64,000 nucleotides of DNA from Anatilimnocola floriformis (lineage in GTDB: Bacteria > Planctomycetota > Planctomycetia > Pirellulales > Pirellulaceae). The position numbers and the translations under genes are program-made. Positions 1 to 64,000 of this stretch are shown piece by piece. The stretch's first letter is position 1. Every line of letters starts with the position of its first letter. The stretch spans positions 5,580,001 to 5,644,000 of the forward strand of contig NZ_JAMLFW010000001.1 of the NCBI RefSeq assembly GCF_024256385.1, read 5' to 3'. The notes under the pieces were generated by a model. The model had not been told where the DNA came from. It saw only the letters and a list, made by a program, of their open reading frames with translations, and did no database searches.

Positions 1-666
1 TTTCCCGTCGTCTTCATCGTCGCCTGCGAACAGGGCTTGCTGCCGCACGAACGGAGCCGGCATGACGAAGAAAAACTCGAAGAAGAACGGCGACTGCTGT
101 TTGTGGGCATCACCCGAGCTCGCGAAGAGTTGCAGCTGAGTTACGCCGGGTACCGCATGTTCCGCGGTGTGAATGCGCCGACCGTGCCGAGCTCATTTTT
201 GAATGAACTGCCGAAGGAAGAGATGCAGCGGCAGTTGCCGAGTAGTTCGTTACGCAGAGCCTGGCAGGATCCCGAATCGCAGTTGCCCGACGATGACGAT
301 TTTGCCGCCGAGTTGCCGCCTGATGAACTGCCGACGCCAAAGTCGAAAACGCGAATCGATCCCGAGGAGGATTTTTCGCAGATCGAACCGCCGGCTGCCA
401 AGAAGAAGGTGCTCGATAAGCGGTTCTCGCTGATGAGCGGCGCCGATCTTCTTTCGCAGCAAGCCGACACTGGCCCCCGTTTTGCACCACATCTGTTCAA
501 GCACGGCATGAGCGTGTTGCACCCTGAGCACGGCCTGGGCACGATCGTGGCGTTGGGCGGCGAAGGACCAAAACGAACGGTCACCGTTCACTTCGAAAAG
601 GAAGGCCGCGAACGGCGGTTCTTTTTGATTCACGCCAAATTGGAACCGGTGGAGATGGATTCATAG
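1..666 (+). CDS. pcrA: UvrD/PcrA-type DNA helicase, C-terminal part (5' end outside window)
   Basis: Superfamily 1 ATP-dependent 3'-5' DNA helicase of repair and replication. The frame is open from base 1, so only the last 221 residues are seen. The first residues (FPVVFIVACEQGLLPHERS) match the motif V region, and LLFVGITRAREEL is helicase motif VI with its conserved arginine. An acidic, proline-rich linker follows. The last 60 residues (HGMSVLHPEHGLGTIVAL onward) fit the small Tudor-like C-terminal domain of PcrA/UvrD. Choosing between PcrA, UvrD and Rep needs the missing N-terminus. The next gene lies about 100 bases downstream on the same strand. Confidence 0.88.
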   Translation, partial: FPVVFIVACEQGLLPHERSRHDEEKLEEERRLLFVGITRAREELQLSYAGYRMFRGVNAPTVPSSFLNELPKEEMQRQLPSSSLRRAWQDPESQLPDDDDFAAELPPDELPTPKSKTRIDPEEDFSQIEPPAAKKKVLDKRFSLMSGADLLSQQADTGPRFAPHLFKHGMSVLHPEHGLGTIVALGGEGPKRTVTVHFEKEGRERRFFLIHAKLEPVEMDS

Positions 667-762
667 ATTTGAGCATTGAAAACATCACCCGGTGAATTGT
701 TCGCGCCGAATGCGGATACTAAAGCAGCGACACATTTTTCACTGACAACGAGAGCAGACATC

Positions 763-1671
763 ATGAAGGCCTTAATCACTGGCGCGACCGGCTTTGTCGG
801 TAAGCGTTTGCTGCATCGTTTGAACGAACCCGCCGTAGTCCTCTCGCGTAACGCGGCGAAAGCGGAGAAGACGCTGTCGGCGTTCAAGGTGAAGGCGTTT
901 AACTGGGACGCTGAAAATCAACCCGCGCCGGCTGAAGCATTCGATGGCGTGGACGCGGTTTTTCACCTAGCTGGCGATCCGGTTGCCGAAGGGCGCTGGA
1001 CGGAAGAGAAAAAACGTCGCATGCGGGCCAGTCGCGTCGAGGGAACTCGGAACCTGGTGAATACGCTCGCTCAGTTGCCGAAAAAACCGCGAGTACTCGT
1101 AAGCGCGTCGGCAGTCGGCTACTACGGCGACCGTGGCGACGAAGTCCTTACCGAAGATGCCGATCCACGCGATGATCTGCTCGCCGAAGTGTGTGTTGCC
1201 TGGGAGCGCGAGTCGCACGCGGCCCGCCACGCCGGCATTCGCGTCGTCAACCCGCGCATCGGGATCGTACTCGGTGAAAAAGGGGGCGCGATCAGCAAAA
1301 TGCTCACGCCGTTCAAATTCGGCGTCGGCAGCCCGCTCGGCACGGGCAAGCAATACATGCCCTGGATTCACATCAACGATCTCGTCAGCTTGATGCTATT
1401 TGCTGCCGAGCGCGATTCCATCAGCGGTCCGCTGAATGGAACGGCGCCAAATCCGGTGACCAACTATGAATTCACCAAGACGCTCGGCCGCGTTTTGAAC
1501 CGGCCGACGTTCATGCCAGCGCCGCCCAACTTCATGCTGAAGTTGCTCATTGGCGAGTTTGCCAACGTGCTGCTGGCTTCGCAAAACGCCGTGCCGAAGC
1601 GGCCGCTCGACGCCGGGTTTCAATTTCAATATCCCACGCTAGAACCGGCGCTGCGGGAAATCTTGAATTAG
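763..1671 (+). CDS. TIGR01777-type NAD(P)-dependent epimerase (SDR, YfcH-like)
   Basis: 302-residue atypical/extended SDR protein with a Rossmann fold. GATGFVGKRLL at residues 6-16 is the dinucleotide-binding glycine motif. ASAVGYYGD and the later PWIHINDL are signatures of the YfcH/TIGR01777 family, and the length fits that family (about 300). The substrate is unknown for the family. An in-frame ATG 87 bases upstream would add a tail unlike the family. The ATG at 763 starts directly at the beta-strand MKALITGATG and has GAGAG about 8 bases upstream, so it is preferred. Confidence 0.85.
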   Translation: MKALITGATGFVGKRLLHRLNEPAVVLSRNAAKAEKTLSAFKVKAFNWDAENQPAPAEAFDGVDAVFHLAGDPVAEGRWTEEKKRRMRASRVEGTRNLVNTLAQLPKKPRVLVSASAVGYYGDRGDEVLTEDADPRDDLLAEVCVAWERESHAARHAGIRVVNPRIGIVLGEKGGAISKMLTPFKFGVGSPLGTGKQYMPWIHINDLVSLMLFAAERDSISGPLNGTAPNPVTNYEFTKTLGRVLNRPTFMPAPPNFMLKLLIGEFANVLLASQNAVPKRPLDAGFQFQYPTLEPALREILN

Positions 1672-1692
1672 GCATCTCGTGGGAACTGCACG

Positions 1693-2205
1693 ATGGGATT
1701 TTCGATCTCGTACGCGACGACGCGCCCGCTCACGCCGTCTGAAGCAACGCAAATACGCGCCGCAGCCGATGAGTTGATCCAAGGCTACACCTGGCTCAGC
1801 TGCGAGCCGGTTTACTTTGGTCAGGATCTGCAGGCCGGTCGACTCAGCGGTTCGAGCAAACCGAATTTCACGCCGCACGAGGATGACATTGCCTCGGCCA
1901 GCGCTGAAGACTTACCCGATGGCACGGTGCACGAAATGCTCGACATTCTCTGCGAGCTATCACGGCGTTTTGGCGTCGATTTCGAATGTGCTCACGACCA
2001 TTCCGAAGGGCCGGCCGGCTACATTCGCGACGGCGAATGCGAAGAAGAGCTCCGCGACCTGATCTCAGCCTTTGCCAGCGTCGTCGATTTTGCCCAGGAC
2101 GGACTGGATGGCATGGGCCAGGATTTTGACCTGGAGCACCGGGAAGATCCGGATGACGACGACGAGGACCGCGGGCCATCGATTTTCAAGTTTCCTGGCC
2201 GGTAG
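1693..2205 (+). CDS. hypothetical protein with acidic C-terminus
   Basis: 170 residues, not recognised. No signal peptide or membrane helix is visible, so it is probably cytoplasmic. The protein is acidic throughout and ends in an Asp/Glu-rich stretch (EDPDDDDEDRG) followed by a short basic/aromatic tail. It starts 21 bases after the epimerase stop on the same strand and may be cotranscribed with it. Codon use looks like that of the neighbours. No function can be assigned. Confidence 0.65.
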   Translation: MGFSISYATTRPLTPSEATQIRAAADELIQGYTWLSCEPVYFGQDLQAGRLSGSSKPNFTPHEDDIASASAEDLPDGTVHEMLDILCELSRRFGVDFECAHDHSEGPAGYIRDGECEEELRDLISAFASVVDFAQDGLDGMGQDFDLEHREDPDDDDEDRGPSIFKFPGR

Positions 2206-2219
2206 CGCTCCTGACGCAT

Positions 2220-2480
2220 TCACTCCTCGAGATTCTCTCTTCCATTGCGATAGATCCGCTCGAGCAACCAGCCCCAGATCAGGTACTGCGCGCCGATGAG
2301 CATAAAGACGCCCGCGCCGATCATCACCACGAGCGAGAAGTAGCCCAGCGTGAGAAACGTCAAGGCCACGATTGCAAACATCAAGCCGACGCCGGCGAGG
2401 ACGATGGTCCACGCCGACGAACGGGGCTTTTCGTTGAAGTCTGGCGGTGGTGGCTGCGGTGGAACGGGCTTGGCTGACAT
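2220..2480 (-). CDS. small membrane protein, two predicted helices
   Basis: 86 residues: a proline-rich cytoplasmic N-terminus (KPVPPQPPPPDF) followed by two hydrophobic segments at about residues 25-43 and 47-66, then a charged tail ending RNGRENLEE. A longer frame reaches 2573 but would cross a palindromic repeat, so the internal ATG at 2480 is chosen. Convergent with the preceding gene, with a 14-base gap. Function unknown; a two-helix inner-membrane protein is all that can be inferred. Confidence 0.6.
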   Translation of the reverse strand: MSAKPVPPQPPPPDFNEKPRSSAWTIVLAGVGLMFAIVALTFLTLGYFSLVVMIGAGVFMLIGAQYLIWGWLLERIYRNGRENLEE

Positions 2481-2501
2481 GCCCCTATGATAGCAGTAGT
2501 A

Positions 2502-2580
2502 CGGACCATTGGTCCGCTCCTGGCAGCGGTTAGCTCGCAGAATTTGTTGAACTCGCACATCCGGACGGACCAATGGTCCG
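2502..2580. repeat. inverted pair of 15-bp palindromes (CGGACCAWTGGTCCG)
   Basis: CGGACCATTGGTCCG at 2502-2516 and CGGACCAATGGTCCG at 2566-2580 are each palindromic around a central base and are reverse complements of one another, separated by 49 bases. They can fold singly or as one long hairpin. A further small hairpin (CCTTTCGC/GCGAAGG) lies at about 2600-2617. All sit between the 5' end of the small membrane protein and the 3' end of the sulfatase, an arrangement typical of dispersed intergenic palindromes. Confidence 0.6.
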
Positions 2581-2621
2581 TCCTACGTGATGAAACTTCC
2601 TTTCGCGAAGCGAAGGCGACT

Positions 2622-3968
2622 CTAGTTCATATTCTTTTTCTTCTTTTTGTTTTCCTGTTTCTTCGCCGCCGGAGCATCGGGCGCACTGGGCTCGGCTTGT
2701 TCTTTGTTCCAAGCGTCGTACAGCGATTGCAACTCCTTCACCTTTTCGGGCTGATCCTTGGCAAGATCTTTCGATTCGCCGATGTCAGCGGCCAGGTTGT
2801 AGAGTTCCGGCTTGCCACTGCCACCCTTCGACACTACCAGTTTGTAATCGCCGTGGCGAACGGCCCACTGCTCACCAAACCGCCAGTAGAGCGTTTCGTG
2901 TGGGCGGGCTTTGTTTTCGCCGGTCAGGTATGGCATCAGGTTCAAACCGTCGAGCTTGGCCGAGCTATCGACCGGTGCGCCGCAGGCAGCGAGTGCCGTC
3001 GGCAACACGTCGAGATTGAGCACCGGAAAGTCATACGTCTGGCCGGCCGGCAGCTTGCCCTTCCACTGGGCGATGAAGGGAACGCGTGGACCACCTTCAA
3101 AGGTCGTCATCTTGAAGCCCCGCAGCGGGCCGTTGTTCGAGGTCGTCCCTTGCGTCGGACCGCCGTTGTCGCCGATGAAATAGATCATCGTGTTTTCTTC
3201 TTGCTTCAGCTCGCGCACTTTTTCCAGCACGCGACCAATGGCATCGTCCATGGCCGACATCGCCGCAGCGAAGTGCTTCCGCTTTTCGTCGGTGATGTTC
3301 GGAAAACGGTCGAGATACTTTTGCGGCGCTTGCAGCGGAGCATGCTGAGCGTTGAACGGCAGATAGAGGAACCAGGGCTTGGTCTTGTTCTTCTCGAGCC
3401 AATCGAGTGCTCGTTCGGCGTAGGCTTCGGTGGTGTAGAACTTTTCGTCCTGCACTGTCGAGGCCTGGTTCGAGACGCGGGTATCGACGAAGTTGGTCGG
3501 ATGAAAGTAGGGCGTGTTGCCCAGCGTGCCGAAGTATTCATCAAAGCCGCGTTTCGTCGGCAGATTCTCGGGCTGATTGCCGAGATGCCACTTGCCGACG
3601 ATGGCCGTTGCATAACCCTGTGCTCGCAGGCGGTCGGCGAGCGTCGTTTCCTTCGCCGCCAGGCCGACCTTGTTGGCCACGCTATTGAACTCGTGCCCAA
3701 ACCGCGTGGGATAACGGCCCGTCATCAAGCCGGCCCGCGAAGGGCTGCAGTAGGTCGCCGCGACATAACCTTGCGTGAAGCGCAGGCCGTTCTTGGCGAT
3801 CGAATCGATGTGCGGCGTAGGAATGTCTTTGCCACCCTGGCAACCGGTTTCGCCCCAACCCAGATCGTCGGCGTAAAGGATCAGCAGATTGGGCTTGTCC
3901 GCGGCTTGCGACGAAATCGCCAAGCCCACGCCGAACAGCAAGCAGAATAGAAATGAACCGACTCGCAT
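2622..3968 (-). CDS. secreted type I sulfatase (arylsulfatase family)
   Basis: 448 residues, exported by a signal peptide (residues 1-23, hydrophobic core FLFCLLFGVGLAI, cut near SSQA-AD). Family features in order: metal-binding DD at 34-35 (YADDLGWGETGC), then CSPSRAGLMTG with the catalytic Cys74 that is converted to formylglycine in active type I sulfatases, then FIGDNGGP carrying the late metal ligands. Expected to remove sulfate from a sulfated glycan or small ester; the exact substrate cannot be read from sequence. It ends in a Lys-rich tail. The ATG at 3968 starts the signal peptide; an upstream in-frame start at 3980 is less likely. A degenerate relative lies just upstream on the same strand. 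Confidence 0.9.
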   Translation of the reverse strand: MRVGSFLFCLLFGVGLAISSQAADKPNLLILYADDLGWGETGCQGGKDIPTPHIDSIAKNGLRFTQGYVAATYCSPSRAGLMTGRYPTRFGHEFNSVANKVGLAAKETTLADRLRAQGYATAIVGKWHLGNQPENLPTKRGFDEYFGTLGNTPYFHPTNFVDTRVSNQASTVQDEKFYTTEAYAERALDWLEKNKTKPWFLYLPFNAQHAPLQAPQKYLDRFPNITDEKRKHFAAAMSAMDDAIGRVLEKVRELKQEENTMIYFIGDNGGPTQGTTSNNGPLRGFKMTTFEGGPRVPFIAQWKGKLPAGQTYDFPVLNLDVLPTALAACGAPVDSSAKLDGLNLMPYLTGENKARPHETLYWRFGEQWAVRHGDYKLVVSKGGSGKPELYNLAADIGESKDLAKDQPEKVKELQSLYDAWNKEQAEPSAPDAPAAKKQENKKKKKNMN

Positions 3969-4126
3969 AACTTCTCCCAATGAACGAAGTGAATGATTGG
4001 GCAGCAGTTGTCTGGTCCCGAGACGCGCCGAAAGGCGACGCCGCTAATGGAAGCGGTCGGTAGAAACTTGTCAATCGGCTCGCCGCGGTTCGCGCGAGGA
4101 ATTCATCGATTTACAAGCCATTTTCG

Positions 4127-5317
4127 TTATCTCCAGGGCGAAGTAAGCTCCTCTGCCAGCCCCCCACTGACAGGCTGCTTGGCCAGTTCGGCCAGCTGCC
4201 GCGCGATGTCGCCGGCCCGACTGGCAACGTCGTTGAATTCCCAGCGATCGTCGGGCTTGGCGTAGAGCTCGAACTGTTCGCCGTCGTCGTTTTGCACAAC
4301 TCGCAATTGCCAAGCCGACGTCCGCACCAGTTGCTGCTGACCGGCGGCAGCGAGGAGCACATCGCGACTCACGGCGGGTTCGCCACGCACGATGCGCAGC
4401 AGGCTTTGCAACTGCGTTGTCTCGTCCGTGGCCCAGCCGTTCGCATCAGCGAGCGTGGCGAAGAGATCGGCCGGCTGACACAGTTCTTGCGTGCGTAGCA
4501 GCGCACCTTCGCCGTGCGGAAAACGAACACAGCAGGGAACGTGCAACAACTCACCGTATAGAGCCTGGTCGCATTCGCCTAAGCGAAGATGTTCGCCGAG
4601 AGGATAACCACGCGGCGAAGTCACGGCGAAGAGGAGCGAGTCGCGCTGCGGCAACTCATCGATCGCATGCAGGATGGCTTGTAAGCCGCTATCGATCACC
4701 GAAACCTGGCCGGCGTAGGCGTGAGCGAGTTGCAACAGCTCATCCGGGTCGTGATCTTTCGCGAGCAACTGTTGCGGCGGTTCGACACTTTCCGACGGTG
4801 TGGGATCATCTTCGTCGGCAAACTGCTGGCGAAGTTCCAGCGGCGCATCCCAGCTGCCGTTCATCGCTCGCGCATGAATCCAAAGCAATTGAGGCCGATC
4901 AGTTTCCTTCCAGGCTTCGAGTTGAGCGAGGGCCGCATCGAGCAGACGGATGAAAGACGTCTGCTCGATTTCTTCGGCAGGGCGTTTCGCCGGTTCGTGT
5001 TTCACCAGGTGCAGCTCATCGAAATCGGCAGCACCGGGCAACTGCGCGATGGCTTCATCGTCGGTCACCAGCACCGTATGACAGCCGGCCAGGCGAGCGA
5101 GTTGCGGCAGTGAAGTAGTTTCATTGCCGCCCTGCCAATAGCTGCGGTAAGCGATAGCCAAATCGGGCGAATTGGCCAGCAGATGTTCGCACAGCAGCGA
5201 CTGACTGGCGAGCCGATTGAACCCGGGCGTTTCGAGCCAGGTGTTGCCATAGGGGCCGAGATAACCGGCGCCGAGACGATCGATGACGAGAACGATTGCG
5301 CTGTTTACAGAATTCAT
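4127..5317 (-). CDS. sulfatase-fold protein lacking the catalytic residues
   Basis: 396 residues. The N-terminus aligns by eye with the sulfatase/alkaline-phosphatase fold (VLVIDRLGAGYLGPYGNTWL... followed by TPGFNRLASQ). The usual metal-binding DD is DR (residues 13-14), and the expected C-x-P-S-R region reads NSPDLAIAYRSYWQGG without the modifiable Cys. No signal peptide is seen, so the protein should be cytoplasmic, unlike its neighbour. It probably does not act as a sulfatase; it may bind a ligand or have another role. It lies about 160 bases upstream of the active sulfatase on the same strand. Confidence 0.72.
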   Translation of the reverse strand: MNSVNSAIVLVIDRLGAGYLGPYGNTWLETPGFNRLASQSLLCEHLLANSPDLAIAYRSYWQGGNETTSLPQLARLAGCHTVLVTDDEAIAQLPGAADFDELHLVKHEPAKRPAEEIEQTSFIRLLDAALAQLEAWKETDRPQLLWIHARAMNGSWDAPLELRQQFADEDDPTPSESVEPPQQLLAKDHDPDELLQLAHAYAGQVSVIDSGLQAILHAIDELPQRDSLLFAVTSPRGYPLGEHLRLGECDQALYGELLHVPCCVRFPHGEGALLRTQELCQPADLFATLADANGWATDETTQLQSLLRIVRGEPAVSRDVLLAAAGQQQLVRTSAWQLRVVQNDDGEQFELYAKPDDRWEFNDVASRAGDIARQLAELAKQPVSGGLAEELTSPWR

Positions 5318-5444
5318 CCGGTCAATATACCGCCTCGTCGAGGCAGTGCTGGTGGCTCAGGGGCAATGTCGCGGCATCAACTCATTGCACTCGCCAGGAC
5401 AATTTCAGCAGGCAAATGGTTCGCGCCGCGCACCTGTGACCGTC

Positions 5445-6716
5445 TTACTTCGCCGCCACTGGCTTCCAAATCGGCGGCTTCGGCGCCAGGCGATAGGCTT
5501 GGGCAAATGGATCCTGGCGGATACGCGTCGAGCCCGACGTCGAAGTCGCAAACAGCGGCAGAATCGGCGTGCCGTCGGAGCGGGTTTCGTACTGCCCCGT
5601 GCGCGACTGGCACATCAGCAATCCACCGACGAGACCGCCGGGCGTTTCGCCGATCAGAATGTCGATGCGCGTCGGCCCCTTCACGCCGAACCATTTGCCG
5701 GCGTAGGCGGTGCGATTGCCCGAGACGCCCGGACCGCCGAAATCCTGCCGCAGCGATTGATCGTAGCTGCCGCCAGTACCGACGTTGCACATGGGCACCC
5801 ACGAGCCATCGAGCACGGGTTGCTTGTTGACGTAGACGAGGAGCATGTCGTCGAAGAAGCCGACGAAGCGATACTCGCCGGCGGCCGGCGGAATGACCGT
5901 CCCGGAGAAGTGAACCATCCAGCCGCGCGGCTCAACCTTGCCGGCCACGTCGAATTCGGCGGGCCCTTCGTTGGCGCTCGTATTGGCGGGAATCATCAGC
6001 TGCGAGTACGACAGCTGGGTATCGGCTTTGTAGTAGCGCGAAGTAATCGTCTCGGCAAAGTCGCTGGCGACCATCGAGTTCACATTGCGGATGTATTCTT
6101 CGAACGAACCGCCGTAGTTGAGTTTGTTCTGTTTGCGGTCTTGTTTGAAATCGTAAAAGCTGCCGAGCAAGCCGCGACCGCCACCTCCGCCGCCGCTTCC
6201 CGAACTGCCGCCCATGCCCATTGAGGATGAGCCGAACAGCCCTTTTCCCTTGCCCGTGGAACCGCCAGTGCCGGTGCCGCTCAGGGCAAGGCCGGAGCCA
6301 ATCATCGGGCCGATGCCGAACGCACTGCCGCCTCCCATGCCGCCGCCAGCTCCCGATACGAGCGCTTGAATGCCCTTGTCGTCAGAAAAACCACTGGCGA
6401 GATCGGCCGAATCCTTGGCAATGGCAGAGGCCGCCGCGTCGGCATCGACCATACTATTAGCTGCGTCGGCCAACTGCTCGGAAACATTGGAATCGGCTTC
6501 GCCCAGCGACTCGTTATCGAACTTGGTCAACTCGACACTTACATTCGTGCCGTAATCGTCCCCGAATAGACTTTCGAGCGACGGCCCGCTCCCCTCACCG
6601 GCAGGCCGGTCGGCGATGGCGGGCAAGAAAATAGCGGCCAGGACCAGCAGGGTCGTGTGAAAGAGGAAGCTGTAGAAAGTCGACAAAAAGCCGACGCGGT
6701 CCTGAAGAATCTGCAT
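5445..6716 (-). CDS. membrane-anchored Gly-rich protein with PA14-like domain
   Basis: 423 residues. One N-terminal membrane segment (about residues 8-31, FLSTFYSFLFHTTLLVLAAIF) is followed by an Ala/Asp/Ser-rich region, then a Gly/Ser-rich low-complexity linker (about residues 125-185). The C-terminal half has a beta-rich segment resembling PA14: GTVIPPAAGEYRFVGFFDD then VYVNKQPVLDG, with the DD pair and the xVDG-like turn typical of that carbohydrate-associated fold. Probably held in the membrane with the PA14-like part outside the cytoplasm. It is a single gene with no obvious operon. The PA14 assignment is by pattern only. Confidence 0.7.
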   Translation of the reverse strand: MQILQDRVGFLSTFYSFLFHTTLLVLAAIFLPAIADRPAGEGSGPSLESLFGDDYGTNVSVELTKFDNESLGEADSNVSEQLADAANSMVDADAAASAIAKDSADLASGFSDDKGIQALVSGAGGGMGGGSAFGIGPMIGSGLALSGTGTGGSTGKGKGLFGSSSMGMGGSSGSGGGGGGRGLLGSFYDFKQDRKQNKLNYGGSFEEYIRNVNSMVASDFAETITSRYYKADTQLSYSQLMIPANTSANEGPAEFDVAGKVEPRGWMVHFSGTVIPPAAGEYRFVGFFDDMLLVYVNKQPVLDGSWVPMCNVGTGGSYDQSLRQDFGGPGVSGNRTAYAGKWFGVKGPTRIDILIGETPGGLVGGLLMCQSRTGQYETRSDGTPILPLFATSTSGSTRIRQDPFAQAYRLAPKPPIWKPVAAK

Positions 6717-7199
6717 AGGAAGTATCGATAGCGAACCATTTCAGCGCGATTGAAGCACACCACAGATCTGGCGAGCGGCTCCCAATAGCAAGGGCTGTGC
6801 CGGGCGGCAAATTGCGCGAAAAGCGAAGCAAACGAGTTCCAAACGGAGAGTTTGCGATAGTAGCCGAGTTGGGTCAGCTAACTCGCTGCGACGATTTCGA
6901 CGGCGGTGTCGATTCGCTCAACAGATCTAAGGACTTTTGCAGCAATCTCCAGCGGGCCAAGCAGTCCACGCCAGCCCGCCCGTTCTTGACACTCTTTTCC
7001 CCCACCGATACATTTTTAGCTGACACGGAGATGTAGGCATTTGGCAGGGCTGCACGGTCGTGCGCCTTCACCAAAGCGGATCGTTTTCGCGTCAGGTTAG
7101 TACATTGAGTCGAGCGTTTTAACCGGCGCGAGCTGCTCGATAGGGTAGGTCGCGTTTTTTTGTTGATTGAGGCAAAAATTCAGGTGTAAATCGCGGCGT
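6717..7199. other. gene-poor divergent spacer (483 bases)
   Basis: Separates the PA14-like gene (leftward) from the ABC ATPase (rightward), so it should hold both promoters. Short open frames are present but have no Shine-Dalgarno sequence and no recognisable product. The stretch around 6990-7030 is T-rich. No repeat, RNA gene or clear promoter pair could be called. Confidence 0.4.
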
Positions 7200-8030
7200 A
7201 TGGCCAGCTTGCAACTCCTTGGCGTGTCGAAGGTTTTCGCTTCGAAGCCCACTCGCGAGGTGCAGGCGGTTCAGTCAGTCGATTTGGAAGTGAAGGATGG
7301 CGAACTCCTCGTTTTGTTCGGGCCCAGCGGCTCGGGAAAAACGACTCTCCTGCGAATCATCGCAGGGTTGGAGCAGCCGACCGCGGGCAGGGTGCTGCTG
7401 GGAGGAGTCGAAGTGACTCAACAGCCGCCCCGCGAGCGGAACGTAGCCTTCGTCTTTCAGCACGGCAGCTTGTATGGCCATTTGACCGTCGAGCAGAACC
7501 TAACGTTTGCTCTGGATCAGCAACGGGCGAGTCGAAGTTGGTGGGGTTCAGGCAGTGCAGCGCGGGGCGAGCTGAGTAATCAGCAGATCGCCGCTCGCGT
7601 GCGAGAGGTGGCGGAGCAAGCAGGCATCACGGCCTGGCTGGGGCGACGACCGGCGGAGTTATCCGGCGGTGAGCAACAGCGAGTGGCCGTGGCGCGAGCG
7701 CTGGTTCGCCAGCCGCAGTTGCTGCTGATGGATGAACCTTTTTCCAGCCTGGATTTGCCCGTTCGGCAAACGCTGGTGCGTGAGTTGAAGCAGCAGTTGC
7801 GAGAGCAACAGCAAACGGCAATTTACGTGACGCACGATCTGGCCGAGGCCTTGGCTGTGGCGGATCGAGTGGGTGTGCTGATCGGTGGACAGTTGCGGCA
7901 GATTGGTGATCCTCGCGAGGTGTTTGCAAAACCGGCGGGGGACCAGATCGCTGCGTTGTTCGCTCCGCTGCGGCTGACGGAACGGCCGGGCTGGTGGTGG
8001 AATGTTGGAGTACCGTCTTCAGGCGGCTGA
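7200..8030 (+). CDS. ABC transporter ATP-binding protein
   Basis: 276 residues. Walker A GPSGSGKT (41-48), signature [16 protein letters not shown], Walker B LLLMDEPFSSLD and the switch histidine in YVTHDLAEA are intact, so it should hydrolyse ATP. The order and the VTHDLAEALAVADRVGVL segment fit importer-type ATPases (nitrate/sulfonate/taurine, iron or spermidine groups). No permease or binding-protein gene lies nearby, so the partner is unknown. A longer frame begins at 7167, but the ATG at 7200 starts directly at MASLQLLGVSKVF. nusA begins 31 bases after its stop. Confidence 0.88.
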   Translation: MASLQLLGVSKVFASKPTREVQAVQSVDLEVKDGELLVLFGPSGSGKTTLLRIIAGLEQPTAGRVLLGGVEVTQQPPRERNVAFVFQHGSLYGHLTVEQNLTFALDQQRASRSWWGSGSAARGELSNQQIAARVREVAEQAGITAWLGRRPAELSGGEQQRVAVARALVRQPQLLLMDEPFSSLDLPVRQTLVRELKQQLREQQQTAIYVTHDLAEALAVADRVGVLIGGQLRQIGDPREVFAKPAGDQIAALFAPLRLTERPGWWWNVGVPSSGG

Positions 8031-8061
8031 TCGTTCGAACAATTCGGGAAGGCAAACAAAT

Positions 8062-9375
8062 ATGAATCCCGCTGACATGCTGCGGATCGTCGATTCGATC
8101 CATCGCGAAAAGAACATCGACAAGGAAGTCGTATTTCAAGCCATCGAAGCCGCTCTGGTGAGCGCCGCTAAAAAGAGCTTCGGCGAAACCGCCGAAGTGA
8201 CGCTGCACATCGACCGCGCGACCGGCGCGATGTCGGGCACGCACAACGGCGAAGCGATGGGTGGCGAAGAAATCAGCGGCCGCATCGGCGCGCAGACCGC
8301 CAAGCAAGTCATCATTCAAAAGATCCGCGAAGCCGAACGCGATGCGCTGCTCGGCGAATTCGGCACGCAGATCGGCCAAATGGTCATCGGCACCGTAACC
8401 CGCGTCGAAGGTGGCGCCACGATCGTGTCGCTCACCAACAACGTCGAAGCCATTCTGCCGCGTTCGGAACAAATCCCTGGCGAATCGCACAATGTCAGCG
8501 AACGGGTCCGCGCCATCATTTTTGAAGTCAAGCCGCAAGGCTCGCGCGTCAAGGTTGTCCTCAGCCGCACTCGGCCGCAGTTGGTGCAGCGCTTGTTCGA
8601 ACAAGAAATTCCCGAAGTCAGCGAAGGTGTGATCTCGATCAACGCCATCGCTCGCGAACCGGCTCACCGCAGCAAGGTGGCCGTCAGCAGCACCGACCAA
8701 CGCGTCGATTGCGTCGGCGCTTGCGTTGGTATCCGCGGCAACCGCATCAAGAACATCGTTGATGAACTCGCCGGCGAACGGATCGACATCATCCGCTGGA
8801 GCGACGATCCGGAAACGCTCATCCGCGAAGCCCTCAAGCCCGCCGAAGTCGATCAAGTTCTGCTCTGCGATATGATCGGCCGCGCGATTGTGCTGGTCCG
8901 CGAAGATCAGCTCTCGCTGGCCATCGGCCGCAAGGGTCAAAACGTTCGCCTGGCCAGTAAGCTCTGCGGCTGGGACATCGAAATCATGACCAACGACGAG
9001 CTCGAACAGCAAATCGACCGAGCCGTCGCTGGTTACATGCAGATCGAAGGAATGACCGAAGAGTTGGCCTCGCGGCTCGTCGAACAGGGCTACCTGTCGT
9101 ACGACGATCTCGAAGTGATCGAGCCCGATGCCCTGATGGAAATGGGCGGTCTCGACGAAGAGCAAGTCGACAAGATCGTCAAGCAAGCCGAAGACCTGGC
9201 CGCCACGGCCAACAAAGCGGCCGAAGTCGAGAAGGCCCGCAAGCGGCTCGAAGAAATCGAAAGTGGCGCCCGCGACGCAAAGGGAAATCGGAAGCAGCCG
9301 CCGAAGAACGCTCCCAAGCCGCCACCGGCGCCCAAGGCTGAAGAACCACCACCAGCCCCGCCGGCTGCTGAGTAG
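8062..9375 (+). CDS. nusA: transcription termination/antitermination factor NusA
   Basis: 437 residues. NusA binds RNA polymerase and nascent RNA and modulates pausing, termination and antitermination. Domains in order: N-terminal RNAP-binding domain (MNPADMLRIVDSIHREKNID onward, about 1-110), S1 domain (IGTVTRVEGGATIVSLTNNVEAILPRSEQ in pieces), two KH domains (VGACVGIRGNRIKNIVDEL and LAIGRKGQNVRLASKL), then a helix-hairpin-like region and a Pro/Ala-rich C-terminal tail. GGGAAGGC precedes the ATG at 8062 and decides the start over an upstream frame inside the ABC gene. The usual partners rimP and infB are absent from both sides. Confidence 0.96.
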   Translation: MNPADMLRIVDSIHREKNIDKEVVFQAIEAALVSAAKKSFGETAEVTLHIDRATGAMSGTHNGEAMGGEEISGRIGAQTAKQVIIQKIREAERDALLGEFGTQIGQMVIGTVTRVEGGATIVSLTNNVEAILPRSEQIPGESHNVSERVRAIIFEVKPQGSRVKVVLSRTRPQLVQRLFEQEIPEVSEGVISINAIAREPAHRSKVAVSSTDQRVDCVGACVGIRGNRIKNIVDELAGERIDIIRWSDDPETLIREALKPAEVDQVLLCDMIGRAIVLVREDQLSLAIGRKGQNVRLASKLCGWDIEIMTNDELEQQIDRAVAGYMQIEGMTEELASRLVEQGYLSYDDLEVIEPDALMEMGGLDEEQVDKIVKQAEDLAATANKAAEVEKARKRLEEIESGARDAKGNRKQPPKNAPKPPPAPKAEEPPPAPPAAE

Positions 9376-9388
9376 TCAATTCTGAAAC

Positions 9389-9431
9389 TCCCTCGCCCCG
9401 ATATTCCGGGGAGAGGTTGGGGTGAGGAGCT
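9389..9431. repeat. palindromic intergenic repeat (CTCGCCCCG / CGGGGAGAG)
   Basis: Just after the nusA stop, CTCGCCCCG and CGGGGAGAG flank a short AT-containing loop and are followed by GTTGGGGTGAGGAG. The hairpin has no T-run, so it is not a clear intrinsic terminator. A different CTCTCC/GGAGAGG hairpin occurs at 47,985-48,015, also just past the end of a gene, which suggests a class of end-of-gene palindromes. Confidence 0.5.
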
Positions 9432-9586
9432 TCCTCGCTCCTTTCTTACGCGGTAATTCTGTGCCTGTCCCGGCATGCTGAGCCCTTACGCGCCCCGCAT
9501 TACAAAAATGCTAGCACGACATAACGGCCATTGTTAGAATCACCCCCTTGCGGTTATTTCAGCACTAATTCGCAGGGAGATTGCGC

Positions 9587-9748
9587 ATGAACTGGGGTAA
9601 GATGGGTGCCGGCCTGTTGATGGTCGTTGGCGGGCTGTTGTGGCTGGTTTTGGGCCTGATGGCGAACCGGCTGTTTTTCTATCCGGTCATTCTTTGCGGG
9701 ATCGGGTTGTTCACGATCGCTTCGGGTGCGCTAGGCAGCAGCGAGTAG
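9587..9748 (+). CDS. very small membrane protein (53 aa)
   Basis: 53 residues encoded from an ATG preceded by GCAGGGAGA, a good Shine-Dalgarno sequence at the right distance. The product starts MNWGKMGAGLLMVVGG and has two hydrophobic stretches (about residues 8-25 and 30-47) joined by ANRLFF, so it should be a two-helix inner-membrane hairpin. It ends in SGALGSSE. Function unknown. It lies between nusA and the convergent metF gene, 19 bases from the metF stop. Confidence 0.62.
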   Translation: MNWGKMGAGLLMVVGGLLWLVLGLMANRLFFYPVILCGIGLFTIASGALGSSE

Positions 9749-9767
9749 CTGCTCGCTTCACCGGACT

Positions 9768-10622
9768 CTACACGCGCACGGCCTTCAGCACTGCCGAAGT
9801 CGCCGGGGATTTGTTCAGCACGTAGAAGTGCACCCCGGGGATGCCGCGGTCGATAAGCTCTTGCACTTGCTGCGTGGCGAACTCGACGCCGACTTGGAAC
9901 TGCCAATCGGCGTCGTCTTTTTCACTCAGCTTGGCGATGAACGCTTCCGGCAGGCGAGCTTTGCAGAGTGACGTGATCCGCTGAATCTGGCCGAGGTTGG
10001 TCACCGGCAGAATGCCTGGAATGATCGGCACGCGGATGCCGAGGGCGGTGCAGGCGTCGCGGAAGCGGAAGAAATCGGCGTTGTCGTAGAACAGCTGCGT
10101 GATGATGCAATCGGCGCCGGCGGCGACTTTGCGTTGCAGGTTCTGCAGATCGACCTCGAAGCTCGGCGCTTCCTGGTGTGTCTCTGGATAACCGGCCACG
10201 GCCACGCCGTAGCTGGGAAACTCGCCTTTGACGAGCGCCAGCAGTTCGTTGGCATAGCGCAAGCCGCCGTCGACTGGCTTGAACGTCTCCTGACCCTTTG
10301 GTGGATCGCCACGGAGGGCCACGATATTGTCGACGCCGCGGCCACTGGCTTCTTTCAAGTACTCGCGCAGCTGATCCACCGTCGAGCCGACGCACGTCAG
10401 GTGCGAAGCTACTCGCACGCCGAAGCGGCGTTTCACTTCGCTGGTGATCTCCAGCGTTTTCTTTTGCGTGCTGCCACCAGCGCCGTAGGTGCAGGTGATT
10501 ACGTCGGGCCCGAACGCCATCAGGTGTTCGACGTTTTCATACATGGCCGCTTCGGCCGCCGCGGTCTTGGGAGGAAACAGCTCGAACGAGAGCGTGAAAT
10601 TTTTGGCTGGATAGAAAGTCAT
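9768..10622 (-). CDS. metF: 5,10-methylenetetrahydrofolate reductase
   Basis: 284 residues, matching the usual bacterial length. The flavoprotein reduces methylene-tetrahydrofolate to methyl-tetrahydrofolate, which feeds methionine synthesis. Family hallmarks: SFELFPPKT at the start with the catalytic Glu, TCTYGAGGST, HLTCVG, LRGDPP, GVAVAGYPETH, ITQLFYDN and PIIPGILPV, covering the TIM-barrel and FAD-binding positions. It is monocistronic here and convergent with the small membrane protein gene. The ATG at 10622 begins MTFYPAKNFTLSFE, right at the family start. Confidence 0.96.
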   Translation of the reverse strand: MTFYPAKNFTLSFELFPPKTAAAEAAMYENVEHLMAFGPDVITCTYGAGGSTQKKTLEITSEVKRRFGVRVASHLTCVGSTVDQLREYLKEASGRGVDNIVALRGDPPKGQETFKPVDGGLRYANELLALVKGEFPSYGVAVAGYPETHQEAPSFEVDLQNLQRKVAAGADCIITQLFYDNADFFRFRDACTALGIRVPIIPGILPVTNLGQIQRITSLCKARLPEAFIAKLSEKDDADWQFQVGVEFATQQVQELIDRGIPGVHFYVLNKSPATSAVLKAVRV

Positions 10623-10725
10623 GGAGCGAATCGTGCTGGGCGTCGCCAGCGTCGGTGAAGAGGAAGTTATCTTTCCTCACAGTGTACCCAGTTGTGGCCG
10701 ATGCTGGCAGCGTCGGCAGGGGGAG

Positions 10726-11742
10726 CTACGCAAACTTCTCGATCTCCGGCTCGCGAACTTCCTTGATCAGCTTCTGGATGATGTCTTCGTTGGTCATCCC
10801 TTCGGCCTGTGCCTGAAAATTGGTGCTGATGCGATGGCGGAGCACGGGAACCGCGATTTTGCGGATGTCTTCAAAAGCCACGCTGAAACGCCCTTCCATG
10901 GCAGCGACGGCTCTGCCGCCGTTGATCAGATTCTGACCGGCGCGGGGACCAGCGCCCCAGTCGACAAGTTCTTTGACGAACTTCGGCGCTGTTTCGTCCT
11001 TGGGCCGAGTGGCGCGCACCAGCCGGGCCGTGTATTTGATGATGTGCGGGCTGACGGCGACGGCGGCGACCAGCTTTTGGACCTGCACGATCTGCCGGGC
11101 GTTAAGGATCTTTTTGACCTCGATTTTTTCCTGCCGAGTCGTCGACGACAGAATCCGCTCTTCTTCTTCCAGGTTCGGATAACCGACCTTGATGTTGAAC
11201 ATGAAGCGGTCGAGTTGGGCTTCCGGCAGCGGGTATGTTCCTTCCTGATCGATCGGGTTCTGCGTCGCGATGACGAAGAACGGCTCGGGCAGATCGTAGG
11301 TCGTGCGGCCGACGGTGATTTCCCGTTCTTGCATGGCCTGCAGCAACGCGGCCTGCGTTTTCGGCGGCGTACGGTTGATTTCGTCGGCCAGCAGAATGTT
11401 GGTGAAGACGGGCCCTTCGACGAAGCGGAAGTTTCGCTTGCCGGCTTCGTCTTCCTCAAGCACGTTCGTGCCGGTGATGTCGCTAGGCATCAAGTCGGGC
11501 GTGAATTGAATCCGCTTGAAGCCGACGTCGAGAATCTTGGCCAGCGTGCTCACCATCAAGGTTTTGGCGAGGCCCGGAACGCCTTCGAGCAGGCAATGGC
11601 CGCGGGTGAAGATGGCCGCGAAGAGCTGCTCGATGACGTCGTTCTGACCGACGATCACCCGCTGCAATTCCTGGTGCATCACCAAGCGATGGCGAGCAAA
11701 ATCCTGCAGCATTTCCCCCAAGCTTCTCGGTTTATCGCTCAT
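10726..11742 (-). CDS. MoxR-family AAA+ ATPase
   Basis: 338 residues. Walker A GVPGLAKT, Walker [16 protein letters not shown], sensor-1 region FFVIATQNP and [11 protein letters not shown] are the MoxR hallmarks. These ATPases act as chaperones that help assemble or activate metal- or cofactor-containing complexes, often together with VWA-domain proteins. None is seen next to this copy inside the window. The frame extends upstream, but the ATG at 11742 ([19 protein letters not shown]) gives the usual length. Divergent from the symporter gene with a 124-base spacer. Confidence 0.92.
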
Positions 11743-11866
11743 AGTTCTGGCTTTGGGGAGTCCATTCGAGGTGTGGCCCTGGGGTGGCTGAACAGTCGAT
11801 TTTAGGGGTGATGCCCGATGGCGACAACGGCAACCATGCTGACACCGACAGCGTGGGCTGATAGCT

Positions 11867-13279
11867 TTGGGCAATCAAGGAACCCTGCAGTTGAATGAAT
11901 GTCCGCCAAAACCCGAGCCGAAGTCGTCGTTCAGCTGGTCGCCGCTGGGGTGGCCGCTTCCCGTGCGCGTGGTGCTCGGCGTCACGCTGGGAGCGATCAT
12001 CGGCTTTTATGCCGGCGACCGCGACATTCGCTACGGCTGGACGACGGCGCATCTCGGTGAAATCGCCAAGCTCTATATCCAACTCCTCACCGCGCTCGCC
12101 ACGCCGCTGATTTTCTTTGCGGTGATCGAAGCCTTTGTCAAAACGCAGATCAGCGGCGCACAAGGGTTGAAGATGTTCGTCGTTTGCGCGGTAAACATCG
12201 CTTTTGCATTTGCGGTGGGACTGTTGATTCTTAATGTCTTCAAACCGGGCCTGAGTTGGCGAAAAGATCTAACGGAAGCGCTGCAAAAAGAGAAAGACAA
12301 AGAGAAGGAAAAAGACAAAACCGCCGCGAGTGAAAAGGCTCAGCCTGGCAAAGGCCCCAGCATCAGCGATGACGCCAAGAAAGTCTCGCTCTCGCCCCTG
12401 GAGATTTTGAAGTCGTACATTCCCAAAAGCGTGCTGCAGCCGTTCAGCGAGAACATGGTGTTGACGGTGGCCGTGCTCGCGATCTTGATCGGAGCGGCTC
12501 TTCGTTCGCTGAAGCATGCCGACGATCCAGAGCTCCTGCCTTCGCTCGTTGTCTTCGAGCATCTAATCGTGGCCATCTATCAGATCATCATCAAAATGCT
12601 GATGTGGCTGATCGAACTGGCGCCGTATGCCATCTGCTTTGCCGTGGCAGGCGTGGTCGGTTCGACAGGCTTGAAGGCCTTCAAGCAGGTGGGAGTGTTC
12701 TTCCTTACCACAACAGTCGCGCTCAGCATTCATGCCTTCATTTACTATCCGCTCACGGCTTGGCTGATTGGTGGGAAGAGCCCGCTGCGGTACTTCAGCG
12801 AGGGGATCGGCGCGATCCTCACTGGCTTTTCGCTCAACAGTAGTCTGGCGACTGCTCCTCTCACATTGCAAGCGCTTGAACGTTTGCAGGTCAGCGAATC
12901 TTCGGCCCGCTTGAGCGCCTGTGTCGGCACGAACTTCAACAACGATGGCATCACGCTTTATGAAGCGATGACTGCTCTCTTCATCGCGCAGGCTGCCGGA
13001 ATGGAGCTGACCATTGCCCAGCAGATCACCATTTTGCTCGCTGCGCTGGCCGGCAGTATGGGCATCGCCGGCATTCCCAACTCCGGCTTGATTATTCTCA
13101 CCTTGGTGCTAAAAGCAGCGCAGCTCCCCGATGAAGTGGTGAATTACGCTCTGCCGATCGTATACAGCATCGACTTCATCATCGCACGTCTCCGCTCGGC
13201 GGTGAACGTGATGGGAGATCTGCAAGTGGCTATTCTTCTCGACGCTGGCCAACAGCAGGGCATGCCTCCCCAGGAATGA
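11867..13279 (+). CDS. dicarboxylate/amino-acid:cation symporter (DAACS, SDF family)
   Basis: 470 residues from a TTG at 11867; a second TTG at 11891 is an alternative, and no ATG fits. Several membrane helices are visible. Family features include [12 protein letters not shown] after the third helix, and the C-terminal half with [18 protein letters not shown] (serine-rich re-entrant loop), [10 protein letters not shown] and [14 protein letters not shown], which hold substrate and sodium sites in this family. An unusual highly charged insert ([10 protein letters not shown], about residues 143-160) sits in the loop before helix 4. Imports C4-dicarboxylates or acidic amino acids with sodium or protons; the exact substrate is not known. 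Confidence 0.9.
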
Positions 13280-13423
13280 CCGTCGCCTGCTTGCGACTTA
13301 CCGCAACCTGAATAATTCCACCGACAATACCGAACCATTTGCGCAGTAATCGATATTATTTGCTAGACAAGCGGCGCACTCTCTTTCTCATCACGCGCCG
13401 TATCTAAAGGAACTGGGGGCTAC

Positions 13424-14353
13424 ATGCAACGGGCGACGATCCGGCCTAACAGGCCGATGGGGTTTACGTTGGTTGAGTTGCTGGTGGTGATTGCCATCAT
13501 CGGCGTACTCGTGGCTCTCTTGCTTCCTGCCGTGCAGGCCGCCCGCGAATCGGCTCGCCGCATGCAATGCAGCAACAACGTGAAGCAACTCGTGCTCGCT
13601 TCGCACAATTTGCACGACACCTATCTCGTGTTTCCGCCGGCTGGTGCTGCCGGCAATGCTTGGAACGGCCGCGTTTCTCGTGAAGGTCCGTTCAAGGGAC
13701 TGGCCGGTTCGTGGTTCTTTCACATCCTGCCATTTATCGAGCAGAGCAACTTGTACAACGGTGCGGTTGGCGCGGGCGGCGGCATGGATAGCACCTACAA
13801 CGGTAAGCTCGTTTACAACTATCAGCTGAAGGCCTATCGTTGCCCATCCGATCGCAGCCCTGGTTTGCAGCGCAACTATGGCAATCCCGCCGGCCCCGAT
13901 GCAACTCACGCGTTGAGCAATTACGGCGCGAACTATCTGGCTTTCGGCGATCCGATGACTGGTACGCAAGAAGGCGCCTCGAAGATGGCGACCTTCACCG
14001 ATGGCACTTCGAATCTGGTCTTCATTGGAGAACGCTACAGCTGGTACGGCACCACTCCGCTGTCGTGCTTGTGGGCCAATTCCGAAAATCGCTGGAGCCC
14101 GCAGATCTGCCGCGCTCCCGGCTCGAGCAACAGCACGACGGCCGGCTATGCCCCGTGCCCGAAGTTCCAAGTGGCCGTCATTTACACGGTGGCCAACGAC
14201 TCCACTTCAGGCGGCCAATCGTCGCATCCGGGCGTGATGAACATCGGCATGGGCGATGGCAGCGTGCGTGGCATTAACGGCTCGATCGCCGCCACCACTT
14301 GGGCCTACCTGTGCGATCCGCAGGATGGCAATCCGATTCCTGGCGACTTCTAA
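13424..14353 (+). CDS. DUF1559-type prepilin-like protein, copy 1
   Basis: 309 residues. The N-terminus [16 protein letters not shown] (residues 12-27) is a type II pseudopilin signal: prepilin peptidase should cut after the Gly before FTLVE, leaving Phe1 and Glu5. The helix continues through [24 protein letters not shown]. The rest is the planctomycete-rich DUF1559 body, with ADGSVR-like MGDGSVRGINGS near the C-terminus. Function is unproven; such proteins are thought to be surface or periplasmic and occur in many copies per genome. A small lipoprotein gene follows 42 bases downstream, a pattern seen three times in this window. Confidence 0.88.
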   Translation: MQRATIRPNRPMGFTLVELLVVIAIIGVLVALLLPAVQAARESARRMQCSNNVKQLVLASHNLHDTYLVFPPAGAAGNAWNGRVSREGPFKGLAGSWFFHILPFIEQSNLYNGAVGAGGGMDSTYNGKLVYNYQLKAYRCPSDRSPGLQRNYGNPAGPDATHALSNYGANYLAFGDPMTGTQEGASKMATFTDGTSNLVFIGERYSWYGTTPLSCLWANSENRWSPQICRAPGSSNSTTAGYAPCPKFQVAVIYTVANDSTSGGQSSHPGVMNIGMGDGSVRGINGSIAATTWAYLCDPQDGNPIPGDF

Positions 14354-14395
14354 TACGGTCTTTACCTCTCCCCATTTGAGTTCTCGATCAGCAAC

Positions 14396-14809
14396 ATGAT
14401 GAAGCCTGCTCAGTTTGCGCTCCCACTCCTGGTCTGTATTGTCACTCTCACTGGTTGCGGCAAAGGTGTTCCCTCGGCCGTTTCGGGCAAGGTGCTGCTC
14501 GACGGCCAACCGCTGGCGGGAGCTTCAGTGCAATTGATTGCCAGCGGCAACGATGTGCTGGGAATGTATTCGCAAACGACCGACTCGGCCGGCAACTTTC
14601 GAATTTCCGAAAAAGGAAGCTCGAATAATCCGATCAAGCCGGGGAGCTACGTGGTGCTGGTCAGCAAGACCGAAATGCCAGCCATGGGCCAGGTGAACGA
14701 GCTCGTGCCGGTCATCTATATGGATCGCACCAAGAGCCCGCTGAAGGTGGAAATCACCAATGCCAACACGCAACTGCCGCCGCTCGAATTAAAGAGCGAT
14801 GCGAAGTAG
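14396..14809 (+). CDS. lipoprotein with carboxypeptidase-regulatory-like domain
   Basis: 137 residues. Signal peptide with lipobox LTGC (Cys at residue 18), so the mature protein should be lipid-anchored. The body has the beta-sandwich pattern SGKVLLDGQPLAGASVQL ... GNFRISEKG ... PGSYVVLVSK, as in transthyretin-like/carboxypeptidase-regulatory domains. Two ATGs (14396, 14399) are equally possible. It pairs with the DUF1559 gene just upstream. Substrate or partner unknown. Confidence 0.82.
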   Translation: MMKPAQFALPLLVCIVTLTGCGKGVPSAVSGKVLLDGQPLAGASVQLIASGNDVLGMYSQTTDSAGNFRISEKGSSNNPIKPGSYVVLVSKTEMPAMGQVNELVPVIYMDRTKSPLKVEITNANTQLPPLELKSDAK

Positions 14810-14873
14810 CTCCCAGCCAGCTTAGAATGACGGCAACCCCAGATTAGCAACAGATTTCGTTGCGGTTGCCATC

Positions 14874-16283
14874 ATGACCTCCTCTTCCGAAAGCGATCGA
14901 GCGACGCCTGAAAAAAACGCGACGGCAAGTCGTCGCGCAATGATCGGCTGCCTGGGCATTCCGGCGCTCCTGCTTGTGCTGATCATTCTCGGGCTGGGCG
15001 TCTGGTATCAGGTCGAAATGAGGCAGGCGCGTCGCGCCTTGGCGACCGAGCTGAAGTACGTTCGCGAGCGTGGCGTGCCCCTTACCTCGCTCGATCTCGA
15101 AGACTCTTATCGACTCGATCCGCAGCGCGAAGACGTGACTGCAGAACTGCTGAAATTGTTGGCCATCGCCGACGATCGACAGTTGCAAACGCTGGCCGCT
15201 GCGTTGCCGATTGTGGGGAATGGCGCCAGTCCGCCGTCGCCGGGAAAAGACTGGCCACAACTGGACGAGGTCGAAGCGTATCTGGGCAAACATCAAGCAA
15301 TGCGCGATTTCGTAGCCACATTGCCGAACCGTCCATTCACGGTGCGCTATCCCGTCGATCTGACACAGGGCATGAATGCGAAGCTCCCGCACGTGCAGCA
15401 AGTGCGACACGCCGCGCGCCTGCTGCAGTTGCAATGTCATGTCGATCTGCATCGCAACCTTCCGGCCGAAGCGGTCAAGCGAATTCTGGAAGTGCTCGCC
15501 CTCAGCGACACGCTGGCCAACGAGCCGATCATCATTTCGCAGCTCGTTCGTTGTGCGTTGCAAGGCGTGGCGCTGCGCATGCTGGCCGACACGCTGCAGC
15601 ACGCCGACGTGAGCGACGCCGATTTGCTCCGCCTGCAAACTGCGTTGCAGCAGTTCGACGGTCAGCAGTCCTGGCGACAAGGGCTGCAAGGCGAACGCGC
15701 AATGGCTTACACGGCGAGTACGTTGCCGCTGAACAAAATTGGTTCGCCAACGCTGACCCGTGCCGATCTCGAGCGTTTTGCCAGTCGTCAGCCGCCGCGC
15801 CCGCATGATGCAGCTCTCACGCTGCGCATCTTCCGTCAAATGGAAGTTGCCACCGACGAGTCGCTGCTGAAAGCCATTGAAGCAGGAGCAGAAACCGATA
15901 GCGAAGTGAAGCTAATCGCCGCTCACCCGGTGAAGCGAGTCGTTCACATGCAGTCACTCCTCTACACGCCGGCCCTCGGAACCGGCGTGCAAGCTGCAGC
16001 CCGCACCGACGCCAGCTTGCAATCCGCCGCGACTGCCATCGCCGCCCTCCGCTTTCGCCGGGCCAATCGAGTTTGGCCCCAGCAGCTGAGTCAGCTCGTG
16101 CCGGAGTTTCTCACGGCCGTTCCCACCGACCCTTTCGACGGCCAGCCGCTGCGAATGGTCGTTACCGACAGCGAATTTAAGGTCTATTCGATCGGTAAGG
16201 ACAAGGTCGACCAGGGTGGCGATCTCGCCGAGCCGCAAATGCGAGATCTGGGGTTCGTCGCGCCGTGGCGGGATGCGAAATGA
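14874..16283 (+). CDS. hypothetical protein with N-terminal membrane anchor
   Basis: 469 residues. Charged Ser/Thr-rich N-terminus, then one membrane helix (about residues 24-44, IGCLGIPALLLVLIILGLGVW), then a long soluble and probably helical domain with many Leu/Gln/Ala and no Cys-based motif. The C-terminal section (FRRANRVWPQQLSQLVPEFL, then PFDGQPLRM and YSIGKDKVDQGG) resembles the end of type II secretion-like pseudopilins or of planctomycete hypothetical proteins that end in D-P-F-D-G-x-P-L. No function assigned. It stands between two DUF1559/lipoprotein pairs. Confidence 0.72.
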   Translation: MTSSSESDRATPEKNATASRRAMIGCLGIPALLLVLIILGLGVWYQVEMRQARRALATELKYVRERGVPLTSLDLEDSYRLDPQREDVTAELLKLLAIADDRQLQTLAAALPIVGNGASPPSPGKDWPQLDEVEAYLGKHQAMRDFVATLPNRPFTVRYPVDLTQGMNAKLPHVQQVRHAARLLQLQCHVDLHRNLPAEAVKRILEVLALSDTLANEPIIISQLVRCALQGVALRMLADTLQHADVSDADLLRLQTALQQFDGQQSWRQGLQGERAMAYTASTLPLNKIGSPTLTRADLERFASRQPPRPHDAALTLRIFRQMEVATDESLLKAIEAGAETDSEVKLIAAHPVKRVVHMQSLLYTPALGTGVQAAARTDASLQSAATAIAALRFRRANRVWPQQLSQLVPEFLTAVPTDPFDGQPLRMVVTDSEFKVYSIGKDKVDQGGDLAEPQMRDLGFVAPWRDAK

Positions 16284-16345
16284 CGCAAAATAATTACAAA
16301 TTTCCCAGATCTCTGCCAAAGTAAGCCTATTTCCAGCTCGTTCGA

Positions 16346-16375
16346 TTGGAACGACCGGATTCCCGTCGTTACACT
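16346..16375 (+). promoter_or_regulatory. possible sigma70-like promoter for DUF1559 copy 2
   Basis: TTGGAA (16346-16351), an 18-base spacer, then TACACT (16370-16375). It lies about 130 bases before the chosen start of the second DUF1559 gene. Moderate match only; no start-site data. Confidence 0.35.
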
Positions 16376-16505
16376 AAAAGTGTGTCCCTTGGAGTTTCGC
16401 CGCCAGGAGAAAACTCCCTCCCACTGGGTCCGCCCAAGTAAAGCATCCACCCGAATGAGCGCCGCAGGTTGCTGCGGCCCAGAAACGCGCCGGAGGCGTG
16501 CAACA

Positions 16506-17501
16506 ATGCGATTTGCTGCCAGTCCCCGAACCTTTGCGCATCGACCGCGACTGGCAGCTCGCGCTTTCACCCTGGTTGAACTCCTGGTGGTGATTGCCAT
16601 CATCGGCGCCCTGGTCGCACTCTTGCTGCCGGCAGTCCAAGCCGCCCGCGAAGCCGCCCGCCGTTCGCAGTGCACCAATAACCTGAAACAAGTCGCCCTT
16701 AGCTCGCACAATTTTCACGATACCTTCGGCAGGTTTCCGGCAGGCACGCTCGGCACACTCCCCACGCTCCCGGCCACGGGCGTTGATCTGGACAACGATC
16801 AATGCATTGGGGCCATCGCGTCGTTGCTCCCTTACATCGAGCAACAAGGCGCGGCGAATATGATTCATCGCAAGCTCGGTTACGACCAACGTGAGTCCTT
16901 CTGGGCCAATGATTCTTCGACCCTCGACGCAGCCCGCATGAAGACCAAGGTGCTCGTCTGCCCTTCGACCAATCCCTACGAACATCAGGCCGACAACACG
17001 ATCGTGATGCAGTATCCGGTCGAAACGCAGCCCGCCGGTCCTTCGCCAACTGCCATCGTCTATTTCCAATACGCGATGCCTGATCCGGCCGGTCGAACGT
17101 TGGGCCGTACCAATTACGTCGGCTGCGGCGGCCTCGGCGCTGATATCCCTGGCTGGGAAAACTATCGCGGCGTTTTTTATAATCGCAGCAATACGCGCAT
17201 GAGCGACATCACCGACGGCAACAGCAACACGCTGCTGTTCGGCGAAGCCATCGGCGGCAAACCGACTCCCAGCGCCAGCTCGCGGCAATACGGTTTCACT
17301 TGGATGGGCGTGGGATATCTGGCCAACTACCAAGGCCTGCGCGGCAAGTCGTGGAGCAGCTTCAGCTCGGAGCATCCCCGCGTGGTGCTGTTTGCATTAG
17401 CCGACGGCTCGGTGCGGCCGGTCAGTATGGGCATCGATCTCTACAACTACTTCGACGCCGCGAGCATCGCCGACGGCAGACTCACCAAGCTCGATCCTTG
17501 A
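16506..17501 (+). CDS. DUF1559-type prepilin-like protein, copy 2
   Basis: 331 residues from the ATG at 16506, which has GGAGG about 12 bases upstream; in-frame starts at 16380 and 16455 would add an unlikely tail. Pseudopilin signal [20 protein letters not shown] (about 18-37), with Ala before the Phe, followed by [20 protein letters not shown]. The DUF1559 body contains the [11 protein letters not shown] segment and ends with [13 protein letters not shown]. Expected to be exported and anchored by its N-terminal helix. A lipoprotein gene follows 22 bases later. Confidence 0.88.
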
Positions 17502-17523
17502 GGTCGCGTACAGGATCCAGCTC

Positions 17524-17802
17524 ATGTCATCCACAATTCGCTTCACTCTCGCGTCTCTCTGCCTCTCAATTGCAGTAGGTTGCGGCTCCAAGATTCCCGA
17601 AAGCCCGCCTGGTCCAGGGCCTGTCGGCGAAATCCGCGATACCGCCACGGGCAAAGTCATCATGCAGGCTCCCACGGTCAGTCCTTCCGGCACTCCCGTC
17701 CGTCAGCAGTTCCTCAGAAATCCCACACCGGCAACAGACAGCGCGCCACTTGATACACTGCCCAGTGGAGAGAAGCTGCGTTACACCCCGCCGAAGAGAT
17801 AG
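17524..17802 (+). CDS. small lipoprotein
   Basis: 92 residues. Signal peptide with lipobox AVGC (Cys at residue 20), then a short proline-rich, probably unstructured mature chain (SPPGPGPVGE ... RYTPPKR). It follows DUF1559 copy 2 and is followed 6 bases later by the TPR gene, so the three may be one transcript. It lacks the beta-sandwich domain of the lipoprotein paired with copy 1. Confidence 0.7.
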   Translation: MSSTIRFTLASLCLSIAVGCGSKIPESPPGPGPVGEIRDTATGKVIMQAPTVSPSGTPVRQQFLRNPTPATDSAPLDTLPSGEKLRYTPPKR

Positions 17803-17808
17803 GTCCTC

Positions 17809-18600
17809 ATGCTGCGTCCATGCTGTTTGTTTGCAGCCATATTGCTGGCGGCTGCTGCCGGATTACCGACAGTGTGCCGCGCGCAGACCGACGAATCGCG
17901 CCTCGAGCTGCAGACCCAGGCCGTGCGCGCCATTCAAAACAACAATCATCAGCAAGCCATCGATCTCCTGGATGCTTTGCTGCGAGAAGACCCCAAGAAC
18001 GCCAACGCTTTCTACCTGCGTGGCCGCGAAAACTTTTGCGTCGGCAATGTGAAAAAATCGGTGGCCGATCTCGATAAGTACGTCGAACTCGAGCCAGCGG
18101 CTGCATCGCGGCAATGGGAGCGCGGCATCTCATACTACTATGCCGGTGAATACGAAAAGGGGGCGAAGCAGTTCGAGCTCTATCAGACCTACCACAATCA
18201 GGACGTAGAAAATTCGGCATGGCGCTATCTGTGCGTCGCCGCGAAGGACGGCGTCGCTGCGGCCCAGAAGAACATGTTGCCGATCGAAGAAGATCGTCGC
18301 GTGCCGATGATGCAGATCTACGATCTCTATCGCGGCAAACTGCAGCCCGATGATTTGCTCAAAGCGATCGAAGCCGGCAGTCCACCGAAGGATGAACTGA
18401 ACAAGCGAAACTTCTACGCTCACCTTTATCTCGGTTTGTGGTATCAAGCCGCTGACAAACGCGACCTGGCAAAGAAGCACATCACGCTCGCCGAGCAACA
18501 CAAGATCGGCCATTACATGTGGGACGTTGCCCGCATCCACGCCGAGCTATTGCGGATCGAAGCTAAGAACTCGCCCGCGAAGACCGAGAAAAAAGACTAA
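17809..18600 (+). CDS. secreted TPR-repeat protein
   Basis: 263 residues. Signal peptide (residues 1-25, [14 protein letters not shown], cut after CRA). The mature part has at least three tetratricopeptide-like repeats: [41 protein letters not shown] and [21 protein letters not shown] later unit ([21 protein letters not shown]) closes the array. The shape is like NlpI-type periplasmic TPR proteins that serve as protein-binding scaffolds; the partner is unknown. It begins 6 bases after the small lipoprotein gene. Confidence 0.8.
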
Positions 18601-18613
18601 GAAAAGCAAAGTG

Positions 18614-19132
18614 ATGATCGATCTGCCCACTGACTTTGGCGACTTCGAGGAAGAACTGCCCGAACTGCCGATCAGCCACGAACGCTTCATGCGGATGGCC
18701 CTCGCCGAAGCGGAACAAGCCCTCGCCGAAAACGAAGTCCCCGTCGGCGCGATCATCGTGCAAGGCTCGCGCGTCATCGCCTCGGCCCACAACCAGCGCG
18801 AACAACTCAAAGATCCCACCGCCCACGCCGAGATGATCGCCATCACCCAAGCGGCAGAATCGCTAGGCGATTGGCGGCTCGAAGGTTGCACGCTCTACGT
18901 CACGCTCGAACCCTGCATCATGTGCAGCGGCGGCATCCTGCAGTCGCGCATTCCGCAGGTCGTTTACGGCGCGACCGATCCCAAAGCCGGCGCGGTCAAC
19001 ACGCTCTATCACCTGCTGAGCGACACGCGACTGAATCACCGCTGCCAAATCATCCCCGGCATTATGGCTCCGCCCTGCGGCGAGATCCTGTCGCGGTTCT
19101 TTCAGGCACAGCGGCGGTTGGGGAAGAAGTAA
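18614..19132 (+). CDS. tadA: tRNA-specific adenosine(34) deaminase
   Basis: 172 residues. Converts A34 to inosine in the anticodon of tRNA-Arg(ACG). The zinc-deaminase signature is complete: HAE with His71 (zinc) and Glu73 (proton shuttle), and PCIMC with Cys101 and Cys104 (zinc). [10 protein letters not shown] and the ATDPKAGA segment match TadA rather than guanine deaminase. The acidic N-terminal extension (residues 1-19) is longer than in E. coli. The chosen ATG at 18614 lies 13 bases after the TPR gene stop; an upstream start at 18527 would overlap that gene. Confidence 0.92.
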
Positions 19133-19157
19133 GACGCTGGCTATAATGAATTAGCCA
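19118..19157 (+). promoter_or_regulatory. promoter with overlapping palindrome before toxin-antitoxin pair
   Basis: A perfect -10 box TATAAT (19142-19147) with TTGGGG 18 bases upstream (19118-19123). A perfect inverted repeat TGGCTA-N8-TAGCCA (19138-19157) overlaps the -10. It immediately precedes the antitoxin, so it is a good candidate for the autoregulatory operator of the pair. Confidence 0.55.
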
Positions 19158-19168
19158 AAGAGGTGATG

Positions 19169-19432
19169 ATGAACATTCAACTAACCGACGATCAGTGGGC
19201 CAGCATCAAGCAGGATGGCAACTATCCGGTGCATGTGAGCGTTCCCGTGGATCAGGCGGCGTTTGTTTTGTTGCCGGCCGATGTCTACGAACGCTTTAAA
19301 TCGCTGTTTGAAGCGGACCCACCGAGTGCGCAGGAACGTCAGCAGCATTTGCAACAGTTTGGTCGTCGGGCAGGCTGGGACGACCCGGCCATGAACATCT
19401 ACGACGACCTCGATCCCCGCAGCAAGTCATGA
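19169..19432 (+). CDS. antitoxin of PemK/MazF-type module
   Basis: 87 residues. Three stacked starts exist (GTG 19163, ATG 19166, ATG 19169). The Shine-Dalgarno AAAGAGG ends at 19163, which favours 19169. No strong known antitoxin domain is recognised: the N-terminal half has LTDDQWASIKQDGNYPVHVSV and a beta/alpha look, and the C-terminus (QFGRRAGWDDPAMNIYDDL) is acidic and probably the toxin-binding part. The antitoxin role is inferred from its position and its 4-base ATGA overlap with the toxin gene. Confidence 0.7.
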   Translation: MNIQLTDDQWASIKQDGNYPVHVSVPVDQAAFVLLPADVYERFKSLFEADPPSAQERQQHLQQFGRRAGWDDPAMNIYDDLDPRSKS

Positions 19433-19779
19433 GAGTTGCGCGCGGACAAATCGTGCTGGTCGATTTTCCCTTCAGCGATGGCACGGGAAGCAAGGTTCGC
19501 CCCGCAGTCGTCGTACAGAGCGATTCTTTGAATCAGCGCATCGACGATACTATTCTGGCCTCGATCAGCCGTTCGACGCATCGCGCTTCGGCAACCCAAA
19601 TCCTCGTCGACTTGGCGACAGCGGACGGACAAGCTACGGGGCTGCGGCAAAACTCAATGATTCAATGCGAAAATCTGCTGACCTATGATCAGAACCTGAT
19701 TGTCACCGCCATCGGCCAGTTGCCTGCAACATTGATGACTCGCGTAGAAGCAGCCCTCCGCATCGCCTTGGAAATCTAA
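19429..19779 (+). CDS. PemK/MazF-family mRNA interferase toxin
   Basis: 116 residues. Sequence-specific endoribonuclease that cleaves mRNA and stops translation when freed from its antitoxin. Family marks: RGQIVLVDFPFSDGTG at the start, the conserved KVRPAVVVQSD strand, ILASISRSTHRAS, then GLRQNSMIQCENLLTYD. The length is right for PemK/MazF (110-120). Translation should be coupled to the antitoxin through the ATGA overlap. The pair stands between tadA and unrelated genes and shows no obvious mobile-element border. Confidence 0.88.
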   Translation: MRVARGQIVLVDFPFSDGTGSKVRPAVVVQSDSLNQRIDDTILASISRSTHRASATQILVDLATADGQATGLRQNSMIQCENLLTYDQNLIVTAIGQLPATLMTRVEAALRIALEI

Positions 19780-19842
19780 AGCCTTTTAGTATTCCGGCCC
19801 GCACACTCGCAGTATGATTGCCGTTGGGGCGGAGGCTGGCAC

Positions 19843-20283
19843 GTGACATTCCGACTGCGCGACGTCTTTTGGCTGATCTTTGTCATTGCGCTCGTTTGCA
19901 CTTTTTGGCGAATGAGAGTTCACACGCAACGCCTCAGCATGGAGGCGCGCTATTATCGCTCGGCTGCTCCGCCGCTTGAGATCATCGACATGCCGATGCC
20001 CGAGTTGCTGGCACAGCTCGAAGCCAGCCACGGCGTGAAAATCGAAGTCGACTGGCCAAGTGTCACAGAAGCGACCGGTCTGGACCTAAACAGCAAAGTC
20101 ACGCAAAACCTGGTGGATGCTTCGCTCCCCTGGGTTGTGGAGCGGGTCTTCTATAACTTGGTTGTGATCGAAGGAACCGATCAGGGCATTCGCTTGCGCG
20201 GTCGCGATCCAAAACGAGACGGCCCGCCAAAGTCCGGCTGGGAAACTCGGCGACAGATCTTCAAGCGCAGGAGCACGCCATGA
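19843..20283 (+). CDS. membrane-anchored protein, STN-like domain (paralog A)
   Basis: 146 residues from a GTG at 19843 with GGCGGAGGC upstream. One N-terminal membrane helix (about residues 8-25, VFWLIFVIALVCTFW), then a small soluble domain: PLEIIDMPMPELLAQLEASHG ... IEVDW ... VTQNLVDASLPWVVERVF. This resembles the secretin/TonB short N-terminal (STN) fold, in which a small helix pair follows a beta strand. The next gene has the same layout and similar wording (PLEIFNSPVSQAAYFLSAM), and the two overlap by ATGA. Function unknown. Confidence 0.65.
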   Translation: MTFRLRDVFWLIFVIALVCTFWRMRVHTQRLSMEARYYRSAAPPLEIIDMPMPELLAQLEASHGVKIEVDWPSVTEATGLDLNSKVTQNLVDASLPWVVERVFYNLVVIEGTDQGIRLRGRDPKRDGPPKSGWETRRQIFKRRSTP

Positions 20284-20651
20284 AACTTGAGTTTCGTGAC
20301 CGCTGCTGGATTTTCGTGACGCTGATTTTGCTCGGCTTGATTGGTTGGGAATGGCGACGGTCGCTATTGATTTCCAGCGATATTCGCGCAGCGAGCGCTG
20401 CCGATCGGCCGCTCGAAATCTTCAACTCGCCGGTGAGCCAGGCAGCCTACTTTTTGTCTGCCATGTATAGCCGCGACGTCGACATCGATTGGCGGAGCCT
20501 GCAACCCCTGGGCCTGTCGCCAAAGACCTTGGTGACTCGATCGATCCAAGCCAACAACGCGAAGGAGGCTTTCGAACAACTCTTCGGCGAGCAAGTTGAG
20601 ATCGTTGAGAAGCAGCCTCGCTACCTCATTCAAGCGAAGAAAGTGCCTTAG
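20280..20651 (+). CDS. membrane-anchored protein, STN-like domain (paralog B)
   Basis: 123 residues. Same plan as the gene just upstream: N-terminal helix (about 9-27, CWIFVTLILLGLIGWEWRR) and a periplasmic domain with PLEIFNSPVSQAAYFL, VDIDW, and TRSIQANNAKEAFEQLFGEQ. The paired motifs PLEI, V/I-x-x-DW and A-x-x-x-x-E-x-x-F are shared with paralog A, so a tandem duplication is likely. It starts inside the stop of paralog A. recQ begins 31 bases after its stop. Confidence 0.65.
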   Translation: MKLEFRDRCWIFVTLILLGLIGWEWRRSLLISSDIRAASAADRPLEIFNSPVSQAAYFLSAMYSRDVDIDWRSLQPLGLSPKTLVTRSIQANNAKEAFEQLFGEQVEIVEKQPRYLIQAKKVP

Positions 20652-20682
20652 CGCCGATAGGCGCGATGTTATATTGATTTGC

Positions 20683-22881
20683 ATGCCCATCGCCGAATCC
20701 AGCATGCTCGAAGTCCTGCAAAAGCACTGGGGCTATAGCACTTTTCGGCCGCTCCAGCGCGAGGCGATGGAAGCGGTGCTCGAACACCGCGACTCGGTGG
20801 TGGTGCTGCCGACTGGCGGTGGCAAGAGTCTTTGCTATCAGGTGCCGGCCATTCTGATGGATGGCCTGGCGGTGATTGTGTCGCCGCTCATTTCGCTCAT
20901 GAAAGATCAGGTTGATGGCCTGCGCGAGAGCGGCATTGCGGCTGCGGCTGTGCATAGCGCGCTCGATCCTGCCGAGCGACAGCGGATTGCCAATGAGATT
21001 CGCGGCGGCAACTTGAAGCTGCTGTACGTCGCGCCCGAGCGACTCTGCACTGAACGGATGCTGAGCTTTTTGCAGGAACGCAAAGTTTCGTTCATCGCCA
21101 TCGACGAAGCACACTGCATCAGCGCCTGGGGCCATGATTTTCGGCCTGAGTATCGAATGCTCGGCGAACTGCGCGAGCGTTTTCCCGGCATCGGCGTGCA
21201 TGGTTACACCGCGACGGCGACGGAGCACGTGCGCGGCGACATTGCCAAGCAACTGGCCCTGCGCGACACGGAATATCTCGTCGGCAATTTCGACCGGCCC
21301 AACTTGATCTACCGCGTGCTCCGCCGCGAGAAGAGCGGCGCGCAGATTCACGATGTGCTCGAACGCCACAAGGGTGAAGCTGGCATCATCTATTGCATCT
21401 CGCGCAAAGAGGTCGACTCCCTCACGCAATCGCTCCAAGCCGCCGGCTTCCGAGCGGCCGCTTATCACGCGGGATTGTCCGATGAAGACCGTCATCGCAA
21501 TCAAGATGCATTCCTCAACGAACAAGTCGACGTCGTTGTCGCCACGGTCGCCTTCGGCATGGGTATCGACAAATCGAACGTCCGGTTTGTGATGCATACC
21601 GGCGCTCCGAAATCGCTTGAGCACTATCAGCAAGAGACCGGCCGCGCGGGGCGCGACGGCCTCGATTCGGAATGCGTCCTGCTACACGGCGGCAACGATT
21701 TCATGATCTGGCGCAAGCTCAACGACCAGGTCACCGGCGATGCCCGCGTGCAACTCGAACGCAACCTCCGCGGCATGGAAGGCTTTTGCACGTCGGTGGT
21801 TTGCCGCCATCGCGCGCTCGTCGAACACTTCGGCCAGACTTATGAAGGCGAGAATTGCGGCGCGTGCGATGTCTGTCTCGATCAACAAGAAGTGCTCCCC
21901 GATGCGATGATCGTCGCGCAGAAGATCCTCTCCTGCGTGGTGCGCGTCAACGAAAACTTCGGCGGTGACTATGTGGCGCAGGTCTTGGTCGGCTCGAAGG
22001 AGCAGCGGATTTTAGAAAACAATCACGATCAACTCTCCACCTATGGTCTGCTGAAGGAGCATCGCAAAACAACGGTTCGCGAGTGGATCGAGCAACTCTG
22101 CGGCCAGGATTTTATTGCTCGCGAGGGAGAGTATCGCGTGCTGAAGGTCACCGCGACCGGCCGAGAAGTTCTCCGCGGCCAACGGACGCCGCGACTATTG
22201 GCGACGGATAAGAAGGTCGAAGCGACGAAGGACACGCCGAAGAAAAAAGACTTCTCCGAAGGAATGGACGCCGGGCTGTTCGAAGCACTACGGATCCTGC
22301 GGCGGCAGATTGCCGAGGAGCAAAAGGTGCCGCCGTATGTCGTGTTTACCGATGTGACGCTGCAGGACCTTTCGCGCCGTCGGCCGACTTCGGACGCTCA
22401 TTTCCGCCTGGCCCACGGCGTGGGTGAGCATCGCGCGAAGCACTACGGCGAACGCTTTCTCGCCGAGATTGCTCGCTACGCTAGCGAGCACGGGCTTAGT
22501 ACCGATGTTACCGTTTTCGCAAAATCCCGCGAGCAGCAAGCCGTGGAAGCACTGCGCGAGTCGTCGAAGAACTCGGGCACCAAAACCGCCGCTGCGCCGC
22601 TGTTTCGCGAAGGGAAATCGCTGGCCGAAGTCGCAGAGCAGCTGGGGAGGGCGACTTCGACGGTGAACGACTACCTGACCGAGTTCCTTGCCGACGAAGG
22701 TTATATGTCGCCCGAACCTTGGATCGATGGCGAAACCTTTGCCGCTATTTGTGCAGCCGCCAACGAAGTCGGTGCAGAGCGGCTCAAGCCGATCTTTGAC
22801 AAGCTCAACGGCCGCGTTTCCTACGACCAGATTCGCCCCGCACTCGCCTGCTGGCGAAATCAACAGGCCCAAGCCGAGTGA
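20683..22881 (+). CDS. recQ: ATP-dependent DNA helicase RecQ
   Basis: 732 residues. Unwinds DNA 3'-5' in recombination and fork repair. Helicase core: FRPLQREAMEAV with the Q-motif region, Walker A PTGGGKS with Lys48, DEAH box (IDEAHCISAWGHDFRPEY), and QETGRAGRDG of motif VI. Next comes the zinc-binding segment (CTSVVCRHRALVEHFG then NCGACDVC), an RQC winged helix, an HRDC domain (LFEALRILRRQIAEEQ, PTSDAHFRLAHGVG) and an extra C-terminal helix-turn-helix region. The ATG at 20683 is chosen over a 29-codon upstream extension that would overlap paralog B. Confidence 0.95.
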   Translation: MPIAESSMLEVLQKHWGYSTFRPLQREAMEAVLEHRDSVVVLPTGGGKSLCYQVPAILMDGLAVIVSPLISLMKDQVDGLRESGIAAAAVHSALDPAERQRIANEIRGGNLKLLYVAPERLCTERMLSFLQERKVSFIAIDEAHCISAWGHDFRPEYRMLGELRERFPGIGVHGYTATATEHVRGDIAKQLALRDTEYLVGNFDRPNLIYRVLRREKSGAQIHDVLERHKGEAGIIYCISRKEVDSLTQSLQAAGFRAAAYHAGLSDEDRHRNQDAFLNEQVDVVVATVAFGMGIDKSNVRFVMHTGAPKSLEHYQQETGRAGRDGLDSECVLLHGGNDFMIWRKLNDQVTGDARVQLERNLRGMEGFCTSVVCRHRALVEHFGQTYEGENCGACDVCLDQQEVLPDAMIVAQKILSCVVRVNENFGGDYVAQVLVGSKEQRILENNHDQLSTYGLLKEHRKTTVREWIEQLCGQDFIAREGEYRVLKVTATGREVLRGQRTPRLLATDKKVEATKDTPKKKDFSEGMDAGLFEALRILRRQIAEEQKVPPYVVFTDVTLQDLSRRRPTSDAHFRLAHGVGEHRAKHYGERFLAEIARYASEHGLSTDVTVFAKSREQQAVEALRESSKNSGTKTAAAPLFREGKSLAEVAEQLGRATSTVNDYLTEFLADEGYMSPEPWIDGETFAAICAAANEVGAERLKPIFDKLNGRVSYDQIRPALACWRNQQAQAE

Positions 22882-22918
22882 CGGCCGGTCACATCTTCGT
22901 AACACGCTCGCCCAACAA

Positions 22919-22947
22919 TTGTTCCCGCCCGAGCCCCTACCTATACT
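22919..22947 (+). promoter_or_regulatory. possible sigma70-like promoter for the S41 protease
   Basis: TTGTTC (22919-22924), a 17-base spacer, and TATACT (22942-22947), about 60 bases before the protease ATG. The -10 is good (5 of 6) and the -35 weak (3 of 6). Confidence 0.42.
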
Positions 22948-23007
22948 AAATCGGACGAGGGATCGATCTACTCCCGGCCGACCGGATCGCACATAAGGAC
23001 CGCTTGC

Positions 23008-24390
23008 ATGTCGCTGGCTACCGTTCGCGGATTGTTGCTCTGCTGTTTTATCAGCGGCTTGCTGGCTCCGCTCTCCGCGCAAGAAACGAAGTCCGACGCC
23101 AAAACCGAAGCGAAGCCGGCAGCCAAGCCTGAAAAGGAAGCCCTCGATTACGAACTCATCAAGCTCTTCACCGATTCGCTCGACCAGGTCGAACGAAACT
23201 ACGTCAAAGAGATCGATCGCCGCGAACTGCTCGAAGCAGCCATCAAGGGAATGCTGACGAAGCTCGATCCCTACTCGCAGTACATCCCGCCAAACGAGCT
23301 CGAAAAATTCCGCAGCAGCGTCGAGAACGAGTTCGGCGGCATTGGCATCACGGTCTCGGTCGAGTCGGGCGAACTGACCGTCATCAGCCCGATCTTTCGC
23401 ACGCCGGCTTACAACGCAGGCATTCGTGGCGGCGACATCATCCTCGAGATCGAAGGGCAGTCGACCAAGGGAATCACGCTCGACGATGCCGTGAAGCGGA
23501 TGAAGGGCAAGATCGGCACCGCCGTGAAGGTGAAAGTGCAACACATCGCCGACAATAAAGTCGCAGAGCTGGAGGTCAAGCGCGACCTAATCCGCGTCGA
23601 TAGCGTGCTCGGTGATCATCGCAAGGACGACTTCAACTGGGACTACATGCTTGATGGCGACAAAAAGATCGCCTACATCCGCATCACCAATTTCGGCCGG
23701 CACACTGCCGATGAACTGCGGAGCGTGCTGAGCGAACTGACCGCCGCAGACATGAAAGGACTGATTCTCGATTTGCGATTCAATCCTGGCGGCCTGCTGA
23801 GCACCGGCATCGACGTGTGCGATCTGTTTGTCGAAGAAGGCAAAATCGTCAGCACCGCCGGCCGTAATGCTCCCGAGCGATTGTGGAAGGCGAAAAAAGA
23901 AGGGACCTTCAGCGAAGTACCGATGGTGGTGCTGGTGAATCATTACAGCGCGAGCGCCAGCGAAATCGTCGCGGCTTGCCTGCAGGATCACGACCGCGCG
24001 ATCGTCATCGGCGAACGAAGCTGGGGCAAAGGAAGCGTGCAAAACATCGTTGAGCTTGAACAAGGCAAGAGCGCACTGAAGCTCACCACGGCGGGTTACT
24101 TGCGGCCGAGCGGCAAGAACATCCATCGCCAGGAAGGAGCCAAGGAAAGCGAAGAATGGGGCGTATCGCCGAACGAAGGCTTTGAAGTGAAGACCTCGAA
24201 GGACGACGACAGCCGTTGGCTCGAAGATCGCCGGCAGCGCGATGTGATCAAGGTCGCCAAGCCGCGGCCGCCGATGGCGCAAGAGCCACCCGTTGAGCCG
24301 TATGTCGATCAGCCATTGCAGAAAGCCAAGGAATATCTCGTCGACAAGGCCGCGAAAGTGCTCGCGGCAAAGCAGGCAGCGGCCAAATGA
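23008..24390 (+). CDS. S41-family C-terminal processing protease (CtpA/Prc type)
   Basis: 460 residues. Signal peptide (residues 1-24, ending LSAQ), so it should act in the periplasm, trimming or degrading proteins from their C-termini. A PDZ domain spans about 90-175 (FGGIGITV, AGIRGGDIILEIEG). The S41 core has ASEIVAACLQDHD with catalytic Ser near 318 (SASASE) and the general-base Lys341 in GERSWGKGSVQ, so it should be active. A charged C-terminal tail follows. Its ATGA overlap with tsaD suggests translational coupling. Confidence 0.92.
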   Translation: MSLATVRGLLLCCFISGLLAPLSAQETKSDAKTEAKPAAKPEKEALDYELIKLFTDSLDQVERNYVKEIDRRELLEAAIKGMLTKLDPYSQYIPPNELEKFRSSVENEFGGIGITVSVESGELTVISPIFRTPAYNAGIRGGDIILEIEGQSTKGITLDDAVKRMKGKIGTAVKVKVQHIADNKVAELEVKRDLIRVDSVLGDHRKDDFNWDYMLDGDKKIAYIRITNFGRHTADELRSVLSELTAADMKGLILDLRFNPGGLLSTGIDVCDLFVEEGKIVSTAGRNAPERLWKAKKEGTFSEVPMVVLVNHYSASASEIVAACLQDHDRAIVIGERSWGKGSVQNIVELEQGKSALKLTTAGYLRPSGKNIHRQEGAKESEEWGVSPNEGFEVKTSKDDDSRWLEDRRQRDVIKVAKPRPPMAQEPPVEPYVDQPLQKAKEYLVDKAAKVLAAKQAAAK

Positions 24391-25433
24391 CGTTGCCTGG
24401 ATCCGACTCGAAGTATCTGCTCGCGATCGAAACAACCTGCGATGAAACTGCCGCCGCTGTGATCAGCGACGACTTGCAGGTGTTGTCGTCGGTCGTGGCA
24501 TCGCAGGAAGAACTACACCGTCGCTATGCCGGTGTCGTGCCCGAGATCGCCGCGCGAGCGCATGTCGAACGGCTGTTGCCGGTGATCGATGAAGCGTTAC
24601 AGCGGGCCGCAATCGAACCGGCTCAGCTCGATCTGATTGCAGTCGCGCATACACCAGGCCTCGCAGGTTCTTTGCTGGTGGGTGTTTCGGCGGCAAAGGC
24701 ACTGGCCGTCGCGCTCGACAAGCCGCTGGTCGCCCTCAATCACTTGCATGCGCACATTTACGCCTGTCGCCTGGCAGCGGCCAAGGAGATTTTTCCTTGC
24801 CTCGGTTTGATCGTGAGCGGCGGTCACACCAGCTTGTATCACTGCCATTCGCCGACGAATTTTGAGTCGCTGGGCGGCACGATCGACGACGCCGCCGGCG
24901 AAGCCTTCGATAAAGTCGCCACGCTCCTCGGCCTGTCGTATCCGGGTGGTCCGTCGATTTCGAAAGCAGCCGAGAGCGGCAATCCCAAGGCCTATCGTTT
25001 TCCGCGCGGCCTCGCCAATCAGAAGCACCGGCTCAACTTCAGCTTCTCCGGCTTGAAGACCGCCGTGCGCTACGAAATCTGGGGACCAGGTCAGCCGGTC
25101 GCCGGGCCACCGCCGTTGTCGCCGCAGCAGGTCAGCGACATTGCGGCCAGCTTTCAATTCGCCGTGGTCGAGAGCATCGTCGAGAAGACGCTCGAGGCGC
25201 TAAAACAAACGCGGCTCAAGCGGTTGTGCGTCGGCGGCGGAGTGGCAGCCAATCGCTTGCTCCGCGAACGACTGCAGCAGGAAACTGCGCGACTGCGAGT
25301 AGAACTCCACATCGCGCCGCCAGCTCTCTGCACCGACAACGCCGTGATGGGGGCTATCGCCTGGGAGATGTTCCAGGCGGGCCAACTAGCCGACCTGGAA
25401 CTCGATGTGCTGCCAGGTCTGGTGCGCGAGTAG
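24387..25433 (+). CDS. tsaD: tRNA N6-adenosine threonylcarbamoyltransferase TsaD
   Basis: 348 residues, universal Kae1/Qri7/YgjD family. Transfers the threonylcarbamoyl group from TsaC-made TC-AMP to A37 of ANN-decoding tRNAs, working with TsaB and TsaE. Marks: AIETTCDETAAAV at the start, metal-binding NHLHAH (His119 and His123), LIVSGGHTSLYH, DDAAGEAFDKVA and CTDNAVMGAIA near the C-terminus. The gene overlaps the S41 protease by 4 bases. tsaB and tsaE are not in the window. Confidence 0.96.
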   Translation: MTLPGSDSKYLLAIETTCDETAAAVISDDLQVLSSVVASQEELHRRYAGVVPEIAARAHVERLLPVIDEALQRAAIEPAQLDLIAVAHTPGLAGSLLVGVSAAKALAVALDKPLVALNHLHAHIYACRLAAAKEIFPCLGLIVSGGHTSLYHCHSPTNFESLGGTIDDAAGEAFDKVATLLGLSYPGGPSISKAAESGNPKAYRFPRGLANQKHRLNFSFSGLKTAVRYEIWGPGQPVAGPPPLSPQQVSDIAASFQFAVVESIVEKTLEALKQTRLKRLCVGGGVAANRLLRERLQQETARLRVELHIAPPALCTDNAVMGAIAWEMFQAGQLADLELDVLPGLVRE

Positions 25434-25460
25434 CGCGTCAGCCAGAGCCGCAAAAGAATG

Positions 25461-25673
25461 CTAAGCCGCTTTCTTGAGCGGAATTTCTTCCACCGGCGCC
25501 GGAGCTAGCGTCGGTTCGGCCAGCTTGTCTTGCGGGATTGCCGATTTGAGAACGGCTTCGATTTGATCGTTCAGGGCATCGAGCGCTGCCAGCACTTCGT
25601 CCTGCTTGGCATCGAGCTCGGCCAGCAGAGAGTGGCGCAGGGCCGCATTTTCCGTCGATTCAGCACCGTTCAT
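25461..25673 (-). CDS. small helical hypothetical protein
   Basis: 70 residues. A helical, coiled-coil-prone middle (LLAELDAKQDEVLAALDALNDQIEAVL) and a Pro/Ala-rich tail ending PLKKAA. No signal peptide or membrane segment. Convergent with tsaD, 27 bases from its stop. Coding use and the clean heptad pattern suggest it is real, but function is unknown. Confidence 0.5.
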   Translation of the reverse strand: MNGAESTENAALRHSLLAELDAKQDEVLAALDALNDQIEAVLKSAIPQDKLAEPTLAPAPVEEIPLKKAA

Positions 25674-25837
25674 CGGTCATGCTCCGGGTTGCTTCGTCCT
25701 TGAATGCACCGTGGCCTGAATGTCATCGAACCGGCGGTCGGTTGGCGATTACGCGACTGGAGAAGTTGCTGCCTGTAGAGCGCTGGTAAGAGATGCCGCT
25801 CAGATAAACGTTGCGGCCTGATTGCCAATCAACGGCG

Positions 25838-26018
25838 GATAGCATTGGTTGCTTCAGCAACCAATGTCGCACAGCGACTGGAGGCATCCTGTCGCCATTG
25901 ACCTGCCGCCGTTGCCGGACATCAACCGGATAGGCGACCACACAGCAAACCACCTCACCGCACGCTATGCCTATTTTCGCTGGCGCGACATCGATTGCTG
26001 AAGCAATCGATGCTATCC
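25838..26018. repeat. two inverted copies of a hairpin repeat with paired changes
   Basis: Copy 1 has arms ATTGGTTGC/GCAACCAAT (25844-25852, 25857-25865) around a TTCA loop. Copy 2, in opposite orientation, has arms CATCGATTGC/GCAATCGATG (25989-25998, 26003-26012) around TGAA. The flanks GGATAGCAT and ATGTCG match when one copy is reversed. Bases that differ between copies do so on both arms, so the hairpins stay intact. They lie in the 352-base gap before the SDR gene. A short minus-strand frame at 25723-25953 in this gap looks non-coding. Confidence 0.7.
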
Positions 26019-26025
26019 ACGACGC

Positions 26026-26796
26026 TTACTTCGCGCCCATGCGAATGGCGCCGTCGAGGCGGACAACGCTGCCGTTGAAGTAGGGGTTTTCAAAGATCTG
26101 TTGCACGAACTGCGCGAACTCTTCGGGCCGGCCGAAGCGCGAGGGGAACGGAATTTGCGCGGCGAGGGAATCGCGGACGGCGGTAGGAGCCGCTTGCATC
26201 ATGGCCGTTTCGAAGACGCCGGGCGCGACCGAGACGATGCGGATCCCTTGCTTGCCGAGCTCGCGGGCGATCGGCAGTGTCATCGAAGCTACGCCACCCT
26301 TCGATGCGGCGTAAGCGGCCTGGCCGATCTGGCCATCTTCGACGGCGACCGAGGCCGTGCACACAATCACGCCGCGTTCTCCTTCGGCGTTTGGCGTGCC
26401 GCGGCTCATCGCGACGGCGGCTAGGCGGATCATGTTGAATGTGCCGATCAGATTCACTTCGATCACGCGGCGGAAGAGATTCAAATCGTGTGGACCCTCT
26501 TTGCCCAGCACGCGACTCGCGCCAAGAATGCCAGCGCAATTGATCAAGCCCTGCAAACCGCCGAAGCGCTGCACCGCGAGATCAACCGCGGCTTGGCCAC
26601 TCTCGGCCGAGGTCACATCAGTTGCATGAAAGGCAGCGTGCGATTCGCCGAGCTCCGCAACCAGCGCATTTCCTGCCGTTGCATTCAGATCGGCGATCAC
26701 CACGTTGCCGCCGTGCTGCACCAGTCGCCGCGCACAAGCCTGGCCCAATCCCGAAGCGCCACCGGTGATCAGGAATGTCTGATTATTTACTTGCAT
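26026..26796 (-). CDS. short-chain dehydrogenase (3-hydroxyacyl-CoA dehydrogenase-like)
   Basis: 256 residues, classical SDR fold. Cofactor motif TGGASGLG (about 11-18), NCAG, catalytic Ser in TASVA and YAASKGG with the YxxxK pair. ADLNA after the second strand suggests NAD(H). The wording [20 protein letters not shown] and [16 protein letters not shown] are like type 10 / 2-methyl-3-hydroxybutyryl-CoA dehydrogenases of fatty-acid and isoleucine breakdown. The substrate is inferred from family resemblance only. The ATG at 26796 is preferred to one at 26850, which adds a basic tail. Confidence 0.85.
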
Positions 26797-26867
26797 CGAA
26801 CGTCGACTCCGGCTGAAATTGCGATGAGATTGCGCCGCCTTCCTTCCCACCTCGAGGATTCTAGCCG

Positions 26868-28313
26868 ATGCCTCTCTCCTTCGCCCGCCTCAGCTTCCTA
26901 ATCCTCATTGCTTGCTTCACGTTCACTGCAGCGAGCCGCGCTCAAGACGAAATCGCCTGGCCGCCGCCACTGAAGGGGGCGGTGAAGGGTGTCGTGACGA
27001 TCGAAGACAAATCGTTTCTCGAAGTGCCAAAAAACGTCGCCGAGCTCGCCGCGAAAGAAGGCTCGGCGAAATTCAGCGTGGCCAAGACGCCGCCGAAAGT
27101 TCAGCTGGTTCTTCACGACGAGCTTGGCGAAAAAGCAGCGACGCGCCGGCTGTGGTCATCGTGGGGCGACATCTGCCGGGCGAAAGATGGCAGCGTGTAC
27201 GTGGGCATCGGCGATCATGGCGACGACATTGGCGGTGATGCTCGCTGCTTTATTTATCGCTGGGATCCGGCGACGGCGACGCTCAAGCAGGTCGTCGATA
27301 TGAACAAAGTCATTCCGCCGAAGGCAGGACAACCGGCCTGGTCGAAGATTCATGCGAAAATCGACGAAGGGCCCGACGGCGGCATTTATTTCTGTTGCAC
27401 GCTGAACGACGGCAATCGCGCGAAGCTGCCGCCCGTTGCCGAAAATCCGAAGAAACAGCTGAAGGCGTACGGTTTTCACGAAGGCCTACCGGGCGGGCAG
27501 TTGTACCGCTTCGATCCGGCGACGGGTACAACGAAGGTGTTCGCCAGTCTGCCGCCGCGGCGTTGCACGGCAACGTCGATTCTCGATCTGCAGCGCAACG
27601 TGTGGTGGTGCAATCTCGAAGCCGGCGAAGGAAATGCTCTCTGGTGCCTCGATCTGCAGAGCGGCAAACCGATCTTTCAGGGCGAAGATAAAAGCGTCGG
27701 TTTCAATCGCAATTTTGCCTTGCTCAACGACGGCTCGATTCTGTTTAACGGTGATCTCGTCGGCGAAGACGCGCCGCTGATGAAGCTGAGCGTCGCCAGC
27801 AAAGCGATCTCGCCCACGAAGTCCGTCTTCAAGGACTCGCCCGGCATGCGCGCGACGACGCGCGAGACCAAGGATGGCCAGATCTTCGGCATCACGTACA
27901 AGAACACGCAGCTGTTTCGTTATGACACGAAGAAAGATGACCTTGAGATTATCGGCCACGATTGGCTCGCCGGTTCTTATGTTGCCGTTTGCGAACTTTC
28001 ACCTGACGAACGCTTTGTTTATTACCTGCCGGGCGCGCACGGCAAGGCTTGGAACGACGGCACGCCGGTGATTCAGTATGAAATCGCGACGCGACAGCAA
28101 AAGGTGATCGCCTTTTTAGCGCCGACGCTCGATCGCGAGTTCGAGTATGTTCCGGGCGGCACGTATGGCATTAAATTGAGCGCCGACGGCAGCACGCTGT
28201 ATGTCAATTTCAACGGCCATCCTGGTGATAGAATTCGCCCGGAGAAAATGAAGCCGATCGGCTTTGGTTTGACTTCCTTCGCGGCGATTCACATTCCGGC
28301 ATCAGAACGCTAA
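26868..28313 (+). CDS. secreted hypothetical protein, probably beta-propeller
   Basis: 481 residues. Signal peptide (residues 1-25, [13 protein letters not shown], cut after SRA). The mature part has repeated units with Gly-Asp turns and aromatic strands: [85 protein letters not shown]. This fits a propeller of the SMP-30/gluconolactonase or YVTN kind. No catalytic motif is recognised. It is divergent from the SDR gene and just upstream of two membrane protein genes. Confidence 0.75.
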
Positions 28314-28319
28314 CGGTCC

Positions 28320-29474
28320 ATGTCACAAGATTTCTACCAGCAGTCGGAGTTCGTCAAACCCACGGAAATGCCGTCTACGGGGCTGTTTCGCGACGGCAAG
28401 CAGCTGGTTGTGGAGCTGGGCGACCATCAATTTCCCGATCGCTGCTTGAAGACCGATGTGCCGATCAGCGGCGCTCATGCGTTGATCAAACTGCTGACGT
28501 ACAACGTGCTGGCCGAAGAATTGAATCTGATTCGCGGTCTGGTCGTTGCTTCGACGAATCAGTTGCCGACGATTCGCGAGAGCAAGGGGAACAATGTCAC
28601 GGTGCAGCTCGGTGTGCCGCTCGCTCCGACGCAGGCCGCGCGGCTGCGGTCGAGTTGGCCACTCTACACTGCGATTTTTTTCGTCGTATGGACCGTTGCT
28701 TGCTTCGCCGGCTTGTACGTTTGGAACCAACCGAATCAAGCAGCGATTTTTCTCGGGCTGCTGATCGGCGTGTTGCTCGGCATCATCGGCATGGTCGTTG
28801 GGTTTACGCAGATGGCGCTGCGCACGAGTCATGTGCTCGCCATCAAACGCCTCGCCGATCGCAAAGTCTGGCTCACCGGCGTGCATGCCGATTGGCTGGC
28901 GCGGCTGCCCGTTTATGTCGCGAGCACGGGGCTGCTGCAGCGGGATTTGCAGCGGGCGGTGTCTTCGCAGTGGTTATCGTTCGCCACGGCGATCGGGTTT
29001 GGCCTGGCGACGCTTGTTTGCGGACCGATGGCGCTGCTGGGATACAGCAAAGGTATGGCCAGCCAAAGTTGGCCCGAGGCGGAAGCCTCGATTCAGCACG
29101 CCGAGATGCACCACCACAGCACTTCGCGACGCGGCCGGCGGAGCGAATGGTGGACGATCGATTTCCACTTCAACTTTCAGGTCAACAACAGGCCGTACAG
29201 CGGCGAAGGCCAGCAAAAAGAAACGTCGGAAGCGGCTGCGCGGAATAACCTGCAAGGCAAACCACCGGGAACGAAGATCACGGTGTTCTACAATCCAGCC
29301 GATCCCAATGACAATCGCATCGAGCGCGGTTTGACCAATGGCGAGATCGTGTGGATCGTCATGGCATCGATCGTGAGCGCGATTGCGCTGTTAGCGACGA
29401 TCTACGGGATGGCGGCCCGAGCTCGCAAAGCCGGCCTGCAAGCGCAGCTTGATGAGCGGCTGGCCCGCGTATGA
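28320..29474 (+). CDS. membrane protein with DUF3592-like domain (paralog A)
   Basis: 384 residues. Two helices after a soluble N-terminal part (about 119-138 and 141-165), one near 215-240 and a last one near 345-365. Between them, PEAEASIQHAEMH ... WWTIDFHFNFQVNNRPYSGEG ... GTKITVFYNPADPNDNRIE fits the DUF3592 pattern (a beta domain ending in F-Y-N-P). The soluble segment LADRKVWLTGVHADWLARLP is shared with the next gene. Starts 6 bases after the propeller gene and overlaps paralog B by ATGA. Function unknown. Confidence 0.72.
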   Translation: MSQDFYQQSEFVKPTEMPSTGLFRDGKQLVVELGDHQFPDRCLKTDVPISGAHALIKLLTYNVLAEELNLIRGLVVASTNQLPTIRESKGNNVTVQLGVPLAPTQAARLRSSWPLYTAIFFVVWTVACFAGLYVWNQPNQAAIFLGLLIGVLLGIIGMVVGFTQMALRTSHVLAIKRLADRKVWLTGVHADWLARLPVYVASTGLLQRDLQRAVSSQWLSFATAIGFGLATLVCGPMALLGYSKGMASQSWPEAEASIQHAEMHHHSTSRRGRRSEWWTIDFHFNFQVNNRPYSGEGQQKETSEAAARNNLQGKPPGTKITVFYNPADPNDNRIERGLTNGEIVWIVMASIVSAIALLATIYGMAARARKAGLQAQLDERLARV

Positions 29475-30334
29475 TTCCCGATCGCGATGGCGTTTGGCGA
29501 GACGGCAACGCGCTGGTCATCGACCTGGCCGGGCATCATTTTCCGCGGCGGTGTGTGAAGTCGAATGAACTCGTCGAGCCGCCGTTCTCGCTGGTCTCGC
29601 TGACCTGCCATTCGCCCGGGTATGCGGAGTTGAAACTGTTGCAGGCGGAGCCACGGCGGTTCGCGCGGACGAAGTATGTGGTCACTAGCGGCCATAAACA
29701 GGAGACGCGGATTCATTTTGAGCTGCCGTTGCCTTTGACGCCACGCTGGCGAACGATCGTGCAATCGAAGTGGGGCGTGCGACTCTTGTGGATCGGCGCG
29801 GCAATGCTCATGGCCACTTACGCGGCCTGGGTGCTGCTCCACAACAGCTTTGATTGGGAGTGGATCCCGCAACTATCGCTGGCCGTATCGATCTTAGTGC
29901 TGATCTGCGGTGCTGCCGTACAACTCCATCAGCGCTCGACACTCACGGTGCAAAAACTGTTCGACGGCAAGATTTGGATCGGCGGCGTGCATGGCGATTG
30001 GCTTGCGACGTTGCCACCGTTCACGCCGAGCAAGCGGATGCTGACGGAAGAGGTTCGCCTCCTCAGCTGGTCGTTCTGGATCAGCGCCAGCGGCGGTCTG
30101 GCCTTACTCTTGCTGTTTCTGATCAATAGCCTGAGCAGCGGCACCGAAAGTGCTGAGTATCGGAACGTTCGCTATGCGTTGCTCACCGCCGCCGCGGCAG
30201 CATTACTGATGGGCAATCGCGCTCGACTATTGCTACTTACAGAGCGGGCGAAGCTGCACTGGTTCTATCCGGTGCTCACCCGCAGAACATTTCGGCGACA
30301 ACGCAGACGAATGAGAAAGTCGCGACGGCGGTGA
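29471..30334 (+). CDS. membrane protein related to the preceding gene (paralog B)
   Basis: 287 residues. The N-terminal region (VWRDGNALVIDLAGHHFPRRCVKSNE) matches FRDGKQLVVELGDHQFPDRCLKTD of paralog A, and FDGKIWIGGVHGDWLATLP matches its LADRKVWLTGVHADWLARLP. Helices lie at about 100-120, 130-152, 198-218 and 235-250. It lacks the DUF3592-like part. The gene ends 29 bases before the target-site duplication of the mobile element. Confidence 0.68.
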   Translation: MIPDRDGVWRDGNALVIDLAGHHFPRRCVKSNELVEPPFSLVSLTCHSPGYAELKLLQAEPRRFARTKYVVTSGHKQETRIHFELPLPLTPRWRTIVQSKWGVRLLWIGAAMLMATYAAWVLLHNSFDWEWIPQLSLAVSILVLICGAAVQLHQRSTLTVQKLFDGKIWIGGVHGDWLATLPPFTPSKRMLTEEVRLLSWSFWISASGGLALLLLFLINSLSSGTESAEYRNVRYALLTAAAAALLMGNRARLLLLTERAKLHWFYPVLTRRTFRRQRRRMRKSRRR

Positions 30335-30362
30335 AACCGGGGCGAGACTTGACGACCCGCCA

Positions 30363-30370
30363 CCCAACCT
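30363..30370. repeat. target-site duplication CCCAACCT, left copy
   Basis: The 8 bases directly outside the left terminal repeat are identical to those outside the right one (33689-33696). IS1-family insertions typically duplicate 8-9 bases. Confidence 0.9.
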
Positions 30371-30395
30371 GGTGCTGGGCGATTAAGTGGACCCG
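30371..30395. repeat. left terminal inverted repeat
   Basis: Starts GGTGCTG. Its inner 16 bases (30380-30395) match the right repeat at 14 of 16 positions. Confidence 0.88.
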
Positions 30396-30418
30396 TTTTC
30401 GATTGGCACGGGAAGTGC

Positions 30419-30718
30419 CTAGGGCGGCGGCTCACTTCGCAATTTGTCTTGCCAGTTTGGCGCATCGCCCCACGTCTCAGGCCGGACTCGCCGGTCGAGG
30501 AATTCCAGCGGCCAGAAGAACCGATCGGTCTTTGGATAGCCAAATCGGTAGTTAGACCACGTCCAGGACGGTTCTAGCGTTTGTTGGTCCACATAATTCG
30601 GTCGAACAACGCTGCGGCCACTTGGCACGACCAGCGCCAAATAGCTCCCCACATACACCACCGGCAAGAGCAGCAGCACGATAGCGACGATCAGCGGTGC
30701 GCGGGATTCGCGTTTCAT
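30419..30718 (-). CDS. small membrane protein (element cargo)
   Basis: 99 residues from the ATG at 30718. Basic N-terminus KRESRAP, one membrane helix (about 8-30, LIVAIVLLLLPVVYVGSYLALV), then an aromatic-rich soluble tail (WTWSNYRFGYPKTDRFFWPLEFLDRR). Only 1 base separates it from the stop of the next gene upstream, so the two are almost certainly one operon. It ends 24 bases from the left terminal repeat. Unknown function; it could be a host gene captured by the element. Confidence 0.62.
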   Translation of the reverse strand: MKRESRAPLIVAIVLLLLPVVYVGSYLALVVPSGRSVVRPNYVDQQTLEPSWTWSNYRFGYPKTDRFFWPLEFLDRRVRPETWGDAPNWQDKLRSEPPP

Positions 30719-30719
30719 G

Positions 30720-31577
30720 TTATTTCGGCGCACCCTCCACAGGATCAGCTGCCAGGAGCGAGGGCGGCTGTACGAGCGCTGCCTCAAACATCTTAAGCGT
30801 GTTGACCAAGGTGTCGAATTCAAGCTTCGTGAGCTTTGACGGAACATTCAGCCATGCGACCTTGAGCGATGGCATCGTGATGGGCAAGTTAACGGTTTCG
30901 GCGACCACCCCCATGCTCGGCATGATCGGGTTTGTCGGCAAGTGATAAGTCGTTGTCGTCATTTGATTTGGAAGCGGAGCTTGGTTTCGCCCCGCCGTAT
31001 TTGGGTATGACGTTGCTGAGTCGCTCGATTCATGCGAGTCCAGATCGTCATCATCGTCTTCAATTGTATCTGGTTCCGCGACGCGAGCATAGGCAACAGT
31101 TTGAGACAACTGCCGTATGAACTTATCAACATGGGCATCATTGAACTCCATTTCGCGGATCAGAAACGCAGATAGCGAAGCATTTGACGGCAGGTGTCCA
31201 CCGTACTTTTCCCAGATCTTTCGATGTAGCGGGGGTGAAAGGGCAGCTGTCTTGATGGCCTTAAGCCGTTCCGGAGAAGACTCGTTTTCGGCAATCAGAA
31301 TATCTAACGCGAGATTTGACAGTCGCACCTGACGCGACTCAGTTCCGCCGTCTTCCTCGACCAAAAGGCCAAATTGCTTCAGCGCAGCAACTGCACGAAG
31401 TCCGCCGCTGCTTGCAGCCGTTTCGTAGCCGAAATGCTCGCAGACTACAACATCCACTGGGACTGCATGCCGTTTCTCGTGGCGGTAAATGACCGAAGCC
31501 TTTTCGATTGCCTCTTGCAGATTGATTGATGGGTATGCTGGGCTGCGCAGTCGCTGTTTTTTCCGGTCGTCGGCCAT
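30720..31577 (-). CDS. unknown protein with winged-helix-like N-terminus (element cargo)
   Basis: 285 residues from the ATG at 31577, which has AGGA at a proper distance; an ATG at 31622 is too close to the promoter. Residues 7-95 look like a winged helix (EAIEKASVIYRHE, then GGLRAVAALKQFGLLVEEDGG and VRLSNLALDIL). The middle has an Asp/Ser-rich linker (EDDDDDLDSHESSDSA). The C-terminus ends with MPSLKVAWLNVPSKLTKLEFDTL, a short beta-alpha unit. Probably DNA-binding, perhaps controlling the element; not a recognised family. Base composition is lower in GC than neighbouring host genes. Confidence 0.7.
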   Translation of the reverse strand: MADDRKKQRLRSPAYPSINLQEAIEKASVIYRHEKRHAVPVDVVVCEHFGYETAASSGGLRAVAALKQFGLLVEEDGGTESRQVRLSNLALDILIAENESSPERLKAIKTAALSPPLHRKIWEKYGGHLPSNASLSAFLIREMEFNDAHVDKFIRQLSQTVAYARVAEPDTIEDDDDDLDSHESSDSATSYPNTAGRNQAPLPNQMTTTTYHLPTNPIMPSMGVVAETVNLPITMPSLKVAWLNVPSKLTKLEFDTLVNTLKMFEAALVQPPSLLAADPVEGAPK

Positions 31578-31622
31578 AAATAGATCCTGGTTGAGTTCCT
31601 GTCTGATCGGTATCTGAGCCAT

Positions 31623-31665
31623 ATCATTGCAGACAAAACAGATTTGTCAAGAAACATCGCAGACA
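31623..31665 (-). promoter_or_regulatory. promoter of the cargo operon with paired direct repeats
   Basis: On the minus strand a consensus -35 TTGACA (31650-31645), a 16-base spacer and AATGAT (31628-31623), 46 bases upstream of the chosen ATG. Two direct repeats, TGTCTGCGATG (31665-31655) and TGTCTGCAATG (31635-31625), lie 30 bases apart, on the same helix face, bracketing the -35 and overlapping the -10. They are good candidates for regulator sites. Confidence 0.5.
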
Positions 31666-32154
31666 GGGGCTAGACTCGTGCCTCGACGACGGGTAAGATT
31701 TGGAAGTCGCAGCAATGGAAAGGATGGTGCGCGATGGCTAGAAGGGAACGCAGGATCAGCCAGTTGGTTGTCGCTGGTTGATCTGCCGCAGGCTCAGAAA
31801 TGAGCGAGTCAGAAGAGGGGCCGGGACCGCAAATCGAGGCTACCCAAATCTGGCGAGATGACCTTTTTCAAGATCGTTAGAGTGGTGAATCGTTAATCCT
31901 GGTGCTGGTCGTGTCACCGACCAGATGACCGTCCAAAGGATCAGGACGGAGCTTCCAAAACTTCGCGATTCACCGCTCGCTTTTGCTTGCTAGTGCAAAC
32001 ATGGCTTTTCACTATCATATACAGCCTCGCTTTTCGAGGCTATGGCGTCTCCGCTGATTTTGTGGAGACCGGCCCGCGTCTTGGTGGCGCAGCAGATTTA
32101 TAAACTGCCGAAGGGTACGGCGTCGCCGTTGGGATCGTAACCCCCGCTCTCCGC
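31666..32154. other. gene-poor interior of the mobile element
   Basis: About 490 bases without a convincing gene. It contains small hairpins: CTGGTCG/CGACCAG at about 31905-31925, AGCCTCG/CGAGGCT at 32023-32041, and GTCTCC/GGAGAC at about 32047-32069. Short open frames here (32 and 65 codons) have no Shine-Dalgarno sequence and look like chance. Confidence 0.45.
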
Positions 32155-32358
32155 TCAGCCCTTCTTGCTAAGCAATTCGCGAATGGCAATTGTGACCGCC
32201 TGTGAGCGGTTCCAACCCTCTTTCTCGCGTAGCTCATCGAGTTGTGCCACTACGTCACTCGGCACTGTAACGGCCACCAGAACGGCCTTTGCGTCAGGGT
32301 CAATTGGCTTCCGGCCAGCGCCCTTCCGTTTGCCGCCGTGCGCCTTTTTCTTCCCTAT
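32155..32358 (-). CDS. ribbon-helix-helix (CopG-like) DNA-binding protein, non-canonical start
   Basis: 67 residues if translation begins at ATA (32358), seven bases after a strong AAGGAG; no ATG, GTG or TTG exists between the upstream stop and the domain. N-terminal basic GGKRKGAGRKP motif, then the ribbon-helix-helix: strand AVLVAVTVPSDVV, helix AQLDELREKEG, turn, helix WNRSQAVTIAIRELLSK. Such proteins bind short palindromes as dimers. It lies head-to-head with the transposase, with a palindrome between them. The ATA may be a decayed ATG or a true rare start that limits synthesis. Confidence 0.55.
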   Translation of the reverse strand: MGKKKAHGGKRKGAGRKPIDPDAKAVLVAVTVPSDVVAQLDELREKEGWNRSQAVTIAIRELLSKKG

Positions 32359-32385
32359 TTTCCACTCCTTGAAAGAAATATAATC

Positions 32386-32412
32386 GAATCATGTTGACGG
32401 CGAACATGATTC
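32386..32412. promoter_or_regulatory. perfect palindromic operator candidate (GAATCATGTT-N7-AACATGATTC)
   Basis: Perfect 10-bp arms at 32386-32395 and 32403-32412. It lies between the divergent ribbon-helix-helix gene and the transposase and overlaps the -35 of the transposase promoter. This is the expected position for repression by the neighbouring protein. Confidence 0.6.
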
Positions 32413-32421
32413 TAATATAAT
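32394..32421 (+). promoter_or_regulatory. near-consensus sigma70 promoter of the transposase
   Basis: TTGACG (32394-32399), 16-base spacer, TATAAT (32416-32421). This is the best match to the sigma70 consensus noticed in the window. The leader to the transposase ATG is about 150 bases and contains a strong hairpin. Confidence 0.65.
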
Positions 32422-32450
32422 AGAAATCAACGCGGGCCGGCAAGCCCACG

Positions 32451-32488
32451 AAAAAAGCCCAGTCCAACCCGGCAAGGTCGAACTGGGC
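32451..32488 (-). terminator. intrinsic terminator on the minus strand / leader hairpin on the plus strand
   Basis: Stem of 13 pairs, 32457-32469 with 32476-32488 (outer pairs GCCCAGT/ACTGGGC, two wobbles inside), loop of 6, and six A's at 32451-32456 that give U6 on the minus strand. It blocks leftward read-in towards the ribbon-helix-helix gene. In the rightward transposase leader it is a hairpin without a U-run. Confidence 0.65.
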
Positions 32489-32577
32489 CAGCAAAGAAAA
32501 CCAGGCTGTTCGCCCGATTCCCCAGCGTAGTAACTGGAATCATAAGCGAGGCAGCCGCAACTTTGAAGGCTGTCCCT

Positions 32578-33591
32578 ATGATCGGTCTCCCAGAATGCAA
32601 TCACCCCCGGAGCAAGAAGAGCGGGATGACGAAGTGCGGAACGCAGCGCTACAAGTGCTTGGAATGCGGTAAGCGGTTCACGCACAGCACGAAGGTGCTC
32701 AGCGGCATGAGGCTTGGAGTTGAGAAGTCGGCGCAGGTCATCAGCATGCTTTGCGAAGGGTTGAGCATCCGTGCTACTTCGCGTTTGTCGGGTGTCTGCA
32801 AAGACACGATTCTCGAATTGCTGCTGACCGTTGGCCAGCGCTGCAAGACATTCCTCGAAAACGTGATCGTCGGCCAGCCAGTGAAGGACGTGAGCGTCGA
32901 CGAACTTTGGAGCTTCTGCATGATGAAGGAGCGGACCCGCAAGATTAACAGCCTGCCGGTTGGCAGCTGCGGTGACAACTACTGCTATGTCGGCTTCGAG
33001 CGCAACACGCGGCTCATCCTCGCTTGGCATTCAGGCGAGCGGACTCACCAGAACGGTTTGGAGTTCGTGCAGAAGCTCCAGCGGGCTTGCGAGAAAGGCC
33101 GCTGCCAGATCAGCAGCGACGGTTGGAAGCCCTACAAGCACCTGATCCCGAATCACTTCCCGAACGCCGACTACGGCATGGTCATCAAGATATTCGCGAG
33201 CGCTGGCGATCAGACCCGCTACAGCCCCGCGAAGATAGTCGAAATGAAACTGCGGACTATCGCTGGCAAGCCAGACGAGAGCCGCATGAACACCAGCCAC
33301 AGCGAACGTTTCAATCTGACGATTCGCATGGGCATGCGTCGGTTCACTCGGTTGACGAACGGCTTCAGCAAGTCGCACGAGCACCACGAAGCGGCCTTGG
33401 CTTTGTTCTTCATGCACTACAACTACGTCGCGATGCACGGCACGATTAAGTCGACGCCAGCACAAGCGGCAGGTCTGGCAGATCGGCAGTGGACGATTGC
33501 CGAAATGATCGAAGCGGTTGGCACCTACGTGAAGCCTGAACCAAAGCGACCATCGATCATCGAAGCGATCGAGCGGATAGGCGACAACTAG
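32578..33591 (+). CDS. IS1-family transposase (single ORF)
   Basis: 337 residues from the ATG at 32578; a TTG at 32563 is the only longer choice. The N-terminal zinc-finger-like part (C7, C20, C27, C30; GTQRYKCLECGKRFT) corresponds to InsA, and the rest to InsB in one uninterrupted frame, so no frameshift is needed. Candidate catalytic residues: D108 (VDELW), D181 (SSDGW) and E243 (SHSERFN), the last followed by RRFTRLTNGFSKS as in IS1. All look intact, so the element may still be active. The terminal GGnnnTG ends and 8-bp duplication agree with this family. Confidence 0.88.
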   Translation: MIGLPECNHPRSKKSGMTKCGTQRYKCLECGKRFTHSTKVLSGMRLGVEKSAQVISMLCEGLSIRATSRLSGVCKDTILELLLTVGQRCKTFLENVIVGQPVKDVSVDELWSFCMMKERTRKINSLPVGSCGDNYCYVGFERNTRLILAWHSGERTHQNGLEFVQKLQRACEKGRCQISSDGWKPYKHLIPNHFPNADYGMVIKIFASAGDQTRYSPAKIVEMKLRTIAGKPDESRMNTSHSERFNLTIRMGMRRFTRLTNGFSKSHEHHEAALALFFMHYNYVAMHGTIKSTPAQAAGLADRQWTIAEMIEAVGTYVKPEPKRPSIIEAIERIGDN

Positions 33592-33601
33592 TCGCCAGTC
33601 G

Positions 33602-33628
33602 GCCCCGTCAGAAATGGCGGGGCTTTTT
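33602..33628 (+). terminator. intrinsic terminator after the transposase
   Basis: GCCCCGTC (33602-33609) pairs with GGCGGGGC (33616-33623) with one wobble, followed by five T's (33624-33628). It begins 11 bases after the transposase stop. Confidence 0.8.
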
Positions 33629-33663
33629 CATTTCTTGTGGTAAAATTATTTTCAGATTTTTCG

Positions 33664-33688
33664 CAGGTCCACTTAGTCGACCACTACC
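33664..33688. repeat. right terminal inverted repeat
   Basis: Read inward from 33688 it begins GGTAGTG and matches the left repeat at 20 of 25 positions. Confidence 0.88.
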
Positions 33689-33696
33689 CCCAACCT
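33689..33696. repeat. target-site duplication CCCAACCT, right copy
   Basis: Identical to 30363-30370. Removing one copy and the element rejoins an intergenic sequence reading ...CCACCCAACCTCGATAATG... Confidence 0.9.
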
Positions 33697-33972
33697 CGAT
33701 AATGAACATAAGTTCACATGCCCATTGGCCGCGCTCCAGGAGCGTAGGGTCTCGATTGTTGCTGCGCGGTAAGAAAATCCGCAGCGGTGAAGTGAGATAG
33801 CAGTTGCGGCTAGATCGCGCGGTTATGAAGGTGCGCGAGTGGGGTTATAAAAGGTTATAGGCTCATGAGCATTAATCTCCGTAAGCCGCTGCTACACAGC
33901 GACTTACAGACGAAGCGAATTGCAATAACCTGTTATAATATAACAGGTGAAATGCCACTGCCCAAGCGCGCG
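33697..33972. other. intergenic host DNA with palindromes
   Basis: 276 bases after the element and before the convergent lipoprotein gene. It holds a perfect 10-bp-arm palindrome ACCTGTTATA-A-TATAACAGGT (33928-33948), two nearby GGTTATA copies (about 33842-33861), and an imperfect hairpin GTAAGcCGCTG/CAGCGaCTTAC around 33880-33908. No gene seen. Confidence 0.5.
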
Positions 33973-34389
33973 TTATGGCTTGCTGAGGAGGTCAAACTTC
34001 GCTAGGGGTGCGTTCTTTTGGACGTCCAGTTCCAACGTCGTCTCGGCGTTGTATTTGCGAGGGATGAGCTCGACCACCTTGTCGCGCATCATGCTATTGG
34101 ACCCCGGATAAACCGGTTCCTGGCCGATCACTTTGCTGGCGGTGATGCGGACTTTTGCTTTACCGACTGCCACATCCAACTTGAATTTGCCGTCGTGGAT
34201 TTTGTCGCCCGCGGTTGGGTCATCGCCGTTGCTGGGTTCGAAGCGGATGTTCCCTTCGGCCAGCGGTTGGCCATCGAGGGTCACATCGCCGGTCACGGTT
34301 GCCATGGGCGGACCTTTGGGACCGCAGCCGGCCACTACCAACGCCAGCCACAAGAAACAGAACACACCCCAAGAGCCAAATCGGATCAC
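33973..34389 (-). CDS. lipoprotein with carboxypeptidase-regulatory-like domain
   Basis: 138 residues. Signal peptide with lipobox VAGC (Cys at residue 22). The body TGDVTLDGQPLAEGNIRFEP ... DGKFKLDVAVGKAKVRIT is the same beta-sandwich pattern as the lipoprotein at 14.4 kb, here with VYPGSNSMMRDKVVELIPRKYNAETTLELDV typical of planctomycete members. It lies 27 bases after the stop of the third DUF1559 gene, same strand, so the DUF1559/lipoprotein order is kept. Confidence 0.82.
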   Translation of the reverse strand: MIRFGSWGVFCFLWLALVVAGCGPKGPPMATVTGDVTLDGQPLAEGNIRFEPSNGDDPTAGDKIHDGKFKLDVAVGKAKVRITASKVIGQEPVYPGSNSMMRDKVVELIPRKYNAETTLELDVQKNAPLAKFDLLSKP

Positions 34390-34416
34390 GTTGCGTCTTT
34401 CGTCGTCTGGTCGTCG

Positions 34417-35376
34417 TTAATCTACTTCAGCGCCGTTCATCGTACCCATCGCCCGCCACGAAGTGAGGCTGATGTTATCGGTAATGAATCGTTGCGAGCC
34501 GTCGGCGAACATCACGTTCACACCGCCTGGATGCTGACTACGGGCTGCCTTCGAACGATTGGCGCCGGTGGTGCAAGGCAGTTTGTGCTGCGTGTCATCC
34601 ACGCAGTAATTGGGCGCCATGGTATCGGGCGTCCGAGAGTTCGGCGGATCGTTGGTCATGAAATAGGTGCAGGCTTCATCGTCGTTCAGCATGTCGCCGC
34701 GATGATCCATGTGAGTATTCACGATCGGAGCGCGCATTTCGGACATCAGCATCGTCGAAGACGTGCCGTCGGTGATTTCGGCCAGCTTGCTCTGCCGCGG
34801 CTTGTCACGCGAAGCGAAGTCGGTGTAACCAAAGGGCGAAAAGGCCACGGGAGTGGTCAAAGCTGGCTGGGTCACATCGCCCCAGTTCAAGTTGTAGTTG
34901 CCCTTGGCCCGAAACGAAGGATCGCCCGGCGCGAGCTGCATCGCATTCACGCGGTCGCTCGGGCAGTAGTAGATGTTGATGCGCTTGCCGACCGGCGAAT
35001 CGAGCGAATTTTGAATCGTATTCGGAACGTCCGAAAAATTGAGATCGAAACGGTACGAATCGAACAACGCTTTTTGTTCGACATAAGGCCACAGCTGCGG
35101 CACCCACACCGTGCGCGGATTCGACTTCGCAGCGTAAGGGAGCTTTTCGAAGGTATCGACGTGCAAGTGCATGCCGAGGCCCCATTGGCGCAAGTGATTA
35201 AGGCACTGGGTTCGGCGGGCTGCTTCGCGGGCCGATTGCACGGCCGGCAGCAAGAGCGCCACCAACACGCCGATAATCGCAATCACCACCAGAAGCTCGA
35301 CCAGGGTAAAAGCACTTTGGGTCTGCTGCGGACGACAAGCTCGCACGCGAAAGAGAGACGAAGACTGGCGAATCAT
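34417..35376 (-). CDS. DUF1559-type prepilin-like protein, copy 3
   Basis: 319 residues from the ATG at 35376; the frame runs on upstream to 35568 without support. Pseudopilin signal [19 protein letters not shown] (about 22-40), then REAARRTQCLNHLRQWG. The DUF1559 body has LAEITDGTSSTMLMSE, and near the C-terminus HPGGVNVMFADGSQRFIT. Expected to be exported with an N-terminal helix cut by prepilin peptidase. Followed by its lipoprotein partner. Confidence 0.88.
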   Translation of the reverse strand: MIRQSSSLFRVRACRPQQTQSAFTLVELLVVIAIIGVLVALLLPAVQSAREAARRTQCLNHLRQWGLGMHLHVDTFEKLPYAAKSNPRTVWVPQLWPYVEQKALFDSYRFDLNFSDVPNTIQNSLDSPVGKRINIYYCPSDRVNAMQLAPGDPSFRAKGNYNLNWGDVTQPALTTPVAFSPFGYTDFASRDKPRQSKLAEITDGTSSTMLMSEMRAPIVNTHMDHRGDMLNDDEACTYFMTNDPPNSRTPDTMAPNYCVDDTQHKLPCTTGANRSKAARSQHPGGVNVMFADGSQRFITDNISLTSWRAMGTMNGAEVD

Positions 35377-35521
35377 TGGTGTACTCAGGGAGAGCTTGGT
35401 ACCTACGGAAGCAGGTCGGTATAGCCTACCAACGGGGGCGGGTAGATTCAATCTAGTTAATTTTTGCAAAATCGTTACGAAAAATGTTCGCCGGACTCGC
35501 GCTGGTGTTTGGTCGCGAGTT

Positions 35522-36091
35522 TTAGCCCAATTTCGCCCTGTTTGAGGGAGTGCTGCGTGTTGCCGCACTGGGGGCGAGCCGGGTCGCGATCTGTTCGGCC
35601 GCGGCGTAGCGTTGCAGCAGTTCTTTCATTCGCCGTTGGCGATGGGCTTCGCATTCGACGGCGATGTTTTCGACGGACCAAACTCGCACGGCCGAGCGGG
35701 CTTCGTCGGCGAGGTCTTCGCGGACGATGGCATCGAGCCAGGCGAAGGCGAGGGTCGGAATGGCGATGGCGGCGCCGACTTCGACTTGATATTCGGCGAC
35801 CGCGGCGGCGACTTCGCGCAGTTCGCGGCTAGGTTGATCGGGCGTATCGAACAGTTGCAGCATGTCGGCGAGGACATCGCACAAGAACTCAACCCGCACC
35901 TGGCTGGTCAAGCGGAACTGCTGGCCGTCAGCGCGAACCCAGCCGGTGGCGAGAATCGCCTCGCGCAAGAACTCCAGGGGAAAACCTTCCCGCAGCAGCA
36001 GCGAACCTTGTTGCGCCGGGGCCGAGGCGAGTTGCAGCACGGCGAGGCGATAGGGTTCGTCGTAGATCAGCGTCAGCTTGTCATCGAGCAT
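35522..36091 (-). CDS. hypothetical protein
   Basis: 189 residues from the ATG at 36091, which has AAGAGGTGG at the right distance; an ATG at 36160 lacks this. No signal or membrane segment. Helical in look, with an acidic centre (VEFLCDVLADMLQLFDTP; AWLDAIVREDLADEARSAV) and a basic, Thr/Ser-rich tail. Not recognised. It is divergent from the ligase cassette, with a 305-base gap. Confidence 0.6.
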   Translation of the reverse strand: MLDDKLTLIYDEPYRLAVLQLASAPAQQGSLLLREGFPLEFLREAILATGWVRADGQQFRLTSQVRVEFLCDVLADMLQLFDTPDQPSRELREVAAAVAEYQVEVGAAIAIPTLAFAWLDAIVREDLADEARSAVRVWSVENIAVECEAHRQRRMKELLQRYAAAEQIATRLAPSAATRSTPSNRAKLG

Positions 36092-36237
36092 TTGGCACCA
36101 CCTCTTGGCGTGATCGGTGGCATCCAAGCCCGCTGGTTTTGCTGCTGCAAACACCGGCATATTCCGAATAAACGATACCCTTTGCGCAGCTTCTGTGCAA
36201 TTTTCAGGCGACAGCGCATTCCGTGGGATTTTGAATA

Positions 36238-36266
36238 TTCATTCGGCTCGGAGAGGGGGGTATACT
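36238..36266 (+). promoter_or_regulatory. possible promoter of the ligase cassette
   Basis: TTCATT (36238-36243), 17-base spacer, TATACT (36261-36266), in the 305-base gap between divergent genes. The rest of this gap shows nothing else. Good -10, weak -35. Confidence 0.38.
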
Positions 36267-36396
36267 CGAACTGTCTTGGCTGAAAACGATCATGCACGAC
36301 TTGCCGCCTCTTCAGGCAAGTTGCACGGACGACTTTGCGTGTTCTGACTTCGTCCGTCATCTAGTCCGCAGATCATTTCGTCAACGCAGGTGCTTC

Positions 36397-37005
36397 GTGG
36401 CCAAACCGCTCGTCTTTCAGTGGGGTGACACCGACCTGTCGTTTCAGCTCAGCAAAGTCGATCGCAGCAAGCTCTACGGCTACAAAGAAGTCGAAGTGCT
36501 CGGCGAAGGTGGAGCGGTGTGCGAACTGGCCACGCTGGCCGATGACGGCCGCACCGTAGTGGGCCGCGGCGGCACCGGGCTGGGCTATGTCGATGCCGAT
36601 GGTCTGTGGAGCGACAAAAGCAAGCTCAAGCCGGTCGATGTCGAAGGGAATGAAATCAAGCCGGTCGCATCGTCGTTCAGTGCGCCGATCAAGCTGTTTG
36701 AAACGGTATCGGCCGATCATTATTTGAGCCACAACATTCGGATGCTCTATCAGCTCGAGTGCGAAGGCGATCTAGAAACATTGCGCACCGAGCTCAAGCT
36801 TGGCACGATCTTTTCGTTCCCCTACAGCTTTCGCGGCGGCCTCGAAGCCAACGCGGGATTTTTGCTGCTGGGAGACGATGGCAATATTTTCCTGGCCGTG
36901 GGCGATCCGACGAAAGTCGAATTCATCGGCCTGGCGCAAGTGGCAGTGTTTGAAGAGGAGGAAGGTGGCGACGAGACGGACCTCATGGATTTCGACATGA
37001 TCTAG
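36397..37005 (+). CDS. unrecognised protein, first gene of ligase cassette
   Basis: 202 residues from a GTG at 36397 (AGGTG upstream); an ATG at 36292 would add 35 residues of unlikely sequence. No signal peptide. Beta-rich: KPLVFQWGDTDLSFQLSKVD, VEVLGEGGAVCELATLADDGR, GTIFSFPYSFRGGLEANAGFLLLGDDGNIFLAVGDP, then an acidic tail EEEEGGDETDLMDFDMI. The repeated L-G-D/A-D-D-G turns suggest a beta-barrel or sandwich. Same strand as the next two genes, 108 bases ahead of the second. Not recognised as any family. Confidence 0.68.
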   Translation: MAKPLVFQWGDTDLSFQLSKVDRSKLYGYKEVEVLGEGGAVCELATLADDGRTVVGRGGTGLGYVDADGLWSDKSKLKPVDVEGNEIKPVASSFSAPIKLFETVSADHYLSHNIRMLYQLECEGDLETLRTELKLGTIFSFPYSFRGGLEANAGFLLLGDDGNIFLAVGDPTKVEFIGLAQVAVFEEEEGGDETDLMDFDMI

Positions 37006-37009
37006 GGGA

Positions 37010-37093
37010 AGTTCTGAGTTTTGAGTTTTGAGTTCTGAGAAAAGCAAGAAGCTTTTCTCCCGTCTCAGAACTCCGAACTTAGAACTCAAAACT
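37010..37093. repeat. inverted heptanucleotide repeats (GTTYTGA) forming a long hairpin
   Basis: Four tandem heptads GTTCTGA/GTTTTGA at 37011-37038 face four inverted heptads in 37063-37093. The 31-base arms match at 26 positions. A nested AAAAGC/GCTTTT stem closes the loop. It fills almost all of the 108-base gap between the first and second cassette genes. Confidence 0.72.
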
Positions 37094-37113
37094 GGCAAAA
37101 CCGCGAGGGAACC

Positions 37114-37842
37114 GTGGGAACGATCAATCTCCTCAACAGCGCCGGACGCGACGCTGTCGTGACAACCGAAAGCGTGCGCAGTGCGCTCAAGGTCCGCTGG
37201 GTCGACGATAAAGGCCGGCAAGCGGCGAGCGTTCGCGTCGTCAAAGCAGCCGTCGATCGCAGCATCGATGCGCTCCGCGATTCGCACCAAGGTGAACTCT
37301 CGGCAGTTGCGCAAGCGATGCTTGATGGCGACCCGGAAATCGACCTCGAAACGACGGGCCGTGTGCTGGGTGAGACGTCGCGGGTCTATGTGAATCCCAA
37401 ACGCGACATTGTGCACAAGGTCGAGTTCTTCGAGATCATCCATAACCCCGACGGCAGCGTGCGTGATCGCCGGCCGCGGAAAATGCCGGAGCCGAACCTC
37501 GGCGGCGAAGTTCCGCTCCGCTGGTCGGGCGTCTACATCGACAAAGCCGAAGCGATCAAAAAGTTTGTCTTCAGCGGCAAGGTGCAACTGCACCACATCA
37601 ACGGTTTGACCTACGACTTCCTCTTTGGCATGGCCAAGGAACTCGAAACGCGCAACGCCCTGATGTTGCTCGGCGCCGGGCCGAAATCGAACCAGCCGCT
37701 GATCCTTCGCCGCGGCTCGACTCCCTACAAAGGTTTTCTCGAAGGCCGCACGCAGGGTGACAAGTATTGCCTGCTGCTGCACTTCTCGAATCTCGAACTG
37801 AAAGCTCCCGCCAAGACGGAAGCCAAAGAGGACGCCGAATAG
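37114..37842 (+). CDS. unrecognised protein, second gene of ligase cassette
   Basis: 242 residues from a GTG at 37114 with GCGAGGGA upstream. No signal or membrane part. Sections: NLLNSAGRDAVVTTESVRSALKVRW at the start, a helical stretch (VRVVKAAVDRSIDALRDSHQGELSAVAQAM), then VYVNPKRDIVHKVEFFEI and PLRWSGVYIDKAEAIKKFVFSGKVQLHHINGLT, which look beta-rich. The C-terminus ends LLLHFSNLELKAPAKTEAKEDAE. Its stop overlaps the ligase GTG by one base (TAGTG), a strong sign of coupled translation. No family recognised. Confidence 0.72.
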   Translation: MGTINLLNSAGRDAVVTTESVRSALKVRWVDDKGRQAASVRVVKAAVDRSIDALRDSHQGELSAVAQAMLDGDPEIDLETTGRVLGETSRVYVNPKRDIVHKVEFFEIIHNPDGSVRDRRPRKMPEPNLGGEVPLRWSGVYIDKAEAIKKFVFSGKVQLHHINGLTYDFLFGMAKELETRNALMLLGAGPKSNQPLILRRGSTPYKGFLEGRTQGDKYCLLLHFSNLELKAPAKTEAKEDAE

Positions 37843-39524
37843 TGAATATGCTCCTCGATAAATCGCGGGTTGAGATCAAGCTCGGCGACTATGGCGTAGC
37901 CCCGGCGACGGCGTTGTCGGACTCCGGTTTGCTGCCAAAAGTGCAGGAATATCGCCGTTTGGCGTCTTCGCGGATGGTCCCGCTCGAGCCAGAGGAAATC
38001 GAAAAGCGGATCCCCAAAGCCGGCTACTTCGTCAGCCGCAAGGTCGACGGCGAATTCACGGTTCTCATCTATCGCGACGGCCAATGCGTTACCTGCAATC
38101 CGGGCGGCACGGTGCGCAAGGGATTGCCGTGGCAGGATGAAGCAGCCAAGGCGCTCGCCAAAGCAGGCATCAAGAGCGCGCTGATCGCCGGCGAACTCTA
38201 TGTCTCCGTCGATGGCCGACGGCCGCGCGTGCACGATGTGACAACCGTTGCCCGCCAGCCGCAGGGGGCTGCCGATCTCAAGCGTTTGCGTTTCGCCGTC
38301 TTCGATATTCTCGCGATCGACGACGTTCCGGTGCAGCGACCATACGCCGAGACCTGGAATCAAATCGAAAAGGTCTTCGGCAAGGGAACGAGCGTTCATC
38401 CCGTCGAAACCAAGCAAGCCGCCGACGCGGGCGAAATCCGCAAGCTGTTCGCCGATTGGGTCGAAGACTCTGGCGATGAAGGACTCGTCGTTCGCAGCGA
38501 TACGGCAGGGATTTTCAAGATCAAGCCGCGTCACAACCTCGATGCGGTGGTCGTCGGCTTTACCGAATCGGTCGATGATCGCCGCGGCATGCTGCACGAT
38601 CTGCTCCTCGCGGTGAAGCGTCACGACAACACGCTGCAGATTCTCACTCGCGTCGGCGGGGGTTTCAGCGACGATGTTCGCCGCGAAATGCTGAGCGACC
38701 TCAAAGACATGGTCGTTCACAGCGACTATGCCGAGGTCAATTCCGACCACGTGGCCTATCAGATGGTCCGGCCCGATTGGGTTGTGGAGATCAGCTGCCT
38801 CGATCTCATTTCCGAAACGACCCGCGGCGGCCCGGTCAACCGCATGGTGCTGAACTTCAGCGGCGTCAACGGTCATTCCAAATACGAGCCGGTTCGCCGC
38901 TTGCCACTCGCTGCCGTCATTTCGCCACAGTTCATCCGCCAGCGCGAAGACAAATCGAATCACCGGCAGGACGTGCGGATCGAGCAGGTCAGCGAGCGCG
39001 TGGAAGTGACGCTGCTCGAGCGCGATGCCCGGCAAATGACGCTGCCGAAGAGCCAAATGCTGCGGCGCGACGTTTACAAAAAAGTCGCCAAAGGAGAGAC
39101 GATGATCCGCAAGTTCGTCACTTGGCAGACGAACAAGGAAAACGACAGCGAAGAGTTCCCCGCTTACGTGCTCCACTTCACCGACTTCAGCCCCAACCGC
39201 AAAGACCTGCTGGAGCGTGAAGTCCGTGTCTCGAGTTCGCTCGACCAGATCAACGCGCTCTTTGCCGAGATGGTCGCCGAGAACATCAAAAAGGGTTGGG
39301 GCCTACACTCCTCGCAGAAGTTCGACGTCGAGCCCCGACCAGCAGCCGTCGAAGTTGCTGTCGCAGTCGCTGAGGTAAAGACGCCGGAACTGGAACTCGT
39401 TGCCGTCGCAGTCGAAGCCGTGGTTGCTGCCGAGGAACCGGCGCCGACAAAGAGCCGAAAGAAGGCCGCGCCGAAGCTCGCGTCGTCGGAGCCGACGAAA
39501 AAGACCAGAAAGAAGTCGGGCTAA
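37842..39524 (+). CDS. ATP-dependent DNA ligase-like protein
   Basis: 560 residues from a GTG at 37842 (GAGG ten bases upstream); an ATG at 37848 is the alternative. The covalent nucleotidyltransferase signature is present: motif I KVDGE with Lys67, motif III GELYV (Glu118), motif IV DEGLVVR and motif V FKIKPRHNLD. The fold is thus an ATP-dependent polynucleotide ligase, DNA or RNA. The first 60 residues and the region after about 350 are not like small bacterial ligases. That later region includes FVTWQTNKE, LHFTDFSPNRKDLL and a Lys-rich Ala/Val/Pro tail. The Ku and LigD partners of end-joining are absent. Last gene of the cassette. Confidence 0.82.
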   Translation: MNMLLDKSRVEIKLGDYGVAPATALSDSGLLPKVQEYRRLASSRMVPLEPEEIEKRIPKAGYFVSRKVDGEFTVLIYRDGQCVTCNPGGTVRKGLPWQDEAAKALAKAGIKSALIAGELYVSVDGRRPRVHDVTTVARQPQGAADLKRLRFAVFDILAIDDVPVQRPYAETWNQIEKVFGKGTSVHPVETKQAADAGEIRKLFADWVEDSGDEGLVVRSDTAGIFKIKPRHNLDAVVVGFTESVDDRRGMLHDLLLAVKRHDNTLQILTRVGGGFSDDVRREMLSDLKDMVVHSDYAEVNSDHVAYQMVRPDWVVEISCLDLISETTRGGPVNRMVLNFSGVNGHSKYEPVRRLPLAAVISPQFIRQREDKSNHRQDVRIEQVSERVEVTLLERDARQMTLPKSQMLRRDVYKKVAKGETMIRKFVTWQTNKENDSEEFPAYVLHFTDFSPNRKDLLEREVRVSSSLDQINALFAEMVAENIKKGWGLHSSQKFDVEPRPAAVEVAVAVAEVKTPELELVAVAVEAVVAAEEPAPTKSRKKAAPKLASSEPTKKTRKKSG

Positions 39525-40011
39525 CAACGGTCTTTGGCCCGGAGAATGGCCTGTCGAGCGGCTGCGGGGAATAATCCAGTTGCCCCCAGCCGAATCCATC
39601 GTAACGGGCCTGCCAGCCAGAACCAATAAAGCGATGGAGACGGATGTTGCGGTCGCGACGACGGTGGCCAACCCAGAGCTGCGGATTGACTGCTCTTTGA
39701 GGGGGTGCCTGCGGAAGTAGCTGGCTCGTTGAGGCCGGCGATTGCCCGGGATCGTTCGTTTTTGCCGTTCGCTAAACTGTGGTTTTGACTGATTTTGTAG
39801 CGTTTCGTTGAATTTGCCAACTGGCGAAATTATACTGCAGGGACGTTCTGCTCTTCTGTCGCAATGGGCTCGCTGGTGCTGGTCAAAAACCGGTGCTGGC
39901 ATGGATCTTGAGCCCGGTGCGAGATTGCGGCTGCGATCCAGAATGTTTCGCCACAGCGTTGTCGCTGCGAATGTACAGCGCTAATCGCGTCCTTGGTTAA
40001 GGTAACCAGCC
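39525..40011. other. gap of about 490 bases without a convincing gene
   Basis: Short frames on both strands exist but look like chance. No terminator with a T-run, no clear promoter and no repeat could be called after the ligase gene. Confidence 0.4.
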
Positions 40012-40866
40012 ATGACTCTCGTCGGAAAGATTTTCACCGTTTTGATTTTCGTCATGAGCATTTGCTTCATGACGGCCTCGGTGATGGTCTTCGCCACTCA
40101 TAAGAATTGGAAAGACTATGCCACCGCGACCACGGCCGCGGCCGGCAAGCCTGTGGGTCTCGAGACGCAGCTGAAAGATCTGCGGCTGCTCGAAACCGGC
40201 TTGAAGGAAGAGCTCGAACGGCTCAAGAAGCGGCTCGAAGAAGAACGCGTCGCTCGCCGGGCTGTTCTCGGCAGCCTCACCGCCCGCCTGGTGAAGGCCG
40301 AGAGCGAACTGCTCGTCAAGCAACGCGAATATGAAACGGTGGTTGCCGCGCTCAATACTGCAACCGAAACCGCCAAGTTGGCGCAATCGCGACTCAGCAC
40401 GCTCGAAGCTGAAATCGCCCTCACCCGCGGCAAACTGCGCGACACCGAACAAGACCTCGACGACAAGTTCAACAAGGTCGTCACCCTGCAGGACGAACTC
40501 AACCAAGCCAACAATCTGAAGTCCAACCTCGGCGAACGCAACAATCAGTTCGCTCAACAAATCACCCGCATGAAGCTTGTGATGGACTATCACGGTCTGG
40601 ATGAAATGAGCCCGGTGCGGCACATCGCTCCGCGAGTGACGGGCGTGGTTCTCGCCATCAACAATTCGGACCTGATCGAAGTCTCGATCGGCTCCGACGA
40701 CGGTCTCAAGCCGGGTCACGTGCTGCAAGTTTATCGCGGCAATCAATACCTGGGTCAAATCACCATTCGCACCACGGGACCCGATCGGGCCGTGGGTCAA
40801 ATCGACAAGACGCTGCAGCGCGGCAAGATTCAGAAGGGCGACAATGTCACTACCAAGCTCATCTAG
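40012..40866 (+). CDS. membrane-anchored coiled-coil protein
   Basis: 284 residues. N-terminal membrane helix (about 5-29, GKIFTVLIFVMSICFMTASVMVF), then a long heptad-rich coiled coil (about 50-185: LETQLKDLRLLETGLKEELERLKKRLEEE and on). A small C-terminal beta domain follows (VTGVVLAINNSDLIEVSIGSDDGLKPGHVLQVYRG... GQITI). That last part looks like a barrel-sandwich or MreC-like domain, and the whole plan (helix, coiled coil, beta domain) is MreC-like, but a family assignment is not secure. The gene overlaps the next by 23 bases. Confidence 0.75.
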   Translation: MTLVGKIFTVLIFVMSICFMTASVMVFATHKNWKDYATATTAAAGKPVGLETQLKDLRLLETGLKEELERLKKRLEEERVARRAVLGSLTARLVKAESELLVKQREYETVVAALNTATETAKLAQSRLSTLEAEIALTRGKLRDTEQDLDDKFNKVVTLQDELNQANNLKSNLGERNNQFAQQITRMKLVMDYHGLDEMSPVRHIAPRVTGVVLAINNSDLIEVSIGSDDGLKPGHVLQVYRGNQYLGQITIRTTGPDRAVGQIDKTLQRGKIQKGDNVTTKLI

Positions 40867-41038
40867 TCCCGGTCAGCCTGCAGTGCAGAAGCAAGCGATC
40901 AACGTCTATACCGTGATGTTGATCCTGTCCTTCCTCGCGCTGGTCACTGGCACCGTGCTCCTCTCAATGGAACTGAACCGCTACGGCCAATACCCGTGGT
41001 GGAAGACTCCCGCGAGTGCTGTCGGCAGCGGTTCTTAA
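40844..41038 (+). CDS. small single-helix membrane protein
   Basis: 64 residues: Ser/Pro/Gln-rich N-terminus, one membrane helix (about 21-42, VYTVMLILSFLALVTGTVLLSM) and a short aromatic tail (YGQYPWWKTP). Its start lies inside the end of the coiled-coil gene, so the two are very likely translated together and may form a complex. Too short for a family call. Confidence 0.7.
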   Translation: MSLPSSSSPGQPAVQKQAINVYTVMLILSFLALVTGTVLLSMELNRYGQYPWWKTPASAVGSGS

Positions 41039-41150
41039 GAAATTAGGCCACTGAAGTAGCCGGCCGAATTTCTTTTGCAGTCGCTTCTGCCGCCGCTAAA
41101 ATGGGCGTTGTCTCATCTCTGTGGACAACGCTTTTTCTTAAGCTGGCCGC

Positions 41151-41696
41151 ATGGCAAGTATTTCTCCGACGCATATCGTGATCGCGACTTCGCTCGCCAT
41201 CGCCGCGGTCGTACTTCCTCTCGGCCCGGTTCTGCTGGCTCTTCCCTGGTTGGCGGTCATCTGCTGGGCCTATTGGCGTGAATCCAAGCGTCAACGGTTG
41301 GCGTCAACGCTACTGACCTATCTAACCATCACCACCGTGGTCTTCGTGGCAGCGATCGTCGCGCCGGTGAAGACTGTCGATCGGGTACTCGACACGAAGG
41401 TGGTGCTGCCCAAAACCGAGATCTCTCTGGCCGAGATGAATGACGACGACTCTGACAATCGCTGGTTATCGCGATACATCCGCGTGGGAGCGACGCAAGA
41501 AAATGCGGCTCAAGTAATTCACTTTCGCGAACGAGAAATCACACTTCGAGAGTTTATCGAAACTGTGGAAACGCAATCCAACCTAAAACACAGCGTTGCT
41601 CATTGCGGCAACGGCTACTCGATTCTGTACGGCGGCGACTGCTGTTTTGGACTAAGAATGAGCGAACCTCGCAAGTCGCAGTGGCCGCCGGCATAA
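41151..41696 (+). CDS. membrane-anchored hypothetical protein
   Basis: 181 residues. Two or three N-terminal hydrophobic segments (about 8-43 and 53-72), then a soluble domain with acidic motif EMNDDDSDNRW. The last third has three Cys (HCGNGYSILYGGDCCFGLRM). Not recognised. Confidence 0.6.
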   Translation: MASISPTHIVIATSLAIAAVVLPLGPVLLALPWLAVICWAYWRESKRQRLASTLLTYLTITTVVFVAAIVAPVKTVDRVLDTKVVLPKTEISLAEMNDDDSDNRWLSRYIRVGATQENAAQVIHFREREITLREFIETVETQSNLKHSVAHCGNGYSILYGGDCCFGLRMSEPRKSQWPPA

Positions 41697-41769
41697 CCGG
41701 CACAATCGTTAAAGCTTGCCTCGTTTATTCGCCGATCTCCCTGGAGGAACCACACTTCGGGGGCGGCTG

Positions 41770-43206
41770 ATGTTCTGTTTACCTGCCAGGTACTATCGCA
41801 CCGTTGCCAGCATTGGGCTGGCGTTGCTCATTGCACATTCTGCGTTCGGCCAGGCATTTCCGCCTGCGCCACCGATAGAGGATGCTTACAGCGATGCCGT
41901 ACCGCCGCCGGTGATCGTTCCTGCAGCGAGATACAGCATCGAATCAGCGGCCGTGGCCGAACAGCAGTTGGCTCCTCAGCCGGCGTGCCCTGATTGTGTT
42001 TGTCCGCAGTGTCAGTGCGGCACGTGCATCTGCCCAGTCAAACCGGCGCCCTGCCAGCCTTGTCCGCACGTGTCGACGCTCCTGCCGTATTGGAACGTCA
42101 ACATCTTTGGTGCGTTGCAGGGAAACATGATGTTCAGTACGGCCCGGCCGATCGCGCCGGGCATTCCGCTGTTTCTGGCGCCGAACTCGGCGGAACCGGA
42201 GAACACCGTCGACATTCATGCCCGCTCCAGCAGCCTGGGAGCCGTTTTCAGTGGGCCCGACGTCGGCAATTTCAAAGCCGGCGGCATGGTGCTGGGTTTG
42301 TTCTACAACGACGCACTGATCGTCGATCGCTACGGCTTTTTGCCCATTCAAGGGTTCGGCGAACTGCGCAATGAAGACTGGCGGATCGCGGCCGGTTTGC
42401 AATTCAATGTCTTTGCCCCGAACCTCCCCACAATGCTGACGTTCTCGTCGATGTTCGCGTCGGGTAATGCGGGCAACAATTTTCCCGGGCAGTTCCGCAT
42501 CGAGCGGTATCTGCATCCCACGACTGATTCGCAGTGGACAATTCAAGCCGCTCTTTCCGATCCCGTGCCGACGGGCGTCACTTCGAATACACCCATTTCG
42601 AGCATCATCACCGGCGCACCGCCACTGCGAATCACCGAGGACAACGGCTGGCCGACGATCGAAGGTCGCGTGGCTTACTCAGTCGGTGAAATCAAACAGG
42701 AAGGACTCGAGGCCAAGCGTGCGTTCGAGGTTGGCGTCTCTGCAGTCGGCGGTCAGCTCCGCTCTGCATTGCTGCTACAGCCCAACGTCGTCGCCAATAC
42801 CTACGGCTTGGCCCTGGATTTTCGTTGGCGGATCAACGACCAATGGGGCATCGTCGGCGAAGCCTTCACCGGTGAAGGGCTTGGCTATCAAAACGCCGGC
42901 GTGCTGCAGAGCGTCAACTCAGCAACCTTCAACAGCATCCGCACTCGCGGCGGCTGGGCCGAGATCTATCACTACCTCACGCCCTGCCTGCACACGCATT
43001 GGGGCGGCGGCTTCGATAACCCGCTCGATGCCGATCTGAACCTGGCGCAAATTACTTACAACCAGACGCTCTTCGCGAATCTGATTTGGGACGTGACCCA
43101 ACAATTTCGCGTCGGCTTTGAGTTGACGCATCGCAAGACCGACTACGTCGCACTGCCGAACAACCAGGGCGTCGGCTTCCATACTCAGGTGCAGTGGTCG
43201 TTCTAG
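41770..43206 (+). CDS. outer-membrane-like protein with Cys-rich segment
   Basis: 478 residues from the ATG at 41770; a longer frame at 41716 adds a tail before the signal peptide. Signal peptide (residues 1-28, SIGLALLIAHSAFG). Then a Cys-rich stretch, CPDCVCPQCQCGTCICPVK, with further CxxCP downstream. The mature remainder alternates aromatic beta strands and turns and ends in HTQVQWSF, a C-terminal Phe typical of outer-membrane beta barrels. The layout recalls planctomycete proteins of unknown function; no family symbol is given. Expected in the outer membrane. Confidence 0.72.
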   Translation: MFCLPARYYRTVASIGLALLIAHSAFGQAFPPAPPIEDAYSDAVPPPVIVPAARYSIESAAVAEQQLAPQPACPDCVCPQCQCGTCICPVKPAPCQPCPHVSTLLPYWNVNIFGALQGNMMFSTARPIAPGIPLFLAPNSAEPENTVDIHARSSSLGAVFSGPDVGNFKAGGMVLGLFYNDALIVDRYGFLPIQGFGELRNEDWRIAAGLQFNVFAPNLPTMLTFSSMFASGNAGNNFPGQFRIERYLHPTTDSQWTIQAALSDPVPTGVTSNTPISSIITGAPPLRITEDNGWPTIEGRVAYSVGEIKQEGLEAKRAFEVGVSAVGGQLRSALLLQPNVVANTYGLALDFRWRINDQWGIVGEAFTGEGLGYQNAGVLQSVNSATFNSIRTRGGWAEIYHYLTPCLHTHWGGGFDNPLDADLNLAQITYNQTLFANLIWDVTQQFRVGFELTHRKTDYVALPNNQGVGFHTQVQWSF

Positions 43207-43213
43207 GCGTGCA

Positions 43214-44644
43214 TCACTTCACCTTTTCAAAATCGTCCGGCTTCCACGATTTGTCGAAGGCCGGCGCTTCGGGGCCGTAGATGCGGAAGTACGCGAACCA
43301 GCCGCGGCCCGGTGTGGTCTTGATCCACTGCTTCTCTTTCCCTACCGGCGCCTTGGGACCGAAGTAGAGTTCAGTGGGTTCTGTCTTCGAAACATCTTTG
43401 AGCTCGAACAGCGAGCGCAGCGCGGCTTTGTTCTGATCGGTCTGCACCTCCGACCGCGTTTGCGCATCGTAGGCCGTGACCGACCAGAAGAGGCCGGCTG
43501 GCACGGGCTGCGGAACCTTCAGGCGATAAGTGCTCCCGCCGTCGAGATACTCGCCTTCTTTGTCGCGATGCCCCAGCCAGTAGAGTGAACCAGCTCCCGC
43601 GCTCCGCTTGAACATCGCGGGCGACGTGACAATCGCCTGCGCAAACCAGCGATCGCGGGCCTCAAGATCGATGCCGCTGGCCGTTTCGAACTGAGCACTC
43701 CCCGGCACCAGACCGACCCATTCCCATTTGCGATCATCCCAAGCCAAACGGTCCGGTCGGCGACTGGCGAAAGCGGCTGCGAGCATCTGATCGCGGCCTG
43801 CTTTGGCAGCGGCGGTTAGCATTTTTTTCTGTTCCGCTGTGGGAGTGAACGGCTTTCCTTTTTCAATTCCGATCGCAGCCAGTAAGCCGTACATGGGCAG
43901 ATATTTTTCGACGAGCGGTTCGGCATCGATCACGGCGTGCAGTTTTTCCCAGTACTGAAGATTGTCTTCCCACTTGAGGCAAGTGCTGTCGAGATCCTTG
44001 TCGCTGACATCGATAAACGTGGCGAGCTTGGGACTTTCAACTGTCGAGAGCGGATAGATTTTCACCTTACGCAAAGCATCGAGTGCGCCCTGCACGTCCC
44101 CATTTTGCGGCAACGCACGGAGCGCGATGAGCACTTTGTTCGAAGTCGATTTGCCGATCTGATATTCCGGCGGAACGAGCACGTTATTGCCAGGCGGCAT
44201 GATCACGTGCTTGCCACCCTTCGGACCAAACGGCCCGGGAATTCCCAGGTCGAGAATCCAGCCCTGGTGATGATCGTTGGCCAGGCCGATGAATGGCCCC
44301 GGTGGGATCTCAATCACGATCGGGCCATTCGAAAGATCGAGCGCACCGGCGCCGTAGGGCGTGTCGGAGTTCGGCGTGAAGGCCACCTGCCGCGGTGTGC
44401 AGGCCATGATCAAGACACTTTCGTTGTCTTTCACTCCTGCCGCTCGGGCTCCGTTGAACATGCCCTCGCAAGAAACCGTGGGATACCAGAAGCGATACGC
44501 CACGATCGCACGCTGCAGCTCAGCATCGCCATTCGCCGCGCGAGCTTGCTCTACGCTCGGAAAGCCGAGCGGCATTTTGTCCTGACCGAAACTCACCACT
44601 GGAACGAGAATGAGTGCCGCAAAGAACAGGCGAGTGAACATCAT
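43214..44644 (-). CDS. DUF1254/DUF1214 protein, copy 1
   Basis: 476 residues. Signal peptide (residues 1-22, FFAALILVPVVSFG). DUF1254 half: RAIVAYRFWYPTVSCEGMFNG, TPNSDTPYGAGALDLSNGP and LPPG-like VIMPPGNNVLVPP. DUF1214 half near the end: GSTYRLKVPQPVPAGLFWSVTAYDAQTRSE and KQWIKTTPGRGWFAYFRIYGP. A periplasmic protein of unknown activity. Two ATGs in a row (44644, 44641) follow AAGGAA. 14 bases downstream of DUF1254 copy 2, so one operon with it and the sulfatase. Confidence 0.86.
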   Translation of the reverse strand: MMFTRLFFAALILVPVVSFGQDKMPLGFPSVEQARAANGDAELQRAIVAYRFWYPTVSCEGMFNGARAAGVKDNESVLIMACTPRQVAFTPNSDTPYGAGALDLSNGPIVIEIPPGPFIGLANDHHQGWILDLGIPGPFGPKGGKHVIMPPGNNVLVPPEYQIGKSTSNKVLIALRALPQNGDVQGALDALRKVKIYPLSTVESPKLATFIDVSDKDLDSTCLKWEDNLQYWEKLHAVIDAEPLVEKYLPMYGLLAAIGIEKGKPFTPTAEQKKMLTAAAKAGRDQMLAAAFASRRPDRLAWDDRKWEWVGLVPGSAQFETASGIDLEARDRWFAQAIVTSPAMFKRSAGAGSLYWLGHRDKEGEYLDGGSTYRLKVPQPVPAGLFWSVTAYDAQTRSEVQTDQNKAALRSLFELKDVSKTEPTELYFGPKAPVGKEKQWIKTTPGRGWFAYFRIYGPEAPAFDKSWKPDDFEKVK

Positions 44645-44658
44645 CGATTCCTTCTTCG

Positions 44659-46077
44659 TTAAGGGACCAATTCCAGATCCGGCAGCGACCACTTCTTTTC
44701 GAACAGTTCTTTCTTGGGGCCATAAAGCCGGAACAAGACTTCGAACTTCCGCTTCGGATCCGTCGGCACCCAATTCGTTTGCTTCCCTGCCGGCGCGCTG
44801 GGGCCGAAATAGATTTCCGTCGAGCCGTCGTCGTTCTTTATCACGGCGGCATCGTTCGAAGCCAGGCTCGGGCGCGACATGCCGCGAATCAGCGCATGTG
44901 TCTCGCGATCATAGGCCGTGGCCGACCAGTACTGCTCGATCGGGGCGTTGGCAGGAACTTTCAAGCGATAGGTTTTGTCTCCTGCGAGCGGTTTGCCATC
45001 GCGATCGCTGATATTAATCAGGTAAAACTGACCGCCGCCGAAAACCTTCGGGCTGAAGTAGGCCATGTGATACATCACCGCCCGGCCGTCGACGCCGTAC
45101 TGATTCGGATCGGCGAACATGTTGCCCAATCCGTCGCGCGTCTCGGGCGGAACTGGCACGCCCCAGCCGGTGTTGTCGAAGAATGCGGGCGAGAATCCCG
45201 CTTCATATTTCAGGGCAATCACCTGATGGGCTTCGCGCACAGCTGGCTCAAGAATCCCCTTTGTTTTTGCATCTGGCTTGAACGGCTTGCCTTTTTCGAT
45301 GCCGAGCGTGCGGAGTTGATCGATCATCACCTTGTCACGCGTCAGCCAGGGCTCGAATTGCACAAAGCGATCGAGATGCCCGAAGAATGTCGCGTCGTAG
45401 GGAATTGTCGACTCAAACGGCTTGTCGTAGCAATCGACAAATACAGTTGACTCGGGGTTGCCGCCGAGGGGATGGAACCTCACTCGCTTGCCGTGCGCAA
45501 CGGCAGAGGCAATATCGGCATCCGAACGGCTCTTGAAGTTCGAGCGCAGGATCACGAAGCCCCGGAGCGTTTCGGATTGTAGCGCAAAGTAACCCTCGGG
45601 CACTTTTTCTTTGTATCCAGGCGGCAGAATTAGATACTTGCCTCCTTTTCCTTTGTCGAGGCCGGCTGGGCCAACATCGGCGAGCGCGTTCTGCCAGGCG
45701 ACATCAAAGCTGCCGACGATCACGTTGTTGTCGTCGGCAGGAGGTAGCTCCAGCACCATTGGACCGTGACTGGTGTCGTAAAACGGATTGAGATAAATCG
45801 TATCCGGGTTCGGCGTGAGAGTTTGATTCTTCCAGTTCACCGGCTTGGACCAGTAGACGACTTGGTTGATTTTCGCGCCGTTTTCGATGGCGGCTTGCAG
45901 CATCCGTTCGTAATTTACGGCTGGCATGCCCCAAATCACGGCTTCGACAGCGCGACGCTGCAACGATCGTGCGGCCAGTTCATCGGCAGAGAAATCCTGT
46001 GACCAAGCAGAATTCAGGCTGCCAGCGCAAGATAGCGCGCTGGCAGCGAACCAAATCGCCAAGCGATGCATTTTCAT
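44659..46077 (-). CDS. DUF1254/DUF1214 protein, copy 2
   Basis: 472 residues. Signal peptide (residues 1-26, LAIWFAASALSCAGSL). DUF1254 half: AVEAVIWGMPAVNYERMLQA, TPNPDTIYLNPFYDTSHGP, GKYLILPPGYKEKVPEG. DUF1214 half: DKTYRLKVPANAPIEQYWSATAYDRET, FGPSAPAGKQTNWVPTDPKRKFEVLFRLYGP. Clearly related to copy 1 but diverged. It lies 20 bases downstream of the sulfatase stop, same strand. Activity unknown; the shared operon suggests work on a product of the sulfatase or joint control. Confidence 0.87.
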   Translation of the reverse strand: MKMHRLAIWFAASALSCAGSLNSAWSQDFSADELAARSLQRRAVEAVIWGMPAVNYERMLQAAIENGAKINQVVYWSKPVNWKNQTLTPNPDTIYLNPFYDTSHGPMVLELPPADDNNVIVGSFDVAWQNALADVGPAGLDKGKGGKYLILPPGYKEKVPEGYFALQSETLRGFVILRSNFKSRSDADIASAVAHGKRVRFHPLGGNPESTVFVDCYDKPFESTIPYDATFFGHLDRFVQFEPWLTRDKVMIDQLRTLGIEKGKPFKPDAKTKGILEPAVREAHQVIALKYEAGFSPAFFDNTGWGVPVPPETRDGLGNMFADPNQYGVDGRAVMYHMAYFSPKVFGGGQFYLINISDRDGKPLAGDKTYRLKVPANAPIEQYWSATAYDRETHALIRGMSRPSLASNDAAVIKNDDGSTEIYFGPSAPAGKQTNWVPTDPKRKFEVLFRLYGPKKELFEKKWSLPDLELVP

Positions 46078-46097
46078 TTCCTCAAATCAAGACTGGC

Positions 46098-47783
46098 CTA
46101 CTTCGTCGGTTCAACGAGCAACGGAAACGCTTGCTCGATCTTTTGCTTCGCTTTGATTTCGCGCAACTTTTGCTCGAGAATGTTCGCGGGATTAAAGGAC
46201 GGCGGCACCGACCGCGGCGGGAACTCATCGAACGTCTTGGCGAACTTAAAGACGTCATCCATCACCCCGTACATCGAGGCGACATGGTCGAGTTGCCAAT
46301 CCCAGAACGTATTGGAGGTGATATCTGCTCGCTCAAACGGATCTTGCATCAGATTGAAGATCTTTTGCAGCCGCAGGGTCGTAAACGGCTCGGCCCACAC
46401 CCCCATGGTCCCTTGCTTCCGCTGTTCCGAATATACGTACTTGTAATCACCCTTGCGCATGGCAACGAGCAAGCCATCGTCGTCGGTATAGAAGAAAACA
46501 TTGCGAGCGCTCTTTGCGCCATTGTTCTTCCCGACGGTTCCTTCGACCGTGGTGATGAACTTCGATTGATCAAAGCCATCGAGGTGGACCTTGTAATTAA
46601 TGCCGTTCGCGGTGTAGCCCTGCTTGCACTTACCGACGACGTCGGCTTCGCCAGCGATGGCGCACAGGGTGGGAATCCAGTCATTGTGACTCATCAGCTG
46701 ATTCGTCACGGTGCCGGCTTTGATCTTGCCGGGCCAGCGAATGAGGCACGGCACGCGGAAAGCGCCTTCCCAGTTCGTATTCTTCTCCGAGCGGAACGGC
46801 GTCATAGCGCCATCCGGCCAGGTATTCATGTGCGGGCCATTGTCGGTCGTGTAAACGACGATCGTGTTGTCGGCGATCTTCAGTTTGTCGAGTGCATCGA
46901 GAATCGTACCCACCGTTTCATCGTGCTCGATCATGCCGTCGTTGTATTCGCTGTCGCCGTGAGTGTAGCGGCCGCGATGTTCCTTGCGGACGTGCGTCCG
47001 CAAATGCATGCGAGTACTGTTGAACCAGCAGAAAAACGGCTTGTCGGCCTTGCTTTGTCGCGTGATGAATTCGATGGCCCGGGCCGAGGTTTCATCATCG
47101 ATCGTTTCCATCCGCTTCTTCGTCAACGCGCCAGTGTCCTTGATGGTTTGCTTACCGACCTTGCCAAAGCGGGGATCGGTCGTGGGATCGTCGACGTTCG
47201 TTGCTTTGCAATCGAGCACACCGCGGGGACCAAACTTTTGCAGGTAGCCCGGTTCTTTCGGATAGTCCGGCAGCTCTGGTTCTTCTTCCGCGTTCAAGTG
47301 ATAGAGGTTGCCAAAGAACTCATCAAACCCATTGACCGTCGGCAACGATTCATTCCGATCGCCGACGTGGTTCTTGCCGAATTGCCCGGTAACGTAGCCC
47401 AAATTCTTCAGCAAGCCACCGATGCTAGGATCTTTCTGACTCATCCCCATCGGTGCGCCAGGAAAACCGACTTTCGTCAGCCCAGACCGAATTCCATGCT
47501 GACCAGTCAGAAACGCTGCTCGGCCGGCCGTGCAACTCTGCTCGCCGTAGTAATGCTGGAAACGAATGCCCTCCTTGGATAGGCGATCGATATTCGGCGT
47601 TTCATAACCCATCAGCCCGCCGCTGTACGCGCTGACATTCGTCGTGCCGATGTCATCACCAAAGATGACCAAAATGTTCGGCTTCCGCTGTTGCGCAGCG
47701 GCATCCTGCACTGCAATTCCGCAGAATACGGCTCCCAGTAGCAATAGAAATACTTTGGTACCAATCGCCAATCTGTGATACAT
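46098..47783 (-). CDS. secreted type I sulfatase
   Basis: 561 residues. Signal peptide (residues 1-30, VFLLLLGAVFCGIAV, cut after AAA). Metal DD at 43-44 (FGDDIGTTNVSAY), Cys84 in SCTAGRAAFLTGQ (the C-T-A-x-R variant of the formylglycine motif), GKNHVGD and VVYTTDNGPH for further ligands. Close in pattern to arylsulfatases of the AtsA type. First gene of a three-gene leftward unit with the two DUF1254 genes. Substrate unknown. Confidence 0.9.
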   Translation of the reverse strand: MYHRLAIGTKVFLLLLGAVFCGIAVQDAAAQQRKPNILVIFGDDIGTTNVSAYSGGLMGYETPNIDRLSKEGIRFQHYYGEQSCTAGRAAFLTGQHGIRSGLTKVGFPGAPMGMSQKDPSIGGLLKNLGYVTGQFGKNHVGDRNESLPTVNGFDEFFGNLYHLNAEEEPELPDYPKEPGYLQKFGPRGVLDCKATNVDDPTTDPRFGKVGKQTIKDTGALTKKRMETIDDETSARAIEFITRQSKADKPFFCWFNSTRMHLRTHVRKEHRGRYTHGDSEYNDGMIEHDETVGTILDALDKLKIADNTIVVYTTDNGPHMNTWPDGAMTPFRSEKNTNWEGAFRVPCLIRWPGKIKAGTVTNQLMSHNDWIPTLCAIAGEADVVGKCKQGYTANGINYKVHLDGFDQSKFITTVEGTVGKNNGAKSARNVFFYTDDDGLLVAMRKGDYKYVYSEQRKQGTMGVWAEPFTTLRLQKIFNLMQDPFERADITSNTFWDWQLDHVASMYGVMDDVFKFAKTFDEFPPRSVPPSFNPANILEQKLREIKAKQKIEQAFPLLVEPTK

Positions 47784-48030
47784 GGCAGCTGCCTCCCAGA
47801 AGAATCATCTCACGCCAAGCGCTAGCGACTGAGCCGTCGCAACAGAGAGCGCCGTCCACATTAAAACAGACGGCGTGGGTCAGCCGCCAGCAGGCGCAAG
47901 AGAGTGAGTCGACGAGAGTGACTCAAGATGTCAGCGGTTGCCGATCAAATAATCAACCGCTGATATTTACAAGAGCGCGCACAACCTCTCCTCGCTTTTC
48001 TAAAGCGAGGAGAGGGGGTTAGCAAAAGAA
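47784..48030. other. intergenic region with two strong hairpins
   Basis: TCAGCGGTTG/CAACCGCTGA (47931-47940, 47954-47963, 13-base loop) and a perfect 14-bp stem CCTCTCCTCGCTTT/AAAGCGAGGAGAGG (47985-47998, 48002-48015, 3-base loop). The second lies just past the tadC stop on the minus strand and may end that transcript, although it lacks a T-run. Confidence 0.55.
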
Positions 48031-49179
48031 CTATTCGCCCTGCGATTCTACGGCGTAGGGGCTCTCAGAACGCCGACGCGGGAGGTTACCTTGGGTCCGT
48101 TGCGGGCGGCGGAACCGAGGATCGTTCAGCACGCTCGATTCGCCGGGGCGAACGCGAGTTTCGATATTCTGGTCGAGCGAGTCCAGGGTATCGACGATGC
48201 GGCTCGTGCTGATCCGTTCATTGTTCGCCAGCGGATTCTTGCCGTTTTGCGGATCGAAGAATTCCGAGAGCTGCATGAACGCTGGGCTCATCAGGATGAT
48301 GAGAGCGGCCGGTGCGAAGCAGAACAGCAGCGGGAACGTGAGGAACACCGGCAGCCGGTTGGCTTGCAGGTTGGCCAGGTTCTTACGGGTCGTGCGGAAG
48401 TGGTCGGCTTGTTCGAGCAAAGAGCCGCTGATGCTGGCGCCCAGTTGATCACCGCGAGTGAGCAACGTGGCGACCTGGCGAACTTCCGGCGAGTCGATGC
48501 GGTTGGCCCAGTCCGACAGAGCCATACGCAGGCTGCCAACATCGGCCTGGCGACGCATGATCTGCAACTCTTCGCCGAGCGCGGGATAAGCAGTCAAGTT
48601 CTTCGAAACGTGATCGAGGCTGTGCGACAACGGCATGCCACCGCCGAGACACATGCCCAGCATATCGAGCATGTCGGCGAGACCGGCATTGATCTGAGCC
48701 ACTCGCTTTTGCCGCCGCAGATACACCCACATACGAGGCGTGATCGAGAGAATCGCAGTAATCACGCCGCCCACGATCAAGATCCGCCAGGTCTGGCTCG
48801 GCGGCGAGGCGATTGCGAGCAATCCCGTGCAAAACAGCGGGAAGACTAGCAGGATAAAACGGTAAGCGTAAATGCTTTGGCGAGCGGTGGGGCTGTACAA
48901 ACCAGCCTGCCGCAACATCTGGCCGAACTCGACGCGTTCCTTTTCCGATTCCGGAATCTGCGAGGCGAGAGCCTCGGTCAGCGGACCAAACACACCACCG
49001 CTTGATCGACGCGGATCGGCGGGTTGCTCTGGCGTCGCGTCCTGCTTCTTGCTGAAGAGCAAGCGCAGCACGACCGGAACAGCGAGCAATAAGCAAGCGA
49101 CACCGAACCAGGCCACCGGGCTTTGCAGCCACTCGGGAGCACCTTGATCGGCGAGCCAGGCTTGAATGTCTTGGATCAT
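48031..49179 (-). CDS. tadC: Tad pilus inner-membrane platform protein TadC
   Basis: 382 residues. T2SSF-type protein, second platform component of the Tad (Flp pilus) secretion system. An N-terminal helix (about 22-40), a pair near 108-145, the T2SSF domain (INAGLADMLDMLGMCLGGGMPLSHSLDHVSK ... ATLLTRGDQLGASISGSLLEQA) and a terminal helix pair (LPVFLTFPLLFCFAPAALIILM). An extra C-terminal 80-residue tail is charged and Arg-rich. A 96-base repeat-filled gap separates it from tadB. Confidence 0.9.
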   Translation of the reverse strand: MIQDIQAWLADQGAPEWLQSPVAWFGVACLLLAVPVVLRLLFSKKQDATPEQPADPRRSSGGVFGPLTEALASQIPESEKERVEFGQMLRQAGLYSPTARQSIYAYRFILLVFPLFCTGLLAIASPPSQTWRILIVGGVITAILSITPRMWVYLRRQKRVAQINAGLADMLDMLGMCLGGGMPLSHSLDHVSKNLTAYPALGEELQIMRRQADVGSLRMALSDWANRIDSPEVRQVATLLTRGDQLGASISGSLLEQADHFRTTRKNLANLQANRLPVFLTFPLLFCFAPAALIILMSPAFMQLSEFFDPQNGKNPLANNERISTSRIVDTLDSLDQNIETRVRPGESSVLNDPRFRRPQRTQGNLPRRRSESPYAVESQGE

Positions 49180-49198
49180 GGTTGGTTCCGTATGAGGT

Positions 49199-49273
49199 AG
49201 CCCGTAGCGTGAGCGAGGGCGTGTTCTTGAAAATCGTGAGCGAACGAGGACTCCCTCGCTAACGCTACGGGCT
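49199..49273. repeat. long inverted repeat in the tadB-tadC gap
   Basis: Arms 49199-49219 and 49253-49273 (outer part AGCCCGTAGCG/CGCTACGGGCT) match at 20 of 21 positions around a 33-base loop. It almost fills the gap between the two genes. Confidence 0.7.
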
Positions 49274-49275
49274 TC

Positions 49276-50169
49276 CTAGTAGCTAGTGCGAAGGATGCGC
49301 CATACCCACAGGCCACCGATGGCTTGCAGGATGAAGGCGGTGGCCAGCAACCACGGGCCCTTCGAATTGGCCATGAACTTGTTGATGTAGTCGGGCTCGA
49401 TCCAACCCAGGATGAAAATCGCGAGGATGGTGCCGACGAACATGCCGATCGCCGAAAGGCGACCACCAGCCGTGACGGCCATCATGTGACTGCGAACTTC
49501 CTGACGATCGCGAGCGGCTTTGCTCATGCGCTCGCTGAGGAGCGACAAGTTACCACCCGCGCGACGGTGAACCACGACCGCCGTGCTGAAGATCCGGAAC
49601 TCCGGCAGCGGAATGCGGCGGGCCATGCGAGTCATCACGCTCACGGGAGCATGACCGAGCTCAAGTTGTTCGTGGGCATAACCAAATTCGGCACCGAGCG
49701 GGCCTTTGATTTCTTTCGAGACCAACGAGCACGCTTCTGACAGCGTTTGCCCCGAGCGGATCGAGTCCGAAACGGCTTGCAGAGCTTGCGGCAGGGCGTT
49801 CTGCATCTTCCGCAAGCGGAAGAAACGAACGATGCTGAAATACAAAATCACCAGCGAAATGCCGAGGACCATGCCACCGGCAGCACCGAGCAAATTATCG
49901 AACAGCAAGAACGGCAAGCCGGCCGCAGCCAGGCCGACACCGAAGGTCAGCATCAGCGCGGTGGACATATCCATCGCAACGCCCGATTGCTCGATCAGCC
50001 GGAAGAACCAACCGTCGATGCCGCCAGTGGGCTCTTCGGCAGCGAATTCCAGCCGTTGCCGGCCCGTCTTGGTTTTCGTAAACAGGTCGCGCAGGAACAA
50101 GCCGATGGCGGCGAGTCCGGCTGACACCGAAGCGAAGGTGATGGTGATGAGTGCGAGTTGTGCGGTCAT
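49276..50169 (-). CDS. tadB: Tad pilus inner-membrane platform protein TadB
   Basis: 297 residues. Forms the inner-membrane platform with TadC. Helix at 5-24, pair at about 70-110, T2SSF domain (ALPQALQAVSDSIRSGQTLSEACSLVSKE ... VVVHRRAGGNLSLLSERMSKAARDR), terminal helices from about 230. Its start overlaps the CpaF stop by four bases, typical of coupled tad genes. Confidence 0.9.
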   Translation of the reverse strand: MTAQLALITITFASVSAGLAAIGLFLRDLFTKTKTGRQRLEFAAEEPTGGIDGWFFRLIEQSGVAMDMSTALMLTFGVGLAAAGLPFLLFDNLLGAAGGMVLGISLVILYFSIVRFFRLRKMQNALPQALQAVSDSIRSGQTLSEACSLVSKEIKGPLGAEFGYAHEQLELGHAPVSVMTRMARRIPLPEFRIFSTAVVVHRRAGGNLSLLSERMSKAARDRQEVRSHMMAVTAGGRLSAIGMFVGTILAIFILGWIEPDYINKFMANSKGPWLLATAFILQAIGGLWVWRILRTSY

Positions 50170-51590
50170 GCGAGGTTCCCTTGCAGAGCCAAAGCAGCCG
50201 TTCCTTCGGCAACGGTCATCGGCCCGATCGCTTGATCGGCGCTGAGTTTGCGAGCTGTGAACAACCGTTCGTTGAGTTCGATGCCGGTTTCATTCAGGCG
50301 GCGGAGGAAGTTCGGCTTGTTGCCAGTGGCAAAGAAGTGGCCACGAGCAATGCCTCGTTCATCGACACCCGTTTGCTGGAAGCCGAACAAGTCCTGAACC
50401 GTGTAATCGTTGTTATCGAGCGAAGTGATTTCCGAAACCTTCATCACGCGACGCACGCCACCCTTGAGGCGAGCGAGATGCACCACGACGGTGATGGCCG
50501 ACGCGATGTAACGACGAGTGACGCTCACCGGCAGCTCGAAGCCGCTCATGCTCACCATCACTTCGAGACGCGAAAGAGCGTCGCGAGTGTCGTTGGCGTG
50601 AATCGTGGTCATCGAACCTTCGTGACCTGTATTCATAGCCTGAAGCATGTCCAGAGCTTCACCTCCGCGGACTTCGCCCAGGATGATGCGGTCAGGACGC
50701 ATACGCAGGGCGTTGCGAACCAGGTCGCGTTGCGACACTTCGGCGGCGCCTTCGGGATTCTTCGGACGGGTTTCCAGCTTCACAACGTGCTTCCGTTGCA
50801 AATTGAGTTCCGCCGAATCTTCGATCGTCACCAAACGTTCGTTCGCGGGGATATAGCGCGATAGAATATTCAGCATGGTCGTTTTACCGCTACCAGTACC
50901 ACCACTGATCATGAGGTTAATGCGACCTTCAATGGCTGCTTCGAGGACCTGCATGATTTCGGGGCAAACCGAGCCGCGGAGCATGATGTCGTTAATTTGC
51001 AACGGACGATGTCCGAAGCGGCGAATTGACAACACCGGGCCGCCGAGGGCCAGTGGCGGAATGATGGCATTCACGCGGGAGCCATCGGCGAGGCGGGCGT
51101 CGACCATCGGCGAGTGTTCGTCAATGCGGCGGCCGACGCGAGCGGCGATGCGCTGGATGATTTGCAGCAAGTGTTCTTCGTCGGCAAAGACAGTGTTCGT
51201 CTCTTGCAGCCGACCGAGGCGTTCCACATACACTTCGCCGGGGCCGTTCACCAGAATATCGGTGACGTCCGGATCCTGCATGTAGATCTCGAGCGGGCCG
51301 AGACCGAACGATTCGGCGATCAATTCATCGACCAGGCGTTCTTCGTCGATCGGCGGCAGCTTGCGGCTGCGAGCCCGCATCATCCCTTCGGCGAGATGAC
51401 GAATGTCTTCGCGCAGCTCTTCTTCGGTCAGACCGGCGATGCGCGACAGATCGAGCGAGTCGAGCAGTTCGCGGTGGATGCCGGTTTTCAGCCGCTGAAA
51501 TTCGGCTTCGACGGTTTCCGCGTGCAGCAGCGCATCGGTTTGGCTAGTGCCGTTTTTCTCACCGGTGTGCCGGGACGATTGCAGAAACAT
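50166..51590 (-). CDS. cpaF: Tad pilus assembly ATPase TadA/CpaF
   Basis: 474 residues. Secretion ATPase that powers Flp pilus assembly. Walker [15 protein letters not shown] near residue 235, the Asp-box [12 protein letters not shown], Walker [18 protein letters not shown], and [16 protein letters not shown] with conserved His. N-terminal domain includes [18 protein letters not shown]. The symbol avoids confusion with the tRNA deaminase tadA. It overlaps tadB. Confidence 0.94.
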
Positions 51591-51635
51591 GCTGTGAGCT
51601 CCTTCGAACGATTGGGCTACTTCGCTGCGGCGTGC

Positions 51636-52868
51636 TTAACGCGTGAGGCGAATCTTGTGGATGTATAAATTTTCTGGAACGCTGGTCGCACCCGGAAAAG
51701 TCCGCTGGGTTTCGACCGTGCTGTGAATGACAAAATCGGGTTGCAGACGCACTCGCAACCGACCGCCAGCGGCATCGGCATTGAGAACGCGAGCGCCGAT
51801 GAAACCGACGATGCTGGAGGGATCGGTAAACGCGCCGTTGTAAATCGGAAACGCCCGGCGGGGATTGGTGCTGGCCGCCACGCCGTTGAAGGCCGCAGCA
51901 ATATTCGTCAAATCACCGGCGGGGCTCATTTGCGTCGAGTCGAACAGCAACGGAGCCGCATTCGTCAACGGACCAAGCGTTCCCGTCACGTTGTTCACGT
52001 CGGCTGGGCCGATACCATTCGTCACTTGGTTGGCCACCGCACCTGTCGAGAGGGCCGACAAGTTGTTCAGGCTGATTAGCGCACTGTTCGCCGTGCCGAG
52101 ACCGCCCGAGGTGAGGAGCGTGAAATCGAGCTCGAGGCGACCGTCTGGCAATTGCGAATCATCTGCATTGGTAACCCGCGTGGTGAACCAGGCAGCGGCG
52201 TTGAGTGCGAGCGGCGCGACGGGCGAACGCGTTGCGGTCAGCGGGCGGAAGCCCACGACGCGACTGTCGAGCGTGGCGTACGAGGCACTCGTGATCTTGG
52301 CTGTTTGATCCGAACCCTGCCCGCGGAAGATTAGTTCCACGGGGTTCATGCTGTTCGGAGCCCGCAGGATTTCGACCACCAGCGTGTTGTAAGGCTGGCC
52401 GGCAGCAGGGGTCGTGGTGTAGTTGCTGGGGGCAGCGACGGCGGCTGCAGCGTTGTCGATGCGGGCCGCAGTGATTGTCAACTGATTGGCTGCCGGCCGC
52501 AGATTGGCGCCCGCGGCAGCATTGTTGCGAGCGAGGAAACCAGTTCCCGCCGTCGTGATCTCGGCTTGAGCCTGCGTGATGTCGTCGGTCTGCGTGCCTG
52601 GGAAGGCTTGCGTGTCGGACAACACTTGCTCGTCGAGCAAAGCTTTGACCGCGGTCAGCGACAGCGAGTCGCTCAGCCGGAGCGTATGCCGGCTGACGAG
52701 CACGAGGTAGGTCCAGTTCACGACCAGCATCAGAGTGACGATGCAGATCATGATGAACATGATGGCAAACAGCGACGAGAAGCCGCGGCGCAACCTCCGA
52801 CCGGCGCCGCGCGGCCGCAGAGCGGTCGCGAGCAAGTCGCAGGTCGTTGTGGTGGTGAGGTGGCTCAT
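51636..52868 (-). CDS. TadG-like pilus-associated protein
   Basis: 410 residues from the ATG at 52868; a TTG at 52883 is less likely. Basic N-terminus, then a single membrane helix (about 33-57, FSSLFAIMFIMICIVTLMLVVNWTYLVL in pieces). This fits TadG-like proteins and those starting with a Tad-type pseudopilin helix. A long Thr/Ala/Asn-rich extracytoplasmic beta part follows (SRHTLRLSDSLSLTAVKALLDEQVL, then repeated A-N-x-L-x-x-T). Located between cpaB and cpaF in the locus. The TadG assignment comes from position and shape rather than a motif. Confidence 0.62.
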   Translation of the reverse strand: MSHLTTTTTCDLLATALRPRGAGRRLRRGFSSLFAIMFIMICIVTLMLVVNWTYLVLVSRHTLRLSDSLSLTAVKALLDEQVLSDTQAFPGTQTDDITQAQAEITTAGTGFLARNNAAAGANLRPAANQLTITAARIDNAAAAVAAPSNYTTTPAAGQPYNTLVVEILRAPNSMNPVELIFRGQGSDQTAKITSASYATLDSRVVGFRPLTATRSPVAPLALNAAAWFTTRVTNADDSQLPDGRLELDFTLLTSGGLGTANSALISLNNLSALSTGAVANQVTNGIGPADVNNVTGTLGPLTNAAPLLFDSTQMSPAGDLTNIAAAFNGVAASTNPRRAFPIYNGAFTDPSSIVGFIGARVLNADAAGGRLRVRLQPDFVIHSTVETQRTFPGATSVPENLYIHKIRLTR

Positions 52869-52930
52869 GGTTACGTTAGGCAAGAGACGTTGCTGTTGAA
52901 TCAGACTGGATACTGGTTACCGCGTAGCGT

Positions 52931-53941
52931 TTACTGCTCGAGTACTTCAGCCGGCACTTCCGCCGGCAGATCCACCGGTTCGGTGACACCGCTGGGGATG
53001 TAGCTCGTGTTGAACTTGGGTTCGGCCGGCGGAGCCGCAATCGGCTTGCTGGTCGTATTCACATCGCGTGATTCCTTCACGCGGTCGTCGCTCATTTCGA
53101 CAACGTTCAAGCGGCCACCGCTCCACTTCTCGACGACGTACTTCTTCGCCGGTTTGGCGGGCACAACTTCCTTCAGACCCAGCAATTGGCGACGAGTGAC
53201 GATGTCCGAACCTTCAATCGGTTCAGCTTCCAGATCCTTGGCGGCAACCAGGTTGACGCTGAGGACGCCGGTCCGCTGAGCCACGACCAGTTTGTTGGCA
53301 TCGGCCGGCTTGACAGCGACGGTCAGCGTTTGGACGTTCCGCTGCACGCGAGTATTCACGCCACGGATGAGCGGCCGGCTAGCGGCGGAATCCACGACGA
53401 GGACGTTCCGCATCAGCGTGCGAGTGGCCACTTCACCGATCTCCGGGTGAGTTCCTTCGACGGTCAGCGAGATATCGACATAGTCACCTTCGCCGAAACG
53501 CTTGCCGCCGGATTCTGTGTTAGCGACGCTCACCGTCACCGCTCGCATACCAGCCGGAAGCCGATCAGCCAGGTCTGGCAGAGCTTCGCCGATTTCAAGC
53601 AGGTATTCTTCGCGAATCGCCTGGCCAGCCTTGATGATCTGGTTGGTGATTCGCCCTTCGGCGATTGCCACGTTGGCAAAAGTTCCCTTGGCCGCCTTCG
53701 ACGTACGAGGAACGTATGCGATCAAGAGGTCCGCCGGGAGCAGCTTGCCGCTCTTGGGAATGTTGTTGCGGGCAAACACGACCTGCACGCCCGGATCGAT
53801 CGGAGCCGGAGCCGGCGGAGGTACAACGACCTTCGCGACTGGAGGTTTGTGCATCGCCTGTTTGACGATGTAAGCGGCCACGAGGCCGAGTACCAGGGCC
53901 ATCACGCCAAAGGTCACGGTTGCGGGACTAATTCGTTTCAC
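52931..53941 (-). CDS. cpaB: Flp pilus assembly protein CpaB (RcpC)
   Basis: 336 residues. Helix at 8-28 (VTFGVMALVLGLVAAYIV), a proline-rich stretch (VVVPPPAPAPIDP), then an SAF domain (VVFARNNIPKSGKLLPADLL ... GRITNQIIKAGQAI). The beta-rich C-terminal half (VTVSVANTESGGKRFGEGDYVDI, TLTVAVKPADANKLVVAQRTG) matches CpaB. Anchored in the inner membrane with the domain in the periplasm; thought to help the secretin or pilus. No secretin gene follows it here, contrary to the usual order. Confidence 0.88.
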   Translation of the reverse strand: MKRISPATVTFGVMALVLGLVAAYIVKQAMHKPPVAKVVVPPPAPAPIDPGVQVVFARNNIPKSGKLLPADLLIAYVPRTSKAAKGTFANVAIAEGRITNQIIKAGQAIREEYLLEIGEALPDLADRLPAGMRAVTVSVANTESGGKRFGEGDYVDISLTVEGTHPEIGEVATRTLMRNVLVVDSAASRPLIRGVNTRVQRNVQTLTVAVKPADANKLVVAQRTGVLSVNLVAAKDLEAEPIEGSDIVTRRQLLGLKEVVPAKPAKKYVVEKWSGGRLNVVEMSDDRVKESRDVNTTSKPIAAPPAEPKFNTSYIPSGVTEPVDLPAEVPAEVLEQ

Positions 53942-53990
53942 TGCAAAATCTCCTCACCACTGCGAATGCTGTAAATTCCGAAAAGATTAG

Positions 53991-54449
53991 TTATTCCTTG
54001 CGAGTCACGTACGTTGTCGTGATCTCTTTACCAGCCAGGCTAATGCCGAAGTACTTAAGCAAATCCGGGGCCGCCTGATCCGACTCGACGTTCACCGTCA
54101 CGCTGACGATCGAACCCGAAGGAGCGCTCGACAGCACTGTGCCGGATATGTCTTTGACAAACCCGCCGCCGGAATCGACGTAGATCACCGTTTCCTGAGC
54201 GCTCTGCCAGATGTAACCGTCAAGTGCGGCATTTACCGCAGCTTCAACGCTGGCTTTGCTGGAGCTAGGCAAGGCCGAGTTGCGGCTGCCGTGAGCGGCC
54301 GCTGCTCCCACGCCTTGCGACGACATGAGCAGAATGCCGAACTCGACCGTGGCCAGCAGGACCATCAGCAGAATGGGCAGGACCATAATCAACTCGAGCG
54401 CGAGCACAGCTCCCTGGCGTGTGCGGCGTTTTTTAGTGAATTGTTTCAT
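53991..54449 (-). CDS. tadE: TadE-family pseudopilin
   Basis: 152 residues. Basic leader KKRRTRQGAVLALELIMVLPILLMVLLATVEFGILL carries the prepilin-peptidase site (cut near GA before VLALEL, leaving Glu at +5), followed by the membrane helix. The rest has ARG/HGSRNSALPSSSKASVEAAVNAAL and beta strands. A minor pseudopilin of the Flp system. Lies between cpaB and the prepilin peptidase gene. Confidence 0.84.
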   Translation of the reverse strand: MKQFTKKRRTRQGAVLALELIMVLPILLMVLLATVEFGILLMSSQGVGAAAAHGSRNSALPSSSKASVEAAVNAALDGYIWQSAQETVIYVDSGGGFVKDISGTVLSSAPSGSIVSVTVNVESDQAAPDLLKYFGISLAGKEITTTYVTRKE

Positions 54450-54565
54450 GATCTTTACTGAGTGAATTGATTTCGAAAGTCGTGAGGTATCGCGTCAACG
54501 TTTCGCAACACTTTGTTGCCATTCAGCAACCGAAACCTCGATTTCTGCCAGCTGGAATACTGTTC

Positions 54566-55093
54566 TTAACTCCGAAGCAACATCCAGGCCAAAGTCAGGT
54601 ACGTGCCAATCGCAACTGGAATGGCGAAGGGGAGAACACGTTTCGTTTTCTTAGCCTTCGCGTCGGCATTCACGGTTCCGCCGTTAGCGCCGGCCGTGAG
54701 GAATTTGCGCTGCGTGCTGCTGATGCCGCTGGTGACAACGCTGCCGAACATCAAGCTCATCGCCATCAAGGCCGCGATCCCCGCGCCACAAGCAAAGGCC
54801 ACCAGAATGCCGATCGGTCCCAGCCAGGATCCAAGAGCGGCCAGCATCTTCACGTCGCCCATGCCGCCGCCGCCGAGCAACCACGGCAACAGGAGCAGGC
54901 CGAAGCCGATCGCAAATCCGGCGAGCGCCATCCACGGGCCAAAGCCATTGGGCGCAAAAGAGTGATAGAGCAGTCCCAGTACTGCGGTCGGCACCGTCAG
55001 CCAGTTCGGGATCTTGCGTGTGCGATAGTCGGTGAAGGCCGCGGCGGTGATGAAACCGGCCACGAGCACGACATAGTCATAACCCACAATCAT
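54566..55093 (-). CDS. cpaA: prepilin peptidase (TadV/CpaA)
   Basis: 175 residues. Aspartic membrane protease that cuts prepilin leaders. The two catalytic Asp are D22 (FTDYRTRKIPN) and D80 (GGGGMGDVKML), each in the family motif. Multiple helices. The ATG at 55093 starts MIVGYDYVVLV; an upstream start would add residues without a helix. It is the likely processing enzyme for the six prepilins next to it and possibly for the DUF1559 pseudopilins. Confidence 0.9.
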   Translation of the reverse strand: MIVGYDYVVLVAGFITAAAFTDYRTRKIPNWLTVPTAVLGLLYHSFAPNGFGPWMALAGFAIGFGLLLLPWLLGGGGMGDVKMLAALGSWLGPIGILVAFACGAGIAALMAMSLMFGSVVTSGISSTQRKFLTAGANGGTVNADAKAKKTKRVLPFAIPVAIGTYLTLAWMLLRS

Positions 55094-55339
55094 CGGCGGC
55101 CTGCCTTGATAGTGAAAGCGGAAGTGAATACACGGAAAACCCACCGGGCGCACGAATGCGCACCGGGGGCACCTTGCTCTGCAACTCTAGGTTGAACTTT
55201 AGGTTTTTCCGGCGGAGGTGCGGCTTCATGCCACTCCCTCATCCGAATGTTGCCCGTGGGCAACGCTCACTCCCGAAGAAATGCTTGCACTGCGCGGAAT
55301 AATCGTTACGAAACGAAATTCTTCCGCCTGGAAGCAAAA

Positions 55340-55639
55340 TTAGGAATCGCTGTCGTCCCGCGGGAACTGACCGATCACACCGCCGCGATCGCAATCCTGA
55401 AAGGTATGCGTGGGCTGCGTATAGGTGATTGCGGGAAACGGCCCAAAGGCCGCGAGCGTAAAGCTCTGGTCGATATTCAGATAGGCCTCGGCCACATCGC
55501 CGAGCTCATCAATGATGGCATCGCGACCTGCGGCCAGGCCGCCGACAATTCCGAAGACAACGAGGATGCCCAGGATCGTCCACTCGAAGGAAAGCACGCC
55601 GTCGGTTTCCTGCCACAGGGCAGAGATAAACTTTTGCAT
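55340..55639 (-). CDS. Flp-type prepilin paralog 1
   Basis: 99 residues. Leader MQKFISALWQETDG with Gly14, then VLSFEW, so the cut leaves Glu at +5 (E5-W6; classical Flp pilins have E5-Y6). Membrane helix WTILGILVVFGIVGGLAAGRDAIIDELGD, then a beta part with FQDC and the C-terminal D-S-D-S. Shares these features with five tandem neighbours. Likely pilus subunit. Confidence 0.82.
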   Translation of the reverse strand: MQKFISALWQETDGVLSFEWTILGILVVFGIVGGLAAGRDAIIDELGDVAEAYLNIDQSFTLAAFGPFPAITYTQPTHTFQDCDRGGVIGQFPRDDSDS

Positions 55640-55697
55640 GAGGAACACCTGCAGTTGAAAGATGAGATCGTTCAGAAGTGGCCGAGACGCAATTCGA

Positions 55698-56045
55698 TTA
55701 CGAATCGCTGTCCGTCACTCCCTGCGGTGTTTGACCGATCGGCGCCGCCGCGCGAGTGCAATCGGTATAAACAAAGTCTTTCGCTTGTTCCTGAAAATCG
55801 CTCGCCGGCGTAGTGAAGTCGGCCGTACCGTTGCCGTCGAAATCGATCGACAGGCCTGCCAGACTAAAGCTCTGGTCAATACCTTGAGCGGCTTCGGCAA
55901 AGTCGCCCAACTCATCGATGATTGCATCGCGAGCGCCGGCCAGGCCGCTAACAATGCCGATCACGAGCAGCGTTAAGAGCATGGTCCATTCGAACGAAAG
56001 GACAGCGTCTTGTTCGACCCACATCTTCTGGAGGCAGCGTTTCAT
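55698..56045 (-). CDS. Flp-type prepilin paralog 2
   Basis: 115 residues from the ATG at 56045 (upstream ATG at 56060 possible). Leader ends DA rather than DG before VLSFEW: Ala14 at -1, so processing may differ. Helix TMLLTLLVIGIVSGLAGARDAIIDELGDFAEA, then a Gly/Asp beta part, YTDCTR and the ending TDSDS. Same strand and layout as the other copies. Confidence 0.8.
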   Translation of the reverse strand: MKRCLQKMWVEQDAVLSFEWTMLLTLLVIGIVSGLAGARDAIIDELGDFAEAAQGIDQSFSLAGLSIDFDGNGTADFTTPASDFQEQAKDFVYTDCTRAAAPIGQTPQGVTDSDS

Positions 56046-56263
56046 GTTGCTTTTTTCCATCGCATGAAGCGCGCCGGCAACATTGCCGACGCATCGGTTA
56101 ACCAACAAATTCAGGAAGCGGCTTTCTCGATGCGCTCTGTGTTTCTGCGGCCGCTGTCATCGTGACCTGCGGCAATTTTGTTCGGCGAACGGTGTTCGCC
56201 AGGGGCAACATGGCCTCGTGATCCAGCTCTATTGCAAGCCGGATGCCAAAAGCCAGCGATTGA

Positions 56264-56611
56264 TTACGAATCGAAGTCGTCAAGTTCAGCGTGCTCGAGC
56301 GAGCTCTGGTTCGGCAGGACGTTGTTGCCCAGACGATCGCAGTCGGTGTAGATCAAAGCGTCGGTAAACGACGAATCGCTGGCCGAGCTGGTGGTCGAGG
56401 CGTGGACTTGGATGAGCAGCGGGAAATCGATCGTGTACGACTGATCGATCGAAAGCATCGCCTGTGCGGCGTCGCCAAATTCGTCGATGATCGCGTCACG
56501 GGCCGCGGCGATGCCAGAGACGATGCCAAAAGTCAACAAAGTGATGAGCAGCGTCCACTCGAACGAGATCACGCCGTCGTCTTCATTCCACATATTCGCG
56601 AGCAGGTGCAT
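56264..56611 (-). CDS. Flp-type prepilin paralog 3
   Basis: 115 residues from the ATG at 56611. Leader MHLLANMWNEDDG (Gly13), VISFEW, then helix LLITLLTFGIVSGIAAARDAIIDEFGDAAQA. Beta part DQSYTIDFPLLIQVHASTTSSASDSS, single Cys in YTDCDR, ending DDFDS. Close to paralog 5 in the DFPLL(I/V)QVHA(S/A)TTSSASDSSFTDAL segment. Confidence 0.82.
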   Translation of the reverse strand: MHLLANMWNEDDGVISFEWTLLITLLTFGIVSGIAAARDAIIDEFGDAAQAMLSIDQSYTIDFPLLIQVHASTTSSASDSSFTDALIYTDCDRLGNNVLPNQSSLEHAELDDFDS

Positions 56612-56718
56612 GTAAGTAATCCTGAGGGGTTGCGATTGTCTTCTCGTGCCAATCCTGGCAATTGTTCCGTTGGTTATGTCCGTTTTGCGTGCTGCAAGGA
56701 GCAAGCACGAGCCGTTGC

Positions 56719-57072
56719 TTAGGAGTCTGAGTCTGCTACGTTGCGCGGGTTCTGCCCGACAAACGCCGACCGGCTGCAATCGGTATATCGAATTGCATCC
56801 TGGAAACCGCTGTCGCTGGCGCCGCCCGTGCTGACGCCGTCGATGAGAAACACGAGGGGAAAGTCGATCGTGTAGGACGCATCGAGTGCCTGCATGGCCT
56901 GGGCGACGTCGCCCAGTTCGTCAATGACCGCATCACGCCCCGCTGCCAAACCGCCCACAATGCCGATGCACAGGAGCGAAGTCAGCAGCATCCACTCAAA
57001 CGAGAGAACACCGTCTTGTTCCTGCCAGAGGAGAGTTGCGAACTTCTTCAGCGAGCTTGCGTTACGTTGCAT
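56719..57072 (-). CDS. Flp-type prepilin paralog 4
   Basis: 117 residues from the ATG at 57072. The longest leader of the six (Gly21, ...FATLLWQEQDG), then VLSFEW and helix MLLTSLLCIGIVGGLAAGRDAVIDELGDVAQA. Beta part SYTIDFPLVFLIDGVSTGGASDSGFQDAI, YTDCSR, ending ADSDS. Confidence 0.82.
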   Translation of the reverse strand: MQRNASSLKKFATLLWQEQDGVLSFEWMLLTSLLCIGIVGGLAAGRDAVIDELGDVAQAMQALDASYTIDFPLVFLIDGVSTGGASDSGFQDAIRYTDCSRSAFVGQNPRNVADSDS

Positions 57073-57191
57073 GACTTTTCCTTTTACGTTCAATCCAGTT
57101 GTTGCCTGTGAACTGCGGAGGCAAATCGCCCGACGTGAACTCACCCGACCAAATTGGCCGGGTGAGTTCGTCGCCGTTCAGGCGATTCCGA

Positions 57192-57527
57192 TTAGGAATC
57201 GACGTCCTGCACTTGTTGCGGACTCTGTCCAGTCGGCGCAGCCGAACGGGTGCAGTCCGTATACGTCAAAGCATCGGTGAACGACGAATCGCTCGCCGAG
57301 CTTGTCGTAGCGGCGTGCACTTGAACCAGCAGCGGGAAATCAATCGTGTACGATTGATCGAGCGCCAGCATGGCCTGCGCCACGTCGCCGAATTCGTCGA
57401 TGATCGCATCACGGGCAGCAGCGACGCCCGAAACGATGCCAATCGTCAACAAAGTCAGCAGAAGGATCCACTCGAAGGAGAGGACGCCGTCCTCTTCCTT
57501 CCAAACACGAGCCAGAACTTTCTTCAT
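57192..57527 (-). CDS. Flp-type prepilin paralog 5
   Basis: 111 residues. Leader MKKVLARVWKEEDG (Gly14), VLSFEW, helix ILLLTLLTIGIVSGVAAARDAIIDEFGDVAQA, beta part SYTIDFPLLVQVHAATTSSASDSSFTDAL, YTDCTR and ending VQDVDS. A clean ATG start. First of the closely spaced run of five. Confidence 0.84.
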   Translation of the reverse strand: MKKVLARVWKEEDGVLSFEWILLLTLLTIGIVSGVAAARDAIIDEFGDVAQAMLALDQSYTIDFPLLVQVHAATTSSASDSSFTDALTYTDCTRSAAPTGQSPQQVQDVDS

Positions 57528-58297
57528 CCCAAACTCCTAGTACCAGGAACACGGAAAACACGCGTGGAGCGAACCAACATGGTCCGTTCCCGTCGGCGCT
57601 AGTTGTGCCCAAGCGCCGACTTTCTCGTGCCGAGGTGCTATGCACCGGCCATGCCGCGCAGCAAAACACATCAACATTTTTCTGTTGATGAGGGCAACGC
57701 TACTGCAATTAGCTGTTATGTCGATTGGGCTTAGAGAAGATTACGCCGTGCTCAATTTTTCTCGCGGCGGAATTGCAATATCCGCATGTGTTGCCATCGC
57801 GATACATGCTGTGCACGAGCGCTGAAGCGCAATGTTTACGCCAGGCAACAGGCACGTTCAAAAAGCAGCACGGAAAAATCGCTATATTCGCTACGAGATG
57901 ACTGCGATTGCGTGCGTAATTCGCGCATTTCTGCTGCGCATGTAGTAATGACGAAGGCAAGAAACAAAAAACTCCGCTGCTGGAGAACCAGCAGCGGAGT
58001 CTGCTTTCCGTGAACCAGCCGCCGCTTCGAACACTTTCGCCTGGTACAGCGAAAGAGTGAGTCTGAGATAACCTGACGGGGGGCACTCCCATCCTGGCTA
58101 TCTATCATGCGGGCGTACAGTCACGACACTTCGTAGGAGGTTGGTAGCTGATTAAAATTCGAGGTTGAGCGCTTCAATGTATTGTTGTGAAGTCTAGCTC
58201 ATGTTTCAGACGGTGAACCGTTGCTTACCTTTTTCGATTCTGCCTTTAACAACACTGCCGGTTAGGGCGATTTTTCTGAACGCTTTGTCAAGCGTTG
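57528..58297. other. 770-base gap inside the prepilin array
   Basis: Between prepilins 5 and 6. It holds the intrinsic terminator at 57966-58000 and a GC-rich structured stretch (about 58010-58110). A 127-codon minus-strand frame (57709-58092) is Cys/Arg-rich, crosses the terminator and looks non-coding. The stretch up to 57830 is AT-rich and probably contains the promoter for prepilin 5 and following genes. Confidence 0.45.
57966..58000 (-). terminator. intrinsic terminator, minus strand
   Basis: A perfect 13-bp stem ACTCCGCTGCTGG/CCAGCAGCGGAGT (57971-57983, 57988-58000) with a 4-base loop. Five A's at 57966-57970 give a U-run on the minus strand. It separates prepilin 6 from the other five. 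Confidence 0.85.
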
Positions 58298-58702
58298 TTA
58301 CTGAGGGGCTGGAGCAGCTTCGGCTGGATCAACCAGACCTGCAGGGCCAGTGAGGCCCGGGCCGCCTGCACGCCATTTGAACTCTTGCACCTTCGGACCA
58401 CCGCGGCTGCAATCACTGTAGGACATCGCATCGACAAACCGCGAGCTGGCGGCCGACGACGGAGTGTTGTTGATGCCATAGGCCCAGTCGTGCACACCGA
58501 TCACCAGCGGGGCGTCGATGAAGTACGACTGATCGAGGCAGAGCATGGCCTGCGACAGATCGCCGAACTCGTCGACCGTGCTATCCCGCACCGCCGTGAT
58601 ACCAGCGACAACCCCGACAGTCAGCAAAGACGTCAACAGCGTCCACTCGAACGACAACACGCCATCCGTATCGTGCCACATCTTCCACAACAGATTCTTC
58701 AC
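58298..58702 (-). CDS. Flp-type prepilin paralog 6 (GTG start)
   Basis: 134 residues from a GTG at 58702 with AAGGAG seven bases upstream; the earlier in-frame start is not supported. Leader MKNLLWKMWHDTDG (Gly14), VLSFEW, helix LLTSLLTVGVVAGITAVRDSTVDEFGDLSQA, beta part DQSYFIDAPLVIGVHD and YSDCSR. Unlike the others it has a Pro/Ala/Gly-rich C-terminal tail (VDPAEAAPAPQ) in place of the D-x-D-S ending. Confidence 0.8.
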   Translation of the reverse strand: MKNLLWKMWHDTDGVLSFEWTLLTSLLTVGVVAGITAVRDSTVDEFGDLSQAMLCLDQSYFIDAPLVIGVHDWAYGINNTPSSAASSRFVDAMSYSDCSRGGPKVQEFKWRAGGPGLTGPAGLVDPAEAAPAPQ

Positions 58703-59243
58703 GGAAAAGCTCCTTAACCTCAGGCTGCACGCCGCCAGGTAAATCGCTGGAAACACTCCAGTCAATCTTTGGCGACTCTTCAGGGAAAACATCGTAAACA
58801 TGTTAACCGGTCTTACCGGCATGTTTACTATCATTGGCAGAATCCGTACCAAATGCAAAACAGGCGCGAAGAAATCTTGTCACAATGTTCGCAAGATGAA
58901 CATCCGTAAAGAGTTAAAGACACTAACGAGTGTTTCGCGCAAGAGACAAGATGTTCAGCCGATGTAAAGCGATCTTAGCGCTGCTGCGCGGCGTGCTTGA
59001 CACGATGTTCAGAAAACTGAACAGCGGGCTTAACATTCGAGGCGAAATGTCAACGCGCGGGCGCGCCGCGTTTGAAAACCGAATCGCGCGGCGCTAAGCA
59101 GATTGAAGTTCAGCGGCCTGAACAACTCAAACGGCGACCTCGCGCGGCCGTTTTCTGAAATTTGAACATTGCCGGACGGATCGGGACGGCCTTATGCTAC
59201 CGATTCCTCTCGTCGCCCCGCTTCTTCTAGCCAGGTTCAAATC
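58703..59243. promoter_or_regulatory. divergent spacer with three TGTTC...GAACA palindromes
   Basis: Separates prepilin 6 (leftward) from a lipoprotein (rightward). Palindromes: ATGTTC-N7-GAACAT (58883-58901), TGTTCAG-N4-CTGAACA (59006-59023) and GTTCAG-N4-CTGAAC (59108-59123); a half site ATGTTCAG lies near 58951. A rightward promoter candidate TTGCCG-N18-TATGCT spans 59169-59198. The repeated sites suggest a shared regulator. Confidence 0.55.
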
Positions 59244-59648
59244 ATGAAATCCCGGTTCGCCATCATGTTGGCGTGCGCGATCACTTCGTCACTTCTGGGC
59301 TGCAGCGCAAAGCAGCCTGCGTTCGACCCGCTGCATGTGGTTGCCGGCAAGGTACAACGAGCAGGCACTCCGCTGGCCGGCGGCTTTCTCCGCTTCAATC
59401 CCATTCCCGACAAGCAAGAGTTCATCATCAACAGCAGCGTCGGCGCCGACGGAGCATTCAAGCTCACCACGGTCCGCACGACAGACTCCAAGGGAGAACG
59501 CCGCCCAGGCGCTCCCGCCGGCGAGTACTCTGTGGTCTATACGCCAGACTCGCCCGATCAAACCGCCGCCAATCCAATCACCTTGCCGCAGAAAGTCGTA
59601 ATCGAAGCCAAAGAGAATACGCTCACGCTGGAAGTGCCAGCCCGTTAA
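59244..59648 (+). CDS. lipoprotein
   Basis: 134 residues from the ATG at 59244; an earlier start at 59169 would sit in the promoter. Signal peptide with lipobox LLGC (Cys at residue 20). Body HVVAGKVQRAGTPLAGGFLRFNPIPD ... GADGAFKLTTVRTTDSKG ... PAGEYSVVYTPD has the same regulatory-like beta-sandwich pattern as the lipoproteins at 14.4 and 34 kb, but no DUF1559 gene sits beside it. Expected to be lipid-anchored. Confidence 0.78.
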   Translation: MKSRFAIMLACAITSSLLGCSAKQPAFDPLHVVAGKVQRAGTPLAGGFLRFNPIPDKQEFIINSSVGADGAFKLTTVRTTDSKGERRPGAPAGEYSVVYTPDSPDQTAANPITLPQKVVIEAKENTLTLEVPAR

Positions 59649-59776
59649 TAAGAAGAGGTATCGGGAGGAAGATTACCGGAACGATATGCTATCGCTCCCC
59701 CTTTGACGAGCGAGTAAGCTAGTACGCAATCGAAGTACTTTGCCAGACCACCTTTCTGAGCGCGAAACCTCTTCCC

Positions 59777-62700
59777 TATGTCGCAGCAACATCGATCGGC
59801 TCACCGAGGTATTCCCAGCCCTTCAGCGCGACAGCGCAATCAACAAACGGGAAAGCGGCACACTCGGCTGATCTACGAAGCGCTCGAGAGCCGCTTTTGT
59901 TTGAATTCCGATCTGGGATTGGCGTTTGCGCTGACCGGCAATGAGATTTATGGCGTGTCGGATATGGACCGGGATGCGGCGGGGAATTTTGTCGTCGCCA
60001 GCGATCAGAATTTGCAGAAGTATTCGGCAACGGGAACGCTGTTGTGGAACATTCCCGTGGTGTCGGCCTACTTCAAGCATGTCGACATCGATGCGGCTGG
60101 TAATGTTTATGCAGCAGGCATTTACTTCAGCACTACGTTGACAATCGGCGGAGCGTCGGCGACCACCAATGGGCAAGTCGATTGGTTCCTCTTCAAGTTC
60201 AATAGCGCGGGGCAAGCTTTGTGGGGCCGGTCAATTGGCGGCATCAAAGGGGACGAGATCTACGACATCTCGGTCGACAGCGCGGGAAACGTTTACGCCG
60301 TCGGCGAATTCAGCGACACGATGACGTTTGCCGGCAACACGATGACGAGCGCGGGTGGCACCGACGCTTACGTGGTGAAGGTATCCCCGAACAATGTGCC
60401 GCTGTGGGGACGACGACTGGGTGGAACCGGCGACGACGATGCCATTCGCGCCGACGTCGACTCCAGCGGCAATATTTACTTCATCGGCGAATACAACAGC
60501 GCGGTCACCGTATCGGGCAGCATTTCGCTTCCTGCCGCGCAGCAGTTCGGCAGCCGCTATGTGGCGAAGCTCACGTCGACGGGAAATTTTGCCTGGGCTC
60601 AAGGACCTTATGCCTATGACGGTGGCCTCGAAGATGGCGCGATCGCCGTTGATCCGGCGGGGTCGGTCGTCATCTTCAGCAACTACGACGGTACTCCCGA
60701 TTTGGATCTGGGGCCCGGCGAAGCGATTTTGTCGCAGCAAGGTCCCAGCGGCAGCGACTTCGACAGCTATGCCCTGAAACTCTCGCTCGATGGCCAGTTC
60801 ATTTGGGCCAAGGGGTTCGGCGGCGATTCGTTTCAGGACTTTTGGCGAGTGGCGATCGGCCCAGCCGGCAACATTTATGTGGCCGGTGTGTTCCACGGCC
60901 AGCATTCAGACTTTGACCCGTCCGAGCGGCAGTTCTTTTTGGCGCCTGATACTTACGACGCATACCTCCTCACCTTATCGACGAATGGCGACTTCATCGC
61001 CGCGCGCAATTGGGGCGGCGGCAGCGTGGATGAAGCCACCGGACTAGCTGTCGATTCACAAGGCCGCGTCTATCTCGCCGGCAGTGTTGGCAGCGGCGGC
61101 ACGGTGGATATGGATCCCGGGGCCGGGACGTACAACTTGACCTTTGGCAACAGCGGCAACTACATCATGCGGCTGGATCCCAATAGCAGCTCCGTGGAAA
61201 CGCGACTGTGGAACGACCTGGATGGCGACGGCTTGCAAGATGCCGATGAGCCGGGACTCGCGGGCGCTGTGGTGCAACTGTATGCCTCGCCCGATGCGGT
61301 GATCGGGGGCGACGATGGAATGCGCGCGTCGGTCATTACCGATGAGACGGGCCGCGTGCGCGTCGATGGCTTGTTGAGCGGTAACTATTACTTCGTGGTG
61401 CGCACGCCTGCTGGCCTGACCATTCCGACAGCCAACGTGGGGAGCAACGAACTGCTCGATAACGATTTGCTGCCGACCGGCAACACGGCGATGTTCACGC
61501 TGGATCCTGGCGAATTGAAAGTCGATCAGGATCTGGCCCTAACCGGCACGCTGCGGAATTTCGGTATGGCGTTTCAATACGACAAGCCGGATAGCACGGC
61601 CACGCACGAGATTTTCACCGACGCGGCGGGCTATATCTATTTGCTGGGGAAGTCGAGTTCGTCGAACGCCGATCTTGATCCGGGGCCGGGCACGCTCATC
61701 ACGAACGCCTTCACGAATGGCGCTTTCGTCGCCAAGTACACTCCCAGCGGCGCGCTCGTCTGGTATCGCCCTTTTGACAGCAGCACCACGGCCACCGATC
61801 TGGCCTTCGATGCAGCCGGCAACATTTACGTCTTGTCGCACTTCAGCTCAACGCTGGCCGACGTGGATCCGGGAACGTACAAGACGCGCGAGATCGCTTC
61901 GGCAGGGAGCACCGATATTCTGCTGGTGAAGCTCGACAGCGACGGGCAGCTCGTGTGGTTCAAGCAATTTGGCAGCACCGGTGCGGAGGTCGCGGGTGGA
62001 CTCGAGTTTGATGCCGCGGGCAACCTGGTGATGACTGGGCGGTTCACGGGCACCGTCAATTTCGCTTTCCTGCCAACTGACTCGGCCACGCTGACGAGCG
62101 CGGGTAACACCGATGCCTTTGCTGTCAAAATCGATTTGAATGCCGGTGTCGTGTGGGCGAAAAACTGGGGCGGCACCGCGCTCGATGCGGTGAGCGATGT
62201 GAAGCTCGATGCCCAGGGAAATGTTTATCTCGCGGGCTTCTTCAGCGGTACTGCCGATTTCGATCCCAACGCAGCGCAGACAACCAACCTGACTTCGGCT
62301 GGGAGCTCGGATGCGTATCTCTCGAAGTTGAATGCCGACGGCACGTTTGCCTGGGCAGTGCGCTATGGCAATACGTCAACCGACGATGTGATCTCGCTCG
62401 CGCTCGATCCGAGCGGTAACGTGATCACCGTCGGCAGCTTCAGCACCACGATCAATATCGGCGGCACATCGCTGACGACCGCTGGGAGTACGGATGGCTA
62501 CATTGCCAAGTGGAATGCGAGCGGCAGCCTGCAATGGTTGCGGCAATTTGGCGGCACCGATGGCGATAGCGCGCTGGGCGTGACGACGGATGCTGCCGGC
62601 GCGGTGTATGTCAGTGGGTCGCACGGTCGGAATGGGAATTTTGGCGATGGTACGACCGTCGTGCCATTTACTAGTGTGGGGACCACGAACGCGTTTGTCG

Positions 62701-64000
62701 AGAAGTTTTCCGCGAGCGGCCAGTATCAAACGCTGTACGACCTTCCTTCATCGAAGGACGGGCGCGCCAATTCCGTGGTGATCAATCCGCTCAATCACCG
62801 CATCCATGTTGCCGGCGAGTTCATTGGGACCGTCGACTTCGATCCCGCCGCGGGATCGTTCCCGCTGACGAGCGCGTCGACCTTTCAATACTCAGCGTTC
62901 GTCGGGCAGATCATTCCTGATAGTGAGCAACCGCAGCTGTCGCTGCCGGCGAACAGCGTGACCGAACAACAGGGGATTCAGCCGATTGCCCCGCTGATGA
63001 TTTCTGGGAGCACGCATGAGACGTACACGCTGCGAATCGTATCGGGGCCAGCCGGTGTGTTCTCGATTTCGGGGAACAACCTCATCGCCGATTCGCGGCT
63101 GATTAATTACTCGCTGACTCCGATGTTGCAAGTTGAAGTGCAAGCGATTGGTTCGCATGGTTCGCTTTTGCAGAAGCAGTTCACCATTAATGTGCAGGAC
63201 ATCAATGTCGCGCCCGTGGTTGCCGAGATCGCCGAGCAGAATGGTCAGATCAACGTGCCGGTCGCGGTGAATGGTTCATTCAGCGATCTCGATGCTGGCG
63301 ACGTTTGGGAAGTGATGGTCGACTACGGCGATGGCGACGGCATCGAACCTTTGGCGTTTGATGGGAACACGTTCGCGCTCAATCACACCTACACCAGTGG
63401 CGGTTACTACCAGGTCACGGTCGTCGTGAGCGACGCGGAGGGACTGACGGATGCGATCACCTTCCAAGCCGTCATCAATCCGCTGCCGCTGCCGGTGATT
63501 GCTTTTACGGCTGGCAGCCACTGTGGCGTGCGCGGCGAAACGCTGCAGTTCGCCGCTTCTGCCACCGGAGGTACGTTGCCGGCGGGGGCGAACACGATCA
63601 CTTGGAATTTCGGCGATGGTTCGCCGCCGCTCACATTGCCCGTCGCTTCGGCTTGGCAGAATCAAGCGCATCTATTCTCCGTCGCGGGTGAATACACGGT
63701 AACGGTAACGCTGAATGCCGGTGATGGTCGAACGGTGTCGGCGGAATACGACGTGACTATCTCGCCGGTCGAGGTGCGGACGGATCCCGGCAATGCGGAT
63801 TATCAAACGCTGGTCGTTGGTGGCACTACTCGGCCGGACGTATTGCGCGTCGTTCCGGGCAGCGCTGGTGAGCTGAAGGTTTTTGTCGGCCGGACGCTGA
63901 TTGGCACTTATCAAGACGTGGAACGCGTGGAACTCAACGGCGCCGACGGCGACGACATGATCATCGGTGCTGGCGATGTCGACTTCTGGCTGCAAGGCGG
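59777..64000 (+). CDS. giant beta-propeller/SdrD-B/PKD surface protein, 5' frameshift, 3' end outside window
   Basis: About 1400 residues in the window, running off the end. The ATG at 59777 (MSQQHRSAHRGIPSP...) is in a different frame from the main open frame, which runs stop-free from 59760 to 64000. Taking one base from the CCCC run at 59818-59821 joins them and places RLIYEALESRF, an LExR-type planctomycete N-terminus, after the start. Next come many SBBP-like repeats (GNVYAVGEFSDT, GNIYVAGVFHGQ, GNVYLAGFFSGTADFDP). An SdrD-B/Cna-B-like domain (LWNDLDGDGLQDADEPGLAGA) and two PKD-like domains (VDYGDGDG; WNFGDGSPP) follow. The end (ELNGADGDDMIIGAGD) resembles RTX-type Gly/Asp repeats. Confidence 0.72.

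Follow-up and report, generated by a model that had tools for sequence, protein, structure and literature searches.

Six intact and conserved prepilin genes, largely positionally orthologous between genomes, lie beside a Tad machine in the planctomycete Anatilimnocola floriformis. We consider it probable that a single Tad machine here serves six pilins that are not redundant with one another, share a packing core and differ in their exposed surfaces.

The prepilin array and its Tad machinery

The six prepilin open reading frames, all on the minus strand and located where an earlier note on this DNA had placed them, are directly upstream of the genes for CpaA, TadE, RcpC, a TadG-like protein, TadA, TadB and TadC in the window, i.e., the whole stretch of 64,000 nucleotides that was analysed:

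58298..58702, minus strand: prepilin W1, first of the array, with a Pro/Ala-rich tail and two Cys in the mature part
57969..58002, minus strand: terminator-like hairpin of 15 pairs after W1 (minus-strand terminator scan)
57192..57527, minus strand: prepilin W2, core type, C-terminus DVDS
56719..57072, minus strand: prepilin W3, C-terminus DSDS, two Cys in the mature part
56264..56611, minus strand: prepilin W4, core type, C-terminus DFDS
55698..56045, minus strand: prepilin W5, Ala before the cut, C-terminus DSDS
55340..55639 (ATG start) or to 55648 (GTG start), minus strand: prepilin W6, C-terminus DSDS
54566..55153, minus strand: prepilin peptidase CpaA/TadV (Peptidase_A24; PF01478, 4e-18)
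53991..54449, minus strand: TadE minor-pilin-like protein (PF07811, 2.5e-8)
52931..53941, minus strand: RcpC/CpaB (PF16976, 2.3e-17; TIGR03177, 2.4e-35)
51636..52883, minus strand: TadG-like protein, assigned by position and an N-terminal hydrophobic segment only, without a family match
50166..51590, minus strand: TadA/CpaF ATPase (PF00437, 6.8e-60)
49276..50169, minus strand: TadB platform protein (PF00482, 1.4e-13)
48031..49179, minus strand: TadC platform protein (PF00482, 3.3e-14)

TadA, TadB, TadC, CpaA, RcpC and TadE are present together in the window, and the TadG-like protein has a homologue at the equivalent place in a related locus (L055). No RcpA secretin is encoded in the window, as all 12 matches in a PF00263 search of the genome lie elsewhere, and searches with TadZ-like queries found no TadZ homologue there. 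Export therefore needs parts encoded elsewhere; at other sites the genome has two secretins of the RcpA type (Secretin plus T2SS-T3SS_pil_N). W1 starts with GTG preceded by AGGAG, and by eye the upstream ribosome-binding-like sequences are clear for W1, W2 and W3 and weaker for W4-W6.

The N-terminal core D-[GA]|V[LI]SFEW is common to W1-W6, while their C-termini have diverged: mean identity among the six is 55%, and the first 45 residues average 67%. Their alignment contains 24 invariant columns, which include the leader Trp and Asp, S-F-E-W, R-D, D-E, G-D and D-C-x-R. Glu at +5 followed by Trp at +6, as described in the earlier note, is found in all six, and its account of the C-termini (five D-x-D-S, the sixth a Pro/Ala tail) also holds. 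Its leader pattern W-x3-4-D-[GA] stands for the W, D and G/A, the spacing being x3 in every prepilin and never x4; the residue before the cut in W5 is Ala, not Gly. The single Cys that it reported is present in D-C-x-R in 6/6, but W1 and W3 each have a second mature Cys, so that the D-C-x-R Cys is the sole Cys common to the six. Mature Tad pilin subunits are typically small, up to about 60 residues, a length that the 85-120 residues of mature W1-W6 exceed. AlphaFold2 predicts a single long helix at residues 13-56, with pLDDT block means of 86-96 for residues 21-50, and a C-terminal part of low confidence (pLDDT about 42-53). Solved relatives are not found by sequence at E 1, nor is a structural match by Foldseek at E 10.

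Homology to Flp pilins and orthology among arrays

A leader, a Gly/Ala cut site, Glu+5 and a hydrophobic N-terminal helix are all features of Tad/type IVc pilins that the six possess. Together with the adjoining A24 peptidase and TadABC, the leader/Glu+5 motif and the long N-terminal helix bear out the earlier claim that the six are pilins. The homology check agrees: from the leader through the membrane helix, the family profile matches canonical Flp (hhalign 91%, E 9.7e-7, a score possibly helped by membrane-segment composition), unlike the TadE (17%, E 0.0015) and DUF1559-like (1.5%, E 0.035) controls, whose weak matches led us to reject a TadE-like or DUF1559-like identity. The label "Flp-type" calls for caution, as PF04964 (Flp_Fap) matches none of the six above the Pfam cut-off. 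It also matches 0/40 family members at E 0.1, and none of the genome's five PF04964 matches at E 0.01 is one of W1-W6, which match no Pfam or NCBIfam family at all. This pilin family has been overlooked by both databases, and planctomycete Tad pilins are therefore probably undercounted. In a genome-wide search the E-values for W1-W6 range from 2.7e-36 to 9.7e-58; as the profile was built from these six, the independent evidence is their relatives. At E 1e-3 the profile matches 20 of 60 genomes, the window's own included, with copies per genome being lower bounds (11 candidates were scored in each).

The Glu+5-Tyr+6 pair of Tad/type IVc pilins is absent: Trp is at +6 in 6/6 and in all 40 rows of an alignment hand-picked from the window and L075-L088, from which a few pilin reading frames were omitted (cut by contig ends or near-copies), and SFEW was part of the patterns used in one locus search behind the relatives. 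Glu is followed mostly by Leu, Ile or Phe in the more distant arrays L065-L074, and by Tyr in their short pilins; Trp+6 therefore marks the W1-W6 subfamily only.

A genome of the same genus (G001) has six prepilins, R1-R6, in the same order. Positional pairing of W1-W6 with R1-R6 is the best of 720 pairings, likewise when only C-termini are used, and 11 of the 12 best hits are positional. Between positional partners, dN is 0.06-0.20 in the first 50 residues and 0.29-0.78 in the remainder. Among the 24 machinery-bearing stretches examined, the pilins number 1 to 7 per stretch, with an array of seven on one Pirellulaceae contig.

The tree was built from 62 rows that were required to contain F-[ED]-W, or a six-letter start, plus at least 60 residues, so that Trp+6 there is by choice; array rows of L065-L074 are left out. 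With 26 of its 59 inner branches open and bootstrap not settled, it places W1, R1, P1 and M1 in a single clade (90/93) and recovers W3/R3 (99/97), W5/R5/P6 (98/93) and W6/R6/P7 (93/90), and the last genes of four other arrays fall in the W5/W6 clade (88/92). R2, R4 and a solitary G001 copy group by genome (97/93), the best match of W4 is R2, and P3, N2 and N3 lie outside the supported clades of their own labels. For classes 2, 3 and 4 the labels cluster little or no better than after shuffling, which gave values as low in 56, 40 and 500 of 500 rounds; W and R were labelled by gene order, and the rows of L075, L076 and L077 after best hits, so that the clustering of the latter is not independent. 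The earlier description of the subunits as different, taken here to mean not redundant, is upheld by positional orthology, clearly for W1, W3, W5 and W6 and not clearly for W2 and W4; judged from the sequences, the W2/W4 type is not cleanly orthologous between genomes. Most of the pilins are recognisable as the same type at the same place of the array in a related species, and the set therefore resembles specialised components more than spare copies.

D-x-[DEN]-S terminates 21 of the 62 rows, compared with a mean of 0.15 and a maximum of 2 by chance (the final 40 residues shuffled 2000 times), the pattern having been chosen after viewing the sequences and the rows being related to each other. 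The D-x-D-S end, which to the earlier note looked like a functional tag, is accordingly retained as a conserved sequence feature and putative tag. Tag codons differ between copies, which makes simple copying by gene conversion an unlikely source of the similar tags.

Proposed assembly of the six pilins

In the mechanism that we propose, the adjoining A24 peptidase would cleave each prepilin after Gly/Ala, and the shared first ~50 residues would form the packing helix polymerised by TadA/B/C, a role suggested by the homology to Flp and the constraint on that half. The diverged C-terminal 35-70 residues would provide exposed, specialised surfaces, five of them capped by the acidic D-x-D-S. The W2/W4 type is more likely to be the shaft subunit, because it has the top family-profile scores and the genome contains further copies related to it at other sites; W1 probably has its own expression, separate from the others, and W3, W5 and W6 would be specialised subunits. 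The six may co-assemble in mixed fibres or be swapped between conditions. In codon bias W1 and W2 are at the top of the six and W5 and W6 at the bottom, on a scale where three GroEL genes are inseparable from the background.

Each pilin could instead build its own fibre on the same machine, switched by condition, as is reported for Haloferax PilA1-6 (PMC4371748). This is rather doubtful, although the shared core and variable C-termini would suit it, as would the terminator-like hairpin after the first pilin, which has counterparts in two of three relatives (L055, 11285-11316; L077, 9637-9674; none was found in L075). W2-W6, however, are separated by gaps of only 58-218 bases, and strong minus-strand terminators are missing from these gaps in the scan, so that at least five genes are more likely to be co-expressed; sigma-70-type promoters were not found in 54000-59300. 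It is somewhat unlikely that one major pilin is joined by minor pilins dedicated to the tip, which they would form or couple, an arrangement that overlaps with our preferred explanation. The Kil pilus of Myxococcus xanthus, with one major and 14 minor pilins including two Flp-like adapters (PMC12075869), and the TadE and TadG-like proteins at the locus speak for such a division, but Glu+5 and the full assembly core are kept in 6/6 and no sequence mark singles out a major pilin. An ordered heteropolymer of old, position-specific Tad subunits is unlikely; in it, Trp+6 would make a lattice unlike the Glu-Tyr one in the known Tad pili, and the acidic C-terminus would be a docking tag for one partner. 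That reading counts gene order as partly conserved across Pirellulales families.

Because the locus encodes no secretin, the fibre might also be the short pseudopilus of a secretion device rather than a surface pilus, and the absence of both RcpA and TadZ from the window fits this. It is nevertheless very unlikely: the two RcpA-type secretins could act in trans, and the flp-2 cluster of S. meliloti likewise has no secretin gene, its candidate secretin pilQ2 lying outside (PMC10934763). Least probable is amplification for gene dosage, with redundant copies boosting pilin supply. The tandem arrangement and the partly concerted W2/W4-like copies within a genome point that way, but the same genome provides a dosage-like array for comparison, a canonical Tad locus (L096) that also encodes RcpA and a TadZ-like protein. 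There, too, tandem pilins precede the CpaA gene, but these are four near-identical PF04964 Flp with the VEY motif and a mean identity of 91%, whereas W1-W6 have neither PF04964 nor VEY and are only 55% identical on average. On this difference and the positional orthology, we rejected the dosage reading. A single genome thus combines gene order and orthology with a dosage-like control of its own, and how a compact Tad machine copes with several different subunits can be studied there in a natural setting; the roles of residue +6 and the C-terminal tag are now directly testable.

Comparison with known pilin systems

The six resemble canonical Flp/Tad pilins (PF04964) in the prepilin leader, Gly/Ala cut, Glu+5, N-terminal helix and CpaA plus TadABC machinery. 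They differ in length from Caulobacter PilA, whose reported structure has 45 mature residues, and in having Trp at +6 in place of the Tyr of its lattice-forming Glu+5-Tyr+6 pair (PMC11067988). More than two Flp genes are also known from Bdellovibrio, whose flp1-4, two of them in the Tad operon, are reported not to be interchangeable and are ranked by the 2017 abstract above every other known complement in size and diversity (PMC5430801), and from Ca. L. asiaticus, with five (PMC8454146); both have fewer than the six found here. A multi-pilin repertoire has precedents in PilA1-6 of archaea and in the Kil pilus. Each of the six Haloferax volcanii pilins forms pili alone, with differing adhesion, and like W1-W6 they have a common hydrophobic assembly segment; according to the review, none is co-regulated with biosynthesis genes and the H-domain is almost completely conserved (PMC4371748), unlike the first 45 residues of W1-W6. 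The Kil pilus shares with the present locus a Tad-like machine and a large pilin repertoire that gives it functional variety, but that variety lies in tip minor-pilin complexes from four clusters, whereas here it lies in six Flp-like subunits from one array.

The pilin array and its locus

The six prepilins, designated W1 to W6 in transcription order, head a Tad locus that is organised as follows.

48031-58702, minus strand: W1-W6, followed by CpaA, TadE, RcpC, a TadG-like protein, TadA, TadB and TadC

The TadG-like protein has no family match and is putatively named from its position and N-terminal hydrophobic segment alone. Read by eye, ribosome-binding-like sequences are clear upstream of W1, W2 and W3 and weaker for W4-W6. 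A terminator-like hairpin of 15 pairs follows W1, and the intergenic gaps among W2-W6 range from 58 to 218 bases, an arrangement suggesting that the first pilin is probably controlled separately from the others. Similar hairpins follow the first pilin in two related stretches (L055 and L077), while none of this kind is found in L075 (JALORD010000060.1, Pirellulaceae bacterium isolate Prado172), whose seven pilins are designated P1 to P7. A codon-usage test for ranking pilin expression failed its GroEL control.

None of the 12 secretin matches of the genome falls in the window, and TadZ-like queries yield seven matches in the genome and none in the window. As the genome also encodes four TadA-type ATPases (E 1e-10) and, outside the window, two RcpA-type secretins, a secretin would likely act in trans for this locus. 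Among relatives, a TadZ-like gene is found in three distinct array loci (L061, whose contig recurs as L082, L062 and L066), and an RcpA homologue lies within the stretch in three (L065, L067 and L071).

The earlier note's observation of six prepilins is right, with small corrections needed. The first 50 mature residues of W1-W6 align without gaps and the sequences diverge beyond. As described, all six possess Glu +5 and Trp +6 relative to the predicted cut, and five end in D-x-D-S, with W1 carrying the Pro/Ala tail; Trp +6 is present in all 40 rows of the family set built from the window and L075-L088. The Cys of the D-C-x-R motif is common to all six, but it is not the only one in W1 and W3, whose mature sequences each contain one more. 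The proposed C-terminal tag is upheld as a sequence feature in the form D-x-[DEN]-S, which ends 21 of 62 rows against 0.15 expected by shuffling, and its codons differ from copy to copy. In G001, the sole genome of the same genus besides the window's own among the 60 searched, three pilins have D-I-E-S at the tag position and two have D-N-E-S (solitary copy counted), and R1 and R4 are without it; each of the two species thus has its own form of the tag, common to most of its pilins.

Correspondence of the pilins between species

G001 possesses six pilins (R1-R6) in the same order as in the window and ahead of the same machinery, with 72% identity between the TadC proteins. Of the 720 possible pairings of W with R pilins, the positional one scores highest, whether entire mature proteins or just their C-terminal parts are compared. 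Best hits agree with gene position in 11 of 12 directional comparisons; only W4 departs, scoring 299 with R2 vs 292 with R4. A tree of the 62 rows recovers W1/R1/P1/M1 (90/93), W3/R3 (99/97), W5/R5/P6 (98/93) and W6/R6/P7 (93/90). In L075, the first pilin and W1 are each other's best hits, as are the sixth and W5; the last pilin prefers W6 (171), whereas W6 prefers the sixth (174 vs 171). Four further arrays, those of G031 (same family), G039 (another family of the same order), and L078 and L081 (families not assigned), also have their last gene in the W5/W6 clade (88/92). R2, R4 and the solitary G001 copy cluster by genome (97/93), so evolution of the middle class is partly concerted. The labels of classes 2, 3 and 4, numbered by gene order in the W and R sets, cluster little or no better than shuffled ones. 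The proposal of different subunits holds, best for four of the six pilins.

Within the window's own genome (G000), the mean identity of W1-W6 is 55% (38-75), that of an orphan array of three pilins 80% (76-85), and that of four PF04964 Flp copies at the canonical Tad locus L096 (C1:5325810-5327195), which serves as an internal control, 91% (84-98). Between positional partners, dN is 0.06-0.20 over the first 50 residues and 0.29-0.78 thereafter, a pattern consistent with a common packing core and exposed regions that vary; dN/dS-type ratios are rough because dS is high (0.99 to saturated).

In L096 (4723-6213), the four near-identical Flp genes precede CpaA, an unlabelled 384-aa ORF, RcpA and a TadZ-like protein, with no TadA/B/C in the fetched 19 kb. 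The orphan array (L013, 8227-10637; G000:C1:412-415 kb) comprises three further W2-like pilins with no Tad machinery in 19 kb, and has a solitary counterpart in L056 of G001. A different subtype is represented by two nearly identical pilins (L014, L015 and L093; G000:C2:948-1008 kb) that adjoin very large ORFs (2806 and 3276 aa, each running past the end of its stretch), and a CpaA-CpaB-TadABC-RcpA cluster sits between them.

Relation to Flp pilins

No relevant Pfam or NCBIfam match is found for any of W1-W6, a TMEM174 match of W5 at 0.18 being treated as noise. Flp_Fap matches none of the 40 family members, and a PF04964 search of the genome returns five other genes and none of the six. Seven short pilins from related loci likewise lack a Pfam match, so the Pfam model overlooks more than this subfamily. 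The family profile nevertheless matches eleven canonical planctomycete Flp sequences at 91% (E 9.7e-7) across leader, cut and helix, vs 17% for TadE and 1.5% for three other prepilins of the window. The AlphaFold2 model consists of a short leader helix, one long helix (13-56) in which residues 21-50 have pLDDT block means of 86-96, and a C-terminus predicted with low confidence; no solved relative was found. The designation Flp-type is thus sustained by profile comparison and not by the Flp_Fap/PF04964 model, which none of the six matches, and we conclude that W1-W6 are Tad pilins by a working definition but form, strictly speaking, a family of their own. The three other prepilins, which we take to be DUF1559-like (13424-14353, 16380-17501 and 34417-35568; the second and third each 38% identical to the first), have no useful profile match to W1-W6.

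Distribution and comparison with known systems

A six-row profile matches 20 of 60 genomes at E 1e-3. Across the order, 71 of 396 genomes match the 40-row profile at 1e-5, and counts per genome with this profile are at least those found; the window's own genome is included in both totals. Machinery and pilins occur together in 26 stretches, or 24 after removal of contig repeats (L080 = L059, L082 = L061). Counting machinery-strand pilins, short ones included, with some stretches ending at contig ends, these 24 carry one pilin in two cases, two in four, three in seven, four in five, five in three, six in two and seven in one. Two contigs labelled Nitrospiraceae (L085) and Nealsonbacteria (L088) carry pilins of the same type as planctomycetes and are possibly misbinned. 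In more distant arrays the residue after Glu is mostly Leu, Ile or Phe, and Tyr in short pilins. One member of such arrays seemingly lacks the conserved Glu, or elsewhere has it one residue further from Gly:

L065, 6288-6620: unusual-Glu member
L067, 10059-10481: unusual-Glu member
L068, 10102-10461: unusual-Glu member
L069, 2976-3356: unusual-Glu member
L071, 9965-10339: unusual-Glu member
L072, 1730-2137: unusual-Glu member

These members may be tip-type subunits.

Planctomycete pilin arrays of this kind were not described in any paper listed from the literature searched, whose coverage excludes most subscription journals. Ca. L. asiaticus has five flp genes (PMC8454146), the Kil pilus 14 minor pilins besides a single major one (PMC12075869), and Haloferax volcanii six pilins that share an H-domain and can each form pili (PMC4371748). 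W1-W6 may build different fibres or a mixed one. The S. meliloti flp-2 cluster is described as being without a secretin gene, with a candidate outside the cluster (PMC10934763). The Caulobacter Tad pilin has a Glu-Tyr hydrogen-bond pair, called conserved across Tad pilins (PMC11067988), whereas Trp takes the place of Tyr throughout the family set.
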